Assembly (NCBI RefSeq): GCF_002019705.1 | Contig: NZ_KV917377.1 | Coordinates: 124,001 to 188,000 of the forward strand | DNA: 64,000 nucleotides | Direction: 5' to 3' | Origin: Shouchella patagoniensis | GTDB lineage: Bacteria > Bacillota > Bacilli > Bacillales > Bacillaceae_D | In this document: one piece after another, positions 1 through 64,000 of the stretch | Layout of the letters: every line of letters begins with the position of its first letter | How positions within the stretch are numbered: the stretch's first letter is position 1 | Program-made: the position numbers and the translations under genes | The notes under the pieces: generated by a model | The model's database searches: none | The model's input: the letters and a program-made list of their open reading frames with translations, nothing else | Told to the model about the DNA's origin: nothing

Positions 1-67
1 AGCGATCTACGTCAAGCTCTAATTCTTTACGGCTATCAACATTATCATGTTTTTCATCATTTAGCAT
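1..67 (-). CDS. 5' fragment of an unknown gene cut by the window edge
   Basis: Twenty-two codons are visible on the minus strand, beginning ATG at 67-65 with a good AGGAGGG Shine-Dalgarno eight bases upstream. The translated start (MLNDEKHDNVDSRKELELD) is highly charged and has no signal peptide. It follows the yheE-like gene on the same strand after about 45 bases, so the two are probably cotranscribed. I do not recognise the product; the rest of the gene lies outside the window. Confidence 0.5.
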   Translation of the reverse strand, partial: MLNDEKHDNVDSRKELELDVDR

Positions 68-112
68 GGACTGAACCCTCCTGGATCATAGCATGCCATC
101 GAGGCACGTAGA

Positions 113-343
113 TTATACGTTTGGTTGATGTTCAGATTCATACACATGGTAAAGCATGAGGTCATGAACTGCTTTTTTGAGTAATTCTTGTTTCGTTGGA
201 TCATGTGGTCCTGTTTGCCATAAGATATCACCATTATAGTGATAAATTCCAGAAACAAAACGGCTCTCGAAATAACATGAAAAAGCCCATTTTTGTTTTC
301 TACCGAAGACGGTAAGGGCTTTATATTGAAAATGAACGAGCAT
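113..343 (-). CDS. yheE: YheE-like small protein (DUF5342 family)
   Basis: A 76-residue soluble protein that resembles B. subtilis YheE as I remember that family: an aromatic-rich N-terminus, a GIYHYNGDI segment, and a C-terminal AVHDLMLYHVYE segment. Function is unknown. I place the start at ATG 343 because GGAGG lies 8 bases before it; a TTG two codons upstream would be too close to that site. The neighbouring plus-strand yheB and yheA match the B. subtilis yhe cluster, which supports the assignment. Confidence 0.75.
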   Translation of the reverse strand: MLVHFQYKALTVFGRKQKWAFSCYFESRFVSGIYHYNGDILWQTGPHDPTKQELLKKAVHDLMLYHVYESEHQPNV

Positions 344-472
344 AAGCAAAACCTCCAGAGATTATTTGAAAGGGTTTTCATTAAATTTTAACATAAGCTG
401 GTGTTTTCGTGTTTTAAAAAAATCGGCTATAATGTAGAAAAGATGAAATGATTGATAAAAGGAGGCAGTCTG

Positions 473-1639
473 CTGGATGAATGCCAGCAGGCATTTAATG
501 TGCATTGGATTTCTTTAGTTTTTTTATTAGCTGTAGTTGGAGCGATTGTTGGTGCTGTGACAAATGCGCTTGCTATAAGAATGCTTTTTCGGCCGCATCG
601 AGCTTACTACATTGGAAAATGGCAGCTCCCTTTTACACCTGGCTTGCTGCCGCGTAGACAAAAAGAACTTTCCGTTCAGCTTGGAAATATTGTGGCAAAT
701 CATTTACTAACTGCTGAGGGGTTAAGTAAAAAAATTGGGAGTGAATTGTTTTCAACAGAATTAAACAATTGGCTCCGTAATAAAGTTGAAAGCTGGTTAA
801 AAAGTGAGCAAACGATTGAATCACTTTTAAAACCATTATTCTCACAGGATACTGGACGTGATCAACTTGTGATTCGTTCTAAATCTTGGTTAAAAACACG
901 AATAATCCGTTACTTGCAAGAAAATCAATCAACTTCTGTTAAGAAGATTGTACCTGTCGAGCTACAGCTTAATGTGGCAACTAGGTTGCCTGAAGCAGCA
1001 GAGATGATTCTTAATAAGGCTAGCGCATACGTTGATAGTGAAGATGGAATAGAACGCATAAGTGCTATGATAAAACAATTTTTAGCTACAAAAGGGAAGC
1101 TTGGCGGAATGGTATCAATGTTTATCTCAAGTGATAAGCTTGTTGATATGGCCATTCCAGAGATTAGAAAATTTTTAGCGGATGAGCAGACAAATGAAAT
1201 GTTGCATGGGTTGCTTGCTAAAGAATGGAATACCTTTTTGGAAAAACCACTTTCAACTTTTTCTGCGGACATGTACGTTGAAACCATTGTTGATAAATTA
1301 ACTGATGGAATTCAAGGTCAAATACCGCTCTTAAATTGGTATGATACCCCTCTTCACCAATGGTCAGAACCATTTATCACACCGATCTCGGAAAAGTGGG
1401 CTCCAGAATTAGTGAAATTATTGACAGGATATATTCAGACAAATATTACAGGCATATTGAAGCAATTACGATTGGAAGAAGTAATTGAACAACAAGTAGC
1501 TTCTTTTTCAATGGCTCATTTGGAAAGTTTAATTATGGACATAACAAAGAAAGAATTACGGATGATCACTTTATTAGGAGGACTTATTGGTGGTATTGTT
1601 GGTCTTATTCAGGCGGTTATCGTTCATTTTTTCTATTAA
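473..1639 (+). CDS. yheB: YheB-like membrane protein, DUF445 family
   Basis: A DUF445-family protein of about 390 residues. The N-terminus has a hydrophobic segment followed by the family signature ALAIRMLFRPHRAYY and PFTPGLLPRR. A long, mostly helical charged middle follows, and a C-terminal membrane segment (GGLIGGIVGLIQAVIVHFFY) ends the protein. The molecular role is unknown; in B. subtilis the protein is membrane-anchored. The start is uncertain. The only strong Shine-Dalgarno, AAAGGAGG at 458-465, lies downstream of the first possible start (TTG 452). That leaves CTG 473 at ideal spacing, with GTG 500 as a fallback. yheA follows after a short gap. Confidence 0.88.
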   Translation: MDECQQAFNVHWISLVFLLAVVGAIVGAVTNALAIRMLFRPHRAYYIGKWQLPFTPGLLPRRQKELSVQLGNIVANHLLTAEGLSKKIGSELFSTELNNWLRNKVESWLKSEQTIESLLKPLFSQDTGRDQLVIRSKSWLKTRIIRYLQENQSTSVKKIVPVELQLNVATRLPEAAEMILNKASAYVDSEDGIERISAMIKQFLATKGKLGGMVSMFISSDKLVDMAIPEIRKFLADEQTNEMLHGLLAKEWNTFLEKPLSTFSADMYVETIVDKLTDGIQGQIPLLNWYDTPLHQWSEPFITPISEKWAPELVKLLTGYIQTNITGILKQLRLEEVIEQQVASFSMAHLESLIMDITKKELRMITLLGGLIGGIVGLIQAVIVHFFY

Positions 1640-1712
1640 ATTAGCCATATTGCGTGATTTCATTGTCTACACATGTTATAGTCGGTTGGACAAGTTATGA
1701 GGAGTGATCATT

Positions 1713-2072
1713 GTGAGCAATACGTACGATAAAGCACATGAACTAAAAGATGCACTAGCAGAAAGTGAAGAGTTCAAAGCGTTACATGTTTTACATGAAG
1801 AAATTGAAGCGGATGACATCGCTAAGAGAATGCTTGAGAATTTCCGTAAGCTTCAATTAGAGCTTCAGCAAAAGCAAATGCAAGGAATTCAAATTTCGGA
1901 AGAAGAAGCGCAACAAGCACAGCAACAATTTGAGCTTGTTCAGCAACACGAGCTTATTTCGAAGTTAATGGAAGCAGAGCAACAATTAAGTGTGATTATC
2001 ACAGATTTAAACAAAATCATTACTGAGCCGCTAGAAAAAATCTACGGCGATCCATCACAAGAACAACAATAA
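1713..2072 (+). CDS. yheA: YheA, YlbF/YmcA-family protein
   Basis: A 119-residue all-helical protein rich in Gln and Glu. It matches YheA of the YlbF/YmcA family: an EEFKALHVLHEEI-like N-terminus, AKRMLENFRKLQLELQQKQMQG in the centre, and a LMEAEQQLSVIITDLNKII C-terminal helix. YlbF and YmcA paralogues form the Y-complex that assists RNase Y, but no such role is established for YheA, so function is inference. GTG 1713 is chosen because GGAG lies 8 bases before it; a GTG at 1704 overlaps that ribosome site. It pairs with yheB as in B. subtilis and is followed by a terminator. Confidence 0.88.
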   Translation: MSNTYDKAHELKDALAESEEFKALHVLHEEIEADDIAKRMLENFRKLQLELQQKQMQGIQISEEEAQQAQQQFELVQQHELISKLMEAEQQLSVIITDLNKIITEPLEKIYGDPSQEQQ

Positions 2073-2084
2073 GCGTGTTATAGG

Positions 2085-2113
2085 AAAACCTGCCATATTG
2101 GCGGGTTTTTTTA
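2085..2113 (+). terminator. Rho-independent terminator after yheA
   Basis: A CCTGCC/GGCGGG stem with a short AT loop is followed by seven T residues. Confidence 0.8.
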
Positions 2114-2220
2114 TTGATGTGGACGTAAAGGATAAGTTCTACTTCTTGAAAATAAGCATAAGTCTAGAACAAGGATAGGGCAAGTTCAAAGACACCAAGA
2201 GGATTGAAGGAGGAATAGAC

Positions 2221-3069
2221 TTGAAAGCCTATAAAATGGTTGCAGTAAATATTGATGGAATTATGGTGAACAAAGAAAACAAGATGAGTAAGCGGACAAA
2301 AGCAGCGGTTGAGTATTTAACGCGGAAAGGTGTGGTCGTTACACTTATGACCGATAAACCATTTTCCCACGCTAAAAAAGCTGCAAAAGCGTTAAAGCTC
2401 GATGGCTTTATCGTTGCTCATGGTGGGGCGTTTATTTCTGATACAAATAAAAATGAATGGTTTAATCGTCCTTTAGAAATGGATAACGCTTTAGATATTT
2501 GTCATGTGCTGGAACGTTTTGATTGTGAAACACGATTACTATATGGGGATCATGCTATTTCAACACGTTCACAGCATAAACAAACATTACTTGCAAAAAT
2601 GTCTTTTGGTTCCCCTGGTGAACAAATGGTTTACCCTATTACCTATGTTGATTCTCTTTATGAGCAAGTGTTAAAAGAAGGGGCGGGTCCATTAAATATG
2701 GCGATTAGCTGTGAAGAGCAAGCTGATCTTAATCATATTAGTTCCATACTTGAGCAAGAAGTGCCAGATATTGAATTAACAGTAAAAGAAAATGGTCAAT
2801 GCTTGATTGTTGGAAAGGGAGCTGGAAAAGCTAGAGCATTGCAATGGCTTGTTAGAGAGCGTGGAATGGAGTTAGAGCAAGTGGTTGCCATTGGCGTTCA
2901 TGATGAGGATATCGAATTACTTGAGATGGTGGGGCTAGGTGTTGCAATGGGTGATGCAAACACTGCTTTACAAGCATCAGCAGCGTGGGTTACTCGGACG
3001 GTGGATCAAGAAGGGTTTGCCTATATGGTTCATGAAGTATTTCGTAAGCAATTAAGAATACAAGTGTAG
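2221..3069 (+). CDS. yhaX: YhaX-like HAD (Cof-type) protein with degenerate active site
   Basis: A 282-residue protein with the layout of Cof-type HAD phosphatases (core, C2B-type cap at about 80-190, core). The catalytic motifs are damaged. Motif I reads VAVNIDGIMV, so the nucleophile Asp is Asn10 and the usual Thr is Ile14. Motif IV reads GVHDED at 225-230, where GDxxND is expected, so Val226 replaces Asp. Lys199 or Lys203 could be motif III, and Thr41 or Thr44 motif II. Such a protein should be a poor phosphatase or a binding or regulatory protein (inference). The start is TTG with AAGGAGG upstream. The position after yheA matches yhaX of B. subtilis, but hemZ, which follows there, is absent here. 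Confidence 0.75.
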   Translation: MKAYKMVAVNIDGIMVNKENKMSKRTKAAVEYLTRKGVVVTLMTDKPFSHAKKAAKALKLDGFIVAHGGAFISDTNKNEWFNRPLEMDNALDICHVLERFDCETRLLYGDHAISTRSQHKQTLLAKMSFGSPGEQMVYPITYVDSLYEQVLKEGAGPLNMAISCEEQADLNHISSILEQEVPDIELTVKENGQCLIVGKGAGKARALQWLVRERGMELEQVVAIGVHDEDIELLEMVGLGVAMGDANTALQASAAWVTRTVDQEGFAYMVHEVFRKQLRIQV

Positions 3070-3085
3070 AGTCGATCATAACTAG

Positions 3086-3121
3086 AAAAGAAAGCAGGCA
3101 AGAAATCCTGCTTTCTTTTTT
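3086..3121. terminator. Bidirectional terminator between yhaX-like gene and the small minus-strand gene
   Basis: AAAGAAAGCAGG pairs with CCTGCTTTCTTT around a 7-base loop. T residues follow on the plus strand and an A-rich stretch precedes, so it can stop transcription both ways. Confidence 0.8.
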
Positions 3122-3299
3122 AACGTGCAAATAAAATCATCTTTCCATTTCTTGTGAGTCGGTGTGTTAAACTTGACGCCTCCGTCTTCTCAAGTCTTTG
3201 TTTGGCGACTTGAATAGCTTCTTGTTCTGTCCTCGCCTCAATTCGTTCATTCAACACTTCAGAGCTATCTTTATTAAAGGCTGTTAAAAAAAAAGTCAT
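3120..3299 (-). CDS. Small hypothetical protein, 59 aa
   Basis: A short soluble protein beginning MTFFLTAFNKDSSEVLNE, with an amphipathic helix rich in Glu, Gln and Lys and a basic C-terminal strand (RLTRNGKMILFAR). No membrane segment or catalytic motif is visible. The start is ATG 3299, preceded by AGAGGGGGA at normal spacing; an upstream ATG in the same frame has no ribosome site. Its coding density and ribosome site make it a likely real gene. I do not recognise the family. Confidence 0.6.
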   Translation of the reverse strand: MTFFLTAFNKDSSEVLNERIEARTEQEAIQVAKQRLEKTEASSLTHRLTRNGKMILFAR

Positions 3300-3405
3300 A
3301 GTAATCCCCCTCTTATGAATGCGTTTACGAAAGTATAGCATGAAACGAATGTGTATTCACCTAATAAAAAAAGTTGAATAAAGTAAACAAAAAGGGGGAA
3401 TAGAA

Positions 3406-3750
3406 ATGGGAACAAATGAATTACACAGGCTTTGTCAACAGTTCACAAATTATCCGGTTAAATTAACTCTTGATAATGGGGAAGAATATGAGACATTGAT
3501 TGAATATGTGGATAATGAACATGTTCACTTGCTTTATCCAGTAGATCAGAATGAGGAACTAATGCTCATTTCACAATTAGATGGATTTCAATCAATGAAC
3601 AATAATGACTACCATCGTTATGGCTATGGTTACCCATCATATGGTTACCCACCATATGGTTACCCTCAAGCTGGTTTTGGTTTTCGTCCGTATGGCTGGC
3701 GGAGATGGGTCCTTCCGTTAACAGCGCTTGCAGCCATTGCTCTACTTTAG
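3406..3750 (+). CDS. Small protein: barrel-like N-terminus, Tyr-Gly-Pro repeats, C-terminal membrane segment
   Basis: 114 residues in three parts. Residues about 10-62 look like a small beta-barrel domain of Sm/SH3 type (VKLTLDNGEEYETLIEYV, then HVHLLYPV). Residues about 68-100 are a low-complexity stretch with three near-identical YGYP units, seen in DNA as repeated ATATGGTTACCC. The end is a short hydrophobic segment (VLPLTALAAIALL) after WRR that could anchor it with the N-terminus in the cytoplasm. Function is unknown. A protein of the same design is encoded at 40194-40442. The ribosome site is AAAGGGGGA. No terminator is obvious before cssR. Confidence 0.7.
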   Translation: MGTNELHRLCQQFTNYPVKLTLDNGEEYETLIEYVDNEHVHLLYPVDQNEELMLISQLDGFQSMNNNDYHRYGYGYPSYGYPPYGYPQAGFGFRPYGWRRWVLPLTALAAIALL

Positions 3751-3896
3751 GCAGCTCTAATTGAGCATGCCTTTTACATATTTGGGCGATAATCATCTAG
3801 AAATTAGGGATATTTCGTAAATCCGGCAGAAAGTTCGCGCTTTCCGCTGAAATTATGTAAAATGAAAATATGAAGTATTTGTTAGGAGGATTGTAG

Positions 3897-4577
3897 ATGG
3901 ATTCATATAATATCTATCTAGTTGAAGACGAGGCAAACTTATCAGAAGTATTAAAAGCATATTTACAAAAAGAGGGCTGGAACGTTACTGTGTTTCCAGA
4001 TGGTGATTCAGCTGTTGAAGCCGTGCCTGGAAAACCACATTTATGGGTGCTTGACATCATGTTACCTGGAACGGATGGTTACCAAGTATTAAAAGCAATT
4101 AAAGAACAAGAAGACACACCGGTTATCTTTATTTCAGCACGTGATCAAGATTTAGACAGAGTGCTTGGATTGGAAATGGGAAGCGATGATTATTTATCAA
4201 AGCCATTTTTACCGCAAGAGCTAATTATTCGTGCTAAGAAATTACTTAATCGAGTATATGGGACAAGCACATCGGAAGCACAAAAAATTGAATTAAATGC
4301 ATACAGCATTGATCCAATCGGGCGTACGATTCTTGATACAGAAGCGGACGATGAAGCGGTTGATTTGACGACAAAAGAAATGGATTTAATGTTGTTGTTA
4401 TCAGCGGAAATTGGAAAAGCTTTCTCTCGTGAAAAAATCATCGAGCATGTCTGGGGCGAGAACTATTTTGGTTCAGAACGTGCTGTAGATGACGTTGTCC
4501 GTAGAGTTCGTAAAAAAATGCCACGTATCCATCTTGAAACTTTGTATGGTTATGGATACCGTATTCTTTCTTCATGA
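3897..4577 (+). CDS. cssR: CssR, secretion-stress response regulator (OmpR/PhoB family)
   Basis: A 226-residue response regulator. The receiver domain (1-120) has acidic pocket residues near positions 10-12, phospho-acceptor Asp53 (LWVLDIMLPG), Ser80 and Lys102 (SKPF). A winged-helix DNA-binding domain fills 130-226 and ends in YGYGYR. Sequence texture, including HLWVLDIMLP, FISARDQDLDRVLGLEMGS and WGENYFGSERAVDDVVRR, matches CssR of B. subtilis. That protein, with CssS, induces membrane quality-control proteases (htrA, htrB) when secretory proteins misfold. The start is ATG with AGGAGG upstream. The stop overlaps the cssS start by four bases (ATGA), implying translational coupling. In B. subtilis cssRS lies next to htrB; here it sits near prsA. 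Confidence 0.85.
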   Translation: MDSYNIYLVEDEANLSEVLKAYLQKEGWNVTVFPDGDSAVEAVPGKPHLWVLDIMLPGTDGYQVLKAIKEQEDTPVIFISARDQDLDRVLGLEMGSDDYLSKPFLPQELIIRAKKLLNRVYGTSTSEAQKIELNAYSIDPIGRTILDTEADDEAVDLTTKEMDLMLLLSAEIGKAFSREKIIEHVWGENYFGSERAVDDVVRRVRKKMPRIHLETLYGYGYRILSS

Positions 4578-6001
4578 TAAAGATTAACTTAACGAGACGA
4601 ATCTGGCTAGCATTCGTTTCGTTAATTGTGCTTGTCGCGCTTTCAATAATTATCGTGTACCCATTGTCTATTCGAGGTGCTCTTACTGAAGAAACCTATC
4701 AAATCATTGATAACAGGGTTCGTGATTTATTAACCGGGGAAGGTAGTTATCAAGATCGCATTTCTCCTGAACAACCAGGTTTTTACCAATCGAGAGTAGA
4801 ACAACGAGCAACTGTTTCTTTCACAGCTAGATTTGTTGATGGGTTGACTGGTGACATAGCGTTTTCAAATATTTTTGATGTTCCACCAGAGCAATTGAGC
4901 CAAGAGATGTTATCGAATGCGTACGAGCAAAATGCACCACGAGGGCAATACGAAGCGACATTTGATGGACAAACACTTTTTTACGTCATTAATGAAACTT
5001 CCGATGACTTTTATTTGATTACGTATATGTGGGATACATACCGTGACGAGATGGTGCAAAACTTATGGGAGAGATTATTGTATTTGCTTCTGCTTACGAG
5101 TGCGCTCAGCTTGCTTCCTGCTATCTGGCTCAAACATTATTTACGTCAACCACTCGCTGTACTTGAAAATCATTTAGAACAAATTGCAAACCGTAATTGG
5201 CAGGAACCATTACGCTGGGAAGGTGACGAAGATTTTGAAAGGTTGTCATATCAATTTGAACGTATGCGGCAGAACTTAAATAGTTATGATCGAGCACAAA
5301 AAACATTTATTCAACATGCTTCCCATGAACTGAAAACACCGATTATGGTCATAAAAAGTTATGCCCAGTCTGTCAAGGATGGGATTCTTCCTAAAGAAAA
5401 TCTTAATCAAACAATGGATGTTATTACAGAAGAAGCAAATCGTATGGAACGTCGTGTAATTGATATGCTTTATTATACAAAGTTGGATCAAATGAAAAAA
5501 GACCAACTCAATGTGGAAATGATGCCCTTTGGAAAGCTTGCTTATCAAATTGAGGAGCGCTTCCGTTACCAAAGAGAAGACGTAGCAATTGGAGTAGAGG
5601 GCGCGGAAATAATGATTGAAGTGGATCCAGAACAGTGTGAAGTACTGCTCGAAAATTTAGTTGAAAACGGACTTCGTTATGCAAAAGATCATTTGTTTAT
5701 TCGTGCTGAACAAGACGAAACAAACACTTATTTAATTGTAGAAAATGAGGGTGAACCGATTGATGCTGATTTAACAAGGTTGTTTAATCCATTTTATAAA
5801 GGCAATAAAGGGAAGTTTGGTCTAGGACTTGCGATTGTTAAGCAAATTGCCGATTTACATTATGGGACTGCAATGGTTGAAAATATTGAGGAAGGTGTAC
5901 GTTTTACTATCACATTGCCTAGATCTCAAAAACAATTAGTTGATGGTAAAGGTAAGAAGAAAGAGAAAAAACGGGATGTTACGAATAAGAGCACGGATTA
6001 A
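4574..6001 (+). CDS. cssS: CssS, secretion-stress sensor histidine kinase
   Basis: A 475-residue sensor kinase with one membrane segment near residues 10-32, an extracytoplasmic sensor of about 130 residues, and a second segment near 165-188. A HAMP-like linker follows. The H-box has phospho-acceptor His251 (HASHELKTPIM), and the ATPase domain has the N-box ENLVENGLRYA and a GLGLAI G-box. It is the partner of CssR by overlap and by similarity to B. subtilis CssS (YDRAQKTFIQHASHEL, VKSYAQSVKDGI). The sensor probably detects misfolded secreted protein (family knowledge). The C-terminal tail after the kinase domain is short, Lys-rich and probably disordered. Confidence 0.85.
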   Translation: MIKINLTRRIWLAFVSLIVLVALSIIIVYPLSIRGALTEETYQIIDNRVRDLLTGEGSYQDRISPEQPGFYQSRVEQRATVSFTARFVDGLTGDIAFSNIFDVPPEQLSQEMLSNAYEQNAPRGQYEATFDGQTLFYVINETSDDFYLITYMWDTYRDEMVQNLWERLLYLLLLTSALSLLPAIWLKHYLRQPLAVLENHLEQIANRNWQEPLRWEGDEDFERLSYQFERMRQNLNSYDRAQKTFIQHASHELKTPIMVIKSYAQSVKDGILPKENLNQTMDVITEEANRMERRVIDMLYYTKLDQMKKDQLNVEMMPFGKLAYQIEERFRYQREDVAIGVEGAEIMIEVDPEQCEVLLENLVENGLRYAKDHLFIRAEQDETNTYLIVENEGEPIDADLTRLFNPFYKGNKGKFGLGLAIVKQIADLHYGTAMVENIEEGVRFTITLPRSQKQLVDGKGKKKEKKRDVTNKSTD

Positions 6002-6040
6002 AGCCCAATTTGAATAGACGTTGTTGACTTTCGTCCATGA

Positions 6041-6067
6041 GAGCACTGTATAAAGTGCTCTTATTTG
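6041..6067 (+). terminator. Probable terminator after cssS
   Basis: GAGCACT pairs with AGTGCTC around six bases, followed by TTATTTG. The T-run is interrupted, so strength is uncertain. Confidence 0.55.
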
Positions 6068-6079
6068 TATGTCAATGTA

Positions 6080-6088
6080 TGCTATACT
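6080..6088 (+). promoter_or_regulatory. Extended -10 promoter candidate for yhaM
   Basis: TGCTATACT is an extended -10 element (TGn plus TATACT) 33 bases before the yhaM start. No good -35 is visible. Confidence 0.4.
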
Positions 6089-6120
6089 AGTAACAAGATT
6101 AAGGTTTAAGAGGTGAGACG

Positions 6121-7080
6121 ATGGAGAAAGGCATAAGGCACCACCAGGTTGGGGAGGCTGTTGATCGCTATCTATTAATCAAAACGGCGACAAAGCAAAT
6201 TGCAAGTAATTCCAAACCTTTTTTGACATTGATTCTTGGAGATCATACTGGAGAGATTGAGGCGAAACTATGGGGTGTTTCACCTGAAGATGAAGCAACG
6301 TTTATTAATAAAACCGTTGTACATATCCAAGGAGATGTAATTGATTATCGTGGCAGGATGCAATTGAAGATTGCAAGTATTAGACCGACTTCACCTATGG
6401 ATGGCGTGAAAATTAATGATTTCGTGCGTTCTGCACCACTCTCCCCTGATGACATGCTTGATGAAATTAATCAATATATTTTTGAAATCAGCAATCCTAA
6501 CATACAACGAATTACTCGTTTTTTAGTAAAAAAACATCAACAGGCATTTATTGAATCTCCAGCAGCGACTAAAAACCATCATGAGTTTATGGGAGGACTT
6601 GCGTATCACGTTGTATCAATGCTTCGAATTGCAAAAAGTTTAATCCACTTGTATCCAAGCCTCGATCCCGATTTACTATACTCTGGTATTATCCTTCATG
6701 ATATGGGGAAAGTCCGTGAATTATCAGGCGCTATTGATACCACATATACGTTGGAAGGGAAATTACTTGGTCATATTTCAATTGGGGCAAATGAGATTGC
6801 AGAAGCGGCAAAGGAATTAGATATAGACGGGGAAGAGTTATTAATGATGCAACATATGATGTTAAGTCATCATGGAAAAAGCGAGTGGGGCAGTCCTAAA
6901 GCTCCTGTACTGCGTGAAGCAGAAGTTCTCCATTTAATCGATAATGTCGATGCCAAGATAAATATGATGGACCGGGTTCTGGAACGAGTAGAGCCTGGCG
7001 AGTTTTCTGAACGAGTAATGGCGCTAGAAAACCGGAGCTTTTATAAACCCGGATTTCATAAAAAACCACTTGAACTTTAA
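6121..7080 (+). CDS. yhaM: YhaM 3'-5' exoribonuclease
   Basis: 319 residues: an N-terminal OB-fold nucleic-acid-binding domain (about 10-90, including [18 protein letters not shown]) and a central HD metal-dependent phosphohydrolase domain. His193-Asp194 lie in [14 protein letters not shown], with further metal-ligand candidates in [13 protein letters not shown]. The C-terminus reads [12 protein letters not shown]. In B. subtilis YhaM is a Mn2+-stimulated 3'-5' exoribonuclease acting in cytoplasmic RNA turnover. Length and start (ATG after AAGAGGTGAG) are normal. yhaL follows, as in B. subtilis, but the usual upstream yhaO-yhaN pair is missing and cssRS takes its place. Confidence 0.93.
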
Positions 7081-7158
7081 AACTCGATGGTCTAGTTTTT
7101 TTCCCGGTAGCATAATAGTAGAAAAGAAACCAAAATGGCATGAAAGGGTGACTTTTCT

Positions 7159-7431
7159 ATGAAAACAAAACAGACAAGCCAACTGCTCGCGTTGCTGGCT
7201 GTTGCAGCGCTTGTAATAGCCTTTATATTTACGCAAACATCGATTGTTCAAATGATTGCAGCAAGCCCTTGGTGGATGTATCTAGTAGTGGTTGGAATTC
7301 TCGTGAGCGGTTTTATGTGGATTAAGACTATGCGGGAAGAAAACGAAGTAGATCATGAGTGGATTGAACAAGAGGGCAATGTGTATATGGCTCGAATTGA
7401 AGAGGCGCGCAAAAATGCTAGTGAAAAATAA
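7159..7431 (+). CDS. yhaL: YhaL-type sporulation membrane protein
   Basis: 90 residues with two hydrophobic segments (about 8-30 and 37-55), then a charged cytoplasmic tail. The second segment and tail (PWWMYLVVVGILVSGFMW, EVDHEWIEQEGNVYMARIEE) match YhaL. In B. subtilis that protein is a sporulation protein with one membrane segment, so the N-terminal membrane segment here is an extension. Its role is not established. The start is ATG with AAAGGGTGA upstream. It lies between yhaM and convergent prsA, as in B. subtilis. Confidence 0.82.
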   Translation: MKTKQTSQLLALLAVAALVIAFIFTQTSIVQMIAASPWWMYLVVVGILVSGFMWIKTMREENEVDHEWIEQEGNVYMARIEEARKNASEK

Positions 7432-7441
7432 ATAAAAAAGT

Positions 7442-7475
7442 GACAGCACTCTAGTAGTTAGAGTGCTGTCTTTTA
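7442..7475. terminator. Strong bidirectional terminator between yhaL and prsA
   Basis: GACAGCACTCT pairs with AGAGTGCTGTC (11 bp). TTTTATT follows on the plus strand and AATAAAAAAG precedes, giving a T-run for prsA on the minus strand. Confidence 0.88.
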
Positions 7476-7589
7476 TTATACTTTACTCTTTGTTAGAGAC
7501 GATCCTTAAAGGAATTGACCCAAATACCTTATCTAATCTACCCTTTTTAGAAATACCTCATTTCAGAACTAAATAGTGTAATGGATTCC

Positions 7590-8543
7590 TCACCCTTCAG
7601 CTTCCTCTTCAGCTTCCTCTTCTTCTTCTGGTTCTGGTTCTTGCATCATTTCATCTATCATCGTTTGGAAAAACTCGTCTTCGATTTCAACGTTGTATTC
7701 ATTTAATAAATCACGCATCACGCTCGCAAAGTCCTGACCTTCTTCTTCTACTTTTGCTGCTCGAACGGCTTCTTCACTTTCCTCAAAAGTAGATGAATGA
7801 ATCTCTGTTACCTCGATAACGTGAAACCCGTGTTGGGATTGTACGGGATCGCTAATTTCATTTACTTCCAATGAAAAGGCAGCTTCCGAGAATTCAGGGA
7901 CCATTGAAGCGTATGAGAAGCTACCTAAATCACCACCATTTTCTGCGGTTCCAGGGTCAGTAGAAAGTTCAGTAGCTAATTCAGCAAAATCTTCCCCGTC
8001 ATCTAAACGATCAACTACTTCATTAGCTGTTTCTTCGTCCTCAACTAAAATATGACGCGCTTCAATTTCATGGAAAAGATGTTCATTTTCATTATAATAC
8101 TCTTCAAGAGCTTCGGTTGAAGTGTCGAGGTCTTCTTCCATCAAGTTTGTAAGCGTCACTTCAGGGATAACAAAATCATCAATTAGTTGATCCATATCTT
8201 CGATAGGCATTAACTGTGAAAAGTTCTCAACTAATTCCTCATCCGTTTCTGCACCGTACGTATCTTTTAAGGTTTGTACCAATTCATCAATCTCTTCATC
8301 ACTAATATCCATATCTTCACTAGCCAAAAGCAATAATTGTGAAGAGAGTTCATTAAAGAATATTTGCTGAAGTGCGGGGGCCGTGCTTTGGTTTGTTTTT
8401 AATTGTTCAAAAAGCCCATCTTTGGTTACTACAGTATTTCCTTCAATATTGGCGATTGCTTGTTCTTCGCCGTCCTCATTGCTACAGCCTGCGATAACTG
8501 TTAGGCAGACTGCGCCCATAGCAGCGAGTAAGTATTTTTTCAT
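7590..8543 (-). CDS. prsA: PrsA, extracytoplasmic foldase lipoprotein (parvulin-type PPIase)
   Basis: A 317-residue lipoprotein. The signal peptide ends in the lipobox IAGC with lipidated Cys20. An N-terminal chaperone region spans about 25-155 and a parvulin (PpiC) domain about 158-250, beginning EARHILVEDEETAN and including GGDLGSFSY and SQHGFHVIEV. PrsA folds secreted enzymes on the outer face of the membrane and is essential or nearly so in Bacillus. The C-terminal tail is almost entirely Glu (PEPEEEEEAEEEAEG), fitting an alkaliphile exoproteome. The start is ATG 8543 after GAGGAG; an upstream in-frame ATG at 8585 lacks a ribosome site. Nearby cssRS links it to secretion stress. Confidence 0.93.
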   Translation of the reverse strand: MKKYLLAAMGAVCLTVIAGCSNEDGEEQAIANIEGNTVVTKDGLFEQLKTNQSTAPALQQIFFNELSSQLLLLASEDMDISDEEIDELVQTLKDTYGAETDEELVENFSQLMPIEDMDQLIDDFVIPEVTLTNLMEEDLDTSTEALEEYYNENEHLFHEIEARHILVEDEETANEVVDRLDDGEDFAELATELSTDPGTAENGGDLGSFSYASMVPEFSEAAFSLEVNEISDPVQSQHGFHVIEVTEIHSSTFEESEEAVRAAKVEEEGQDFASVMRDLLNEYNVEIEDEFFQTMIDEMMQEPEPEEEEEAEEEAEG

Positions 8544-8592
8544 AATGCACACTCCTCGGTGTTGTCTGTTTGAATAAAACGACAATTAGATA

Positions 8593-8699
8593 ATTTACCC
8601 AATCTTTCGTACACAAAACCTACTATACCATAAAAAAAAATAGGCAACAAACTTGAGGCAAACGTGGAAATTGGGTAAATCGCCCAGTACCCATATTTC
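8593..8699. repeat. Inverted 11-base copies flanking the prsA promoter
   Basis: ATTTACCCAAT at 8593-8603 and its exact reverse complement ATTGGGTAAAT at 8670-8680 bracket the prsA promoter. The second copy is also half of a local near-perfect inverted repeat (8667-8677 with 8688-8699). This looks like operator DNA, but no regulator is identified. Confidence 0.45.
8622..8650 (-). promoter_or_regulatory. Probable sigma-A promoter of prsA
   Basis: On the minus strand, TTGTTG (8650-8645), a 17-base spacer and TATAGT (8627-8622) lie about 80 bases before the prsA start. Confidence 0.55.
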
Positions 8700-8744
8700 A
8701 TTTCTGCATAGGATATGGTAACAAAGCACAGAGGAGGTGCTTGC

Positions 8745-8825
8745 ATGTCTGAATATCAAGGTGGATTTGCACTACTCGTCGTTTTATTCATACTTCTTGT
8801 GATCGTAGGTACAGCATGGTTTTAA
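8745..8825 (+). CDS. Tiny YjcZ-type sporulation protein, 26 aa
   Basis: A 26-residue protein: a short polar start (MSEYQGG), then one hydrophobic helix (FALLVVLFILLVIVG) ending in TAWF. This is the pattern of the YjcZ/YhzJ-like tiny membrane protein family common in spore formers, many of which are found in spores. The ribosome site GAGGAGG is strong. A second copy follows 65 bases downstream, so the pair probably arose by duplication. Function is unknown. Confidence 0.8.
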   Translation: MSEYQGGFALLVVLFILLVIVGTAWF

Positions 8826-8890
8826 TAATTAGACATCTCCGAAAATGCTTTATATAAAAAAATGTGAAATTATCAAAGGAGGAAATTTAC

Positions 8891-8986
8891 ATGAGTTACG
8901 CTGGTGGAGGATATAATAGTGGATTTGCATTAATTGTGGTATTGTTTATTTTGCTTGTTATTATTGGTGCTTCTTGGATTTGCTAA
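8891..8986 (+). CDS. Tiny YjcZ-type sporulation protein, 31 aa
   Basis: A 31-residue relative of the gene just upstream: MSYAGGGYNSG, then FALIVVLFILLVIIG, ending ASWIC. Gly and Tyr in the N-terminus followed by a single membrane helix are typical of YjcZ-family proteins. The ribosome site AAAGGAGG is strong. A terminator follows at once, so the two tiny genes form a unit of their own, apart from the downstream YpmS-like gene. Confidence 0.82.
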   Translation: MSYAGGGYNSGFALIVVLFILLVIIGASWIC

Positions 8987-8995
8987 GTTTTTTAC

Positions 8996-9022
8996 GCCTA
9001 GGGCTACCTAGGCTTTTTTTTG
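8996..9022 (+). terminator. Terminator after the tiny YjcZ-type genes
   Basis: GCCTAGG pairs with CCTAGGC around a four-base loop, followed by eight T residues. Confidence 0.85.
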
Positions 9023-9103
9023 ATTAAAAACAATGTTCAATGTGGGGTTGATTGGGTATAAAAGAAGAGATAGAATATGGATGTGTTTGAAAGGGGTGGG
9101 GAC

Positions 9104-9724
9104 ATGGATAAAACAAATAGATCTTATAAACCAAAGCGTTTTTATAAAATCGGATTTTTTATTGTATCTGGGTTATTGTTAGCTCTAATTATTGTATTAA
9201 TTGTTGGAGCCTTACGTTTGTTTGCAAATGTTGATCAAGGACAAATGCCATCAGTTAATAATGATCACAATTCAGCGGAATTATTGTCTTTTCAGTTAAC
9301 TAGGGAACAAACAAATACGCTACTCACTGATTTGATGAATGAGGAAGAAGACATGCCATTTCAGTTTCAAGTAGAAGAAGATGGCGTCTATTTAACGGGG
9401 GAATTAGACTTGTTTGTTTCATCCGTGAATTTATCAATGTCTTTTAACCCTGAAGTTAGGGAAGATGGATCGTTACTTTTAGAAGCGGAGAATTTAAGTG
9501 CAGGAGCAGCTTCCATTTCTGCAGAGTATGCGTTGCGGATGTTCGCTCAATTCTCTGATTTACCTGAATGGGTTCAGTTATACCCCGAGGAAGAAGCTGT
9601 GTTAATAGAATTGCAGGAGTTTGAAGAAATCGCCCCTTACGGACTTAGATTTCATTCTGTCAACTTAATGGAGGACCATATTGAACTTTCTTTAATACGT
9701 AAAGAAGACGCAACGGCAAATTAA
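9104..9724 (+). CDS. YpmS-like membrane-anchored protein (DUF2140)
   Basis: 206 residues: a basic cytoplasmic start, one membrane segment (about 16-40, FFIVSGLLLALIIVLIVGAL), and an extracytoplasmic domain with the YpmS/DUF2140 pattern (VEEDGVYLTGELDLFVSSVNL, SMSFNPEVREDGSLLLEA). The exported part is strongly acidic. The role is unknown. ATG 9104 is chosen because AAAGGGGTGGGG precedes it; ATG 9077 has only a weak site. The gene stands alone between terminators. In B. subtilis ypmS lies elsewhere, so this is a family assignment rather than orthology. Confidence 0.78.
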   Translation: MDKTNRSYKPKRFYKIGFFIVSGLLLALIIVLIVGALRLFANVDQGQMPSVNNDHNSAELLSFQLTREQTNTLLTDLMNEEEDMPFQFQVEEDGVYLTGELDLFVSSVNLSMSFNPEVREDGSLLLEAENLSAGAASISAEYALRMFAQFSDLPEWVQLYPEEEAVLIELQEFEEIAPYGLRFHSVNLMEDHIELSLIRKEDATAN

Positions 9725-9740
9725 TGCCGTTGCGTTTTTA
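9709..9740. terminator. Terminator overlapping the 3' ends of ypmS-like and hpr genes
   Basis: GCAACGGCA pairs with TGCCGTTGC around a loop holding the ypmS-like stop codon, followed by TTTTTA on the plus strand. Confidence 0.8.
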
Positions 9741-10316
9741 CTTAGCTGCAGACAGTTTAAAAGGGTTGTTTTTTAATTTTAAAGATAATTTACCGTCACT
9801 TTCTTCTAATTCTTCGGTAAAGTCAGACAAACACGCGTCAAACTGTTCAATAAATTCACTGCCATAAAGGTGGCGCACAATGCTTATTAGCTCTGAGAAT
9901 TCAGGGAATTTACCGTATAATTCTTTAATCGGCAGAGAACCTTGATAAATATTATAAGTGCTCTCACTAAAGTTAGTCATTGTTTCACAGAATAGATCTT
10001 TTCCAGCATCAGTTAAACAAATATACGTGTTGCGCTTATCATCGTCTTTCTTAGAAAATGCGAGTAATCCGCGGGTTTCCAGTTTTTTTGAAAAATTAAA
10101 AGCTGTTGAAACGTGCATGACACCATGAGAAGCAATATCCGAAATAGAAGCCCCATTTAATTGATAAGCAATCCATAGAATATGGTGTTCATTCAAATTC
10201 AAATCAAAAGGTTTGATCCATGCCTGCCAGTCTTTCTCTACTGATTTCCAAAGTGCTTTACTTAACACGGCCATTTTGTAACTAAATACAATTGAATCTT
10301 TTACAGCGTTGTCCAT
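9738..10316 (-). CDS. hpr: Hpr (ScoC), MarR-family transition-state regulator
   Basis: 192 residues, clearly Hpr/ScoC. The core ALWKSVEKDWQAWIKPFDLN and LNEHHILWIAYQLNGASISD, with the winged-helix segment GVMHVSTAFNFSKKLE, is close to the B. subtilis protein. It is a DNA-binding repressor of extracellular proteases, oligopeptide permeases and sporulation genes at the transition to stationary phase. The start is ATG 10316 with GGAGGAG five bases before it; the in-frame ATG at 10346 has none. It lies between prsA and serC, as in B. subtilis, where trpP also separates hpr from serC; trpP is absent here. Confidence 0.93.
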   Translation of the reverse strand: MDNAVKDSIVFSYKMAVLSKALWKSVEKDWQAWIKPFDLNLNEHHILWIAYQLNGASISDIASHGVMHVSTAFNFSKKLETRGLLAFSKKDDDKRNTYICLTDAGKDLFCETMTNFSESTYNIYQGSLPIKELYGKFPEFSELISIVRHLYGSEFIEQFDACLSDFTEELEESDGKLSLKLKNNPFKLSAAK

Positions 10317-10426
10317 CCCAACTCCTCCAATCAGACTGTAAGGCAATATATTATTGTTAAATACTTTCTCTTAGTATGCATAAAAATAGGAAAGAATGAA
10401 AGAGGAAATTTTCAGGTAAAGGAGAT

Positions 10427-10447
10427 AAAGCCTAGTTACTAGGCTTT
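10427..10447. repeat. Perfect 9-bp palindrome between hpr and serC
   Basis: AAAGCCTAG and CTAGGCTTT are separated by TTA. Neither strand has a T-run after it, so it is a poor terminator; an operator or processing hairpin is possible. Confidence 0.6.
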
Positions 10448-10563
10448 AATAACAAATCCTCGTTTATGTGCATCGAATTCTCTCATTGTTTCTTTGATGC
10501 GATTTCCGTTAAAGATTATTTTTGTGATTCAATATATTTTTACCGATTATTAACTTATTTTAA

Positions 10564-11661
10564 TTACTTTAGTCCTGATTTATTTGCCAAATGATTTTTA
10601 TTAAATAGTTTCATAAACGCAGCTAACGCTTCACAGGATTCAAGAGGAACTGCATTATAGATGGAAGCGCGAAGACCCCCAACAGAACGATGACCAGCTA
10701 AACCGACAAATCCAGCTTCTTTAGCTTCTTGTAAAAAGAGCTCAGTAAGTTCTTTTGTTTTAAGCGTAAATGTGATATTCATCTGCGAACGAGAATTTTG
10801 ATCTGCATGTCCTTTGTAAAAACCGTCACTTCGATCAATGGCATCATAGAGTATGGCAGATTTCAGGCGATTCTGCTCTTCAATTTTGTTAAGTCCACCT
10901 TGTTGCTCTGTCCAATCAAGTACAAGCCCAAGCATATAAATAGAAAATACAGGTGGGGTGTTGTATAACGAACGAGAATGAGCGAATGTTTGATAGGATA
11001 ACATCGACGGTACGTTTTTATTTGCTTCTTGTAATAGCGAGTCCTTTATAAGAACGACAGTTACCCCTGATGGACCAAGGTTCTTTTGTGCTCCTGCATA
11101 AATGAGATCAAACTGATTGTAGTCTATTTCTCGGGAGAATATGTCACTGGACATATCGCAAATAAGTGGGATGTCCGGTGTTGGAAATGTTGTCCATTGT
11201 GTCCCAAAAAGCGTATTGTTGGACGTAAGGTGCATGTAAGAGTCTTCAGGACTATAGAGAATGGCTTGAGGCTCTGGAATGCTCCGATAACCGCTATGTT
11301 TACTTGAAGCACCGATGGAGGTTTGCCCATACCGCACGGCCTCTTTTTCTGCTTTTTCAGACCATGATCCAGTAAGTACATAGTTAGCTTGCTGTTTCAT
11401 AAAATTCATGGGAACCATTGAAAATTGAAGGCTAGCTCCACCTTGTAAAAATAAAACATGGAATTCATCGGACAATCCGAGCATGGATGTTAGCTGCGTA
11501 ATGGCCTTTGAGTGCACCTGGTCATATGTATCACTACGATGGCTCATCTCCATGATAGACATGCCTGTATCATCAAAGTTAATCAGTTCTTTTTGAGCTC
11601 GTAATAGAACTTCCTTTGGGAGTGCGGCAGGCCCTGCATTAAAGTTGTATACATTGTTCAT
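10564..11661 (-). CDS. serC: Phosphoserine aminotransferase SerC
   Basis: 365 residues, a fold-type I PLP aminotransferase that converts 3-phosphohydroxypyruvate and glutamate to phosphoserine in serine biosynthesis. Visible features are the N-terminal signature YNFNAGPAALP, GMSIMEMSHRS, FLQGGAS near 72-78, PLP-binding Lys193 in YAGAQKNLGPSG, and GLRASIYNA near the C-terminus. Length is normal. ATG 11661 follows AAGAGGAG; a GTG three codons upstream lies too close to that site. It is convergent with nothing and divergent from nothing: hit lies upstream on the same strand but is separated by a terminator. Confidence 0.95.
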   Translation of the reverse strand: MNNVYNFNAGPAALPKEVLLRAQKELINFDDTGMSIMEMSHRSDTYDQVHSKAITQLTSMLGLSDEFHVLFLQGGASLQFSMVPMNFMKQQANYVLTGSWSEKAEKEAVRYGQTSIGASSKHSGYRSIPEPQAILYSPEDSYMHLTSNNTLFGTQWTTFPTPDIPLICDMSSDIFSREIDYNQFDLIYAGAQKNLGPSGVTVVLIKDSLLQEANKNVPSMLSYQTFAHSRSLYNTPPVFSIYMLGLVLDWTEQQGGLNKIEEQNRLKSAILYDAIDRSDGFYKGHADQNSRSQMNITFTLKTKELTELFLQEAKEAGFVGLAGHRSVGGLRASIYNAVPLESCEALAAFMKLFNKNHLANKSGLK

Positions 11662-11783
11662 GGAAACCACTCCTCTTTATTGCTTTAAAGTGTATTTTTA
11701 TTGAATGATATCATAATTAGAAACATTTGAGGATAAAACAATTAAGTTTTTATGTATCATTTTTTAAAAATGAAAATAAAAAA

Positions 11784-11823
11784 TGTTGGCAGAAGAATTT
11801 ATTCTTCTGCCAACAACTTTTTT
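11784..11823. terminator. Bidirectional terminator at the 3' end of hit
   Basis: TGTTGGCAGAAGAAT and ATTCTTCTGCCAACA form a long near-perfect stem. The minus strand continues into TTTTTTATTTTC and the plus strand into ACTTTTTTT. It ends the hit transcript. Confidence 0.9.
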
Positions 11824-12245
11824 TAAGAAAGCGAATGGGCTACTTTTAAAGCGTACTTTTTCAAACCTTCTAAGTCTGGTGTTGCTTGTGCCTCGTTCCA
11901 TAATGAACCATATAAACCCGTTTCCTCGTAACGAGGTAATAAGTGAAGATGGTAATGAAAAACACTTTGTCCAGCTGATTCTCCGTTGTTATTAAGGATA
12001 TTTAAGCCAGTAGGCTCAAATGTTGTCTGGAGGGCAGTGGCGATTTTTGGTACCGCAGCAAATAAAGTTGCCGCAACGCCTTCAGGTAATTCAAATACAT
12101 TTTCATGGTGATGTTTTGGAATGACGAGCGTATGTCCTTTTGTTACTTGAGAGATGTCAAAAAAGGCCAGGATGTCATTGTCTTCATAGACTTTCACCGA
12201 GGGAATTTCGCCAGCAATTATTTTGCAAAATATGCAATCTGTCAT
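11823..12245 (-). CDS. hit: HIT-family nucleotide hydrolase Hit
   Basis: 140 residues with the N-terminal DCIFCKIIAGEIP and the histidine triad HYHLHLLPR near 98-106, the catalytic signature of HIT hydrolases that act on nucleoside phosphoramidates and dinucleotides. The cytoplasmic role in Bacillus is not well defined. ATG 12245 follows GAGGTG. It is divergent from ecsA, matching the B. subtilis hit-ecsABC arrangement. Confidence 0.93.
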   Translation of the reverse strand: MTDCIFCKIIAGEIPSVKVYEDNDILAFFDISQVTKGHTLVIPKHHHENVFELPEGVAATLFAAVPKIATALQTTFEPTGLNILNNNGESAGQSVFHYHLHLLPRYEETGLYGSLWNEAQATPDLEGLKKYALKVAHSLS

Positions 12246-12418
12246 AAGGACACCTCATTTTAGTTGTTATATCTATAGTTTACTCTCAACATCTTGGAGA
12301 AGCAATGCAGATCCTTACAGGAATTTGTAGCGCGAATGAGGAATAACACAAGACCGTAGTTTGAAAAGTGCGCTTTGAAATGAAATTTGCTAAACTAACA
12401 TGAAGGAGTGATTTTCAT

Positions 12419-13162
12419 ATGGCTGATCTTTTAACAATAAATGAGCTAACAGGAGGTTATACACCAAAAAAACCTGTATTGCATAACGTATCCTTTACAG
12501 TAAAAAAACAAGAGATTGTAGGATTAATTGGTTTAAATGGTGCTGGTAAAAGCACGACAATTAAACATGTCCTTGGATTAATGGATCCACAAAAAGGGAA
12601 TGTCAAAATAAATAATCTTCGTTTTTCAGAAGACGCAGATACATATCGAAGGTCATTTGCATACATACCTGAAACGCCAATGTTGTACGATGAACTTACG
12701 CTTTGGGAGCATTTAGAACTAACAAGTGTCGCCTATGGTTTAGACAAGCAGGTATTTGAAACAAGAGCCGAAACGTTATTAAAAGAGTTTAATATGATGA
12801 AGATGAAAAAGTGGTATCCGAATCATTTCTCAAAAGGAATGCGGCAAAAAGTGATGATTATGAGTGCATTTCTGGCCGAACCATCCTTATATGTTGTGGA
12901 TGAGCCTATTGTTGGACTTGATCCAGTTGGAATACAGTCATTCTTAAGGTGGATTTCAGAAATGAAGCAAAAAGGGGCCGCGGTTCTTATGTCGACTCAT
13001 ATATTGGCAACGGCAGAACGATACTGTGATCGATTTGTTATTCTTCATCAAGGAGAAGTAGTCTTGACTGGAACCCTTAATGAAATGCGTCAAGCCATTG
13101 CTCTTCCTGATGCAACTCTTGATGATATTTACATTGAAATGACAAAGGAAGATCGCAAATGA
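12419..13162 (+). CDS. ecsA: EcsA, ABC transporter ATP-binding protein
   Basis: 247 residues with Walker A GLNGAGKST (38-46), an altered signature motif FSKGM at 137-141 where LSGGQ is usual, Walker B LYVVDEP with Asp161-Glu162, and the H-loop STHIL. It is the nucleotide-binding subunit of EcsAB. In B. subtilis mutants of ecsA are defective in exoprotein secretion, sporulation, competence and intramembrane proteolysis by RasP. The substrate is not firmly known. The start is ATG after AAGGAGTG. The stop overlaps the ecsB start (ATGA). Confidence 0.93.
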   Translation: MADLLTINELTGGYTPKKPVLHNVSFTVKKQEIVGLIGLNGAGKSTTIKHVLGLMDPQKGNVKINNLRFSEDADTYRRSFAYIPETPMLYDELTLWEHLELTSVAYGLDKQVFETRAETLLKEFNMMKMKKWYPNHFSKGMRQKVMIMSAFLAEPSLYVVDEPIVGLDPVGIQSFLRWISEMKQKGAAVLMSTHILATAERYCDRFVILHQGEVVLTGTLNEMRQAIALPDATLDDIYIEMTKEDRK

Positions 13163-14385
13163 TGGACGCCAAGTCACTATGGGAAAGCAGGCGGCGAAGT
13201 TATTGGCAAGAAGCACGAGGATATTTGAAACTGATTCTAAACAGTGGTTTTGTTGCTTCAGCTTACTTTTTATTTTTATTTTTAACGGTTTATTATCAAC
13301 AATTTATTGAGAACATGGCCGAGGATTTTCCTGTTGTTGAAATTTTGACGCTGTTATTTACTTGGAGACTGACACAAGGTTCAATTCGTACATTTGTGAA
13401 ACCTGCAGATGTTGTATTTCTCTTACCTTACGAAGCACATCTTAAACCATATTTCACTCAATCAATTCGCTATTCGATTGTTTGGCAAGTGGCTTATGTA
13501 TTGTTGTTATTTATGGCTGCCGGTCCGATGTTTACAGAACGAATAGGGTCAAGTTCTGTTTTTTGGGTTGCTTTGACAATGTTAGTATTAATAAAAATTT
13601 GGAATATGCTTTGTGTATGGGAAGAACAGAGACTTGTCTCAAAAGGCGATCGAATTTCTCACATTGTATTGCGGTTACTAATAAACGGTGTGGCTGCATA
13701 TATGCTTTTTGTCGGGGCCCCATATATGTTATTAGTAGTTTTATTTGCATTAATGGCCGTTTTATATATGGTGTATTGGCGTACATTCAGTCATAAATAT
13801 GCATTGAAATGGGATCGTTTAATTGAAGTTGAAAACAGTATGGTGATGTTTTTCTACCGAATCGCAAATGCTTTCACAGATGTACCACAGTTAAGGAATA
13901 AAGTAAGAGAACGTAATTATCTTCAATGGGCAATTCCTATGCTTGGAGGCAGGAAGAAGGATGTTCATCACTATTTATACGCACGGACATTTATCCGTGC
14001 AAATGATTATTTAGGAACATTTATTAGGCTAGCCGCAGTTGGCGGTGTTTTAATTTATGTGCTGCCAGAAGGTTGGATGAAGTTAGCAATTGCGCTTCTG
14101 TTTACACACATTACGATGATGCAGTTATCAACATTATCGTTTCATCATGCTTCAAGTATTTGGGTTGATCTTTATCCGGTTAAGCCCGATGAAAAAAAGA
14201 TGGCTTTGAGTTTATTGGCATTGAGACTTTTATTTGTGATTAGTATTGTTTTTAGTGTGATTGCTCTACTGACATCCTCCGTTTTATATGCCATATTAAC
14301 ATTTGTGCTTGTTGTGTTATTTGCTTATTATGGCAGTCAAACGCTCATTCATCGTAAAAAAGGGAAATATCGTCGCGTCCGCTAA
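13159..14385 (+). CDS. ecsB: EcsB, ABC transporter membrane subunit
   Basis: A 408-residue integral membrane protein with several hydrophobic segments (about 30-50, 100-125, 135-155, 175-205, 285-325, 355-400) and the EcsB start pattern (RRSYWQEARGYLKLILNSGF). It is the permease partner of EcsA, coupled by a four-base overlap. ATG 13162 immediately follows ATG 13159 and could equally be the start. EcsB supports secretion indirectly, probably through RasP function (family knowledge). Confidence 0.92.
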   Translation: MMDAKSLWESRRRSYWQEARGYLKLILNSGFVASAYFLFLFLTVYYQQFIENMAEDFPVVEILTLLFTWRLTQGSIRTFVKPADVVFLLPYEAHLKPYFTQSIRYSIVWQVAYVLLLFMAAGPMFTERIGSSSVFWVALTMLVLIKIWNMLCVWEEQRLVSKGDRISHIVLRLLINGVAAYMLFVGAPYMLLVVLFALMAVLYMVYWRTFSHKYALKWDRLIEVENSMVMFFYRIANAFTDVPQLRNKVRERNYLQWAIPMLGGRKKDVHHYLYARTFIRANDYLGTFIRLAAVGGVLIYVLPEGWMKLAIALLFTHITMMQLSTLSFHHASSIWVDLYPVKPDEKKMALSLLALRLLFVISIVFSVIALLTSSVLYAILTFVLVVLFAYYGSQTLIHRKKGKYRRVR

Positions 14386-14413
14386 TACAATAAAGTATTA
14401 GGGGGGATAGGCC

Positions 14414-15130
14414 ATGTACGAGCAGGATGTAGAAGAGGAACTTCGTCGCTGGCGGAGATTGCTTTTCCGAAAAGAATCCATTATTCAAGCAAAAGCATCG
14501 TCGTTTCAAAAAAGGATGAATGAGAAACTTCCTAGTATGTATCATAATGTTGCGACGGTGTGTGTACAAAAAACAGTTGAAATGATTATAGCTGGAGTAG
14601 CCTTTACACATAAAGACCCAGAAGAACGACCATTATCTTTACAGGAAAGGGAACAAAGAACGAGAAGAGCTTTTGCAACTTACAGGAGAATGGCAATTGT
14701 AGAGGGAGTTGGAACTGGAGCGGGTGGAGTAATTGCCGGGCTGACAGATTTTCCGCTTTTGCTAACATTAAAGATGAAAGCATTGTTTGACGTTGCAGCT
14801 ATTTATGGATACTCTACCGAAGAGCAGTGCGAAAGAGAGTATTTGTTGCTCATTTTCCAATTAGCATTTTCAACTGGCGAAATGAAAAAAAGTGTCCTGG
14901 AAAAAATTGATGCTTATTCAAAAGCGGGTATGAATGATGTCGATTGGCATGCTTGGCAAATGCATTATCGTGACTATATTGATTTACCAAAAACGCTCCA
15001 GCTTGTACCAGGCTTTGGAGCGTTTATTGGTGGTTTTGTTAACCGAAGTTTGTTTTATCAGTTAGAGGAAACAACGATTAATGTGTATCGTTTAAGGTGG
15101 CTGTCGGAATTAAGACAAATTGAAGAATGA
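14414..15130 (+). CDS. ecsC: EcsC family protein
   Basis: 238 residues of the EcsC family. Visible features are FATYRRMAIVEGVGTGAGG, GLTDFPLLLTLKMKALFDVA and a Gly-rich hydrophobic stretch near 200-215 (VPGFGAFIGGFVNRSLF). Its molecular role is unknown, and in B. subtilis ecsC is dispensable for the EcsAB phenotypes. It is the third gene of the operon, 28 bases after ecsB, with GGGGGGA upstream, and is followed by a terminator. Confidence 0.9.
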   Translation: MYEQDVEEELRRWRRLLFRKESIIQAKASSFQKRMNEKLPSMYHNVATVCVQKTVEMIIAGVAFTHKDPEERPLSLQEREQRTRRAFATYRRMAIVEGVGTGAGGVIAGLTDFPLLLTLKMKALFDVAAIYGYSTEEQCEREYLLLIFQLAFSTGEMKKSVLEKIDAYSKAGMNDVDWHAWQMHYRDYIDLPKTLQLVPGFGAFIGGFVNRSLFYQLEETTINVYRLRWLSELRQIEE

Positions 15131-15203
15131 AACTTATTTGTTCATTATCACGTAAATAATAATCAATCATCTAGCATTAGTAACGAAAGCGAATTTTATT
15201 AAG

Positions 15204-15235
15204 AAGCAATGCATTTAAACGCATTGCTTTTTAAT
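15204..15235 (+). terminator. Terminator after ecsC
   Basis: AAGCAATGC pairs with GCATTGCTT around an AT loop, followed by TTTAAT. Confidence 0.8.
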
Positions 15236-15261
15236 AATGATTCATATGTGCGCTTAATTAA

Positions 15262-15978
15262 TTATTGAATCCATGAGGGTGTGTACTGGGACATCATTCC
15301 AGCTAATACTGCGAAATAGCCCGTAAATAAAAGAATACCAAGGAGAATCATAATAACGCCGCTCACCTTTTGTATTGTTGGTAAATAGCGATGAATGCGC
15401 TTGATTTTATTTAATGAACGTGCCCAAATGAGCGCAATTAATAGAAATGGAACGCCAAGACCAATTGAATAAACAAGCAATAAAAAAGCGCCATTCCAAG
15501 CAGTTCCGGATGTACTAGCTAATGTCAAAATGGAAGCTAACACAAGCCCGATGCAAGGTGTCCAACCAGCAGCGAATAAAAAACCTAGCAAGAGTGATTT
15601 TGAAAAACTAGCAGCCGTTTTAGGTTCTTTTGTTATTCGTTTATCAGTAAACAGAGCACGAATCGAAATCAGACCAGTCATCTGCAAACCAAAAAGGATA
15701 ATGATAATCCCACCTAGTTTTTCTAAAAGAAAAATGTTTCCTAGAAATAATTTACCTAATAACGTGCTCGTTAAGCCAAATAGCATAAAAACAATTGTGA
15801 ATCCACCAATAAAACCAAGACTCCGCGAAAGAATAACGCTCCGAGGAGCTGCTACTGCTCCAGCGGTGACTGTTGTCCCTGTTAATTGGGACAAATAGGC
15901 TGGCATAAGCGGAAAAATACACGGAGAAAAAAAAGATACTAGGCCCGCAAAAAAAGCGATGCTCAAAGTGACTTCCAT
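15262..15978 (-). CDS. ccdA: CcdA-type thiol-disulfide membrane transporter
   Basis: A 238-residue protein with six predicted membrane segments in the CcdA/DsbD-core arrangement. The two conserved redox cysteines lie in FFSPCIFPLMPAYLS (segment 1) and FAAGWTPCIGLVL (segment 4). CcdA passes electrons from cytoplasmic thioredoxin to extracytoplasmic thiol proteins for cytochrome c maturation and spore cortex synthesis. ATG 15978 follows AAGGAG. It is a single gene inserted between ecsC and pbpF compared with B. subtilis, and no ResA or CcdC partner is next to it. Confidence 0.88.
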   Translation of the reverse strand: MEVTLSIAFFAGLVSFFSPCIFPLMPAYLSQLTGTTVTAGAVAAPRSVILSRSLGFIGGFTIVFMLFGLTSTLLGKLFLGNIFLLEKLGGIIIILFGLQMTGLISIRALFTDKRITKEPKTAASFSKSLLLGFLFAAGWTPCIGLVLASILTLASTSGTAWNGAFLLLVYSIGLGVPFLLIALIWARSLNKIKRIHRYLPTIQKVSGVIMILLGILLFTGYFAVLAGMMSQYTPSWIQ

Positions 15979-16297
15979 CGTTCTACAGCTCCTTACTTTA
16001 AAAACGGTTATGTACAAGTATATGACTGCAATTAGTGTAACATGTGCAATCCCTAGAGAGCGAATTCAATTTCAATATCCTTATTTATTTAACATTTGCT
16101 TAAGTAAGTTCGATGTTTTATTTAATGATAAGCAATCACAGAAATGTCAAATCAGTAACAAATACAATGTAAAATCAAAAATCATTATGCGGATTCATCT
16201 GTTTTTCGGTATGATTGGTAAAGCATGTCGGTATTTAGACCTATCCTGGCATTACATATATCAATGGACACCTGATGACCGAAAGGGGGGCATCTAG

Positions 16298-18445
16298 ATG
16301 ATTAAGAAATTAGGACTAGCTGGTGGCATTCTTATCGCGATGCTTGCCTTATCCTTTGTTTTTTTTGCAATTGTCATTTTAGCAGGTACGTATCAAATCG
16401 ATGAAGAAAAGCTCGTTATGAACCATTCAAGTGTTCTTGTCGATACCGAAGGAAATGTCATTACGAACTTATATATGGAGAATAGAGAAGTTATCTCGAT
16501 TGGGGAAGTACCAGAGTATGTGCAACAAGCTTTTGTATCGATGGAAGATGCCCGTTTTTATGAACATCAAGGGATTGATTTCAGGTCAATTGGACGAGCT
16601 CTTTATCGGGATATACTCGCAGGTGCGAAAGTAGAGGGCGGCAGCACGATTACACAACAATTAGCAAAAAATATGTTCCTTTCTAATGAAAAGGCATGGC
16701 TAAGAAAGACAAATGAAGTATTAATTGCAATGAACTTAGAACGTCGTTACAGTAAAGAAGAAATTTTGCAGATGTATTTAAATCAGATTTATTTTGGACA
16801 CGGAGCACATGGAATTGAAGCAGCTGCAAATGTTTACTTTAATAAACCTGCTTCAGAATTATCGATCCATGAAGGTGCGTCATTAGTTGCTGTTGTAAAC
16901 GCACCAGGTGCTTTTTCACCAATTGACGAACCGGAGCGTCATAAAGAACGGCGTGACTTAGTGCTAACTGTAATGGAACAGCAAGGGTATTTGACAGAAG
17001 GAGAGGCAACTCTTGCTAAAGAAAAGCCTGTTGAAACGGACCGGCAGTATCATGAACTGGATGAAGCGCTATTCACTTATATTGACATGGTAATGGATGA
17101 AGCAAGGGATCGTTATGAAATTAGTCATGAACAGCTCTTAACAGGCGGTTATCGAATTGTTGTACCAATAGACATGGATTTACAACATAAAACGCACAAT
17201 GCGTTGCAAGATGAAACGTTTTTCCCAGAGGGAAGCAAAGACGCACAGGCGGCGATGATGTTTATGAATGTGGAGAGTGGTGGAGTTTTGGCAACGCAAG
17301 GTGGCACTGATTATGTGCGACGTGGCTTGAATAGAGTGAATGTAAAACGCTCACCTGCATCTACGTTCAAACCACTGGCTGTTTACGCACCTGCGATTGA
17401 AAGTGGTATGTATCAACCGTATTCGATGCTAAGAGACGAATTGCTTCAATATGACAATGAATATATTCCAAGAAACGTAACCGGAAATTACCAAGGTGAA
17501 ATGACATTATATGATGCAGTAACGGAATCGGCTAATGCTCCAGCTGTTTGGTTACTTAATGAGATGGGACTGCAAGATTCTGTGTCTCTACTGCGGAAGT
17601 TTGGCTTTCAGCTTCCTGACCGTCATCTATCGATGGCACTTGGTGGTTTAAGAGAAGGTGTGACACCTTATGAATTAACTCGCGCTTACCGTGCTTTTGC
17701 TCATGAGGGACAAATGATTGAGCCGCATTTTATAAAAGATCTATACGATCGCAAAGGCAACCGTATCGGTGGAGCGAACCAAGTGGAAACCGAAGTAGTA
17801 TCAAAACAAACTGCGTGGTCAATGACACGGATGCTTGAACATGTTATGAGCGATGGAACTGGAGCGACTGGAACACCATCAGTATCAGCTATTGCTGGGA
17901 AAACGGGTACGCAAGGATATAATGAAGCTTCCGGAGCAAATAGCGATGCCTGGTTTGTTGGCTATACCCCTAAGATTGTTGGTGCCGTTTGGATGGGGTT
18001 TGATCAGACAACAAAAGACCAACATCTAACCGGTGGAAGTTATTACCCAACGCAATTATTTAAAGAGATGGTTAATAGTTTGCCTGCATCAATGCAAGCA
18101 ACTGCTTTTGAACAACCAGAGGGTACAAATGACCTTTCACCACCAATCGCGATGGAGGAGATTGAAGGATTTACTGCTTCTTATTCATTAGGGGGCGGAG
18201 GCCTCATTAGTGTATCTCTTGATTGGGAGAGTTTTGAAGACGAGCGGATTGAATTTAACGTTTATGAAATTGATGGTGATTCCCGTAAAAAGGTAGCATC
18301 GAACCTAACAGAACCTCATTTTTCTGAAGGTCGTTTAAATCCTTTTTCCATTCCAAGCTACCAAGTTGTTGCTTTCGATCCAACTACAGAAATGGAAGGA
18401 ACTGAATCTTCCGTTCAAAAACCAAGTTTTACATTTTCTTTTTAA
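16298..18445 (+). CDS. pbpF: Class A penicillin-binding protein, PbpF-like
   Basis: 715 residues: an N-terminal membrane anchor (about 7-31) and a glycosyltransferase domain (GT51, about 55-225) with catalytic Glu83 in EDARFYEHQGID and GGSTITQQLAKN. The transpeptidase domain has Ser355-T-F-Lys358, SAN at 411-413 and KTG at 535-537. It polymerises and crosslinks peptidoglycan outside the membrane. B. subtilis PbpF (PBP2c) is also made in the forespore, and its gene sits upstream of hemE as here. The start is ATG after AAAGGGGGG. No PASTA or fibronectin domain is evident; the last 90 residues form a beta-rich tail. Confidence 0.9.
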   Translation: MIKKLGLAGGILIAMLALSFVFFAIVILAGTYQIDEEKLVMNHSSVLVDTEGNVITNLYMENREVISIGEVPEYVQQAFVSMEDARFYEHQGIDFRSIGRALYRDILAGAKVEGGSTITQQLAKNMFLSNEKAWLRKTNEVLIAMNLERRYSKEEILQMYLNQIYFGHGAHGIEAAANVYFNKPASELSIHEGASLVAVVNAPGAFSPIDEPERHKERRDLVLTVMEQQGYLTEGEATLAKEKPVETDRQYHELDEALFTYIDMVMDEARDRYEISHEQLLTGGYRIVVPIDMDLQHKTHNALQDETFFPEGSKDAQAAMMFMNVESGGVLATQGGTDYVRRGLNRVNVKRSPASTFKPLAVYAPAIESGMYQPYSMLRDELLQYDNEYIPRNVTGNYQGEMTLYDAVTESANAPAVWLLNEMGLQDSVSLLRKFGFQLPDRHLSMALGGLREGVTPYELTRAYRAFAHEGQMIEPHFIKDLYDRKGNRIGGANQVETEVVSKQTAWSMTRMLEHVMSDGTGATGTPSVSAIAGKTGTQGYNEASGANSDAWFVGYTPKIVGAVWMGFDQTTKDQHLTGGSYYPTQLFKEMVNSLPASMQATAFEQPEGTNDLSPPIAMEEIEGFTASYSLGGGGLISVSLDWESFEDERIEFNVYEIDGDSRKKVASNLTEPHFSEGRLNPFSIPSYQVVAFDPTTEMEGTESSVQKPSFTFSF

Positions 18446-18455
18446 TACTAAAATG

Positions 18456-18486
18456 AAAGAGCACAAATTTAATGTGCTCTTTTTTG
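18456..18486 (+). terminator. Terminator after pbpF
   Basis: AAAGAGCAC pairs with GTGCTCTTT around an AT loop, followed by TTTT. Confidence 0.82.
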
Positions 18487-18688
18487 TGCGTGCATCTCTT
18501 TTCTATTAGATCGGGAAAAGTCGATGAATAGCTCAATTTCGTGACAATTCGATCGAAGGTGTATACAAGAGCTTACTAGGTTATTATAGTAAAGTAGATT
18601 GACGTTATGTAAGCAGAAACAATGAATTCTTATTTTATATCAAGTAAGATGGATAAAGAATTAGTACGGAAGGCAAGAGAGGTGGACA

Positions 18689-19753
18689 ATGATGAGTTTA
18701 AAAGGCTTTAATGACACATTTTTAAAAGCATGTAGAGGGGAAGAACAAGACCATGTCCCTGTTTGGTATATGAGGCAAGCGGGTCGTTCGCAACCGGAGT
18801 ACCGTAAGATTAAAGAAACACATAGTCTATTTGATATTACACACGATCCAGAACTGTGCGCTTACGTTACAAAGTTACCGGTTGACCAATATAACACAGA
18901 TGCAGCAATTCTTTATAAAGATATAATGACGCCGCTTCCATTCATTGGTGTAGACGTTGAGATTAAATCTGGAATAGGTCCCGTTATTCATAATCCAATT
19001 AGATCAAGCAAAGATGTAGAGCAATTAGGTGAATTAAATCCAGAAAAAGACGTAGCTCATGTAATTGAAACGATCAAGTTGTTACGGACACAACTGTCCG
19101 TCCCTTTAATTAGTTTTGGAGGAGCTCCCTTTACATTAGCTAGTTATATGATTGAAGGTGGTCCTTCACGCAACTATCATAAAACCAAAGCGTTTATGCA
19201 CGCGGAGCCGAAAGCTTGGCAACGTTTAATGGACAAGCTTGGAGATATGACTATTGCTTACATACGCGCTCAAATAAATGCAGGCTCACAAGCAATTCAA
19301 TTATTTGACTCTTGGGTTGGAGCGTTGAGTTTAGCTGATTATAATCAGTTTATTAAGCCAGTTATGGAACGTATTTTTAAAGAAATACGAACGGATGGGG
19401 TTCCGCTCATTTTACACGGCGTGGGGACTCCCCATTTAATGCCAGAGTGGAAAAACATGCCGGTAGATGTGATCGGTCTCGATTGGCGGACACCGATTGG
19501 TGAAGCTCGTAGAATTGGTATTACAAAAACGGTTCAAGGAAATATGGATCCTTCTTTATTGCTAGCTCCATGGCCTGTGATTGAAAAAGAAGCGAAAGCA
19601 ATATTAGATGAAGGAATGAAATCTAATCATTTCATATTTAATTTAGGGCAGGGTGTATTTCCAGAAGTTAATCCTGATACATTAAAACGCTTGACTACGT
19701 TTATTCATGATTATTCGAGAGAGTATAAACAACAGAAGAAAGGATCGAAATAA
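18689..19753 (+). CDS. hemE: Uroporphyrinogen decarboxylase HemE
   Basis: 354 residues with the signature [15 protein letters not shown] near the N-terminus, [18 protein letters not shown] in the middle and [12 protein letters not shown] near 247. The enzyme converts uroporphyrinogen III to coproporphyrinogen III in the cytoplasm. It is the first gene of hemE-hemH-hemY, the Gram-positive coproporphyrin route. Two adjacent ATG codons (18689, 18692) follow AGAGGTGG; the second has better spacing. The stop is one base before the hemH start, so the genes are coupled. Confidence 0.95.
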
Positions 19754-19754
19754 A

Positions 19755-20687
19755 ATGAAAAAGAAAATGGGCCTGTTAGTAATGGCGTATGGTACACCTC
19801 GAAAAAAAGAGGAAATTGAACCTTATTACACGCATATTCGCCGTGGTCGACGGCCCTCTGAAGAAGCGTTGTCAGACTTAGCAGGACGCTATGAAGCAAT
19901 TGGTGGGATTAGTCCATTAGCGAGAATTACTGAAGAGCAAGCACACGGACTAGCTAATACGCTTAATCAACAGCAGAACGATATCGAATTCATTCCCTAT
20001 TTGGGTTTAAAGCATATTGATCCATTTATTGAAGATGCTGTTAAACAAATGAAGGAAGATGGAATAGAAGAAGCTGTATCACTTGTGTTAGCCCCTCATT
20101 TCTCTACTTTTAGCGTCAAATCATATAACGGGCGTGCGCAGGAAGAAGCGGAAAACTTAGGTGATTTGACCATTTATTCGATTGAAAGTTGGTATAAGGA
20201 ACCTAAATTCCTCGAGTACTGGAAAAGCCAAATTGAAACGGAAATGAAGAAAGTTGATTCGCTTGATGAGCTATGCGTGATCTTTTCGGCACATAGTTTG
20301 CCAGAAAAAATCATAGCTGCGGGTGACCCTTATCCAGAACAGTTGCAAGAGACGGCTGCGCTTTTAGCTGATTTAGCGAATGTTACTCATTATGAAATTG
20401 GGTGGCAAAGTGAAGGGAATACACCTGACCCTTGGCTAGGTCCAGATGTGCAAGATTTAACTCGGACGCTCTATAAAGAAAAAGGGTATAAAACGTTTAT
20501 GTACTGTCCGGTTGGTTTTGTTGCAGAGCATCTAGAAGTTTTGTATGACAACGATTATGAATGCAAAGTCGTTACGGATGAAATAGGAGCGCGCTATTTA
20601 CGGCCACCAATGCCAAATGCAAATCCATTATTTTTACAAGCATTAGCGGATGCGGTGACAAAACGATTGGGTTCAGTAAATCAATGA
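19755..20687 (+). CDS. hemH: Coproporphyrin III ferrochelatase HemH (CpfC)
   Basis: 310 residues. The conserved metal-handling residues are His180 in FSAHSLPEK and Glu261 in [13 protein letters not shown]. In Gram-positive bacteria this enzyme inserts Fe2+ into coproporphyrin III, not protoporphyrin (established for Firmicutes and Actinobacteria). ATG 19755 is preceded by AAAGGA at the end of hemE; an upstream ATG in the same frame lies inside hemE and has no ribosome site. The stop overlaps the hemY start by four bases. Confidence 0.94.
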
Positions 20688-22063
20688 ACGTCAAGAAAAG
20701 AGTAGCAATTATCGGAGCTGGTGCCACAGGTTTATCTGCAGCTTTATGGTTAGAAGACAATAGCAATCATTCGTATGATGTCTATGAAGCAACATCTCGT
20801 GTAGGTGGGAAAGTTGTTACTTATACTGAACATAATTCCGTTGTAGAAGGTGGAGCTGATTCTTATCTAGAACGGAAAGAGAGTATGACTCGCCTTATTG
20901 AACGTGTTGGATTAAGTGATCAGCTTGTGCGTAACGAAGTAGGACAAGCCTATATTTTAAAGCAAGGTCAACTCTATCCTAATCCTAAGCGAACGGTATT
21001 AGGGGTTCCAACAGATCTTGATTTGTTTTTGGAAACCGACCTTATATCAGCAGAAGGAAAACGAGAGTTGCTGAATGAATTTAATAAACCTCGTCTCGTG
21101 CAAGACGGGGAAGATGTTTCTTTAGGTGACTTTTTTGAGTATCGCCTTGGGAAAGAAATGGTTACCTCATTAATTGAACCATTGCTTGGTGGCATTTATG
21201 GTGGGAATATATATGAGCTAAGTATGCGCGCAACTTTTCCTCATTTTCTGAGATACGAAGCAGAACATGGCAGTATTTTACGTGCACTTGAAACAACGAA
21301 ACCAGCAAATTCCACTGTAAAACAACAAGGTATGTTTTTAACTGTTAAGTCAGGCTTGCAGTCTGTTTTAGAAGCGGCAGCTGAACAATTAAAAAAAGGT
21401 GTAATTTATTATAATCACTGTGTCAAAAAGATAAACCGCCTTGATAATGGAACGTACACTTTACTCTTCAAAGATGGTGCCACGAAGGAGTATGATAATG
21501 TATTGATTACATTGCCACCTATAAAAGCGAGTCAACTAACAGGTAGCGATGAATTAATCAAGGAAGCAAGTGTAATGGAAGCAACAAGTTGTGCAACGGT
21601 GGCGCTGACTTTTAATGAAGGTGAAGTCGTCCATAGAAATGACGGTACTGGCTTTGTTGTTGCAAGAGGTGGCGATGAAACAATTACTGCCTGTACTTGG
21701 ACAGATTCTAAATGGCCTCATACCAATGCAAAAGGGGAAACCCTGTTGCGAGCTTACGTAGGGCGACCAGATCATGCAGCAATTGTCGATCAGCCAGAAG
21801 AAGAAATCGTTGAAGCTGTGTTGCGTGACTTAAACAAAGTAATGAAGATTACAGGCAAACCTATTCGCACAAAAGTTACTCGTTGGAAAGAGGCAATGCC
21901 TCAATACAAAGTAGGTCATCTGAAACGTATTGAACATTTTAAAAGTATGCTATCAAACGAGTTTCCAGGCGTTTTTGTAGCGGGAGCGGGTTTTGAAGGC
22001 GTAGGGCTCCCAGATTGTGTGAATCAAGGGATTGAGGCCGCAAAACAGTTAAATAAAAAATAA
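20684..22063 (+). CDS. hemY: Coproporphyrinogen III oxidase HemY (CgoX)
   Basis: 459 residues of an FAD enzyme. The dinucleotide-binding motif [16 protein letters not shown] starts near residue 9, followed by RVGGKVVTY and [12 protein letters not shown]-terminal FAD segment reads [18 protein letters not shown]. It oxidises coproporphyrinogen III to coproporphyrin III with oxygen and feeds HemH. It is the last gene of the haem operon here. In B. subtilis the following genes are yhgD and yhgE; here the synteny ends and a small-peptide cluster converges on it. Confidence 0.94.
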
Positions 22064-22090
22064 CGTGAGCAAACGCTCACGTTTTTTTTA
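22062..22090. terminator. Bidirectional terminator between hemY and the YrzI-like gene
   Basis: AACGTGAGC pairs with GCTCACGTT around AAAC, followed by seven more T residues on the plus strand. The A-rich flank AAATAAAAAAT gives a U-run on the minus strand. The last codon of the small minus-strand gene touches it. Confidence 0.85.
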
Positions 22091-22231
22091 ACGGAAATGA
22101 TTATAATAGCGGACTTTAAGTTCTTCTTGATGATCAAGAATTTTTTTGTCATTTAAAAACTTTTTAAGTTCCCGCTCGGTGTACTTGCGTTTTTTTATTG
22201 AAATAGTTAAAAAAATAAACGAAAAAGTCAT
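22088..22231 (-). CDS. YrzI-like small protein, 47 aa
   Basis: 47 residues: a hydrophobic start (MTFSFIFLTISI) followed by a charged helix (KKRKYTERELKKFL) and an aromatic C-terminus (VRYYNHFR). This is the layout of the YrzI family (Bac_small_YrzI): a short TI-type hydrophobic strand or helix, then KKR and an E/K-rich helix. The ribosome site AAAGGAGG is near consensus, 10 to 12 bases before ATG 22231. It is the last gene of a minus-strand cluster with two even smaller reading frames upstream. In B. subtilis yrzI is likewise the longest gene of a cluster of tiny peptides (recalled, not checked here). Function is unknown. Confidence 0.72.
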   Translation of the reverse strand: MTFSFIFLTISIKKRKYTERELKKFLNDKKILDHQEELKVRYYNHFR

Positions 22232-22266
22232 AAACTTAGTTACCTCCTTTCACAGAAGGCGGCGCT

Positions 22267-22338
22267 TTAGGTACATCCTGGCACCGTCTCAATTACTAAT
22301 AGTTGTGGATCTCTGTTCAATGGAATTGCTGTAAACAT
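22267..22338 (-). CDS. Putative 23-aa peptide gene in the YrzI-like cluster
   Basis: The frame encodes MFTAIPLNRDPQLLVIETVP-GCT, preceded by GAAGGAG nine bases before ATG. It lies 35 bases upstream of the YrzI-like gene on the same strand. Evidence is the good ribosome site and the cluster context; length alone proves nothing. A second, overlapping frame from ATG 22381 (30 codons) has no ribosome site. No known family is recognised. Confidence 0.5.
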   Translation of the reverse strand: MFTAIPLNRDPQLLVIETVPGCT

Positions 22339-22381
22339 TTTTTTCATCTCCTTCTTCAATATTTTTCCAGTTAAAACGCAT

Positions 22382-22434
22382 AAAAAAAACGCAGTTGTGA
22401 TCTGCGATAATAATACGCAGAGCTTTCCCCTGCG
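22382..22434 (-). promoter_or_regulatory. Alternative-hairpin attenuator or tandem terminator in the small-peptide transcript
   Basis: In the minus-strand RNA four blocks follow each other: CGCAG, CTGCG, CGCAG, CTGCG, then eight U. Blocks 1-2 form a 7-bp hairpin and blocks 3-4 a terminator hairpin (22406-22390) with the U-run. Blocks 2-3 can pair instead (TCTGCG with CGCAGA), which would prevent the terminator. This is the geometry of a transcription attenuator; simple tandem terminators are the alternative. Confidence 0.6.
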
Positions 22435-22458
22435 ACCGTCTATGCATTTAAATGGAAA

Positions 22459-22524
22459 TTAACGAACGGAAGGTGAACAAGATGTAGCATATGAGGTTAC
22501 TTTCTTAACTGATAGTGCTTTCAT
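22459..22524 (-). CDS. Putative 21-aa leader-type peptide gene
   Basis: The frame encodes a 21-residue basic, Ser-rich peptide (MKALSVKKVTSY, then ATSCSPSVR) with AAAGGAG nine bases before ATG. Five of 21 residues are Ser. It is the first frame after a good promoter, and its stop lies 24 bases before the alternative hairpins, so it may act as a leader peptide or be a product in its own right. No family is recognised. Confidence 0.5.
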   Translation of the reverse strand: MKALSVKKVTSYATSCSPSVR

Positions 22525-22563
22525 ATTGTTCATCTCCTTTACATTTTAATAACTTACAGCTTA

Positions 22564-22592
22564 AGTTTACTTGGTACCCATTTAAATGTAAA
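22564..22592 (-). promoter_or_regulatory. Sigma-A promoter of the small-peptide cluster
   Basis: On the minus strand, TTTACA (22592-22587), a 17-base spacer and TAAACT (22569-22564) lie just upstream of the 21-aa frame. Confidence 0.6.
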
Positions 22593-22670
22593 GTTATTTT
22601 TCTTAATTTTCTCCGAAAACAAATATAAAAAACTTCTGAAAGTCGATTTAAAGGGATATTGATTCAGCGC

Positions 22671-22699
22671 TGTTTGCGGTTTTTAGTTTGTGATACAAT
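22671..22699 (+). promoter_or_regulatory. Promoter candidate for spo0B-obg
   Basis: TGTTTG, 17 bases, then TACAAT. It sits 42 bases before the spo0B start. Confidence 0.4.
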
Positions 22700-22740
22700 A
22701 GGTGGGATGTGCTAGAAAAGCAAGGAAAGGAACGCTGGAA

Positions 22741-23280
22741 ATGAGGAGCAATGAGGAATGGATTCAAATCTTCGGTTCGATTCGCCATGATTGGCTGAAT
22801 GTGCTGCAATTGATAAAAGGTAATTTGGCACTCGGAAACGAAGAAAGAGTCATGGCAGTGATTCAGGAAGCTGTTGAACAAACGGCTAATGAGAGCCGAT
22901 TATGTAGTTTAGGCATGCCAAAAACAACGTTGTTGCTGCTTGAACAAAAATGGAAACCGACCCAGCATCCACTTGATATTGAAGTTGATGGAGAATTATT
23001 TCCTTTAACTAACTATGATGATTTGCTATATGCGTGTTTTGATTGTTTTTTTAACAACTATAATGAAGTTGTTGATGCTGAAGAAAGTGACAAAACAACG
23101 ATTTCATTTACTTTTTTTGATGAAAAGTGTTTAATTGAACTAAGTTATGATAACGATTTAAGTGAGTCGGCATTCCATGAATGTTTGGCAGATATGCCTC
23201 CCGCAATTAAGGTGGAGCTTCTAGAAAGGGAAGGCTATGCTATCACGTTTTTGTTAGACGCATCACAAATGCAAGAGTAG
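22741..23280 (+). CDS. spo0B: Spo0B, sporulation initiation phosphotransferase
   Basis: 179 residues. The helical hairpin carries the phospho-accepting His16 in SIRHDWLNVLQLIKGNLAL, closely matching B. subtilis Spo0B, followed by a divergent kinase-like C-terminal domain. It transfers phosphate from Spo0F to Spo0A in the phosphorelay. ATG 22741 lies after AAAGGAA, and obg follows as in B. subtilis. The usual upstream ribosomal genes rplU and rpmA are absent; the gene starts right after the small-peptide cluster. Confidence 0.9.
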   Translation: MRSNEEWIQIFGSIRHDWLNVLQLIKGNLALGNEERVMAVIQEAVEQTANESRLCSLGMPKTTLLLLEQKWKPTQHPLDIEVDGELFPLTNYDDLLYACFDCFFNNYNEVVDAEESDKTTISFTFFDEKCLIELSYDNDLSESAFHECLADMPPAIKVELLEREGYAITFLLDASQMQE

Positions 23281-23302
23281 ATTTTAAGAGGTGAAGATAA
23301 AG

Positions 23303-24589
23303 ATGTTTGTAGATAAAGTGACCGTTTACGCTAAAGGTGGAGACGGTGGAAATGGAATGGCGGCGTATCGCCGTGAAAAATATGTTCCAGACGGTGGACC
23401 GGCTGGCGGCGATGGTGGTCGTGGGGCAAGTGTAGTTCTTGAAGTGGATGAAGGTTTGCGTACGTTGATGGATTTCCGTTATAACCGTCACTTCAAAGCA
23501 AAGCGCGGCGATCACGGTATGTCCAAAAATATGCATGGTAAAAATGCAATGGATTTAATTGTTAAGGTTCCCCCAGGTACGATTGTGACAGATGAAGCAA
23601 CAGGAGTCATGCTAGCTGATTTAACAGAACACGGTCAACGAGCGGTCGTGGCGAAAGGCGGTCGTGGAGGTCGTGGAAACGTTCGTTTTGCAACTCCAGT
23701 GAATCCAGCCCCTGATCACGCTGAAAATGGCGAGCCTGGACAAGAAAGAAACATTGTTCTTGAATTAAAAGTACTAGCCGATGTTGGTTTGGTTGGGTTT
23801 CCTTCTGTAGGTAAATCAACGTTACTTTCAATTGCATCTGCTGCAAAACCTAAAATTGCCGATTATCATTTTACAACAATAACACCGAATTTAGGAGTTG
23901 TTGATACGCAAGATAATCGTAGTTTTGTTATGGCTGATCTACCTGGATTGATTGAAGGAGCCCATGAAGGGATTGGGTTAGGTCATCAGTTTTTGCGTCA
24001 TATCGAAAGAACACGGGTCATTGTTCACGTTGTGGATATGTCGGCATTAGAAGGACGTGACCCAATTGAGGATTATAATAAAATTAACGAAGAGCTTTCA
24101 CAATATAATTATCGTTTAACAGAACGACCGCAAATTATTGTGGCGAATAAAATGGACATGCCTAACTCGCTTGACAACTTGAACAAGTTTAAAGAGGCTG
24201 TTGGTGAAGAAGCTGTTATTTTCCCAATTTCTGCATTAACAAAAGAAGGTGTTCGTGAATTGCTGTTAGCAATTGCGGATGAGCTTGAAAAAGCACCGGA
24301 GTTTCCTTTATATGATGAAGAATCGGATGAAGAAGCACGTGTAATGTATAAACATGAAGCGCCCGTCGATCCTTTTATCATTACAAGAGGGGATGACGGG
24401 GTATATGAATTAGCGGGAGCAGAACTTGAGCGTGTGTTTAAAATGACTGATTTCTCAAGAGATGAATCTGTTCGTCGATTTGCAAGGAAATTACGCCATA
24501 TGGGTGTCGATGCTGCGTTAAGAGAACGAGGCGCAAAAGACGGGGACCTTGTGCGTGTGATGAAATTTGAATTTGAGTTTATTGAATAA
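23303..24589 (+). CDS. obg: Obg GTPase (CgtA)
   Basis: 428 residues in three domains: the Gly-rich Obg fold (1-158), a GTPase domain with G1 GFPSVGKS (165-172), G3 DLPG (212-215) and G4 NKMD (282-285), and a C-terminal OCT domain (about 350-428). It is a ribosome-associated essential GTPase linked to 50S assembly, the general stress response and sporulation. ATG 23303 follows AGAGGTG; the GTG four codons upstream overlaps that ribosome site. It is cotranscribed with spo0B. Confidence 0.95.
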
Positions 24590-24744
24590 GGATCGTTAAA
24601 TGCATAGCCAGTCAGTTAATTACTGTACTGGTTATTGTCATGAAAAATAAAATTTCGGTTTATTCGTTAGAATAAGAATAAGCCACTATAATGGAAATAG
24701 GTACATGTATACGTGTAGTGTACGGGTAAAGGAGGTGCCATGCG

Positions 24745-25188
24745 TTGTCAAAAAAGCAGTTTTTTCTTGTTCGAGAAGATATGCTCACTGATGCGATGCA
24801 GCGAACATTAGAAGCGAAAGCGCTGTTATCAACTGGAAAATCAAAAAAAATCAATGAAGCTGTTCATCGTGTAGGGTTAAGTCGAAGTGCTTTTTATAAA
24901 TATAAAGATGGCATCTTCCCATTCCATGCGATAGCTAAAGAGAGAATTATTACGTTATCGATTAATCTTGAAGATAAATCGGGTACATTGTCACAGTTAT
25001 TAAATATAGTCGCACAAACAGGTGCAAACATCTTAACAATTAATCAAACGATACCGCTGCAAGGGCGGGCAAATATTACATTATCAGTAGATACTGCTCC
25101 AATCGAAATTGACTTAAATGAATTGTTTGAACGTATGGAAGCGTTAGAAGCTGTAGACAGGGTCGAGATGGTTGGCTCTGGTTCTTAG
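24745..25188 (+). CDS. pheB: PheB, ACT-domain protein (UPF0735)
   Basis: 147 residues with an N-terminal helical part (FFLVREDMLTDAMQRTLEAK, VGLSRSAFYKYKDGIFPF) and a C-terminal ACT domain (about 70-145, LEDKSGTLSQLLNIVAQTGANI). It is a small-molecule-binding regulator-like protein of unclear role, always next to pheA in Bacillus. The start is TTG with AAAGGAGGTG upstream. Its stop is 16 bases before the pheA start. Confidence 0.92.
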   Translation: MSKKQFFLVREDMLTDAMQRTLEAKALLSTGKSKKINEAVHRVGLSRSAFYKYKDGIFPFHAIAKERIITLSINLEDKSGTLSQLLNIVAQTGANILTINQTIPLQGRANITLSVDTAPIEIDLNELFERMEALEAVDRVEMVGSGS

Positions 25189-25204
25189 AAAGGATGCGTT
25201 ATTT

Positions 25205-26083
25205 TTGAGGAAAGTTGGATATTTAGGCCCGCGAGGCACATTTACGGAGATTGCAGCTAAAGGATTATTTCCAGAAGAAGAATTGATTCCGTTAAAAACG
25301 ATTCCGAAAGTAATTGATCTTGCATTCGAAAAGGCAATTGACTATGCGGTTGTTCCGATCGAAAATGCTATTGAAGGTACAGTAAATCTAACCCTTGATT
25401 ATTTTATTCATCAAAAACCGATGCCAATCGTTGCGAGTATGTCTATTCGAATCGCTCAACATTTATTGATGTCGCCGACTAAAAATGCAAAGGATTTTAT
25501 TCCTAAAAAAGTAATCTCTCATCCTCAAGCAATTGCTCAATGCCATCATTATTTACAAAAACATTATCCGGATATTGAGATCGAATATGCTGATTCAACT
25601 GGACAAGCTGCGGCGTGGCTGTCGCAACATCCGAATGAAAATGCATGTGTTATCGCAAATGAGCAAGCTGCGCGAACATATGGGTTACAAATTGCTGTTA
25701 GCAATATTCATGACTACGATCAAAATCAAACTCGTTTTATTGTCTTAACGGCCAAACCAGAAGATGGGTTAGCCATAAATGGACCAAGCCATCTAGGTAA
25801 TAAAACGACCTTAATGGTAACTTTGCCATCTGACTTTACAGGTGCTTTGCATCAGGTACTATCTGCATTCGCATGGCGTAAATTAAATTTGTCTAAAATT
25901 GAGTCTCGCCCCACAAAAACAGGGCTTGGGAATTACTTTTTTATTATTGAGGTTGACCAACTCATGGATGATGTTTTAATGCCCGGAGCGATTGCAGAGT
26001 TAAATGCACTTGGCTGTAAAGTAGAAGTATTGGGAACCTATGCCTTGTACAGTGATCAACCGATATCTGTGCTGAAACAATAA
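25205..26083 (+). CDS. pheA: Prephenate dehydratase PheA
   Basis: 292 residues: a prephenate dehydratase domain (1-185; VGYLGPRGTFTEIAA, VVPIENAIEGTVN, and the catalytic TRF in DYDQNQTRFIVL) and an ACT domain (about 200-280) that binds phenylalanine, with GALHQVLSAFAWRKLNLSKIE and SRPT. It makes phenylpyruvate from prephenate. No chorismate mutase domain is fused. TTG 25205 is chosen since AAAGGA precedes it by 10 bases; the longer frame from 25172 overlaps pheB. Confidence 0.93.
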   Translation: MRKVGYLGPRGTFTEIAAKGLFPEEELIPLKTIPKVIDLAFEKAIDYAVVPIENAIEGTVNLTLDYFIHQKPMPIVASMSIRIAQHLLMSPTKNAKDFIPKKVISHPQAIAQCHHYLQKHYPDIEIEYADSTGQAAAWLSQHPNENACVIANEQAARTYGLQIAVSNIHDYDQNQTRFIVLTAKPEDGLAINGPSHLGNKTTLMVTLPSDFTGALHQVLSAFAWRKLNLSKIESRPTKTGLGNYFFIIEVDQLMDDVLMPGAIAELNALGCKVEVLGTYALYSDQPISVLKQ

Positions 26084-26115
26084 GAAGAGTAGACCTTAAG
26101 GTCTACTCTTCTTTT
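26082..26115. terminator. Bidirectional terminator between pheA and niaR
   Basis: AAGAAGAGTAGACC and GGTCTACTCTTCTT are a perfect inverted repeat. TT and then AATAA follow on the plus strand, so the T-run is short. Confidence 0.82.
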
Positions 26116-26636
26116 AATAAATATCCTTTTTTGTCCAATTCTTTAATAGCTGACTCAATCTGGTTATCATAATCACCTTCTACTAAATGTAAATGAACAC
26201 CATTCGTCAACTCGGATAACAAGTTTGCATTTGTACGTTTTAGGTGGGAACAAAACCGATCCACTTCTTGCCGGTTTGAAACATGCATAGACCCAGTTAA
26301 TTCTCCGTAAATTGCGTGCTCAATCGAGACATTTACTACGGTTAGACCACAATCAACGAAAGTGTATAGTTCATCTGCTGTTTCATCTGGTTTGTGTTGG
26401 ACAGCGATAAGACGTTGCACTCTTGCTTTTTTTTCTTGAGAAAAATAAAGATAACCTTGCGCGGTCGCAAATATTGGCTCTCCTTTTGCTTTTAGTATGG
26501 ACATATCTTGTACAATTACTTGCCTACTTACTCCAGAACGTTTTGCTAATTCACTCCCTGTAATCGGTGACTGCTCTTCCGTTAGCCATCTTACGATTGC
26601 GTTTCTTCTTTCATCTGCAATTAATTTTTCAGTCAT
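26103..26636 (-). CDS. niaR: NiaR (YrxA), nicotinate-responsive repressor of NAD biosynthesis
   Basis: 177 residues: an N-terminal helix-turn-helix (GSELAKRSGVSRQVIVQDMS) and a C-terminal 3H domain with conserved His residues (around VSIEHAIYGELTGSMHVSN and HLHLVEGDYDNQ). NiaR represses nad genes when nicotinic acid is available. It is downstream of nifS with overlapping ends; ATG 26636 has AGGTGA five bases before it. The target operator is probably the site between nifS and nadB. Confidence 0.92.
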   Translation of the reverse strand: MTEKLIADERRNAIVRWLTEEQSPITGSELAKRSGVSRQVIVQDMSILKAKGEPIFATAQGYLYFSQEKKARVQRLIAVQHKPDETADELYTFVDCGLTVVNVSIEHAIYGELTGSMHVSNRQEVDRFCSHLKRTNANLLSELTNGVHLHLVEGDYDNQIESAIKELDKKGYLLKEE

Positions 26637-26641
26637 TCTCA

Positions 26642-27757
26642 TCACCTACAAGCAATTTTTATTAACGTTTCAATTAAAAAGTCTATTTCGGATTCGGTTG
26701 TTGGTTCTCCAAAAGTAAGGCGTACATATTGATCAGCTTTTTCTAAGTTTAAACCAATAGCTTTTAGTGATTCAGGGATGTCTGTTTGACCTGCTCTACA
26801 TGCAGATCCAATTGCTAAAGCAATTCCTGCACGGTCACATTCAAGCATAAATTGTTGCCCGCTCCATCCGTGAACGAGCAAGCCCATATGAAAAGGTAAT
26901 CGATTTTCAATGGACCCAATTAAGGTGAACTTGCCAGTGTTCATTAATCTTGAATATACCTTTTGCCGATACTTCGATAATCTTGTCATTAGAGAGTCTT
27001 GCACTTGAATTGCATGCTCTAATCCAAGTGTAAATGCTGCAATAGCAGGTAGATCAACCGTTCCTGGACGAAAACCTTTTTCATGGCGAGTATCTTCATA
27101 AAAAGGTTTGAAATACAGTCGATTTGAAATAAATGCGGCCCCTGTTCCTTTAGGAGCATATAATTTATGTGCAGAAAAACTTGCTGCATCCAATAGTGTG
27201 TAGTCAATTGGTACTTTTGCAAATGCTTGGATACAGTCACTATGAAATAGTATATCATGCTTGCGTAAGATTGTACTAAGCTCGACAATAGGTTGAATTG
27301 TACCGATTTCACTAGAGGCTGCTGCAATGGTACATAAAATCGTATCGGGTTTAATCGAATCAACAAGTGCATCTACCGTAACAGTTCCTTCTTTCGTAAC
27401 TGGAATATATGTAATGCAATATCCTTGCTTCTCTAAATAAGATAATGCGTTAAGAACAGATGGATGCTCCGTTTTGGTTGAAAGGATGTGTTTTCCCTTT
27501 CGTTTGTATGCTAGAGCCAAGGAGACAATCGCTAAAAAATTTGCTTCCGATCCTGAGCCAGTAAAATAAATTTCATCGCTTTTTAACCCAATCAATGAAG
27601 AAAATTGAGTGCGAATTGATTCAAGATTTGCTGCTGCCTCCAATCCGTATGTATGGAGGCTATTTGTATTTGCGAAAGCTTGTTTTGCATATGAACAATA
27701 AGCAGACAAACATTGATTGGATATTGGCGTGGTTGAGCTGTAATCAAAATAAAGCAT
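26642..27757 (-). CDS. nifS: NifS-type cysteine desulfurase of the nad locus
   Basis: A 371-residue PLP enzyme with PLP-binding Lys198 (SFSAHKLYAPKG) and catalytic Cys320 (IGSACRAGQ). In B. subtilis the orthologous gene is divergent from nadBCA and supplies sulfur for the 4Fe-4S cluster of NadA; the same arrangement is seen here. The usual NNEIG motif of IscS proteins is SSEIG, as in this subgroup. ATG 27757 follows GGAG. A different desulfurase gene begins at 63320. Confidence 0.92.
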   Translation of the reverse strand: MLYFDYSSTTPISNQCLSAYCSYAKQAFANTNSLHTYGLEAAANLESIRTQFSSLIGLKSDEIYFTGSGSEANFLAIVSLALAYKRKGKHILSTKTEHPSVLNALSYLEKQGYCITYIPVTKEGTVTVDALVDSIKPDTILCTIAAASSEIGTIQPIVELSTILRKHDILFHSDCIQAFAKVPIDYTLLDAASFSAHKLYAPKGTGAAFISNRLYFKPFYEDTRHEKGFRPGTVDLPAIAAFTLGLEHAIQVQDSLMTRLSKYRQKVYSRLMNTGKFTLIGSIENRLPFHMGLLVHGWSGQQFMLECDRAGIALAIGSACRAGQTDIPESLKAIGLNLEKADQYVRLTFGEPTTESEIDFLIETLIKIACR

Positions 27758-27838
27758 AATGGTCTCCAATCTATAGTTGTATTTTCTATTAGTTTATGTA
27801 AATATAGGTGACAAGACAAGTGTAAAGTGAGTGAGTTT
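27755..27838. promoter_or_regulatory. Divergent nifS/nadB promoters with NiaR-like operator
   Basis: Minus strand (nifS): TTGTCA, 17 bases, TAATAG. Plus strand (nadB): TTGTAT near 27777 and an AT-rich -10 near 27799. The segment 27806-27823, read on the minus strand as TACACTTGTCTTGTCACC, resembles the NiaR site I recall for Bacillus (TGTCTTG core) and overlaps the nifS -35. Confidence 0.6.
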
Positions 27839-29350
27839 ATGAAACAGCCCTTATCAATCATAATTATTGGGACAGGTGTAGCTGGCTTAATGGCTGCCCA
27901 TCAATTAGCTGATGTTGCACGTGTGACGTTAATCACAAAGAATTTAATAATGGAGAGTAACTCTGCCCTCGCCCAAGGAGGAGTTGCAGCAGCAGTTGAT
28001 AAAGACGACCATCCTCAAGCACATCTTGCAGATACGCTGGCGGCAGGAAGTTTTTTTAATCATAGGAGTCGAGCTAGAGACATGGTGAATCAAGCTCCAA
28101 ATCTTATTGATGAACTTGTCGAACTAGGTGTACCTTTTGAGAAGACGAAAGAAGGTTATATGCTTGCTAATGAAGGCGCACATAGTAAACGGAGGGTTTT
28201 ACACGCTTTAAAAGACCAAACGGGTAAAGCGATTGTGGAAGTATTACAACAAGTAATCACCGGGAGAGTTGTTCAATTAGATGAACAGCTTGTGACGGAG
28301 ATTGTTGTAAAACAAAATAAAGTACAAGGGATCATAGCTAATGGATGTTTTAAGCATGCGGATGCCGTCATGCTTGCAAGTGGTGGAGCTGGGCAATTAT
28401 ACCGCTGTACTACTAATACGTCAGGGGCGACAGGTGACGGATTATATTTAGCTTATCAGGCCGGTGCTGTCTTAAAAGATCTCGAATTTATTCAATTCCA
28501 TCCAACTGTATTAAAAACTAAAGGAAGTGGGCTTATTAGTGAGGCTGTTAGAGGAGAAGGAGCTCATTTAGTAAATAAAGCAGGAAAACGCCTGATGTCA
28601 TCATATCCCAGGCAAGACCTTGAGGCTCGAGATGTTGTATCTGCCGTAATGAATCAAGCAATAAAAAGAGGAGAAGATGTTTTTCTAGATGCAACACATA
28701 TGGCCTATTTCGCTGAGCGATTCCCTTTCATTCACAAATCTTGTAGGCAAGCGGGTATAGATCCTGCGGTTGATTACATCCCGGTTGAACCAGGCGCTCA
28801 CTTTATGTGCGGAGGAGTAGAAACCTCAAATGTTGGCGAGACCTCTGTAAGTGGACTCTATGCAATCGGAGAGGTGGCATGTACAGGCGTTCACGGCGCG
28901 AATCGCCTTGCAAGTAACTCGTTATTAGAAGCATTGCATTTTGCGAAAGTTGCTGCTTCTCATCTATCGTCTAAAGACAGTGGAAGTGTATATAAACAAG
29001 CAGATGTAAAAGAAGAGAGCGGCCATCAGCAAAACCATATGTTGCCCTTTCGAGAAGAATTGCAAGATAAAATGAGTCAATTCGTTGGTATTGAGCGATC
29101 AGAAGAAGGTCTTCTGGCGATGGAAAAGTGGTTGCAATCATTTCGTGATAAGCAGACTACGAAGCAAGAACAATTTGAAGACAGGTGTTTGTATGAACTT
29201 GCCCTTTTCATTACGAAGGCTGCTCGCGCTAGAAAAGAGACAAGAGGTACACACAGGAGAATGGATTACCCGAATATGTCAACTGAATGGAAAGATCAAT
29301 CAGTACTCTTTCAAAAAAAACATACAAGAGGAGAGGGCACTTTTGAATAA
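27839..29350 (+). CDS. nadB: L-aspartate oxidase NadB
   Basis: About 503 residues of an FAD enzyme. The nucleotide-binding motif is IIIGTGVAGLMAAHQ near the N-terminus, followed by SNSALAQGGVAAAV. FIQFHPTV and GEGAHLVN lie in the centre, HFMCGGV and GANRLASNSLLEAL near 365. It oxidises aspartate to iminoaspartate, the first step of de novo NAD synthesis, and hands it to NadA. Start choice between GTG 27827 and ATG 27839 is uncertain; ATG is preferred after AAGTGAG. The stop overlaps nadC. Confidence 0.94.
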   Translation: MKQPLSIIIIGTGVAGLMAAHQLADVARVTLITKNLIMESNSALAQGGVAAAVDKDDHPQAHLADTLAAGSFFNHRSRARDMVNQAPNLIDELVELGVPFEKTKEGYMLANEGAHSKRRVLHALKDQTGKAIVEVLQQVITGRVVQLDEQLVTEIVVKQNKVQGIIANGCFKHADAVMLASGGAGQLYRCTTNTSGATGDGLYLAYQAGAVLKDLEFIQFHPTVLKTKGSGLISEAVRGEGAHLVNKAGKRLMSSYPRQDLEARDVVSAVMNQAIKRGEDVFLDATHMAYFAERFPFIHKSCRQAGIDPAVDYIPVEPGAHFMCGGVETSNVGETSVSGLYAIGEVACTGVHGANRLASNSLLEALHFAKVAASHLSSKDSGSVYKQADVKEESGHQQNHMLPFREELQDKMSQFVGIERSEEGLLAMEKWLQSFRDKQTTKQEQFEDRCLYELALFITKAARARKETRGTHRRMDYPNMSTEWKDQSVLFQKKHTRGEGTFE

Positions 29351-30191
29351 GCTGATGTTAATTGATGCAATTCGTGCGTTTTTGATTGAAGATATAGGCT
29401 ACGGGGACAAAGCAGGTGAATCTTTATTTTTGAAAGACAGGTATAAAACGACAATGGTTATTAATGCAAAAGATACAGGTGTTTTTGCTGGGTCAGAAGT
29501 GGTAGTGCAACTATACCGGATATTGGATGAATCGGTTGAAGTTCAATTTATGGTTAACGATGGTGACTGGGTTACTTACGGTCAATCGCTTTGTTTTTTA
29601 AGCGGGAGAACGGATGTATTATTAGCTGGGGAACGCGTGTTGCTTAATTTGTTACAAAGAATGTGTGGAATTGCTACTTTAACGGCACAAGCAATAACTA
29701 TATTAAACGATCATTCGATTCAGATTTGTGATACAAGGAAAACGATGCCAGGTTTACGAATGTTTGATAAAAGAGCTGTACAAATTGGTGGTGGTAAAAA
29801 CCATCGATTTGGTCTTGATGATGCCGTCATGTTGAAAGAAAATCATATTGCAGCTTCTGGCTCGATCAAGAAGGCCGTTGCAAGTGTAAAAGAGAAGATT
29901 GGTCCACTCGTGAAAGTGGAGGTGGAGACTACTAATTTAAGTGAGGTAAAGGAAGCAGTGGAGTCTGGTGTAGATGTAATAATGTTTGATAATGCTTCAC
30001 CTGACGAAGTAAAAAGTTATGTAAGTGTTGTTCCTGACACTATTTTAACAGAGGCTTCTGGAGGAATTAAGCAAGAAAATCTTGGATCGTATGCACATAC
30101 AGGGGTTGATTATATTTCACTCGGTTATTTAACGCATTCCGTTAAGGCGCTTGATTTAAGTATGCTTGTACATAAGGAGGTTTTTAGATGA
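29343..30191 (+). CDS. nadC: Quinolinate phosphoribosyltransferase NadC
   Basis: 282 residues with family landmarks [14 protein letters not shown] near the start, [51 protein letters not shown] and [14 protein letters not shown]. It makes nicotinate mononucleotide from quinolinate and PRPP. TTG 29343 is placed by AAGAGGAG 9 bases before it; ATG 29355 is an alternative. The frame is open far upstream into nadB, but that part has no homology. It overlaps both neighbours. Confidence 0.93.
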
Positions 30192-31282
30192 ACATCAATC
30201 AAATCGCAAGGTTGCCAGAGTACTATCGCGAAATGACAGATGATGAAAAAAAAGCAAGGATTAAACGTGCAAAAGAGCATTTCGGAAGTAGACTTCTTAT
30301 TCCTGGGCATCATTATCAAAGAGAAGATGTCATTCAATTTGCTGATTTTACAGGGGATTCACTTCAATTAGCGCAAATATGTGAAGAAAGTAAAGCGGAT
30401 TTCATTGTTTTTTGTGGTGTTCATTTTATGGCTGAAACGGCCGATATGCTTACAAAAGATCGACAAACGGTACTTTTACCTGATCTTGCTGCAGGTTGTT
30501 CTATGGCAGATATGGCATCTATATCCCAAACAGAAAGAGCATGGACAAAGCTAATCGATCTGTTTGGAGACACCATTCTCCCTCTAACGTATGTAAATTC
30601 AACTGCAGAAATAAAAGCGTTTTGTGGTCAAAAAGGAGGGGCTTGCGTAACGTCTTCAAACGCAGAAAATATGGTTAAATGGGCGCTAGAAAACAAGCAA
30701 AGGCTCTTGTTTTTGCCAGATCAGCATTTAGGGCGTAACACAGCCTATGCATTGGGCATTCCCTTGCATCGGATGGCGGTCTGGAATCCGCGAACAGATG
30801 AGCTTGAGTTAACGAATGGTGGGACAATTGAGGATGTGATTGTCATCTTGTGGAAAGGACACTGTTCAGTCCATGAAAAATTCACATTGGCTCAAATTGA
30901 CGATATAAGACAAAACTCGCCAAACACAAAAGTAATCGTTCACCCTGAATGTAGTCATGAAGTTGTTCAAGCAGCAGATATGGCAGGTAGCACACACTAT
31001 ATTATAGAAACGATTAAGAATGCAAAACCAGGCACGAGGTGGGCAGTTGGAACAGAAATGAATTTAGTAAAACGATTGGCAAGTATTCATTCAGATAAAG
31101 AAATTAGTTCATTAAATGCAAATATGTGTCCTTGTTTAACAATGAACCGAATTGATTTAGAACATTTATGTAGGACACTTGATTTATTAATGGATGGAGT
31201 TAAGCAATTTGAAATTAATGTTCCTAAAGATACTACCAATTATGCCAAAATGGCATTAGAACGAATGTTAATACATGTATAG
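30188..31282 (+). CDS. nadA: Quinolinate synthase NadA
   Basis: 364 residues. Cluster-ligand candidates are Cys153 (GGACVTSSN), Cys255 (VHPECSHEV) and Cys314 or Cys316 (NMCPC); NadA binds one oxygen-sensitive 4Fe-4S cluster with three Cys. Other marks are [21 protein letters not shown] split across the active site and [10 protein letters not shown]. It condenses iminoaspartate with dihydroxyacetone phosphate to quinolinate. ATGA overlaps the nadC stop. NifS likely builds its cluster. Confidence 0.94.
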
Positions 31283-31288
31283 GTGGAT

Positions 31289-31317
31289 AGCACAGGCAAT
31301 TGTCTGTGCTTTTTTTG
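31289..31317 (+). terminator. Terminator after nadA
   Basis: AGCACAG pairs with CTGTGCT around a short AT-containing loop, followed by seven T residues. Confidence 0.85.
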
Positions 31318-31433
31318 GCATAAGCCAAGGTATCAAAACATAAAGTGTGTGTGAGTGTTGATAAGAACTGAGAACCGAAAGGTCTAAACATGCATACTGT
31401 GTACGAATGCCTATATGAAAGGGGATTGGACTA

Positions 31434-32585
31434 GTGAGAATTCATATCGTCCAAAAGGGAGATACACTTTGGAAACTTGCGAATAAATATGATGTTGAGC
31501 CAGAACAAATTCAATCAGCAAATCCGAATGTAGTAAATCCTGAAATGTTAATGCCTGGAATGAAGTTAAAAGTTCCAACAGGCACAGTCGTGGTAAGAAA
31601 AGAAAAAACAGAAACGAATAAACAATTGACGTCTCAAAAACAAAAAGAAACGATACCTAAAAAAGAATCTGTGCAGCCATTAAAAAAATCAGAGATAAAA
31701 GCTCAGGAAATTAAAAAAACAAAACCCGAAATTCAGATGCCGTCACCTCCACAATCAAATAAAAAAGGGCCTACATTTGAACAACAGAAACCAATGCAAC
31801 AATCAAATGAGTTACTACCACTTCCGCCAAAGCCTCCTTGCGCGCCATGCCAAGGAAAACAACAATCTTTTTCAATGCCAACTAATGGTGGATTTGCTCA
31901 ACAAAATGCACAAGTGCAACAATGGATGCAATCACCTCCTCCAAATGCGAACATGCAGCCGATGCAAATGACAAATCAGCAACAAGGAAATTACCAACAA
32001 TATGATCCATATTCTGTAAAACAACAACCATCATTTAATGGGGATCACAACTACAACCATAATTTCTCACAAAACAATCCATTTATGCCAAATCAACAAG
32101 AATTTAATCCTTATCAGCAGAATAATACACATCAAAATCAACAGTTTACTTTTCCGCAACAGCACCAGCAACAGCAATACATGCCGAATCAACAGCCAAA
32201 TTATGCAGCCCAATCAAATTGGCCTGCCATGCCAATGGACTCATCTCAAGCGGAAACAGGGTTTGCGTCTCAGAACATGAATAATTATGGAACGCAGCCA
32301 CAAGAACACAATTACCATCAACAAAATTTGTTGTATGGGCAATCAAATCAAGGTTATCAGTCGCAGCAAATGAATATGCCGATGCATCAACATCAACAGT
32401 CTTTTAACAGTCAAGCTCAAATTCCCCAACAACAATCTTACTCAATGGTGCATAATCAAGCACCGAGAATGATGACGCATAACGCAATGTACCAACAAGG
32501 TATGAATTCTATCGAGCCAATGATGCAGGAGTATGAACCAAGACAACAAGTAAATGCGTATGAAGAAAAGGATTCACAAGAATAA
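31434..32585 (+). CDS. safA: SafA, LysM spore coat assembly protein
   Basis: 383 residues: an N-terminal LysM domain (1-46, MRIHIVQKGDTLWKLANKY) that binds cortex peptidoglycan, then a Lys/Pro-rich linker and a long Gln/Asn/Met/Pro-rich low-complexity region. SafA is a mother-cell morphogenetic protein that anchors inner coat proteins at the cortex-coat boundary. The low-complexity half and the position after nadA match B. subtilis safA (yrbA). The start is GTG after AAAGGGGA. A CPPxPC-like patch (KPPCAPC) gives it two close Cys. It is probably sigma-E controlled, but I could not place a convincing promoter. Confidence 0.9.
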   Translation: MRIHIVQKGDTLWKLANKYDVEPEQIQSANPNVVNPEMLMPGMKLKVPTGTVVVRKEKTETNKQLTSQKQKETIPKKESVQPLKKSEIKAQEIKKTKPEIQMPSPPQSNKKGPTFEQQKPMQQSNELLPLPPKPPCAPCQGKQQSFSMPTNGGFAQQNAQVQQWMQSPPPNANMQPMQMTNQQQGNYQQYDPYSVKQQPSFNGDHNYNHNFSQNNPFMPNQQEFNPYQQNNTHQNQQFTFPQQHQQQQYMPNQQPNYAAQSNWPAMPMDSSQAETGFASQNMNNYGTQPQEHNYHQQNLLYGQSNQGYQSQQMNMPMHQHQQSFNSQAQIPQQQSYSMVHNQAPRMMTHNAMYQQGMNSIEPMMQEYEPRQQVNAYEEKDSQE

Positions 32586-32616
32586 ATGATTTTTACAGGC
32601 AACATCTAACAGGTTA

Positions 32617-32658
32617 AACTCCCTCTTTCGGTGCAAACTAAGTTCGAAAGGGGGAGTT
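32617..32658 (+). promoter_or_regulatory. 14-bp hairpin that buries the coxA ribosome binding site
   Basis: AACTCCCTCTTTCG (32617-32630) pairs with CGAAAGGGGGAGTT (32645-32658) over 14 positions with one G-U pair. The 3' arm contains the AAGGGGGA Shine-Dalgarno of coxA. No T-run follows, so it is not a terminator. Confidence 0.75.
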
Positions 32659-32663
32659 AAAAA

Positions 32664-33452
32664 ATGAAAAAAGCTGCTTTAACGTTTATGTGTGCCAGTG
32701 TACTAATGGTCGGTCTAACAGGATGTGGCCAAAATCAAGGGTCAAATGCAAATATGTATCGTGGTTCTGATGCTCAAATGGGTTATGATGAAGGTGGATA
32801 TACAGCCAACTATCCTTATTATGGAAATGGCGCCGGAGGAAAAGAATATTATCGAGACAACCGTTTCTCCAGTAAAAACGGACGAATGAATAATGCCCGT
32901 GCAAATTATGAACATAATCATAAAGCGAATCAGTTCCGTGGAATGACCGGGGATCACCGTTCAGGCATGGTTGATGAAAACGGCATATTAAACAGGAAGT
33001 CAGAGCAAGGGCAAAGAGGAATGAGTTTCAAAAAATCATCGATGAATAAAAAGGGTGGACATAATAACAGTCATGCAACTGAAAATGGACAAGCTCATTA
33101 TCATCGTGATTATGATGGAAACCATGTTCAATCTTTAAGGTCTGAAATTGAAGAAATGGATGGCGTTAAAGGTGCCCGAGTTATTATGAATGGTAATGAT
33201 GTCGTTGTTGGTTATGAGGCTGATGGTAAAAATAAAGACTTAGATCATAAAATCAAAAATCATCTAAGTGAATCAGCGGGCAATGGGAAAAATGTCATTG
33301 TAACTTCAGAGCGTAAAATGTATTCCAATATGCAGAAAATGGACGATCGCCTTCGTTCAGGTGCTGCATTTCAAGAAGTGGAAAACACGTTCAGTGATAT
33401 GATGAAAGATTTAGGCAATGCAGCCAATCGACCATTTGAGAAAAGTCGTTAA
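32664..33452 (+). CDS. coxA: CoxA/YhcN-type sporulation lipoprotein
   Basis: 262 residues with a lipoprotein signal and lipobox (VGLTGC, Cys21). A Gly/Tyr/Asn-rich region of about 110 residues follows. The C-terminal YhcN/YlaJ-like domain reads VQSLRSEIEEMDGVKGARVIM and NDVVVGYEADGKNKDL. The position after safA matches coxA (yrbB), a cortex protein made in the forespore. Its ribosome site lies in a stable hairpin, which could restrict translation. Confidence 0.82.
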   Translation: MKKAALTFMCASVLMVGLTGCGQNQGSNANMYRGSDAQMGYDEGGYTANYPYYGNGAGGKEYYRDNRFSSKNGRMNNARANYEHNHKANQFRGMTGDHRSGMVDENGILNRKSEQGQRGMSFKKSSMNKKGGHNNSHATENGQAHYHRDYDGNHVQSLRSEIEEMDGVKGARVIMNGNDVVVGYEADGKNKDLDHKIKNHLSESAGNGKNVIVTSERKMYSNMQKMDDRLRSGAAFQEVENTFSDMMKDLGNAANRPFEKSR

Positions 33453-33478
33453 AAAAAGGCCCGTCGGGGCCTTTTTTT
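33451..33478. terminator. Bidirectional terminator between coxA and the CuA-like gene
   Basis: AAAGGCCC and GGGCCTTT flank GTCG; T-runs on both strands. Confidence 0.88.
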
Positions 33479-33860
33479 ACGTTACGATTAATGTAGAAAC
33501 CATATCAGTGTGACCAGAGCCACAAGGAATACTGCACTCGATTTGGTATTCGCCAGGTTCAAGAGTAGCCATTGTAGATCCTGAACTGTTTAAGACAATA
33601 TCCTCACCTTCATTAGCACCTTTAATAATGATGCCATGATTTCCTTCAGCGTTTTCTAATTCGATTGTCATTTCACCAGCGGGAACTGAATATTCTTCTT
33701 GATCAAATTGCCAATTCATTGCTTGAATGGTTAATGTTTCTCCATTAGCTGTGTTGTTGTCTTCAGGTTGTTCTGCATTTTCGTTATTGTCTGCTCCGCC
33801 ACAAGCGGCAAGGAAAAGAATGAACGTTAATGCGAGAACGATGTTAAATTGTTTTGTCAT
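33477..33860 (-). CDS. Small CuA-type cupredoxin lipoprotein
   Basis: 127 residues with a lipobox (FLAAC, Cys20), an acidic linker and a cupredoxin-like domain. The copper ligands of a CuA centre as in cytochrome oxidase subunit II are all present in order: His75 (GNHGI), Cys109, Cys113, His117 and Met120 (CSIPCGSGHTDM). No membrane helices or haem site accompany it. It is probably a free-standing electron-transfer or copper-binding lipoprotein on the outer face (inference). The start is ATG 33860 after GGAGAG. It is divergent from bofC; B. subtilis has no counterpart at this place as far as I recall. Confidence 0.75.
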   Translation of the reverse strand: MTKQFNIVLALTFILFLAACGGADNNENAEQPEDNNTANGETLTIQAMNWQFDQEEYSVPAGEMTIELENAEGNHGIIIKGANEGEDIVLNSSGSTMATLEPGEYQIECSIPCGSGHTDMVSTLIVT

Positions 33861-34020
33861 TGTATCACTCTCCTCATTTCATCTATGCCCATTTTAACTT
33901 GATTTATACGCTTACAAAGAAGGATTTTATGATCATCTTGTGTCAATTTTCAGCAGATTGAATAAAGGTGGGAGAAAAAGTCAAGGATAGTGCTACGTTA
34001 GAAATAAGGGGGAGATTGCA

Positions 34021-34557
34021 ATGATCAAACAACTGGTGAACCGAAATTGGATTCCCTTTGCACTAGGAGCTGTTTCTGTCGGATTTTTTTATGGTAGTTT
34101 TTCTTTGCTAATCCATGAAGAACAAAAGCAAGAAACTTCTCCAATAAATGTTGAAAGTGAACAAGTCTATCCTTCATCAACAGAGGTATTGTTAGAAACG
34201 GTTTTTGCGGATGGGCAAATACGACAAGAACGTCTGAACGAAACGATTTGGGCTATGGAAGATTTTTGGGCCGAATATGAAGATTGGCAATTGATTGATC
34301 AGTCCGTTGGTTTCGCTCATTTTAGACAGAATATTCTCGATGTTTCTCCTGAAGTTAAACGTGATGGCTATATCGGTTTGACTGAAGACATGGAGGTCAT
34401 ACTATATGTCGGGCAGCTTGAAGCGATGGATATTGTTCATATTTATAATGACATAAGCGTCAGTGAGTTAACGACAAATCAGTTACTAGAACTCAGCGAG
34501 GGGATTCGTATAAAAGATTTACAAATGCTAACGGATACTCTTGAAAAACTATATTAA
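34021..34557 (+). CDS. bofC: BofC, forespore regulator of SpoIVB signalling
   Basis: 178 residues: an N-terminal membrane or signal segment (about 12-30) and an exported domain with VLLETVFADGQIRQERLNE and IGLTEDMEVILYVG. BofC is made in the forespore and modulates the SpoIVB protease that triggers sigma-K activation. Length and position near ruvAB match B. subtilis. The ribosome site is AAGGGGGAG. Confidence 0.88.
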   Translation: MIKQLVNRNWIPFALGAVSVGFFYGSFSLLIHEEQKQETSPINVESEQVYPSSTEVLLETVFADGQIRQERLNETIWAMEDFWAEYEDWQLIDQSVGFAHFRQNILDVSPEVKRDGYIGLTEDMEVILYVGQLEAMDIVHIYNDISVSELTTNQLLELSEGIRIKDLQMLTDTLEKLY

Positions 34558-34584
34558 AAACTGCTAGCCTTAGCAGTTTTTTTG
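34556..34584 (+). terminator. Terminator after bofC
   Basis: AAAACTGCTA pairs with TAGCAGTTTT, followed by TTTT. Confidence 0.8.
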
Positions 34585-34669
34585 TCGTTTGACTTTAATG
34601 ACTAAAAAGTTTCTCTATGCTAAAATAGAAATAAATGTTCGCTTTTTGCAAAAGTAGGGGAGAGACTAA

Positions 34670-35269
34670 ATGATTGATTATATTAAAGGGGTATTAGTTG
34701 AAATTGAACCTGCGTACCTTGTTGTTGAAACAAATGGGGTTGGGTACCAAATTTATTGTGCAAACCCGTACCGCTTTTCTCAAAATACAATGACAGAAAT
34801 AATTGTGCCAACTTATCATTATGTACGTGAAGACACTCAACGTCTATACGGTTTTTCAAACAAAATGGAACGTGCTTTATTTGAGAAATTGCTTAATGTT
34901 AGTGGGATAGGTCCAAAAGGAGCATTGGCCATCTTAGCATCTGGACAACCAGAACATATTGTTCAAGCGATTGAAGAGGAAGATGATGCACTCCTTGTTC
35001 GATTTCCAGGCGTGGGAAAGAAAACCGCTCGGCAAATTATACTTGATCTAAAAGGAAAATTAGAAGAGTTTTCACCTTCACTAATGAATAGGTCCACACT
35101 TAATACGGTGAATACAGAAAATGTTGATTTACAAGATGCTCTTGAGGCATTGCGAGCACTTGGCTATGTGGATAAAGAATTGAAAAAGGTTGAAAAACAG
35201 CTTAAAAATGAAGAGCTTGAAACAGATGGGTACATAAAGCGTGCACTTGCACTTATGCTGAAGACCTAA
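34670..35269 (+). CDS. ruvA: Holliday junction helicase subunit RuvA
   Basis: 199 residues: an OB-fold (1-63), tandem helix-hairpin-helix motifs ([36 protein letters not shown]) and a flexible C-terminal domain (about 150-199) that contacts RuvB. It binds four-way junctions. ruvB follows after 16 bases. Confidence 0.95.
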
Positions 35270-35285
35270 TAGCGGGGTGACTACT

Positions 35286-36287
35286 ATGGAAGACCGTATC
35301 GTCTCAGCGGAGGCTACGGAAGCCGAGATGGCAAATGAACAAAATTTACGCCCAAACACTTTGGAAGATTATATTGGCCAGGAGGCGGTTAAAGCCAACT
35401 TAGCAGTATTTATGGAAGCGGCAAAAATGCGACAAGAAGCACTAGATCATGTCCTTTTATATGGACCGCCTGGTCTTGGGAAGACAACGCTTGCTGCTAT
35501 TATAGCGGCAGAAATGGGTGGAGAGCTTCGCACAACCTCTGGTCCTGCTATCGAAAGGGCAGGAGACTTAGCCGCGATTTTAACAGCACTTGAACCTGGA
35601 GACGTTCTTTTTATTGATGAAATACATCGCTTAAATCGTGTAGTAGAAGAGGTTCTATATCCAGCGATGGAGGATTTTTGCCTCGATATCGTTATCGGGA
35701 AAGGACCAACAGCTCGATCCGTTCGACTTGATTTACCACCATTCACATTAGTAGGTGCAACAACGAGAGCGGGAATGATCTCTTCTCCCCTTAGAGATCG
35801 GTTTGGTGTTCTGTCTAGGCTTGAGTATTATCATCCTAAGGAACTTGCCTTAATTGTTGAAAGATCTGCAAAAGTATTCGGTGTGGAGCTATCCAAAGAA
35901 GCGGGACTTGAGGTTGCTAGACGTTCAAGAGGGACCCCTCGAATAGCCAATCGTCTTTTGCGGAGAGTTAGAGACTTTACACAAGTTAGTGGAGCTCCTT
36001 CCATTACTCTTAAGGGGGCAAGTGATGCGTTGGAAAAGCTTCATGTTGATCCACTAGGTCTAGACCATATTGATGACAAATTGTTAAAAAGCATGATGGA
36101 GAGATTTAACGGCGGTCCAGTTGGACTTGAGACGATTGCTGCTACAATTGGTGAGGAATCGGATACGATTGAAGAGGTTTATGAGCCTTACTTATTGCAA
36201 ATAGGCTTTATCCAAAGAACGCCGCGAGGACGGATTGCAACGCCACTTTGTTATTCTCATTATGGATTGGAATATAAAAATGGGTAA
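35286..36287 (+). CDS. ruvB: Holliday junction helicase ATPase RuvB
   Basis: 333 residues of AAA+ ATPase: Walker [10 protein letters not shown] near 60, Walker B FIDEIH near 112, [15 protein letters not shown], and a winged-helix C-terminus ([27 protein letters not shown]). It drives branch migration with RuvA. ATG 35286 follows GGGGTGA; the GTG three codons earlier is that ribosome site itself. Confidence 0.95.
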
Positions 36288-36483
36288 AACACTCGTAATT
36301 GTTGGTGTCGTTCTTATTATTATTGGAGTGCTTTGGCAATTGCTTGGGCGTTTAATACCACTTGGACGTTTGCCAGGTGACTTGTTTTTTAAAAATGGTC
36401 AAGTGTCCTTTTATTTTCCAATTGTTACATGTATTGTTATTAGCATCGTGCTATCTATATTGTTCTCACTGTTCCGGCGCTAA
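36280..36483 (+). CDS. DUF2905 small membrane protein
   Basis: 67 residues with two membrane segments (about 3-24 and 42-64) and the loop [19 protein letters not shown] that marks DUF2905. Function is unknown. ATG 36280 overlaps the last codons of ruvB; the ribosome site is weak, so it likely depends on translation of ruvB. Confidence 0.82.
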
Positions 36484-36569
36484 GAGTGTTGCAAGGAGTA
36501 GAAATGCCATGTATGCTAAGAAAGGTTTCATGCAAGCAGCGTTTCAGTTAAGACGGATAAGGTGATAAT

Positions 36570-37598
36570 GTGAATGTAAATGATTTTGATTTTGAATTAC
36601 CAGAAGAGTTAATTGCCCAGACACCTTTGAAAACGAGGACTGATTCTCGTATGTTGGTACTGGATAAACAGACAAAAGACTTGAGCGATAAAGCTTTTTC
36701 TGATATTGAAATGGAATTAAAGGCTGGAGATTGTCTCGTTTTAAATGACACAAAAGTACTTCCGGCGAGATTGATTGGCGAAAAGAAAGAAACTGGGGCT
36801 GTTATTGAAGTATTGTTATTAAAACAGCTTGAAAATGATGTATGGGAAACGTTAGCAAAGCCAGCGAAGAGAATTAAAGTTGGTACGGAAGTCTCTTTTG
36901 GTGAAGGGGCGCTAACCGCTATTTGTACGAATGTGCTTCCTGATGGAGGAAGACAGTTCCAATTCAACTATAAAGGTGTTTTTTATGAACTTCTTGAGAA
37001 ACTTGGAACAATGCCGCTACCACCATATATTAAAGAGCGCCTAGATGATTCAGACCGCTATCAAACGGTTTATGCAAATCAGTTAGGCTCTGCAGCAGCA
37101 CCTACAGCAGGGTTGCACTTTACTGCAGAATTACTTAATCGTATTAAAGAAAAAGGTGTTTCGATTGTCTACCTGACATTACATGTTGGTTTAGGGACAT
37201 TTCGTCCTGTAAGTGTAGAAAGTGTAGAAGATCATTTGATGCACTCGGAATATTATGCGCTTAGTGATTCAGCTGCAACAATTTTAAGGGGCACTCGAAA
37301 AGCAGGCGGAAGAATAATTGCTGTTGGAACGACGTCAGCACGCACGTTGGAAACCGTTTACTCAGAACATAATGATTTTGTAGCTGCAACTGGCTGGACA
37401 TCCATTTTTATTTATCCAGGCTATACGTATCGTGCGGTTGATGGCCTCCTTACAAACTTTCATCTCCCTAAATCTACACTAGTGATGTTAGTAAGTGCAC
37501 TCGTTGGTAAAGAACCTTTAATGCAAGCTTACACGCACGCAGTAAAAGAACGTTATCGTTTTTTTAGTTTTGGCGACGCGATGTTTATACGACCGTAA
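36570..37598 (+). CDS. queA: S-adenosylmethionine:tRNA ribosyltransferase-isomerase QueA
   Basis: 342 residues with [15 protein letters not shown] at the start, [23 protein letters not shown] and [17 protein letters not shown] near the end. It transfers the ribosyl part of SAM to preQ1 in tRNA to give epoxyqueuosine. GTG start with AAGGTGAT upstream. It precedes tgt, the preceding enzyme of the pathway. Confidence 0.94.
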
Positions 37599-38765
<1,167 letters not shown>

Positions 38766-38807
38766 AGAAGTTTTGGCGTTTCGTATGAAAGAAAGGAGGA
38801 TTATCTT

Positions 38808-39083
38808 ATGAATGAAGGTGCAAGCCTATTAGTAACAATGCTCCCATTTATCGGGATCATCGTGCTGTTTTATTTCTTGCTTATCCGTCCGCAACAAAAA
38901 CAGCAAAAAAAGGTAAGAGAAATGCATGCATCGCTGCAACGTGGTGATAAAATTATCACGATTGGCGGTCTTCATGGTGTAATTGATTCAATTGACGAAT
39001 CAGTAGTTGTTCTTCTTGTGAACGATAACCGCAAGCTTACTTACGATCGTTCAGCGATTCGTGAAGTGGTGCAATCTGATTAA
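38808..39083 (+). CDS. yajC: YajC preprotein translocase subunit
   Basis: 91 residues: one N-terminal membrane segment followed by LIRPQQKQQKKVREMHASLQ and a small beta domain (GDKIITIGGLHGVIDSIDE). It is an accessory of the Sec translocase that associates with SecDF. The ribosome site AAAGGAGGA is strong. It is last in the queA-tgt-yajC unit, with a terminator after it. Confidence 0.93.
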   Translation: MNEGASLLVTMLPFIGIIVLFYFLLIRPQQKQQKKVREMHASLQRGDKIITIGGLHGVIDSIDESVVVLLVNDNRKLTYDRSAIREVVQSD

Positions 39084-39091
39084 TAAGATAA

Positions 39092-39127
39092 AAAACATGG
39101 CAGGGATTTCCTAGCCATGTTTTTTTT
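39092..39127. terminator. Bidirectional terminator after yajC
   Basis: AAAACATGGC pairs with GCCATGTTTT, followed by TTTTT; it also faces the 3' end of the minus-strand membrane protein gene. Confidence 0.85.
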
Positions 39128-39128
39128 A

Positions 39129-39509
39129 TTAATTGTTTGCATGTGACAAATTAACTCCAATCATTCCACCTAAAGATGAAATCCCGACATAACCTGCGAA
39201 AAGAAGTAACTGCTTTACAGAAACCACTTCATTATAACCAAGGTAACTAATTGCTAATACGATGCCTGAAAAAAGTAAAGCAGTTAAAGCGCCTGCTAGC
39301 CAGCCTCTCATCCCTGCTCTACCGCCAGCTATAAAGCCCCCGATAAATAGCGCGATAAAAGCAAAAGCAATCATGACCCAGCTAACAGAGTTTTCGGTAA
39401 GTGAGGTGAGTGTAAGCAATGTCGCAATTAAGGCACTAATTACAACAGAAATTCCAATACTCACTGTGACGCCGACAAAGATTGCTGGTAGAAAACGTCC
39501 GCCTTCCAT
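39129..39509 (-). CDS. TIGR04086-type membrane protein (YrzE-like)
   Basis: 126 residues with four membrane segments and the pattern FIGGFIAGGRAGMRGWLAGALTALLF, split by Gly-rich turns, typical of TIGR04086 proteins. Function is unknown. ATG 39509 is preceded by GAGGGGAGGA. Its place near yajC and yrbG agrees with yrzE in B. subtilis. Confidence 0.82.
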   Translation of the reverse strand: MEGGRFLPAIFVGVTVSIGISVVISALIATLLTLTSLTENSVSWVMIAFAFIALFIGGFIAGGRAGMRGWLAGALTALLFSGIVLAISYLGYNEVVSVKQLLLFAGYVGISSLGGMIGVNLSHANN

Positions 39510-39639
39510 AAAAGTCCTCCCCTCTTAAAACTTACTCGTTTTTATACTTATGCTTGGACAACGAAAACATGCTAGGTCTGTTGGATAAAAGGGGATAATC
39601 CGGGAATAGTAGCAATAACGTATGCTGGAGGAGATGCAG

Positions 39640-40104
39640 ATGCTGCTTAAGTTCGTGTTGCTTCAAGCAATCGCCGTTTATAGTTCCATGCGAATGATGC
39701 TGGTGATAAAACGAAAAACGGAAATTGGTCATATGCAAACAGAAGAATTTGCTTTATGTCTTTTAATTGGGGGAGTGATAGCCTCCGTTTTAACCCCTTA
39801 TGTGCATATCCAGATGTACATGTTGTGTTTAGTTGTATTCTCTGCTTCCATTTTTTTAAAAAAACAGAGACGTGTTTTTAACAAAGGTCGTCAATTGAAT
39901 TACAGAAAAGAACAAGTAAAGCAATCAATGATTCCATTACCTTTAATTATAGATGGAACGATTCAGCAAGAGGGTCTTAATGAATTGAAACAAACAGAAC
40001 TATGGCTCCGTCAACAATTACGATCATTTGGATATCGTGATATTCGCAAAATCTCTTATTGTTCTATAAAAGGAAAGCACTCTTTTTTTATTGATTCCTT
40101 ATGA
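39640..40104 (+). CDS. yrbG: YrbG-like membrane protein (short DUF421 type)
   Basis: 154 residues: a short N-terminal strand or helix (MLLKFVLLQAIAVYSSMRMM), two close membrane segments (about 35-72), then a cytoplasmic domain in which IPLPLIIDGTIQQEGLNEL and LRQQLRSFGYRDIRKISYCSI follow the DUF421 (YetF) pattern. It is shorter than the usual DUF421 length of over 200, lacking one N-terminal membrane segment. ATG 39640 is placed six bases after GGAGGAG. Position agrees with yrbG. Confidence 0.75.
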   Translation: MLLKFVLLQAIAVYSSMRMMLVIKRKTEIGHMQTEEFALCLLIGGVIASVLTPYVHIQMYMLCLVVFSASIFLKKQRRVFNKGRQLNYRKEQVKQSMIPLPLIIDGTIQQEGLNELKQTELWLRQQLRSFGYRDIRKISYCSIKGKHSFFIDSL

Positions 40105-40193
40105 ATTTGGGTTCGCATCCCGTGATAGATGTGGACACGTCTAGAATTCCACTTCATATGCTATTGTGTACGAACGTGGAAGGAGGTTCTCAT

Positions 40194-40442
40194 ATGGGAG
40201 AGAATTATTATAAGATGTGCCATGAAAATATTGGTAAGACTGTCTATATTACTGAGCAATGCGGAAAGCGCCATTATGGACGGATTGTTCGTGTAGATAG
40301 AGACCATGTATACTTGCAGCCTTTAGGAAGACGTGGATTTAGTTATGGCGGTTTTTACGGAGGCTATGGCTATAATTGGGGTTACCCAATTGCATTAGGG
40401 GCAATTGCTGGGGTCGCATTAGCTAGTTTGTTTTTTTGGTAA
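40194..40442 (+). CDS. Small protein: barrel-like N-terminus, Gly-Tyr stretch, C-terminal membrane segment
   Basis: 82 residues in the same three-part plan as the protein at 3406-3750. A small beta-domain (GKTVYITEQCGKRHYGRIV and VDRDHVYLQPL) resembles Sm/SH3 folds, a Gly-Tyr run (GGFYGGYGYNWGY) follows, and a hydrophobic C-terminal segment (IALGAIAGVALASLFFW) ends the chain. ATG 40194 has AAGGAGG seven bases upstream; the longer frame from 40101 overlaps yrbG and lacks a ribosome site. Function unknown. Confidence 0.7.
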   Translation: MGENYYKMCHENIGKTVYITEQCGKRHYGRIVRVDRDHVYLQPLGRRGFSYGGFYGGYGYNWGYPIALGAIAGVALASLFFW

Positions 40443-40445
40443 AAG

Positions 40446-40484
40446 GAAAAAGCACTTTCTGTTAAACGGAAAGTGCTTTTTTAC
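40446..40484. terminator. Bidirectional terminator between the Gly-Tyr protein gene and spoVB
   Basis: AAAAGCACTTTC pairs with GAAAGTGCTTTT; T residues follow on both strands. Confidence 0.87.
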
Positions 40485-42031
40485 ATATATTTTCCAATGA
40501 TAGGTAAGCGGCGTAGTTCCTCTTTTGTTAAAAGTTTAAGAGCAAAAATCCCGGCGATATAGACTAGTGAGGTGATCGTAATGGAACAAAGTGCTTTTGT
40601 TCCATATGAAAGGGAGTGAAACAAATGAGTTTCTGTTTGGATGCCAATGTATGCTGTTGCCACAATTAAAAGCAGAAGCTTAATTACGGGCCTTGCATGA
40701 ATGGCAAAACCAGTGGTCTTCGCAATGGATGCGAAATGTAACATAGTGACGAGAACAAAACCAATGACGATCGCTAAAGCAGCGCCCATAATTCCTAAAT
40801 TAGCATTGGATGCAAGGGCAAAGATAGCTCCTGTTTTAACTACAGCGCCAATTAAACTGTTCATCATTGATACTTTAGCATAATTTAAGGCCTGGAGCGC
40901 AGCTTGCAGGGGCCCTTGCAAATAAAGAAATAAAGCAAAAGGAGCCATAATTTGTAACATTGGAGCCGCGTGGGGAGCATTATACATGAGAGTCATCAGT
41001 TCGCTGGCAAATACATAAAGAATAACAACGCATATCCCTCCAGATAAAAAACCGATGCGTAATGTTTGTTCTAAACGGTGATGAATTAAGACAGTTTGTT
41101 TGTTTGCAGCAGCTTCGCTTAAATTAGGTAGAAGTGAAACGGACAAGGAATACGTAATAAAAGTGGGAAGTGTTAATAAAGGAACAACATACCCAACGAG
41201 CAGCCCGTATTGTTGTGTAGCCACCACGGTCATCGTCCCAGCTATGGCTAAGCTTTGTGCAACTACAATTGGTTCAAAAAATAGAGCGGTAGTGCCAATA
41301 AGTCTACTCCCTGTCGTTGGAAGAGCGATATGGAGTAAGTCAGAAAGTGTCTTTCTTTCTCCTTTTATTGTAGAAAAAAAACGCCGTCTAAAACGGAAGG
41401 TTTTTTGAGATTTAAATAAAAACATCATATAGAGCAAGGAAGCAAATTCCCCACAAATCGCAGATAGCATTGCACCAGCCGCAGCGTATTCTAAGCCAAA
41501 AGGCATAAAAGCAGCAGTTAAAACCGCTACTAACGTAATGCGAACAATTTGCTCGATTACCTGTGCATAGGCTGTAGGTTTCATATTTTGGCGTCCTTGG
41601 AAATACCCCCGTAAAACAGATGAAAGTGCTATAATAGGCACAATTGGAATGACAGCAAATAATGGAAAGATTGCGCGAGTGTCAGTTAGCATCGTTGTTG
41701 CAATTAATGGAGCAAGTAAAAACATTGCTGCAGTAAATAAGATGCTAAGCAGCCCAGTTATTGCAAGAGAAACGGCAAGGATTTTTTTTATACGCTGCCT
41801 ATTACCAATAGCTTCTGCTTCTGCTACTAGCTTTGCTATGGCAACGGGTAAGCCTAGTTGTGTTAATGTCAACAATAGCAACATTGTAGGAATGGCCATC
41901 ATGTAAAGACCAACGCCTTCAGCACCAAGCATTCTAGCCATAACAATTCGATTAATGAAGCCCAAAACTTTTGTAATAAAGCCTGCTGCTATTAAAATGA
42001 GCGTACCTCTAATAAAAGTTTGTTTAGTCAT
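40481..42031 (-). CDS. spoVB: SpoVB-like polysaccharide/lipid II flippase family protein
   Basis: 516 residues of the MurJ/MATE-like exporter superfamily with about 14 membrane segments. The start TKQTFIRGTLILIAAGFITK, followed by FINRIVMARMLGAEGVGLYMM, is typical of SpoVB. In B. subtilis SpoVB is needed for spore cortex formation and is thought to flip a lipid-linked precursor. ATG 42031 is preceded by an imperfect AAGGCAGGG. It lies alone on the minus strand between yrbG and comN, as in B. subtilis. Confidence 0.9.
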   Translation of the reverse strand: MTKQTFIRGTLILIAAGFITKVLGFINRIVMARMLGAEGVGLYMMAIPTMLLLLTLTQLGLPVAIAKLVAEAEAIGNRQRIKKILAVSLAITGLLSILFTAAMFLLAPLIATTMLTDTRAIFPLFAVIPIVPIIALSSVLRGYFQGRQNMKPTAYAQVIEQIVRITLVAVLTAAFMPFGLEYAAAGAMLSAICGEFASLLYMMFLFKSQKTFRFRRRFFSTIKGERKTLSDLLHIALPTTGSRLIGTTALFFEPIVVAQSLAIAGTMTVVATQQYGLLVGYVVPLLTLPTFITYSLSVSLLPNLSEAAANKQTVLIHHRLEQTLRIGFLSGGICVVILYVFASELMTLMYNAPHAAPMLQIMAPFALFLYLQGPLQAALQALNYAKVSMMNSLIGAVVKTGAIFALASNANLGIMGAALAIVIGFVLVTMLHFASIAKTTGFAIHARPVIKLLLLIVATAYIGIQTETHLFHSLSYGTKALCSITITSLVYIAGIFALKLLTKEELRRLPIIGKYM

Positions 42032-42208
42032 GGCAACCCTGCCTTTTCGTCTTAGAGCCTGTTTTAATACTATGTGTATGCTCAGTTGGACAGGACATGA
42101 CAAGCATGTGTGACAACCATCAGATTGGTTAAATTGAGTTAAGATAGCAGGAACTGCTTTTATTTGTTAGTATATGTATACTTACTGTTTTTTTGAGGGG
42201 TTGGGTAA

Positions 42209-42511
42209 ATGATTGAGAAACAACAATTTGATAGTTGGAAAGAAGATGTGCGACCTGTTCTTATCATTAAGTTAGAAGAATTCCATGAACTTGGTTATAA
42301 TCGGGTGTCGGAGGAAGATCTATGGACTTATTGTATAGACAAGTTAAAGAAGCGGAAAGAATTTATGCCGTTTTATGCATTTGTAGATGAGCTGCTCTCT
42401 ATTCAGCCTCAAGGTTATATGACTTGGTTGACGGTAAATACGTATAAAGAACCAGTTGATTGGTTTAAAGAATTTGAGGCGGCAACTGAACAGCAACATA
42501 CAAACAGCTAG
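42209..42511 (+). CDS. comN: ComN family post-transcriptional regulator (YrzD)
   Basis: A 100-residue acidic protein with FDSWKEDVRPVLIIKLEEF and GYNRVSEEDLWTYCIDKLKK. It matches ComN, which in B. subtilis acts post-transcriptionally on comER-comE operon mRNA for competence. The ribosome site is GAGGGG. It lies just upstream of secD, as in B. subtilis upstream of secDF. Confidence 0.87.
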   Translation: MIEKQQFDSWKEDVRPVLIIKLEEFHELGYNRVSEEDLWTYCIDKLKKRKEFMPFYAFVDELLSIQPQGYMTWLTVNTYKEPVDWFKEFEAATEQQHTNS

Positions 42512-42535
42512 ATAGCGTAGGAGGAAGAATGTATT

Positions 42536-43837
42536 ATGGTGAAAAAAGGCAGGATTGCCCTTTTCTTTTTCATAGTTGCCCTTATGGCTACAGGCATAGC
42601 GCTCTTGGTTAGGCCTGTTATTAGTGATGTTAATTTAGGGCTTGACCTGCAAGGTGGATTTGAAGTTCTATACGAAGTTGAACCCATTAATGAAGGAGAT
42701 ACTATTAATGATGAGGCTTTATTATCCACAACGACTGCATTAAATGAACGTGTGAATACAATTGGCGTTTCCGAGCCAACTATTCAAATCGAAGGAGATA
42801 ACCGAATTCGCGTTCAACTTGCTGGTGTACAAGATCAAGAATCTGCAAGAGAGATTTTAGCAACGGGTGGAGAGCTGACGATACGAGATGTCGATGACAA
42901 TATTCTCCTTGATGGTAGTGATCTCACTCAAAACGGTTCAAGTGCTAGTTTGCATGCGGATACAAATCAGCCAATTGTAACCCTTACTTTAGATGATGGA
43001 GATCAATTTGGGGAAATTACACAAGAGCTTTCCCAGCGTCCGGATAATGAAAACCTTCTCGTAATGTGGTTGGACTTTGAAGAGGGCGATAGTTACGAAG
43101 AAGAGCGGTTAAAAGAAGACCCTAAATTTCTTTCGGCAGCTAGTGTACGTCAACCGTTATTTACTCGTAACGTTATGATTGAAGGAAATTTCACAACAGA
43201 AGAAACCCGTTTCTTAGCAGAAATATTAAATGCTGGCTCGCTTCCTGTTGATTTAAATGAAATTTATTCAACATCAGTGGGTGCTTCGCTTGGGGAGCAA
43301 GCGATGAAGCAAACGGTAAATGCAGGCTTAATTGGTGTTGCCTTGATTTTTATCTACATGATTATGTATTATCGTTTCCCAGGTGTGATTGCTGTAATTA
43401 CACTTAGTGCCTATACATTTCTAGTATTAGTTATTTTTAATGCGCTGAATGCAGTGCTAACATTACCTGGGATTGCGGCTTTGATTTTAGGTGTAGGTAT
43501 GGCAGTAGATGCGAATATCATTACCTATGAGCGAGTTCGGGAAGAAATAAAAACAGGGAAATCAATAAAGTCAGCCTACAAAGTGGGTGGTAGACGGTCA
43601 TTTGCAACTATTTTTGATGCAAATATTACTACATTGATTGCTGCAGGAGTCATGTTTTATTTTGGGACGAGCTCAGTGCAAGGTTTCGCCGTTATGCTGA
43701 TTATAAGCATTCTTGTCAGCTTTTTAACAGCCGTATGGGGATCGAGAGTGTTGCTAGGACTTTGGGTAGATAGCAAATTCTTGAACAAACGACCAGGTTG
43801 GTTTGGCGTGAAAAGAGGTGAGATTGATGAGCTTTAA
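42536..43837 (+). CDS. secD: SecD, protein export subunit
   Basis: 433 residues: membrane segment 1 near 8-27, the D1 motif DVNLGLDLQGGFEVLYEV, a large extracytoplasmic P1 domain rich in acidic residues, then five membrane segments (about 258-415) with ILGVGMAVDANIITYERVREE and the ANITTLIA region. It uses the proton or sodium motive force to pull secreted proteins out after SecA-SecYEG. Unlike the fused SecDF of B. subtilis it ends here, and secF is a separate gene overlapping by 11 bases. Confidence 0.93.
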   Translation: MVKKGRIALFFFIVALMATGIALLVRPVISDVNLGLDLQGGFEVLYEVEPINEGDTINDEALLSTTTALNERVNTIGVSEPTIQIEGDNRIRVQLAGVQDQESAREILATGGELTIRDVDDNILLDGSDLTQNGSSASLHADTNQPIVTLTLDDGDQFGEITQELSQRPDNENLLVMWLDFEEGDSYEEERLKEDPKFLSAASVRQPLFTRNVMIEGNFTTEETRFLAEILNAGSLPVDLNEIYSTSVGASLGEQAMKQTVNAGLIGVALIFIYMIMYYRFPGVIAVITLSAYTFLVLVIFNALNAVLTLPGIAALILGVGMAVDANIITYERVREEIKTGKSIKSAYKVGGRRSFATIFDANITTLIAAGVMFYFGTSSVQGFAVMLIISILVSFLTAVWGSRVLLGLWVDSKFLNKRPGWFGVKRGEIDEL

Positions 43838-44771
43838 TCCGGAAAAATGGAATGTTGATTTAACAAAGCATCGACGGAAGTTTTTTGTTGGTTCTGGCTT
43901 GACGGTAATCATAGGAATCGTTTTGTTATTTACTATGGGGCTTAATTTAGGAGTCGATTTTGAGAGCGGATCAAATGTTGAAATTCAAACAGATGAACCA
44001 CTAACGCAAGAACAAGTTCTTGCAGATTTTGAAGCAATTGACATTGATGACTCGTACGTACCTTCAGTTACTCTTGGGGGTGACCAAAGCCAAAATGCGA
44101 GCGCTCGGTTTGTTGATGAGTTTTCTCAACAAGAAATAGCTTTAATTCAATCTTACTTTGATGAGAAATATGGACACTCGCCTAATATCAGTACAGTATC
44201 TCCATTGGTAGGGGAAGAGCTTGCTCAAAATGCCCTACTTTCTGTACTTATCGCTTCAGTTGCAATTGTTATTTACATTGCATTTCGCTTTCAGTTTCTT
44301 TATGGAATCTCAGCGATCATTGGTTTATTGCATGATGCATTTATTATTATTGCTTTGTTTAGTCTACTGCAAATTGAAATTAACGTACCGTTTATAGCTG
44401 CGGTTCTGACGGTTGTTGGTTACTCGATCAATGATACAATTGTCACGTTTGACCGGATGCGTGAAAATGTAAACAAAGAAAAAGAAATTAACAGTTTTGA
44501 ACGGCTTGCTCATATTGTTAATAAGAGTCTATTACAAGTGATAACACGTTCAATTAATACTGTCTTAACAGTTCTGTTTGCGTCGCTTGCTCTGTTTATT
44601 TTTGGTGGAGAAGCGATTCGCTCGTTCTCTCTTGCTCTTGTCATTGGTTTAGTTGCAGGAACCTATTCATCCATGTTCTTGTGTGCACAGATGTGGCTTG
44701 TTTGGGAATGGAAACGTCTTAAAAAGATAAAAAGCAAACCTCCAAAACAACCAGAGGAAGAATATATTTAA
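43827..44771 (+). CDS. secF: SecF, protein export subunit
   Basis: 314 residues: membrane segment 1 near 22-40, GLNLGVDFESGSNVEI, a short external domain, then five membrane segments with VVGYSINDTIVTFDRMREN and SINTVLTVL. It is the partner of SecD, translationally coupled by overlap; ATG 43827 lies four bases after AGAGGTGAG. A cytoplasmic Lys-rich tail closes it. Confidence 0.93.
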   Translation: MSFNPEKWNVDLTKHRRKFFVGSGLTVIIGIVLLFTMGLNLGVDFESGSNVEIQTDEPLTQEQVLADFEAIDIDDSYVPSVTLGGDQSQNASARFVDEFSQQEIALIQSYFDEKYGHSPNISTVSPLVGEELAQNALLSVLIASVAIVIYIAFRFQFLYGISAIIGLLHDAFIIIALFSLLQIEINVPFIAAVLTVVGYSINDTIVTFDRMRENVNKEKEINSFERLAHIVNKSLLQVITRSINTVLTVLFASLALFIFGGEAIRSFSLALVIGLVAGTYSSMFLCAQMWLVWEWKRLKKIKSKPPKQPEEEYI

Positions 44772-44794
44772 TTGAATGAAGGAAGGTGAGTAGA

Positions 44795-45106
44795 ATGAAG
44801 GCTCAAACAGCTTTTATTATCGGCGTAGTCGCAGCAATTATCATTGCGGTATTCGCGGTAATGAATGTAGAAAGTGTTCCAGTTAATTTGTTATTCGTAG
44901 AGGCAAAATGGCCGCTCATTTTAGTCATTCTTGGATCAGTACTGCTTGGAGCAATAGTAGCTGGGGCAATGTCCGTATTGAAAGTCCATCAACAAAAATT
45001 GGAAATCAAAAGGTTGCGAGCTTCAATCCAGTCTGAAAGTGTTAATGGGAGAGAAACAAGAAGCCGATTAACAAAATCAAAGAAGGATGATACCAATAAA
45101 AGCTAA
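44795..45106 (+). CDS. LapA-family membrane protein (YrvD-like)
   Basis: 103 residues with two membrane segments (about 5-25 and 40-62), the turn FAVMNVESVPVNLLF and a basic cytoplasmic tail with coiled-coil features (KVHQQKLEIKRLRASI). It is a DUF1049/LapA-domain protein; the role in Firmicutes is unknown. ATG 44795 follows GGAAGGTGAG. The place between secF and recJ agrees with yrvD. Confidence 0.82.
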   Translation: MKAQTAFIIGVVAAIIIAVFAVMNVESVPVNLLFVEAKWPLILVILGSVLLGAIVAGAMSVLKVHQQKLEIKRLRASIQSESVNGRETRSRLTKSKKDDTNKS

Positions 45107-45118
45107 TATGGAAATGCA

Positions 45119-45147
45119 TTGTCACCCTTCGATCACTCCTGTATAAT
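45119..45147 (+). promoter_or_regulatory. Sigma-A promoter of recJ
   Basis: TTGTCA, a 17-base spacer and TATAAT. Transcription would start about 20 bases before the recJ ribosome site, giving a very short leader. Confidence 0.7.
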
Positions 45148-45172
45148 AGGAGGGTCGAGGGGTGTTTTACAT

Positions 45173-47512
45173 ATGTTGCAATCAAAAGCAAGGTGGCGAA
45201 TTTTAGAGCAAGATGAAACACTAGCAAGCAAGCTTTCGGAAGAGTTACGTGTTTCAGTTTTAGCAGCTCGCCTACTTGTACATCGTGGTATTACAGATAG
45301 TGAAACGGCTAAACGGTTTCTGTTAAAAGAAGAACCAGAGTTTCACAATCCTTTTTTATTAAAAGGCATGGAAGAAACAGTAAAACGCATAAATGTAGCA
45401 GTAGAATCAAATGAACGAATTCTTGTGTTTGGCGATTATGATGCAGATGGTGTAAGTTCAACTTCTGTTATGTTGACTGCATTACGCATGTATGGCGCTG
45501 AATGCGATTATTATATACCAAACCGCTTTACTGAAGGCTATGGTCCAAATAATCCTGCTTTAGAACAAGCAAAAGCTGAAGGTTATAGTCTTGTTATTAC
45601 AGTAGACACGGGTATTTCTGCGCTCGAACAGGGCGTTTTTGCTAAAGAGATTGGGCTTGATTTCATTGTGACTGATCACCATGAACCGCCCCCGTCCTTG
45701 CCAGAAGCTTATGCAATTATTAACCCAAAACAACCGGAATGTTCTTACCCGTTTAAGGAATTGGCGGGTGTTGGAGTTGCGTTTAAAGTTGCTCACGCTC
45801 TTTTAGGGCGTGTTCCATATGAACTTCTTGAGTTTGCTGTAATTGGAACAATTGCTGATTTGGTACCGCTTGTTGATGAAAATCGATTGATTGCCAAAAA
45901 AGGTCTGCATGCATTGGAATCCTCTAGTAGACCCGGAATCCGGGCATTAAAAGAGGTATGTGGAATTAAACAAGAAACTATTGAAGCAGATCATGTTGGT
46001 TTTGGGATGGGTCCGAGATTAAATGCTGCTGGCAGGCTGGACTCTGCCGATCCTGCTGTTGAGTTATTATTAGCTGAAAATAGTGATTTGGCACAAGAAC
46101 TTGCTGAAAAAATTGATCAATTGAACAAGGAAAGACAAACAATTGTGAATAAGATGACTGAAGAAGCAATTATGCTTGTTGATCAAGAATCTACAGTCCC
46201 TGAAGTAATTGTCATAGCGAAAGAAGGTTGGAATGCAGGGGTCATTGGAATCGTGGCTTCTCGTATCGTTGAAAAGTATTATCGTCCAACCATTGTGATG
46301 AGTATTGACCTCGAAAAAGGTGTGGCCAAAGGTTCTGCCAGAAGTATTGATGGATTTGATATGTTTCAAGAACTTTCGAAGAACCGGGATATCTTACCTC
46401 ATTTTGGCGGACACCCTATGGCAGCTGGTATGACACTTGCACAAACAGATATTCTAGCATTGAGAGACAGATTAATTGCGCAAGCGCAAGAAACAATGTC
46501 CGATGAAGATTTCACCCCAATTACTGAGATTGATCTTGTGGCTGATGTAGAAGATATTACACTTGATGTGATTGGTCAGATTCAAGAATTGGCGCCTTTT
46601 GGGGTAGCGAATCGGAAGCCGACTGTGTTGATTCAAGACGCGGAAGTAGCGGATCTTAGGCGGATTGGTAGTGATTCAAACCATTTGAAATTGCAATTTG
46701 CTGGAGCTGAAAGGCCTCTTGACGGTATTGCATTTCGGATGGGGCATTTATTTGAAGAAATTACGCCTCAAGCTAAATTATCGGCAGTAGGGACGTTGTC
46801 TGTTAATGAATGGAATGGTAGGGTGAAGCCACAGTTGATGATCGCAGATCTAGCTGTAAAAGACTGGCAACTCTTTGATTGGCGAAGTGTAAAGCCAACT
46901 CGCTTAATAGAGCGAATGGGGGAGCTTCCGGCGACGAAAATGGTTCCAGTTGCTTTTCAATCGGAAACAAAAAAGAGGTTGGAACTGGAATCAACTATTT
47001 TTGATGCGCATGATCCACTTCCAAATATTGATGGAGCATATTTAGTGTTATTAGATTTGCCAGATGATCGTTCAGGACTGCAAAAGCTATTTAAAGGAGT
47101 TGGAACTCCGAGTCGTATTTATGTTGTCTTTTCTGAAGAAGAAGAAGCATTTTTTCAAACCAACCCGAACCGTGATCAGTTCAAATGGTATTATGCTTTC
47201 TTAAAGAAAAGAGGTACATTTTTAACTTCAGATATGGCAAAACTTGAAAAACATAAAGGTTGGTCTGCGCACACAGTTCAATTTATGACACAGGTATTCA
47301 GCGAATTAGGGTTTGTTGAGATTGAGGAAGGGCAAATCGTAACGGTTGAATTCCCTGAAAAAAAAGGCCTAGAGCATTCAAACTCATATAGGCAAAAACA
47401 AGAACAAGCTTGGTTAGAAAATGAATTTTTATACGCTTCTTATCATCAGCTTAAGGAATGGTTTGGATCAATGATTGAGACAGATGCGAATAAAAAAGAG
47501 GAGTCGATTTAA
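45173..47512 (+). CDS. recJ: Single-strand-specific exonuclease RecJ
   Basis: 779 residues. The DHH family core has FGDYDADGVSS near 86 and TDHHEPP with Asp168-His169-His170, a DHHA1 domain follows (HFGGHPMAAGMTL near 410), then an OB-fold and a long Firmicutes-specific C-terminal region. It degrades single-stranded DNA 5' to 3' in recombination and mismatch repair. ATG 45173 follows GAGGGGTG. apt follows directly. Confidence 0.93.
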   Translation: MLQSKARWRILEQDETLASKLSEELRVSVLAARLLVHRGITDSETAKRFLLKEEPEFHNPFLLKGMEETVKRINVAVESNERILVFGDYDADGVSSTSVMLTALRMYGAECDYYIPNRFTEGYGPNNPALEQAKAEGYSLVITVDTGISALEQGVFAKEIGLDFIVTDHHEPPPSLPEAYAIINPKQPECSYPFKELAGVGVAFKVAHALLGRVPYELLEFAVIGTIADLVPLVDENRLIAKKGLHALESSSRPGIRALKEVCGIKQETIEADHVGFGMGPRLNAAGRLDSADPAVELLLAENSDLAQELAEKIDQLNKERQTIVNKMTEEAIMLVDQESTVPEVIVIAKEGWNAGVIGIVASRIVEKYYRPTIVMSIDLEKGVAKGSARSIDGFDMFQELSKNRDILPHFGGHPMAAGMTLAQTDILALRDRLIAQAQETMSDEDFTPITEIDLVADVEDITLDVIGQIQELAPFGVANRKPTVLIQDAEVADLRRIGSDSNHLKLQFAGAERPLDGIAFRMGHLFEEITPQAKLSAVGTLSVNEWNGRVKPQLMIADLAVKDWQLFDWRSVKPTRLIERMGELPATKMVPVAFQSETKKRLELESTIFDAHDPLPNIDGAYLVLLDLPDDRSGLQKLFKGVGTPSRIYVVFSEEEEAFFQTNPNRDQFKWYYAFLKKRGTFLTSDMAKLEKHKGWSAHTVQFMTQVFSELGFVEIEEGQIVTVEFPEKKGLEHSNSYRQKQEQAWLENEFLYASYHQLKEWFGSMIETDANKKEESI

Positions 47513-48025
47513 TTGGATTACAAAAAATATATAACGATCGTTGAAAACTGGCCGCAAGAAGGAATTCGCTTCAAAGATATTACGACACTTATGCAAAATG
47601 GCCCAGCGTATAAAAGTGCAATTGCCGAGTTAACTGCCTATGCAAAAGAAAAAAATGCAGATGTAATCGTGGGACCAGAGGCACGAGGTTTTGTAGTAGG
47701 ATGTCCAATTGCAACAGATATGGAAATTGGTTTCGTTCCAGTCCGTAAGAAGGGAAAACTACCTCGGGAAGTCATTGAATGCGATTATGGACTTGAATAT
47801 GGAAAAGATTGCTTGACTATGCATAAAGATAGTATTACACCTGGGCAGCGTGTAGTCATTACGGATGATTTACTTGCTACAGGTGGCACAATTGAAGCAA
47901 CGACAAAGTTAGTAGAAGAGCTTGGTGGAGAAGTGGTTGGAATGGCATTTTTGATCGAGCTCTCTTATATTGACGGTCGAAAAAAACTAGATAAATACGA
48001 TATCTTTTCACTTATGACCTATTAG
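47513..48025 (+). CDS. apt: Adenine phosphoribosyltransferase Apt
   Basis: 170 residues with the PRPP-binding motif [13 protein letters not shown] and the N-terminal [14 protein letters not shown]. It salvages adenine to AMP using PRPP. Start TTG immediately after the recJ stop, with AGAGGAGT upstream. It is between recJ and relA, as in B. subtilis. Confidence 0.95.
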
Positions 48026-48046
48026 TCATTTCATATGATCAGCAAA

Positions 48047-48084
48047 AAAAGACGGCTGTATGTAAGTAACAGCCGTCTTTTTAG
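48047..48084 (+). terminator. Terminator after apt
   Basis: AAAAGACGGCTGT pairs with ACAGCCGTCTTTT. Confidence 0.88.
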
Positions 48085-48169
48085 TTATTTCTAGTGGTTC
48101 TCCCCTTTACAAGGGTGAACGAGTAGCGGATAATAGAAAGAAAACTTGTCGAATGAGTAAGGTGATTTC

Positions 48170-50362
48170 ATGACGATAGATCAGGTGCTCGAAAAAGCAA
48201 GCGCCTACTTGCATAAAGAAGACATTCTCTTTTTAGAAAGAGCATATGAATTTGCTGAAAAAGCGCATAGTGGTCAATACCGTAAATCGGGCGAACCATA
48301 TATCTTGCACCCGGTGCAAGTTGCTGGCATTATCGTAGGTTTAGAGTTGGAGCCTAATACAATTGCAGCAGCTTTCCTTCATGATGTAGTGGAGGACACG
48401 GATGCGACTGTCGCTGATTTAGAAAAAGCGTTTAATGCTGAAGTTGCAATGCTTGTAGATGGCGTAACAAAGCTTAAGAAATTTAAATATAAATCAAAAG
48501 AAGAACAGCAAGCAGAAAATCATCGTAAAATGTTAATGGCGATGGCAAAAGATATTCGTGTGCTACTTATTAAGTTAGCCGATCGTCTGCACAACATGCG
48601 AACATTAAAATTTATGCCTCCACAAAAGCAGCGCATTACGTCAAATGAAACATTGGAAATATTTGCGCCGCTCGCCCATCGTTTAGGGATATCAACGATT
48701 AAATGGGAACTAGAAGATACAGCGCTTCGCTACTTAGATCCACAGCAATATTACCGAATTGTAAACTTGATGAAACGAAAAAGAGCAGAACGTGAGGATT
48801 ACCTATCGGAAGTAATGGAGAAAATCGAAGACCAGTTGGCAGATGTGCATGTGACAGCTGAGTTGTCGGGTCGCCCAAAACATATTTATAGTATTTATCG
48901 AAAAATGGTGATTCAACAAAAACAGTTTAACGAGATTTATGATTTGCTTGCGGTTCGTATTATCGTCAAGAACATTAAGGATTGCTATGCAGTATTAGGT
49001 GTTATTCACACATGTTGGCGCCCAATGCCTGGACGATTTAAAGATTATATTGCGATGCCAAAAGCGAATATGTATCAATCATTACACACGACTGTAGTAG
49101 GTCCTAATGGTGATCCTCTTGAAGTTCAAATTCGGACAGATGACATGCATCGGGTAGCAGAGTATGGGGTGGCTGCTCACTGGGCATATAAAGAAGGAAA
49201 GACATTATCAAGCAATCGTTATTCTTTTGAGGACAAGCTTAGTTGGTTTCGCGATGTGATTGAATCTCAGACGGATACAAATGATGCACAAGAGTTTATG
49301 GAATCTATGAAAATGGACCTTTTTTCTGATATGGTTTTTGTCTTTACGCCAAAAGGCGATGTAGTGGAACTCCCGCGGGGATCAGTTCCACTTGATTTCG
49401 CTTATCGCATTCATAGTGAAATTGGAAATCGTTGTATCGGGGCAAAAGTGAATAGTAAAATGGTTCCGCTTGATCATGAATTAAAGACGGGCGATATTGT
49501 TGAAGTAATGACATCAAAACATTCATATGGTCCGAGTCATGATTGGTTAAAATTAACGAAGTCTTCTCATGCAAAAAACAAAATTAAACAATGGTTCAAA
49601 AAAGAAAAGCGCGAAGAAAATGTCGCTAAAGGGAAAGAAACGATTGAGAGAGAAATTAGAGCTCTTGATTTTGAGCCTAAAGACATACTGACACCAGATA
49701 ATTTAAGTGAGGCTACTAATAAGTTTAGTTTTGCTGGTGAAGAGGATATGTATGCTGCTGTTGGTTATGGTGGTATTAGCGGTAAGCAAATAGTTAATAG
49801 GCTTACTGAGAAACTCCGGAAAGCAAAAGATAATGAACAGGAGAATCTATCTCTTGATGCTGCTCTAAATGAGATTCAATCGTTTGCGCCTAGCAAGCGA
49901 ACAAATTCGATTGGTGTCCATGTTAAAGGAGTCGATAATTTACTGATTCGTCTAGCGCGTTGTTGTACACCGGTACCAGGTGATTCAATAATTGGTTATA
50001 TTACAAAAGGTAGAGGTGTGTCTATCCACCGTACTGATTGTCCAAATGTGACTTTTGAAGATGAATCTAGTTCAAGATTACTTGAAGTGGAATGGGAAGG
50101 CGAGAGTCACGTATCTAAATCATATAGCGTTGATATAGAAATTACTGGCTTTGACCGAAACGGCCTCTTAAATGAAGTATTGCAAACGATGACTGAAACA
50201 CGCACTCAAATTAATACTGTTTCTGGTCGCTCAGATCATAAACATAAAATTGCAACGATCGAAATGAGTATCTCAATCACAAACATTGCGCATTTGCAAA
50301 AAATTGTTGATAAAATTAAGCAGTTAAAAGATATTTATTCAGTGCGTAGAGTGACGCACTAA
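48170..50362 (+). CDS. relA: Rel, bifunctional (p)ppGpp synthetase/hydrolase
   Basis: 730 residues: an HD hydrolase domain with intact His71-Asp72 (AFLHDVVEDTD), a synthetase domain (about 200-340; GRPKHIYSIYRK, RFKDYIAMPKANMYQSLHTT), a TGS domain near 390-450 (VFTPKGDVVELPRGSVPLDF), a zinc-finger-like RCCTPVPGD region and a C-terminal ACT domain. Both activities should be present. It drives the stringent response on stalled ribosomes. The start is ATG; the ribosome site is AAGGTGA. Confidence 0.95.
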   Translation: MTIDQVLEKASAYLHKEDILFLERAYEFAEKAHSGQYRKSGEPYILHPVQVAGIIVGLELEPNTIAAAFLHDVVEDTDATVADLEKAFNAEVAMLVDGVTKLKKFKYKSKEEQQAENHRKMLMAMAKDIRVLLIKLADRLHNMRTLKFMPPQKQRITSNETLEIFAPLAHRLGISTIKWELEDTALRYLDPQQYYRIVNLMKRKRAEREDYLSEVMEKIEDQLADVHVTAELSGRPKHIYSIYRKMVIQQKQFNEIYDLLAVRIIVKNIKDCYAVLGVIHTCWRPMPGRFKDYIAMPKANMYQSLHTTVVGPNGDPLEVQIRTDDMHRVAEYGVAAHWAYKEGKTLSSNRYSFEDKLSWFRDVIESQTDTNDAQEFMESMKMDLFSDMVFVFTPKGDVVELPRGSVPLDFAYRIHSEIGNRCIGAKVNSKMVPLDHELKTGDIVEVMTSKHSYGPSHDWLKLTKSSHAKNKIKQWFKKEKREENVAKGKETIEREIRALDFEPKDILTPDNLSEATNKFSFAGEEDMYAAVGYGGISGKQIVNRLTEKLRKAKDNEQENLSLDAALNEIQSFAPSKRTNSIGVHVKGVDNLLIRLARCCTPVPGDSIIGYITKGRGVSIHRTDCPNVTFEDESSSRLLEVEWEGESHVSKSYSVDIEITGFDRNGLLNEVLQTMTETRTQINTVSGRSDHKHKIATIEMSISITNIAHLQKIVDKIKQLKDIYSVRRVTH

Positions 50363-50383
50363 AAGTAGGCAGGTGTAAGAAAA

Positions 50384-50821
50384 ATGCGTGTTGTTGTGCA
50401 ACGTGCAAAAGAGGCAAAAGTTCAAGTTGATGAAAAAACAATCGGTCAAATTGATAAGGGGCTTGTATTGTTAGTAGGGATTAGTAATGAGGACAACGAA
50501 AATGATGTACGTTTCTGTGCTGAAAAAATAGCTAATTTGCGTATTTTTGAAGACGAAACAGGAAAAATGAATTTTTCTGTTCTTGAAAATGAAGGAGCGA
50601 TTTTGTCCATTTCTCAATTTACACTTTATGGTGATTGTAAAAAAGGGCGGCGTCCTAATTTCATGAAAGCAGCTAAACCAGACTATGCAAACATCTTGTA
50701 CGAGCAATTTAACCAATTATTGATTGAACGAGGTCTTAAGGTAGAAACGGGCAAGTTCGGTGCTATGATGGATGTGTCGCTCGTAAATGATGGTCCAGTG
50801 ACTTTAATTATAGAAAGTTAG
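50384..50821 (+). CDS. dtd: D-aminoacyl-tRNA deacylase Dtd
   Basis: 145 residues with the catalytic SQFTLYGD and the C-terminal [12 protein letters not shown] (GP cis-dipeptide motif). It hydrolyses D-amino acids and glycine from mischarged tRNA. It follows relA after 21 bases, as in B. subtilis. The next B. subtilis gene, lytH, is absent here. Confidence 0.94.
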
Positions 50822-50853
50822 AAAGCAGTTTTTAAAACTGCTTTCTTTTTTTT
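50821..50853 (+). terminator. Terminator after dtd
   Basis: GAAAGCAGTTTT pairs with AAAACTGCTTTC, followed by eight T residues. Confidence 0.88.
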
Positions 50854-50924
50854 ATTTGAAGTGCGTTATATGAGTTAACGTAGTAAAAGAACAATTCACT
50901 TTTATGAAAGCGGTTATTTAACGC

Positions 50925-50976
50925 TTGACAAAAAAAGCGAAACAAGTAAAGATAGATATATATGAGAACGATTTCA
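50925..50976 (+). promoter_or_regulatory. Promoter and operator-like palindrome before the LacI-type gene
   Basis: A perfect TTGACA -35 lies at 50925 with an AT-rich but imperfect -10. TGAGAACGATTTCA at 50963-50976 is a quasi-palindrome with central CG, the typical LacI-family half-site form, placed where bound protein would block transcription. It also differs from a catabolite (cre) site by about one position. Confidence 0.5.
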
Positions 50977-50993
50977 TAAAAGGGGGTGACTCA

Positions 50994-52001
50994 ATGTCCA
51001 CAATTAAAGATGTAGCATTACGTGCGGGAGTTTCAAGGTCTACGGTTTCTAGAGTGATGAACAACCACCCGTATGTTGATGAAGAAAAACGACGTGCAGT
51101 CAAAGAAGCAATGATGGAGTTAGGTTATTCACCAAATTCCTCGGCTCAACGCCTCCGAGGAACGGAAACAAGAACAATTGCCGTCCTTGTTTCTCGCATT
51201 GTTAACCCTTTTTTTGGTGCAATCGTCGATGCGATGGATGAGGTGGCCGCTGAGCACTCATACCGGCTTATTTTGTGCAATACTAGAGGAAATGCAAATC
51301 AAGAGTTACATTTTCTTCAGTTGCTTCAAACGAAACAAGTTGACGGTGTGATTTTCGCATCTCTTGTGAATGATTGGGAAACGATTAGACCATTTTCGGA
51401 ATACGGTCCGATCGTATTTTGTAACGAATATTTACGTGAAGCGGAAGGTGTACCGGTCATTACAATTAATCAAAAACAAGCTATGTATGATGCAACGATG
51501 CACTTAATCACAAAAGGGTATGAACGAATTGCTTACTGCAATATTTATGATCCACTAAAACAGCAATCAACTTTATCAGCTCTAGCGGAAGACCGATTTT
51601 TAGGGTATAAGAAAGCGATGGAAGAAGCAAAAATGTCTTGTGATGAGAGTTGGCGATTTGCTGGTCACTCTGTGGAAGATGGGAAACGAATTTTTAAGGA
51701 ACTAAATAATTTGGCAGGGAAACCTGATGCAATCATTACGGGGAGTGATGAGATTGCAGCAGGTATCATTGCTGAGGCAAAAGGGAATGGGTGGAGAGTT
51801 CCAGATGATTTAGCTGTTGTTGGATTTGATAATCAGCCTACAGCTGTTTTACTCGATCCTAAACTAACAACCATCCATCAACCAACTCTTGAAATGGGAA
51901 GGGAGGCTATGGCTCAAATGTTAGCTGCCGTTAAGAAAGAACCAAAGCTTGCACAAGTGTTGTATTTAGCAGCACCGTTACTAATTAGGCAATCAACTTA
52001 A
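50994..52001 (+). CDS. LacI-family transcriptional regulator
   Basis: 335 residues: an N-terminal helix-turn-helix and hinge (TIKDVALRAGVSRSTVSRVM, then the SAQRLRG hinge) and a periplasmic-binding-protein-like ligand domain (about 60-330, VSRIVNPFFGAIVDAMDE and VGFDNQP). It probably represses itself and the two downstream genes in response to a sugar or sugar derivative. ATG 50994 follows AAGGGGGTGA; the in-frame upstream ATG lies within the -35 element. The ligand cannot be told from sequence. Confidence 0.88.
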   Translation: MSTIKDVALRAGVSRSTVSRVMNNHPYVDEEKRRAVKEAMMELGYSPNSSAQRLRGTETRTIAVLVSRIVNPFFGAIVDAMDEVAAEHSYRLILCNTRGNANQELHFLQLLQTKQVDGVIFASLVNDWETIRPFSEYGPIVFCNEYLREAEGVPVITINQKQAMYDATMHLITKGYERIAYCNIYDPLKQQSTLSALAEDRFLGYKKAMEEAKMSCDESWRFAGHSVEDGKRIFKELNNLAGKPDAIITGSDEIAAGIIAEAKGNGWRVPDDLAVVGFDNQPTAVLLDPKLTTIHQPTLEMGREAMAQMLAAVKKEPKLAQVLYLAAPLLIRQST

Positions 52002-52040
52002 AAAATAAGTGTTTAATAAGGCGAAGGAGGAGAAGTTAGG

Positions 52041-52763
52041 ATGAACGTAACAATTTGGAATGAGTTTAGACATGAGAAAAAGAATGAGATGGTGGCAGAA
52101 ATTTATCCTGGTGGGATCCATGGGGCGATTGCTAGTTTTTTAGAAGAGGAACATAAAATAAGTACGGCAACATTGGATGAACCAGAGCATGGATTAACTG
52201 AAGACGTTTTAAACCAAACGGATGTCTTAATTTGGTGGGGGCATATTGCGCATCATGAAGTGGAAGATGCAGTGGTAGCTCGTGTACATAAACGTGTATT
52301 GGAGGGGATGGGTTTAATCGTTCTTCATTCAGGTCATTTTTCTAAAATCTTCAAATCACTTATGGGCACTAGTTGTGACTTAAAGTGGCGCGAAGCTGAT
52401 GAGAAAGAACGTCTATGGGTGGTTAGCCCGAGTCATCCTATTGCCGAAGGAATTGATGAACATTTTGAGCTCGAAAAAGAAGAAATGTATGGGGAACACT
52501 TTGACATTCCCGATCCAGATGAAATCATCTTTTTAAGTTGGTTCCAAGGTGGAGAAGTTTTCCGAAGTGGGTGTACGTTTAATCGAGGAAATGGCAGAAT
52601 CTTTTATTTCCGTCCTGGTCATGAGACTTTCCCAACTTATAAGGACAATAATGTCCAGCGTGTTATCCAGAATGCAGTAAAATGGGCCGCTCCAACAAAA
52701 CGCAATGTTCCAGTCTATGGAAATGCAAAGGCGTTAGAGCCTGTACCAGGACAGAGCAAGTGA
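52041..52763 (+). CDS. ThuA-like protein
   Basis: 240 residues of the ThuA/glutamine-amidotransferase-like fold: [14 protein letters not shown] at the start, [38 protein letters not shown], and [13 protein letters not shown] near the end. ThuA proteins are linked to trehalose and other sugar catabolism, often beside Gfo/Idh/MocA oxidoreductases; no reaction can be assigned here. The Cys nucleophile of true amidotransferases is replaced by His in the VLHSGHF elbow. It overlaps the next gene by one base (TGATG). Confidence 0.85.
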
Positions 52764-53770
52764 TGAAACTGAAAATAGGTATTATTGGAGCTGGAGGAAT
52801 AGCGACAAACCGGCATATCCCGGTGCTCTTTAAATTAAATGAAGTAGAAGTATGCGGCTTATACGATGTCAGAAAAGAGCAAGCGGAGAAGGTTGCTCAA
52901 CTATTTTCGATTCCTTTTATTGCTGAAAGTGAGGAAGCTTTATTTAATAAAGTAGATGCAGTCATTATTTGTACTCCTAATAAATTTCATCATCTTTCTG
53001 CAATTAAGGCGCTTGAGGCAGGAAAGCATGTTTTCTGTGAAAAGCCAATGGCAATTTCAAGTAAAGATGCGCAAGCAATGGAAGATGCAGCTAATGCAGC
53101 TCAGAAAGTGTTGCAAATTGGATATCATTATCGATTTAAAAAGGATTCTTTGGCTGCTAAGAAAGCGATCTCGAATGGGCAAATTGGCGACCCTGTTGTT
53201 GTACGTGTTGAAGCCATGCGACGGCGAAAAGTCCCTGGGTGGGGTGTGTTTACGAATAAAGAAATTCAAGGTGGAGGTTGTTTAATTGACTACGGGTGCC
53301 ATTTGCTCGATTTAGCTATGTGGTTAATGGATTTTCCGGAAATCGAATCCATACAAGGGCAAACGTATGAACTGGTAAGCCGAGATGCTGACCAAGTCAA
53401 TGAGTGGGGAATTTATGATGCTACGACAATTGATGTGGAAGATCATGCAACTGCTTATATTCGATTTACTAGCGGAGCAACAATGCTATTTGAAACCTCG
53501 TGGGCAGCAAATGTTCCAGAAGATAAAGAGACTTTGAGCATTTCTGGAACAAAAGGAGGTATGACGGTTTTCCCTTATTCGCTAAATAAAGCGACACAAG
53601 GCATGTTGACGACAACAAAAGCTGATTGGATCTCGGGTGAAGATGAAGAACTTGCTCAGCTAAGGCATTTTGTATCATGTTGTATTGAGGATACACTGCC
53701 CATTGTAAAAGCAAATGAAGCTAAGCGGGTTTCAGCTATAATCGAAGAGATTTACAGACAAAGTATTTAA
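52763..53770 (+). CDS. Gfo/Idh/MocA-family oxidoreductase
   Basis: 335 residues: an N-terminal Rossmann domain with GIIGAGGIATNRHIPVL and the family EKP motif (HVFCEKPMA near 91-99), and a C-terminal substrate domain with GGCLIDYGCHLLDLAMWLM, including the conserved D-x-x-x-H site. NAD(P)-dependent sugar or inositol dehydrogenase or isomerisation step is likely. ATG 52763 overlaps the ThuA-like stop; translation is coupled. No transporter or kinase is next to it. Confidence 0.88.
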   Translation: MKLKIGIIGAGGIATNRHIPVLFKLNEVEVCGLYDVRKEQAEKVAQLFSIPFIAESEEALFNKVDAVIICTPNKFHHLSAIKALEAGKHVFCEKPMAISSKDAQAMEDAANAAQKVLQIGYHYRFKKDSLAAKKAISNGQIGDPVVVRVEAMRRRKVPGWGVFTNKEIQGGGCLIDYGCHLLDLAMWLMDFPEIESIQGQTYELVSRDADQVNEWGIYDATTIDVEDHATAYIRFTSGATMLFETSWAANVPEDKETLSISGTKGGMTVFPYSLNKATQGMLTTTKADWISGEDEELAQLRHFVSCCIEDTLPIVKANEAKRVSAIIEEIYRQSI

Positions 53771-53774
53771 CACA

Positions 53775-53810
53775 TAAAACCTATCCCTTACTAGCGGATA
53801 GGTTTTATTT
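53775..53810 (+). terminator. Terminator after the LacI-ThuA-oxidoreductase cassette
   Basis: AAAACCTATCC pairs with GGATAGGTTTT around nine bases, followed by ATTTA. Confidence 0.8.
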
Positions 53811-53880
53811 ACTTATATGTTTAAATGGCTTGCAAAGTGGCTATGCTAATTAGAAATTACGTTACAAGGGAGCGGGTAGA

Positions 53881-54036
53881 TTGCGTGTCCATGATAAGCA
53901 GATAAATGCTGAAAACCGGAACGAACTAAACGATCAAGTCCCAGGATTACAAATGCTTGAAGGGCATTTTTATTATGAAACGGGAATCACATCTAGAGAT
54001 TTACCTTTATTCAGAAAACAACAAAACCGAAATTAA
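53881..54036 (+). CDS. Possible 51-aa protein of unknown family
   Basis: A frame of 51 residues, beginning MRVHDKQINAENRNELND and continuing VPGLQMLEGHFYYETG, with a basic end (FRKQQNRN). Start is TTG with AAGGGAG upstream. It ends four bases before the -35 of the hisS leader promoter. It has no membrane segment. It could be a small real gene or the 3' remnant of a larger one; I recognise no family. Confidence 0.4.
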   Translation: MRVHDKQINAENRNELNDQVPGLQMLEGHFYYETGITSRDLPLFRKQQNRN

Positions 54037-54039
54037 CTA

Positions 54040-54068
54040 TTGACATGACGGCGTCAAATTCGTATAGT
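54040..54068 (+). promoter_or_regulatory. Sigma-A promoter of hisS-aspS
   Basis: TTGACA, a 17-base spacer, TATAGT: near consensus. The T-box leader starts about 8 bases after it. Confidence 0.85.
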
Positions 54069-54089
54069 TAGAAGCAACTTAAATATGTA

Positions 54090-54347
54090 AGATGTACCAA
54101 TGACAAGGCATAGTAGTTAAGGGATTATAGATGTAAAGAGAGGACTTCCACGGCTGAGAGAAGTCTCATCTACCGAAACGAATGAACACCTTAGAGGTTT
54201 TTTCCTGAAAAATCATTTTGATTTGTAGGGAAAAACGTTGCTGGCGTTAACAGACAAAAGTGGAGGCTAGCGCCTCAATTTGGGTGGCACCACGGGATAA
54301 ACTCTCGTCCCAGATGATTAATATCATCTGGGACGAGAGTTTTTTTG
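54090..54347 (+). promoter_or_regulatory. T-box riboswitch of hisS-aspS
   Basis: The conserved T-box TGGGTGGCACCACGGG is at 54281-54296. It is followed by an 18-bp terminator (54301-54340, ACTCTCGTCCCAGATGAT and its complement) with a seven-T run. Stem I is recognisable by GGCTGAGAGAAG near 54152. A CAC (His) triplet at 54187-54189 in GAACACC is the likely specifier. Uncharged tRNA-His should favour the antiterminator and turn on both synthetase genes. Confidence 0.88.
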
Positions 54348-54371
54348 TTTTAAGAAAAGGAGAGGGATGTT

Positions 54372-55658
54372 ATGTCAGTACAGTTACCACGAGGAACCCA
54401 AGATATATTGCCCGAAGATGCAGTAATCTGGCAGTATATCGAAAAAGTCGCTAAAGAAGTATGTGAAACCTATAACTTTGAAGAAATAAGAACACCTATA
54501 TTTGAGCATACGGAAGTATTTACAAGAGGTGTTGGCGATACAACAGATATAGTTCAAAAGGAAATGTATACGTTTAAAGATAGAGGTGATCGAAGTTTAA
54601 CGCTTCGCCCTGAAGGCACAGCCTCTGTTGCGCGTTCGTATGTTGGGAATAAACTGTTTGGATCACCGAATCAGCCTACAAAACTTTATTATACTGGACC
54701 GATGTTTCGTTATGAGCGTCCCCAAGCAGGGAGAATGCGTCAATTTGTTCAATTTGGAGTGGAAGCACTTGGAAGTGCAAGTCCCCAATTAGATGCAGAG
54801 GTTTTGGCGTTACTAGTTGATATATGCAAACGTTTAGGCATTGTGAATTTAAAACTGGTTATTAATTCACTTGGCGATTCAGAAAGTAGAATTGCGCACC
54901 GCGAAGCACTTATTAGCCACTTTAAACCAGCGATTGGCGAATTTTGCAGCGATTGCCAAGCTCGTTTAGAAAAAAATCCATTACGAATTCTCGACTGTAA
55001 AAAAGATCGGGAGCACCCTTTAATGAACACAGCGCCTTCAATTCTTGACTTTTTAAATGATACTTCAAGCAATTATTTTACTCAACTAAAAGAAACGCTT
55101 GATATGCTAGGTATTTCTTATACTGTTGACCCAACACTTGTTAGAGGGCTTGATTATTATAACCATACTGCTTTTGAGTTAATGAGCACAGCACCTGGTT
55201 TTGGTGCGATTACAACATTATGTGGTGGTGGCCGCTACAACGGTCTTGTACAAGAATTTGGAGGACCCGAAACTCCAGGGATTGGGTTTGCATTCAGTAT
55301 TGAACGTTTTATTCTAGCGATGAAGGCAGAACAAGTGGAGTTACCAAAGAGACGAAATTTAGACGCTTACGTTGTTGCGCTTGGTGATGAAGCGAATAAA
55401 AGAGCACCATTGATTGTACACCAATTAAGGCAAGCAGGACTTCGAGTGGATAAAGATTACTTAAACAAAAAAATGAAAGCACAATTAAAAGCAGCGGATC
55501 GTTATGCAGCTTCATGCACGGTCATTATTGGTGATGATGAGCTTTCCCGAGAAGAAGCTGTTATTAAACATATGAGTTCCGGCGAACAAAAAACAATACC
55601 ATTAAGTGAATTAGTGAGTCATATAGTAGACCTAAGAGGAGGAAAACAAAATGATTAA
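54372..55658 (+). CDS. hisS: Histidyl-tRNA synthetase HisS
   Basis: 428 residues of a class II synthetase: [13 protein letters not shown] at the start, motif 2 region [20 protein letters not shown], the His-specific [14 protein letters not shown], motif 3 GGRYNGLV through [11 protein letters not shown], and an anticodon-binding domain from about 330. It charges tRNA-His. ATG with AAAGGAGAGGG upstream. It overlaps aspS by eight bases. Confidence 0.95.
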
Positions 55659-57423
55659 ACGAACACACCACTGCGGTCAGCTTGGAGTAGAGCTTGCAGG
55701 AGAGCAAGTCGAATTAAAAGGATGGGTGCAGCGCCGCCGTGACCTTGGTCAAGTAATCTTCTTAGATGTAAGAGACCGTTCAGGCATCGTACAAACAGTC
55801 TGTAGCCCGGATATTAGCAAGTCTGCTTTGGAAGCGGCGGATAAAATTCGTAACGAATACATTGTTGCAATAAAAGGGACGGTAGTTGAAAGATCGGCTA
55901 ATGCAGTTAATGAAAAACTAGCCACGGGGTTAATCGAAATTCATGTAGATGAATTAGAATTGATTAATTCATCAAAATCACTTCCGTTTCAAATCGAAGC
56001 AAATACAGAAGCTTCTGAAGATGTACGTTTAAAATATCGATATTTAGATTTACGTCGACCTGATATGCAAGAATCATTTGCGATGCGTCATCGTGTGATG
56101 AAAACAGTGCGAGATTTTCTAGATAATGATGGTTATTTAGAAATTGAGACGCCAATGCTTACTAAGAGTACACCAGAAGGTGCTAGAGATTATTTAGTCC
56201 CAAGTCGAGTTCATCCAGGGGAATTTTATGCTTTGCCTCAGTCTCCACAGATTTTCAAGCAATTATTAATGGTATCTGGTTTCGAAAAATATTTTCAAAT
56301 TGTTCGCTGTTTCCGTGATGAAGACTTGCGTGCAGACAGACAACCTGAATTTACCCAAATTGATATTGAAACAAGTTTTCTTGACACAGAAGAAATTTTG
56401 GCAATGACAGAAAGCATGATGCAGCGTCTTATGAAAGAAACACACGATCTAGAAGTTGAGCAGTCATTTGATCGTATAACGTATGATGAAGCAATGAATC
56501 GTTATGGTTCTGATAAGCCAGATACACGTTTTGGGATGGAGCTTATCGAGCTCTCAGAAGTGTTAAAAGACACGGACTTTAAAGTCTTCAAAAGTGCGAT
56601 CGAGTCAGGGGGTATCGTGAAAGGGTTAAAGCTAGAAGGTGGCGCAGACCAAATGTCCCGTAAAGAAATCGATGCATTAACTGATTTTGTAAAGCCTTAC
56701 GGAGCTAAAGGTTTAGCTTGGCTAAAAGTGGACCAAGACGAATTAAAAGGTCCGATTGCAAAATTCTTTAATGAAGAACAAGCACAAGCCTTAATTACGG
56801 CAATGGATGCGAGTGCAGGAGACCTACTATTTTTTGGAGCTGATAAAAAGCAGGTTGTATTTGACTCACTTGGTGCACTACGCTTAAAATTCGGTAAAGA
56901 CTTCGACTTAATTGACAAAAGCAAATTTAATTTTCTATGGGTAGTTGATTTTCCACTTGTTGAATATGATGAACAAGCGAAACGCTATGTTGCCTTACAC
57001 CACCCGTTTACTCGTCCGAAAAAAGAAGATGAACACTTAATGGAATCAAAACCAGAAAGTGTTCGTGCAGAAGCATATGACCTTGTTTTAAATGGCTATG
57101 AGCTTGGTGGAGGTTCTCAGCGTATTTATGAACGAGGTTTGCAAGAAAAAATGTTTGCGTTATTAGGATTTAGCGAAGAGGCAGCAAAAGAAGAGTTTGG
57201 CTTTTTGCTTGATGCATTCGAATATGGAACACCTCCACATGGTGGAATTGCACTTGGTCTTGACCGCATCGTAATGTTGTTAGCACAGAAGAACAATTTG
57301 CGCGAAGTCATTGCATTTCCAAAAACAGCTAGTGCAAGTGATTTATTAACAGAAGCGCCAGGATCAGTTAGTGTTGAGCAATTAATTGATTTAAACCTCT
57401 CTGTTATTGCAAAACGTAGTTGA
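55651..57423 (+). CDS. aspS: Aspartyl-tRNA synthetase AspS
   Basis: 590 residues: an N-terminal OB-fold anticodon domain (1-105, [20 protein letters not shown]), class II motifs (motif 2 [18 protein letters not shown], motif 3 GLDRIVMLL near 535) and the GAD insertion domain (about 300-410). It charges tRNA-Asp. In bacteria without AsnRS it may also mischarge tRNA-Asn; this cannot be judged here. ATG after AAGAGGAGG, coupled to hisS. Confidence 0.95.
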
Positions 57424-57449
57424 CAATAAGCCTCAGCTCATTCTATAAT
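57420..57449 (+). promoter_or_regulatory. Sigma-A promoter of the SAM riboswitch-hom unit
   Basis: TTGACA overlaps the aspS stop codon; an 18-base spacer leads to a perfect TATAAT. Confidence 0.82.
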
Positions 57450-57486
57450 GTGCAATATTAACAAAATACCAGAAAATTTAATATTA

Positions 57487-57630
57487 CTTATCCAGAGTGG
57501 TGGAGGGACCTGACCCGACGAAACCCGGCAACCAGTTTTTTTAAAACAAAGGTGCTACTTTCAGCAGAACGATGTGTTCTGGAAGATAAGTGAGGTGCCC
57601 CCCTTTTCTTATCGAAGAGGGGGGTTATTT
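57487..57630 (+). promoter_or_regulatory. SAM-I riboswitch (S-box) with terminator
   Basis: The aptamer (57487-57593) has CTTATCCAGAGTGGTGGAGG, then GACCCGACGAAACCCGGCAACC in the usual order, and closes with GGAAGATAAG that pairs with the start. A terminator follows (CCCCCCTTTT with AAGAGGGGGG, then TTATTTTGTTTT). High SAM should stop transcription before hom. Confidence 0.95.
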
Positions 57631-57660
57631 TGTTTTATTATTAGCTAAGGAGTGGGAAAT

Positions 57661-58860
57661 GTGAAAATTGGTCTAATCGGTTTTGGAACTGTAGGAACAG
57701 GGATTTATGAACGCATCATACAATCTCAAGATGAAATTGAACGGTTGCTAGGTAAACGAATCAATATTGTTTCAATTCTTGTGAAAAACCAAGCGAAAGT
57801 GCGCGACGCTTCCGTCATTGAGCGAGTGACTTCTTCTTGGGAGCACTTCTTAAAAACCGACTATGATCTTGTTTTTGAAGCGATGAATGGGACGGAACCG
57901 GCAAGGACGTATACGAAAGCACTATTAAAAAGAGGAATCCCGGTTATTTCAGCAAATAAGAAGCTAGTTGCTACCCATGGAGAAGAGCTTGAGGATACCG
58001 CACAGCAAGCGAATGTATATTATGGTTGGGATGCTGCAGTTTGCGGGGCAGTTCCAATCGTAAATGTATTAAAAACGGTCTTACCAACAACGGAAATTAG
58101 CTCTGTTCAAGGCGTTCTAAATGGAACAACAAATTATATTCTGACAAGAATGAAAGAAGGTAAAACGTACATAGAAGCGTTAGAAGAGGCGCAGCAATTA
58201 GGTTATGCAGAGGAAGATCCTTCTGCAGATGTAGAAGGTTTTGATGCAGCTTATAAGATAGGTTTACTAGCAAAGTTATGTTTTGGAGAATGGATAAAAC
58301 CTGATCTAATCGCTCGTGAAGGAATTAAGTTGATTGATGTGTGGCATATTCAAGTAGCACTTGAGTTAGGCTTTTCGTTAAAATTACTAGCGCAAGCTGC
58401 TGTGAATAAGCGAGGAGATCTTGTTTGTTCCGTGAAGCCCACTTTTATCGCATCAACCCATCCATTGGCAGCAGTTGAGGATGTGATAAATGGCGTTTGT
58501 ATAAACGGGACAGCGATCGGTCAACTAGTATTTTCTGGACCTGGTGCGGGTAAACAAACGACTGCCAACAGTGTTGTGGAAGATTTTGTCCTACACGAAC
58601 AGAATAGAAAATTAAAACGTGAGCCACGTATAGAAAAGTTGACTGAGAAAGAGCAAGACGGAAAGGAATTATGGTTGATTAAAGAAGGGGAAAGAGAGTT
58701 GGCGCAAGAACTTGTGAGAAAAACAAAGAAATGGGCAGAAAAAGAAGTGGTAGGAGGGTCCGTCTTATTAGTCAATTCTCCAACGTACCCGGTGCCGTTT
58801 GCCACATATCCATTAATTGGGTCCGCTTCATTGAGAAGTAAAGAGACCGCAAAAAGGTAA
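57661..58860 (+). CDS. hom: Homoserine dehydrogenase, short form under SAM riboswitch control
   Basis: 399 residues: a Rossmann N-terminus (IGLIGFGTVGTGIYE), catalytic region SANKKLVATHGEEL and NGTTNYILTRM, EEDPSADVEGFDAAYK with the catalytic Asp/Lys region, then GPGAGKQTTANSVVEDF. It makes homoserine from aspartate semialdehyde for methionine, threonine and isoleucine. The C-terminus of about 75 residues does not look like the ACT domain of the usual B. subtilis Hom (433 residues). GTG 57661 follows TAAGGAG by eight bases. No thrC or thrB follows, and control by a SAM riboswitch suggests a methionine-dedicated enzyme. Confidence 0.93.
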   Translation: MKIGLIGFGTVGTGIYERIIQSQDEIERLLGKRINIVSILVKNQAKVRDASVIERVTSSWEHFLKTDYDLVFEAMNGTEPARTYTKALLKRGIPVISANKKLVATHGEELEDTAQQANVYYGWDAAVCGAVPIVNVLKTVLPTTEISSVQGVLNGTTNYILTRMKEGKTYIEALEEAQQLGYAEEDPSADVEGFDAAYKIGLLAKLCFGEWIKPDLIAREGIKLIDVWHIQVALELGFSLKLLAQAAVNKRGDLVCSVKPTFIASTHPLAAVEDVINGVCINGTAIGQLVFSGPGAGKQTTANSVVEDFVLHEQNRKLKREPRIEKLTEKEQDGKELWLIKEGERELAQELVRKTKKWAEKEVVGGSVLLVNSPTYPVPFATYPLIGSASLRSKETAKR

Positions 58861-58863
58861 CCG

Positions 58864-59172
58864 TTATGGTCGAAATTTCGTTTCAGGCATTCGTTTCTTA
58901 AATTCTTTAATTAGTTCGTCCGGTGCTGTTTTAATCTTATAAGTTGATACACCTTGACTTGTATGAAGATATAGGAACCCGAGTGTATCTTTTTTATTGC
59001 TTGGAAAACGATAGGATATATCAAACACAGATTCAATTGGATAATAATCGTGTGTCGTTTGAATTCGGTCTTCATATAAGCTTAATTCGAATGACGTTTC
59101 GACAATTCTTTTTTCTAACATTCCTATTTCTTGTTTCACTTCAATACACCGTTGTGTGACAATTGCGTTCAT
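58864..59172 (-). CDS. Hypothetical protein, 102 aa
   Basis: 102 soluble residues: an N-terminal helix (VKQEIGMLEKRIVETSFEL) and a beta-rich part (ESVFDISYRFPSNKKDTLGF, then LYLHTSQGVSTYKI) ending in a basic helix, reminiscent of small PH-like folds. No catalytic motif is visible. ATG 59172 has AGAGGAG eight bases upstream. It converges on hom with only three bases between stops. I do not recognise the family. Confidence 0.75.
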   Translation of the reverse strand: MNAIVTQRCIEVKQEIGMLEKRIVETSFELSLYEDRIQTTHDYYPIESVFDISYRFPSNKKDTLGFLYLHTSQGVSTYKIKTAPDELIKEFKKRMPETKFRP

Positions 59173-59313
59173 ATCATCAGCTCCTCTTTTTGATAAGTTA
59201 ACATATTTCTAAGTAAAACTCGAGTGATTATGTAGTTTAAAAATCATGCTTGGCGGTTAATAATGACTATACCAACGTGAATGAGACAAAAGTCGTAATT
59301 TTTCGAAAGGTTA

Positions 59314-59342
59314 TTGCTTAGAAATAGTCCATCTGTTAAGAT
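59314..59342 (+). promoter_or_regulatory. Promoter of 6S RNA
   Basis: TTGCTT, 17 bases, TAAGAT. Confidence 0.65.
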
Positions 59343-59349
59343 ACATATA

Positions 59350-59572
59350 CAACTTAAATCCTGAGATGTACGTAAGGACGTTACTCTTTGAGCCAACACC
59401 TTAAAAAAGGGAGCTTGTCGTTGTTGATCTGCTTACATGCCCCGCAAGCTGGGGACGTATAATGATTAATGCAAAGCACCCACCTGCCTGGCAGGTTCAA
59501 AGCTTCATTTTCCTACGGCATACTCGGGATCATACTTATGAGCTAAAGTGACCTAGTTGGTTGCTTTTTTTA
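59350..59572 (+). ncRNA. bsrA: 6S RNA (BsrA type)
   Basis: No open frame spans the region. CTTTGAGCCAACACC, GGGAGCTTGTCG, GCCCCGCAAGC and TTCCTACGGCATACTCGGGA match what I recall of Bacillus 6S-1 RNA. It ends in a hairpin (AGTGACC with GGTTGCT) and seven T residues. The place just before tcdA (yrvM) agrees with bsrA between aspS and yrvM in B. subtilis. 6S RNA binds sigma-A RNA polymerase. The ends are approximate. Confidence 0.85.
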
Positions 59573-59642
59573 TGTGTTTTTTTCTGTCAATGTGGTATGA
59601 TCACAAAAGGAAAAGCTTGTTATAAAGGAGATTGATCATAAA

Positions 59643-60410
59643 ATGCTACACCAATTTTCACGAAATGAACTAGCGATTGGCCATGATGGTCTTGAACGAT
59701 TAAAAGGAAGTACAGTGGCTGTTCTTGGGATAGGCGGAGTAGGTTCTTTTTCTGCTGAGGCACTTGCCAGATCCGGAGTGGGGAAAATTGTACTTGTAGA
59801 TAAAGATGATGTGGATATTACAAATGTGAATCGACAAATACATGCATTGATTTCGACTGTTGGACAGCCTAAAGTTGATCTAATGGCCAAGCGTATTGAA
59901 GAAATAAATCCAGAATGCAAGGTTGTCTCTTTAAAAATGTTTTACACAGAGGAAACGTATGAGTCTTTCTTTGATCATAAGCTAGATTATGTTGTTGACG
60001 CAAGTGATACGATTGCATATAAAATTCATTTAATAAAGGAATGTAAGAAGCGGAATATCCCACTTATTTCTAGTATGGGTGTTGCGAATAAGATGGATCC
60101 AACACGATTACGAATAACAGATATCTCGAAAACAAGCTATGATCCGATTGCTAAGGTCATTCGAACGAGATTACGTAAAGAAGGCATTCATAAGGGTGTT
60201 ACAGTGGTTTTTTCCGATGAGAAGCCTATTAAGATTCGTGAGGATATTCGGAAGGAAATCGTACCAGAGTCTGCTGAAGAAGGTTCAATTCGTAAAGCAA
60301 AAATGCCTCCTTCATCAAATGCTTTTGTACCTTCGGTTTCTGGTTTAATTATGGCAGGTCATGTCATTACTACTTTATTAGATGGAATAGAAATTAATCG
60401 ATTATCATAA
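59643..60410 (+). CDS. tcdA: TcdA, tRNA threonylcarbamoyladenosine dehydratase
   Basis: 255 residues of the E1-like/ThiF fold: the ATP-binding GIGGVGSFSAEALARSGVGK, DKDDVDITNVNRQ, VDASDTIAYKIHL and GSIRKAKMPPSSNAF near the end. It cyclises t6A37 to ct6A in tRNA. Start ATG after AAAGGAG. In B. subtilis this is yrvM, also next to 6S RNA. Confidence 0.93.
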   Translation: MLHQFSRNELAIGHDGLERLKGSTVAVLGIGGVGSFSAEALARSGVGKIVLVDKDDVDITNVNRQIHALISTVGQPKVDLMAKRIEEINPECKVVSLKMFYTEETYESFFDHKLDYVVDASDTIAYKIHLIKECKKRNIPLISSMGVANKMDPTRLRITDISKTSYDPIAKVIRTRLRKEGIHKGVTVVFSDEKPIKIREDIRKEIVPESAEEGSIRKAKMPPSSNAFVPSVSGLIMAGHVITTLLDGIEINRLS

Positions 60411-60454
60411 AAACATTTTAAGGCATCGTAAGATCGTCAGTATTTAGCAAAGTT

Positions 60455-60482
60455 GTTGCCGAGAGTCTTGGCAACGTTTTAA
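60455..60482 (+). terminator. Possible terminator after tcdA
   Basis: GTTGCC pairs with GGCAAC around nine bases, followed by GTTTT. The U-run is short. Confidence 0.5.
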
Positions 60483-60507
60483 ATGAATCAACTATTTACT
60501 CAATAGT

Positions 60508-60562
60508 AAAAAAGCTTGTCGACAGTCTCTTGTTAAGGGGCTGTATCGACAAGCTTTTTTTA
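60508..60562. terminator. Bidirectional terminator between tcdA and rsfA
   Basis: AAAAAAGCTTGTCGACAG pairs with CTGTATCGACAAGCTTTTTT (two-base bulge), with T-runs on both sides. Its 3' arm overlaps the rsfA stop. Confidence 0.8.
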
Positions 60563-61189
60563 TTTCTCTAGTTTTTCGAGGTTTCCATTTCCTTCCATGC
60601 GAAAAGCGGTTTGGTCTTCGATTGTGTCTTCGAGAATGGCCATCCGTCTTGCACGGTTCATAATAGAAATAAGTGATTGATAATCTTCTTCAATCATACT
60701 ATGTTCTTGTTTATTTCTGGCGAGCATTGTTTCTAAATCATTTAATTTTGATGAAGTTCTCTTGAGCTCCGTACGCAAACGATCGTTTTCTAATTTTAGA
60801 CTACTGGATTGTTCAGTTTGATTCTCGAGTTGTCTTAATTGAACAATAATCGAATCAATTGTTACTGAACCGCTAGTGTTTGACGGCGTCCGATAAAACG
60901 ATGGTTCTACTATGTTTGTTCGTTCAAATGTTTTTGGTTGAAAGAAGCTGGATGATAGCTCGCGTTTTCGTTCTTTCCTTTCACGTTTAGCTTGGTCTAT
61001 ATGGGTTAAATGTTTCTGTCTCACAACTGCATTCCATCGAAATCCGCATGCTGCAGAAGTTCGATTTAGTGCATCTCCGACTTCATCAAACGCTTTTAAT
61101 TGTGTGCTTCCTTCTTTTATATGATTTAGGACTGTCTCAGCTAACAGTACATCATCTTCATGGGACCATGCATCTTGTCTTATTTTCAT
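60560..61189 (-). CDS. rsfA: RsfA-family prespore transcription factor
   Basis: 209 residues: an N-terminal Myb/SANT-like DNA-binding domain (KIRQDAWSHEDDVLLAETVL and AACGFRWNAVVRQ), a basic region, and a C-terminal coiled coil (about 125-185). RsfA modulates sigma-F genes in the forespore in B. subtilis. ATG 61189 is preceded by AGGAG. Synteny with yrvM and yrvN differs from B. subtilis rsfA (ywfN), so it may be a paralogue. Confidence 0.82.
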   Translation of the reverse strand: MKIRQDAWSHEDDVLLAETVLNHIKEGSTQLKAFDEVGDALNRTSAACGFRWNAVVRQKHLTHIDQAKRERKERKRELSSSFFQPKTFERTNIVEPSFYRTPSNTSGSVTIDSIIVQLRQLENQTEQSSSLKLENDRLRTELKRTSSKLNDLETMLARNKQEHSMIEEDYQSLISIMNRARRMAILEDTIEDQTAFRMEGNGNLEKLEK

Positions 61190-61379
61190 TATCTCAACTC
61201 CTGCGATATGTCTTTGTTTTTACTTTTTCCAGTCTTGTTCTTTTTTATACTAGGCTAGTAAAAATCCATTTGAGTAAAGGAGATTATTTTGTCGAGATTG
61301 TTGTAACAGAAGCATTGACAGTCTATTTATTAACAGGATGACAGTTTAGGAGCAGCAAAAAAACGCAAGAAGAATAGAC

Positions 61380-62642
61380 TTACTTGCGTTTTTTGTATAA
61401 ATCGGCTAATGCTTGTTCAAATTTGCCTGTTTGTTTTGGTTCGTAATAACGGTGATTCTTGAATGAGTCTGGCAAATATTGCTGACGAACCCAAGCATCA
61501 GGAAAGTCATGCGGGTATTTATATTCCGTGCCTCGACCTAAATTTTTGGCTCCTTGATAATGCGCATCTTTGAGGTGACGAGGGATTTCACCACTTCCAC
61601 CATCTCTAAGTGACATTAATGCTTCATCGATTGCCTTATATGCACTGTTGCTTTTAGGAGACAGTGCTAGTTCGATGACGGCGTTAGCGAGAGGAATTCG
61701 TGCCTCTGGTAGTCCAATCCTTTCCGAGGATTCAATCGCGGCAAGCGTCCTTGAACCAGCTTGTGGATTCGCAAGACCGATGTCTTCATAGGCAATAACT
61801 AATAGGCGTCGATGGATGCTAACAAGATCTCCTGCTTCTATTAGTCTGGCTAAGTAGTGCAGGCTTGCATTCACATCGCTCCCACGAATCGACTTCTGAA
61901 AAGCAGAGAGTACATCATAGTGAGCGTCCCCATTTTTGTCATGTTGAATGCTTTTTTTCTGAATGCTTTGCTCTGCAGCGGAGAGAGAGACAGTTCTTAC
62001 ATTGTCTTTTCCTTTCAATGTAGAAAGAACGGCTAGTTCAAGAGCATTTAGAGCAGCACGTACATCTCCTCCACAAGCAAGGGATAAGTGAGTAATCGCT
62101 TCTGGTGCAATATCAATATTCTCATTTCCGAGGCCGTTTTCTACATCAGTAAGCGCGCGATTTAACGCTTTTTCAATGTCTTCTGGTGCTAATTGCTCTA
62201 ACTCAAATATATGACACCTGCTACGTATTGCCGGATTTATGGAATGGTATGGGTTTGCGGTTGTTGCACCAATAAGTAGAAGAAGGCCACTTTCTAGGTG
62301 GGGCAATAAAAAATCTTGTTTTGCTTTATCAAGTCGATGGACTTCATCAAGAATTAAAATTAAAGAGCCATACATCTTCGCTTCTTCAACTGTGGTTTCC
62401 ATATCTTTTTTATTGTGTACGGTCGCATTAAGCAACCGAAAGTGTTGACCGCTTGAACCGGCAATTGCACTGGCTATTGATGTTTTTCCTGTGCCTGGCG
62501 GTCCATAAAGCACCATAGATGAAAGCTGGTCAGCTTCCACCATTCTCCGCAGAAGCTTGCCTTCATCAAGAAGACTATGCTGACCAATGACGTCATCAAT
62601 TGATGTCGGACGCATGCGGAATGCTAACGGTTGTCTTTTCAT
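61380..62642 (-). CDS. rarA: RarA, replication-associated recombination ATPase
   Basis: 420 residues of AAA+ ATPase: PTSIDDVIGQHSLL, Walker A GPPGTGKTSIASAIA, Walker B LILILDEVHRL, sensor 1 LIGATTANPYHSINPAIRSR and the C-terminal MgsA tetramerisation domain (YEDIGLANPQAGS). It acts at stalled forks. ATG 62642 after AGGAGGG. In B. subtilis this is yrvN, next to yrvM, here with rsfA between. Confidence 0.93.
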   Translation of the reverse strand: MKRQPLAFRMRPTSIDDVIGQHSLLDEGKLLRRMVEADQLSSMVLYGPPGTGKTSIASAIAGSSGQHFRLLNATVHNKKDMETTVEEAKMYGSLILILDEVHRLDKAKQDFLLPHLESGLLLLIGATTANPYHSINPAIRSRCHIFELEQLAPEDIEKALNRALTDVENGLGNENIDIAPEAITHLSLACGGDVRAALNALELAVLSTLKGKDNVRTVSLSAAEQSIQKKSIQHDKNGDAHYDVLSAFQKSIRGSDVNASLHYLARLIEAGDLVSIHRRLLVIAYEDIGLANPQAGSRTLAAIESSERIGLPEARIPLANAVIELALSPKSNSAYKAIDEALMSLRDGGSGEIPRHLKDAHYQGAKNLGRGTEYKYPHDFPDAWVRQQYLPDSFKNHRYYEPKQTGKFEQALADLYKKRK

Positions 62643-62749
62643 TAAAAATCCCTCCTGTTAGGTGGTGCTCTTCGTAGTGTAGCGCACGATAGGACTACTT
62701 GTCCAAACTTAAAACAAGCCTGAATTTCTATCAATCCGGTATGAAAACA

Positions 62750-62867
62750 TGCTATAATGTCAAATGATTATAGAATGGTGGAATAAGTAAGGTATAGGGA
62801 CAAAGGAAATGACGATGTTTTGTTTTTAACTGCGAGATCGCCAGAAAACATGCTTATTTAAAAAGGA
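62750..62867 (+). promoter_or_regulatory. Promoter and structured leader of cymR
   Basis: TGCTATAAT (62750-62758) is an extended -10 promoter. The leader holds a mini-frame ATG-ACG-ATG-TTT-TGT-TTT-TAA (62809-62829) with AAAGGA before the second ATG, and a hairpin of ATGTTTT (62815-62821) with AAAACAT (62845-62851). The ribosome site of cymR, AAGGAG, lies after it. Confidence 0.5.
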
Positions 62868-62876
62868 GAATGACTT

Positions 62877-63296
62877 ATGAAAATTTCAACAAAAGGGCGC
62901 TACGGACTAACAATTATGATGGCTCTTGCCAAAAAAACTGGTGAGGGACCTGTTTCCTTGAAATCAATCGCTAAGGAATATAAACTATCAGAGCACTATT
63001 TAGAACAATTAATTGCACCACTTCGAAACGCAATGCTTGTAAAAAGTGTCCGTGGAGCATACGGTGGTTATATGTTAGCAAAGGATGCTGAGGCCATTAC
63101 TGCGGGTGATATCATTCGTGTACTGGAAGGTCCAATTAGTCCTGTAGAAGTGCTGGAAGATGAAGAGCCTGCAAAACGTGACTTATGGATTAAAATTCGT
63201 GATGCAGTGAAAGACGTGTTAGATAAAACAACCCTTGCAGACTTAGCGAACTTTAAAGAAGAAGGCGAGCAAGATTATTATATGTTTTATATTTAA
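62877..63296 (+). CDS. cymR: CymR, Rrf2-family master repressor of cysteine metabolism
   Basis: 139 residues: an Rrf2-type winged helix (MKISTKGRYGLTIMMALA, then LKSIAKEYKLSEHYLEQL and VKSVRGAYGGYMLAK) and a C-terminal dimerisation helix (LWIKIRDAVKDVL). No Cys triad is present, so it is not an Fe-S type regulator. In B. subtilis CymR acts with CysK to repress cysteine uptake and synthesis genes. It precedes the cysteine desulfurase gene, as in B. subtilis (yrzC-yrvO). Confidence 0.93.
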   Translation: MKISTKGRYGLTIMMALAKKTGEGPVSLKSIAKEYKLSEHYLEQLIAPLRNAMLVKSVRGAYGGYMLAKDAEAITAGDIIRVLEGPISPVEVLEDEEPAKRDLWIKIRDAVKDVLDKTTLADLANFKEEGEQDYYMFYI

Positions 63297-63319
63297 TGGA
63301 ATGATGGAAGGTGCGGTTT

Positions 63320-64000
63320 ATGGAACAAATTTATCTTGACCATGCTGCAACGTCTCTTTTGCACCCAGCAGCGTTAGATGCGATGTTACCTTATTTTGCG
63401 GAGGATTTTGGCAATCCCTCAAGTACACATCAATTTGGAAGGGTTGCGAGACAAGGTTTAATGGAAGCTCGTAAGACAATTGCTGCTTATTTGCAAGCAA
63501 CAGAACATGAGGTCTTGTTTACAAGTGGTGGTACAGAAGCAAATAATCTTGCTTTAATTGGCTATGCACGGGCGAATAGAGAAAAAGGAAATCATATTAT
63601 TACGACCGAGATCGAACATCATGCCGTTTTGCATACATTAGATCAATTAAAGTCTGAAGGGTTTTTAGTAACATACTTGAAAGTGAATGAAGAGGGTCTC
63701 GTTTCTATTGAGGACGTTCGTAAGGCATTAACGGACAAGACGATCCTTGTTTCGGTAATGTATGGAAACAATGAGGTTGGGGTTGTACAACCGATTGAAG
63801 AAATTGGTGAACTTCTATTAGGTCATCAAGCAGTTTTCCATACAGATGCAGTTCAAGCAGCAGGACTCTTGTCACTTGACGTCGAAGCTCTGAATGTTGA
63901 CATGATGTCTATTGCTAGTCATAAATTGAATGGTCCAAAAGGTGTTGGATGTTTGTATGTTCGGGACCGATTAAAACTTTCACCATTATTTTTTGGTGGT
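63320..64000 (+). CDS. Cysteine desulfurase (IscS/YrvO type), 3' end outside window
   Basis: The first 227 codons are open to the window edge. Visible are the N-terminus IYLDHAATSLLHPAALDAM, GNPSSTHQFGR, FTSGGTEANNLALIGYA, MYGNNEVGVVQPIEEIG, HTDAVQAAG and the PLP-lysine segment SHKLNGPKG. YrvO supplies sulfur to TrmU for tRNA 2-thiouridine in B. subtilis. ATG 63320 is preceded by GGAAGGTG and follows cymR by 23 bases. It is distinct from the nad-linked desulfurase at 26642-27757. Confidence 0.93.
   Translation, partial: MEQIYLDHAATSLLHPAALDAMLPYFAEDFGNPSSTHQFGRVARQGLMEARKTIAAYLQATEHEVLFTSGGTEANNLALIGYARANREKGNHIITTEIEHHAVLHTLDQLKSEGFLVTYLKVNEEGLVSIEDVRKALTDKTILVSVMYGNNEVGVVQPIEEIGELLLGHQAVFHTDAVQAAGLLSLDVEALNVDMMSIASHKLNGPKGVGCLYVRDRLKLSPLFFGG

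Follow-up and report, generated by a model that had tools for sequence, protein, structure and literature searches.

The interval between hemY and spo0B in the DNA window analysed here, a stretch of 64,000 nucleotides from Shouchella patagoniensis, carries on its minus strand a 21-codon leader ORF followed by two hairpins rich in GC, then an ORF of 23 codons and the gene for a YrzI protein of 47 residues. We consider it probable that these elements form one operon, in the order leader ORF, attenuator, S1025-like peptide and yrzI, and that its leader senses the ribosome. The computed support consists of matched and covarying strands, of mutually exclusive pairing in folding calculations and of a similar leader before transporter genes. 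As judged from sequence comparison and folding models, the element is most likely a translation-sensing attenuator, widespread and apparently unnamed; no description of a yrzI attenuator was found in the openly licensed literature, a scope without the main Rae1 papers. A first-pass annotation of the same DNA had described a cluster of three tiny genes of the yrzI type; its observation is right and its interpretation half right, and the two GC-rich hairpins between frames 1 and 2 had been overlooked. The features of the interval, in positions of the window, are the following.

22564-22592, minus strand: promoter-like TTTACA-17-TAAACT, in consensus no better than chance, with hexamers and spacing kept in relatives
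22522-22537, minus strand: strand 1, the leader Shine-Dalgarno and start codon, from pairing and folding
22459-22524, minus strand: frame 1, the leader ORF of 21 codons, with an AAAGGAG Shine-Dalgarno and an open frame retained in relatives
22469-22484, minus strand: strand 2, the complement of strand 1 within the leader ORF, from pairing and folding
22416-22434, minus strand: hairpin 1 (strands 3 and 4), without a U tract in the window, from hairpin search and folding
22390-22406, minus strand: hairpin 2 (strands 5 and 6), terminator-like, 22382-22406 with its eight Ts, from hairpin search and folding
22382-22543, minus strand: the whole attenuator as matched by covariance model R1 with 33.7 bits, at E 2.3e-4 over 212 kb and 0.005 over the own genome
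22267-22338, minus strand: frame 2, a putative S1025-like peptide of 23 aa ending VPGCT, with a GAAGGAG Shine-Dalgarno and an ending that aligns with S1025-type peptides
22260-22286, minus strand: hairpin over the frame 2 stop, 5' of the yrzI Shine-Dalgarno, from predicted pairing
22088-22231, minus strand: frame 3, YrzI, 47 aa, PF09501 E 1.3e-14, with Shine-Dalgarno AAAGGAGG
22062-22083, no strand assigned: two-way terminator-like hairpin common to the yrzI side and hemY, from hairpin search

The three short frames reported by the first-pass annotation are real, and their Shine-Dalgarno sequences were all located: AAAGGAG, ending 9 nt before the ATG of frame 1 (an in-frame ATG abutting it gives a 24-aa alternative), GAAGGAG and AAAGGAGG. 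Frame 3, which had been called YrzI-like, is YrzI, matching PF09501 over positions 1-45 of 45 with 54.5 bits against a cut-off of 23, and the terminator thought to be common to hemY corresponds to the two-way hairpin at 22083-22062. The reading as a yrzI-type operon, with a plausible Rae1-type peptide in frame 2, is also supported. For the TTTACA-17-TAAACT promoter, the consensus match is not above chance (2 matches in the region against 3.1 +/- 1.8 expected), whereas TTTACA-17-TAnnnT occurs in 11/11 Shouchella leaders examined, near-duplicates counted. In L003, L008, L009, L010, L011, L012 and L013 the promoter spacer contains TGTGAAC, in the arrangement TTTACA-N4-TGTGAAC; this imperfect inverted repeat, which the window has lost, could be a regulator site.

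Conservation of the short frames in relatives, which the first-pass annotation had proposed to search for, was found. Among the window locus (L001) and those of its genus-mates (L002-L017), YrzI is present in 13/13 genomes searched, at 17 loci in total; frame 2 lies upstream of yrzI at 13 of these, one in each genome, and the remaining four are second yrzI copies without frame 2. Of the 116 loci tried, 102 have a leader ORF ahead of their first yrzI, within the length filter of 17-45 aa that was applied. A second yrzI-like gene with neither leader nor frame-2 peptide was seen in L004, L006, L007 and L017, and in some genomes a single leader is followed by a tandem array of two to five matches to PF09501 (L095, L096, L097, L101, L108 and similar). 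Judged by eye, the upstream-type loci L001, L002, L003, L005, L008, L009, L011 and L013 all retain a TGGAA, with A/T-rich sequence after it, in the segment that separates hairpin 2 from frame 2 (22369-22362). The inverted repeat at 22286-22260 is predicted in most Shouchella copies, with bases changed yet paired, and the modelled hairpin may serve to shield the yrzI portion of the transcript or to control it. Elsewhere in the window the plus strand carries a T-box leader (54091-54315), a SAM riboswitch (57485-57592) and 6S RNA (59355-59534).

Leader peptides vary between loci, and what recurs within the ORF is the complement of the leader's own Shine-Dalgarno. The string TCG[AG]CC was found in 56 of the 78 loci scanned (L064, L083, L106 and near-duplicates having been dropped before all 78-locus counts), in the three reading frames 28, 12 and 16 times. 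The first-pass annotation had taken frame 1 for a peptide of interest, a view that is not supported: because the nucleotides conserved in the relatives are spread over each of the three reading frames, an attenuator's leader ORF is the better reading of frame 1, and by comparison of sequences it looks like an element conserved as RNA, not as peptide. The frame stays open beyond strand 2 and has its stop ahead of hairpin 1 in 29/29 relatives found with R1 (leaders chosen with a 15-45 aa filter), as against 0/29 and 6/29 for the other frames. A single read-through product of frames 1 and 2 was rejected, the starts being in frame only in L001 and L002 and not in L003, L005, L009 or L013. A motif near AACTnmAT, outside the model, lies about 20 nt 5' of strand 2 in 49/78 leaders, with 32, 13 and 4 occurrences by frame.

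Pairing of strand 1 with strand 2 is far stronger than in shuffled ORFs in the 69 non-Shouchella loci (-14.7 against -9.25 +/- 0.26 kcal). In Shouchella alone it is not clearly beyond the shuffled value (-10.8 against -9.4 +/- 0.62), and a test for an uninterrupted helix gave 0/9 Shouchella loci at p <= 0.05; yrzI's own Shine-Dalgarno has no pairing excess (3/78 loci at p <= 0.05). RNAalifold predicts the strand 1:2 helix both in 37 sequences from outside the genus and in 9 Shouchella sequences, with the start codon also paired in the latter. Over strand 1:2 and hairpin 1 of the 37 sequences, 92.5% of the cells are paired and changes on both sides occur in 9/17 pairs; the pair counts exceed 500/500 shuffles on all five measures, the shuffles, like our permutation controls in general, not keeping relatedness.

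The stretch from the leader stop to yrzI contains a terminator-like hairpin in 76/78 nonredundant regions and at least two in 63; after one dinucleotide shuffle per region, at least one hairpin remained in 18 and two or more in 0. Hairpin 1 is itself tied to the leader, its 5' arm (strand 3) resembling the leader Shine-Dalgarno, so that strand 2 can pair with either strand 1 or strand 3. Thus L036 has GGTTGAAC in both the Shine-Dalgarno and the hairpin arm and GTTCAACC in the ORF, and L195 has GGTCACG twice in the same places with CGTGACC in the ORF. The match is made locus by locus: in 105 loci (2/107 without a hairpin excluded) strand 2 pairs with its own arm at -10.11 and with arms swapped between loci at -7.86 +/- 0.21, and in 25 loci whose strand 2 sequences differ widely, chosen after exclusion of the 11/105 loci that have no short hairpin, the values are -10.39 against -7.59 +/- 0.48 (p 0.0002). 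The two hairpins are matched in turn. Strands 4 and 5 pair at -13.4 as against -11.4 +/- 0.30 in the 51/78 loci with two short hairpins, the 27 others being excluded; the fourth base of the arms is G/G in 19, A/A in 11, mixed in 3 and not scorable in 18 of these 51. With arms so matched, loss of hairpin 1 can cost hairpin 2, the terminator. A further helix, left out of the model, joins the sequence after strand 2 to that before hairpin 1 (own -7.31, swapped -6.34 +/- 0.32, p 0.002, 53 loci).

The nascent window RNA was folded with and without a ribosome, in a cut form that includes the 5' arm of hairpin 2 but not its 3' arm. Hairpin 1 forms with probability 0.74 in the ribosome-free RNA, 0.003 when a ribosome sits on the leader start and 0.997 when it sits at the stop; for the 4:5 antiterminator the three values are 0.25, 0.97 and 0. 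Helix 2:3 is weak in the window (-0.6 kcal alone, probability 0.27), and minimum free energy folds of longer or full-length L001 RNA do not display the switch, which appears only in the cut RNA. Over 94 loci (11/105 without a short hairpin excluded, among them L001, L003, L009, L011, L012 and L038) the mean hairpin 1 probability is 0.80, 0.57 and 0.85 for no ribosome, start and stop, compared with 0.81, 0.79 and 0.82 for shuffled leaders; a start-to-stop change above 0.5 was seen in 25/94 loci versus 15/282 controls. The short ORF before a terminator that characterises attenuators is found here as a Shine-Dalgarno-led ORF 5' of a U-tailed hairpin, and mutually exclusive anti-antiterminator, antiterminator and terminator pairings are found for the family, modestly in the window itself.

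Frame 2 is a short, Shine-Dalgarno-led peptide adjoining yrzI, with an alignable ending. Short peptides with a common ending occur in 108/127 yrzI loci by patterns that are loose and were written after the data had been seen: 86 are of the EKDST type and lie downstream of yrzI, 22 are of the VKGLT or VPGCT type and lie upstream, and no locus has the two together. L174 and L175, in which a peptide of the EKDST type precedes a YrzI-like ORF, bridge the two arrangements. Counted from the stop, the codons align as GAG-AAA-GAT-TCC-ACC and GTG-AAA-GGC-TTA-ACC, with GTG-CCA-GGA-TGT-ACC in the window. We take the Rae1 cut site of S1025 to lie between GAG and AAA, its Glu-Lys pair. Codon -5 ends in G in 82/86 downstream-type peptides, near-duplicates counted, and is GTG in 12/12 nonredundant upstream-type peptides; where it encodes Glu it is GAG in 34/34 nonredundant cases, against 148/693 Glu codons in yrzI, and the Lys and Asp codons vary. 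This bias suggests a need at the nucleotide level at codon -5, as a cut site would give.

By its ending, frame 2 resembles an S1025 counterpart moved upstream of yrzI. A search for the frame-2 ending pattern in 397 genomes of the order gave 7 matches: 4 in the genus at the expected place, whereas the 3 others, from a different genus, fall within an ORF of no relation. The ribosome-coupled Rae1 decay suggested by the first-pass annotation is favoured by the Rae1/YacP gene of this genome (PF05991, E 1.4e-53) and by the S1025-like frame 2; against it, no Glu-Lys pair is found near the stop, which has Val-Pro in the window and Val-Lys in the other upstream-type loci. Since Glu-Lys is Val-Pro here, Rae1 decay is less certain than in B. 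subtilis. S1025 is described as the first characterised Rae1 substrate (PMC11780869), and S1024, S1026, yrzI, bmrC, bmrD and bglC are candidates together with it (PMC10632193).

Model R1 was built from alignment A1 of 37 non-Shouchella sequences (38 chosen, L031 left out). The window is its top match in the own genome, but only 1.1 bits above a chance match, and the own genome has none at the E <= 1e-4 setting used for other genomes; the second-best match, L137, was dismissed by eye as chance, a terminator behind an isochorismatase-like gene. Eleven of the 13 Shouchella leader loci are recovered at E <= 0.01 (L003 at 0.04, L005 at 0.09), and in 150 genomes of the order R1 finds 85 matches in 74 genomes at E <= 1e-4. 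Leaders of the same plan as the window's are present in L038, L044, L045 and L050, presumably the B. subtilis group to judge from a 17-residue peptide ending EKDQV. No Rfam family reaches its gathering score on the leader of the window or in ten relatives; up to E 1 in seven loci it gave four weak matches, the best at E 0.066, below gathering score and taken as chance.

We inspected 29 of the 85 R1 matches, mostly those not beside yrzI positions among the matches listed, and in 9/29 the nearest recognised same-strand gene encodes a transporter. The best NCBIfam match of L186, L187 and L193 is SmdA, a multidrug ABC protein, with 581-584 bits, below the cut-off of 845, and SmdA is also the best match in L196, through a 287-aa piece starting 1.2 kb on. 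L188, L189 and L191 have ABC ATPases and L195 an MFS protein; L194, which was not profile-scanned, starts almost like L188. The SmdA-type exporters behind R1 leaders are, we assume, BmrC-like. L190 and L192 are ambiguous among the other 20, and most of the remaining 18 have YrzI-like tiny ORFs by eye; three of six tiny proteins scanned from those loci pass the PF09501 cut-off. Hairpin 1 barely changes in folding in six of the nine transporter leaders (L186, L188, L189, L191, L194 and L195).

We propose the following mechanism; that transcription terminates, that the leader is translated, what type of stall occurs and that Rae1 cleaves at this locus are what we infer. With no ribosome, strand 1 would pair with strand 2, hairpins 1 (3:4) and 2 (5:6) would form and transcription would end at hairpin 2; a ribosome completing the leader would cover strand 2, with the same outcome. 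A ribosome held near the leader start, by an antibiotic stall or by slow exit from initiation, would free strand 2 for strand 3, upon which strand 4 would take strand 5, the terminator would be lost and the peptide and YrzI would be made. Cleavage within frame 2 by Rae1 may afterwards bring the burst to a close.

Other readings have to be weighed against this one. The hairpins may instead end an independent small RNA whose strand 2 binds the Shine-Dalgarno of other mRNAs, yrzI being reached by leaky read-through. Strong terminator-like hairpins agree with such an RNA, as does ncr2184/ncr60 between yrzI and yrhG, listed as Hfq-associated in PMC3574147, but it leaves unexplained the locus-by-locus match of the hairpin 1 5' arm with strand 2, the matched arms of the two hairpins and the retained open frame, and we find it unlikely. 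We regard as equally improbable that strand 1:2 only tunes leader translation, as a plain structure or thermometer, with the hairpins acting as ordinary terminators and no ribosome-controlled read-through. The matching of strands 2:3 and 4:5 speaks against this, together with a mean hairpin 1 change far above that of shuffled leaders, even if little change is predicted in many loci, including six of nine transporter leaders.

The reading of the first-pass annotation, a constitutive three-peptide operon controlled mainly by Rae1-linked decay, appears very unlikely to us: frame 1 is kept as RNA rather than as peptide, and a terminator-like hairpin with eight Ts separates frames 1 and 2. In its favour are the good Shine-Dalgarno sequences, the presence of Rae1 and the resemblance of frame 2 to a Rae1 substrate.

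Beyond the window, we tentatively suggest that one leader-RNA class, a relay attenuator based on Shine-Dalgarno mimicry, could run a translation-stress regulon across Bacillales, to which both the yrzI/Rae1-peptide operon and multidrug exporters would belong. Such a leader would read ribosomes held at the leader start, would need no conserved leader peptide and could disable two terminators with one event. Our confidence in this Bacillales-wide regulon was lowered because six of the nine transporter leaders barely switch in folding. According to published data, yrzI and bmrCD mRNAs rise together when the tRNA maturases RNase P or Z are depleted (PMC10100781) and in a whiA mutant (PMC10714963), a 234-nt ncr2184/ncr60 of B. 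subtilis is among Hfq-associated RNAs (PMC3574147), and yrzI of B. licheniformis is credited with an untranslated region of 301 nt (PMC3871023). The attenuator model offers a testable reason for the joint rise of yrzI and bmrCD mRNAs under disturbed translation and places a Rae1-type peptide behind a ribosome-sensing switch. Furthermore, R1 can be used in searches of Bacilli for translation-stress genes that lack annotation, and the leader would be a clear case of an ORF conserved for its RNA and not for its peptide.

The proposed operon can be compared with three known systems. The yrzI operon of B. subtilis likewise combines YrzI and a short peptide, and the final codons of that peptide can be aligned to those of frame 2; there the peptide lies downstream of yrzI, whereas in the window it lies upstream and Glu-Lys-Asp has become Val-Pro-Gly. 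The vmlR leader of B. subtilis (PMC9226507) has an upstream ORF within an anti-antiterminator stem-loop, and a stalled ribosome leads to an antiterminator instead of the intrinsic terminator, which is the logic proposed here. Unlike in vmlR, strand 3 here mimics the leader Shine-Dalgarno, there are usually two hairpins with matched arms, and the genes under control are a tiny peptide and YrzI, whose induction we propose by analogy. The bmrCD genes of B. subtilis are under ribosome-mediated attenuation, and their bmrB leader (PMC4191407) contains a leader ORF with terminator, antiterminator and anti-antiterminator and an antibiotic-dependent read-through; some R1 leaders likewise stand before ABC exporters of this general kind. 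The bmrB ORF (PMC4191407) has 53 residues and encloses the terminator, whereas the leader described here has 21 codons and ends before the hairpins.
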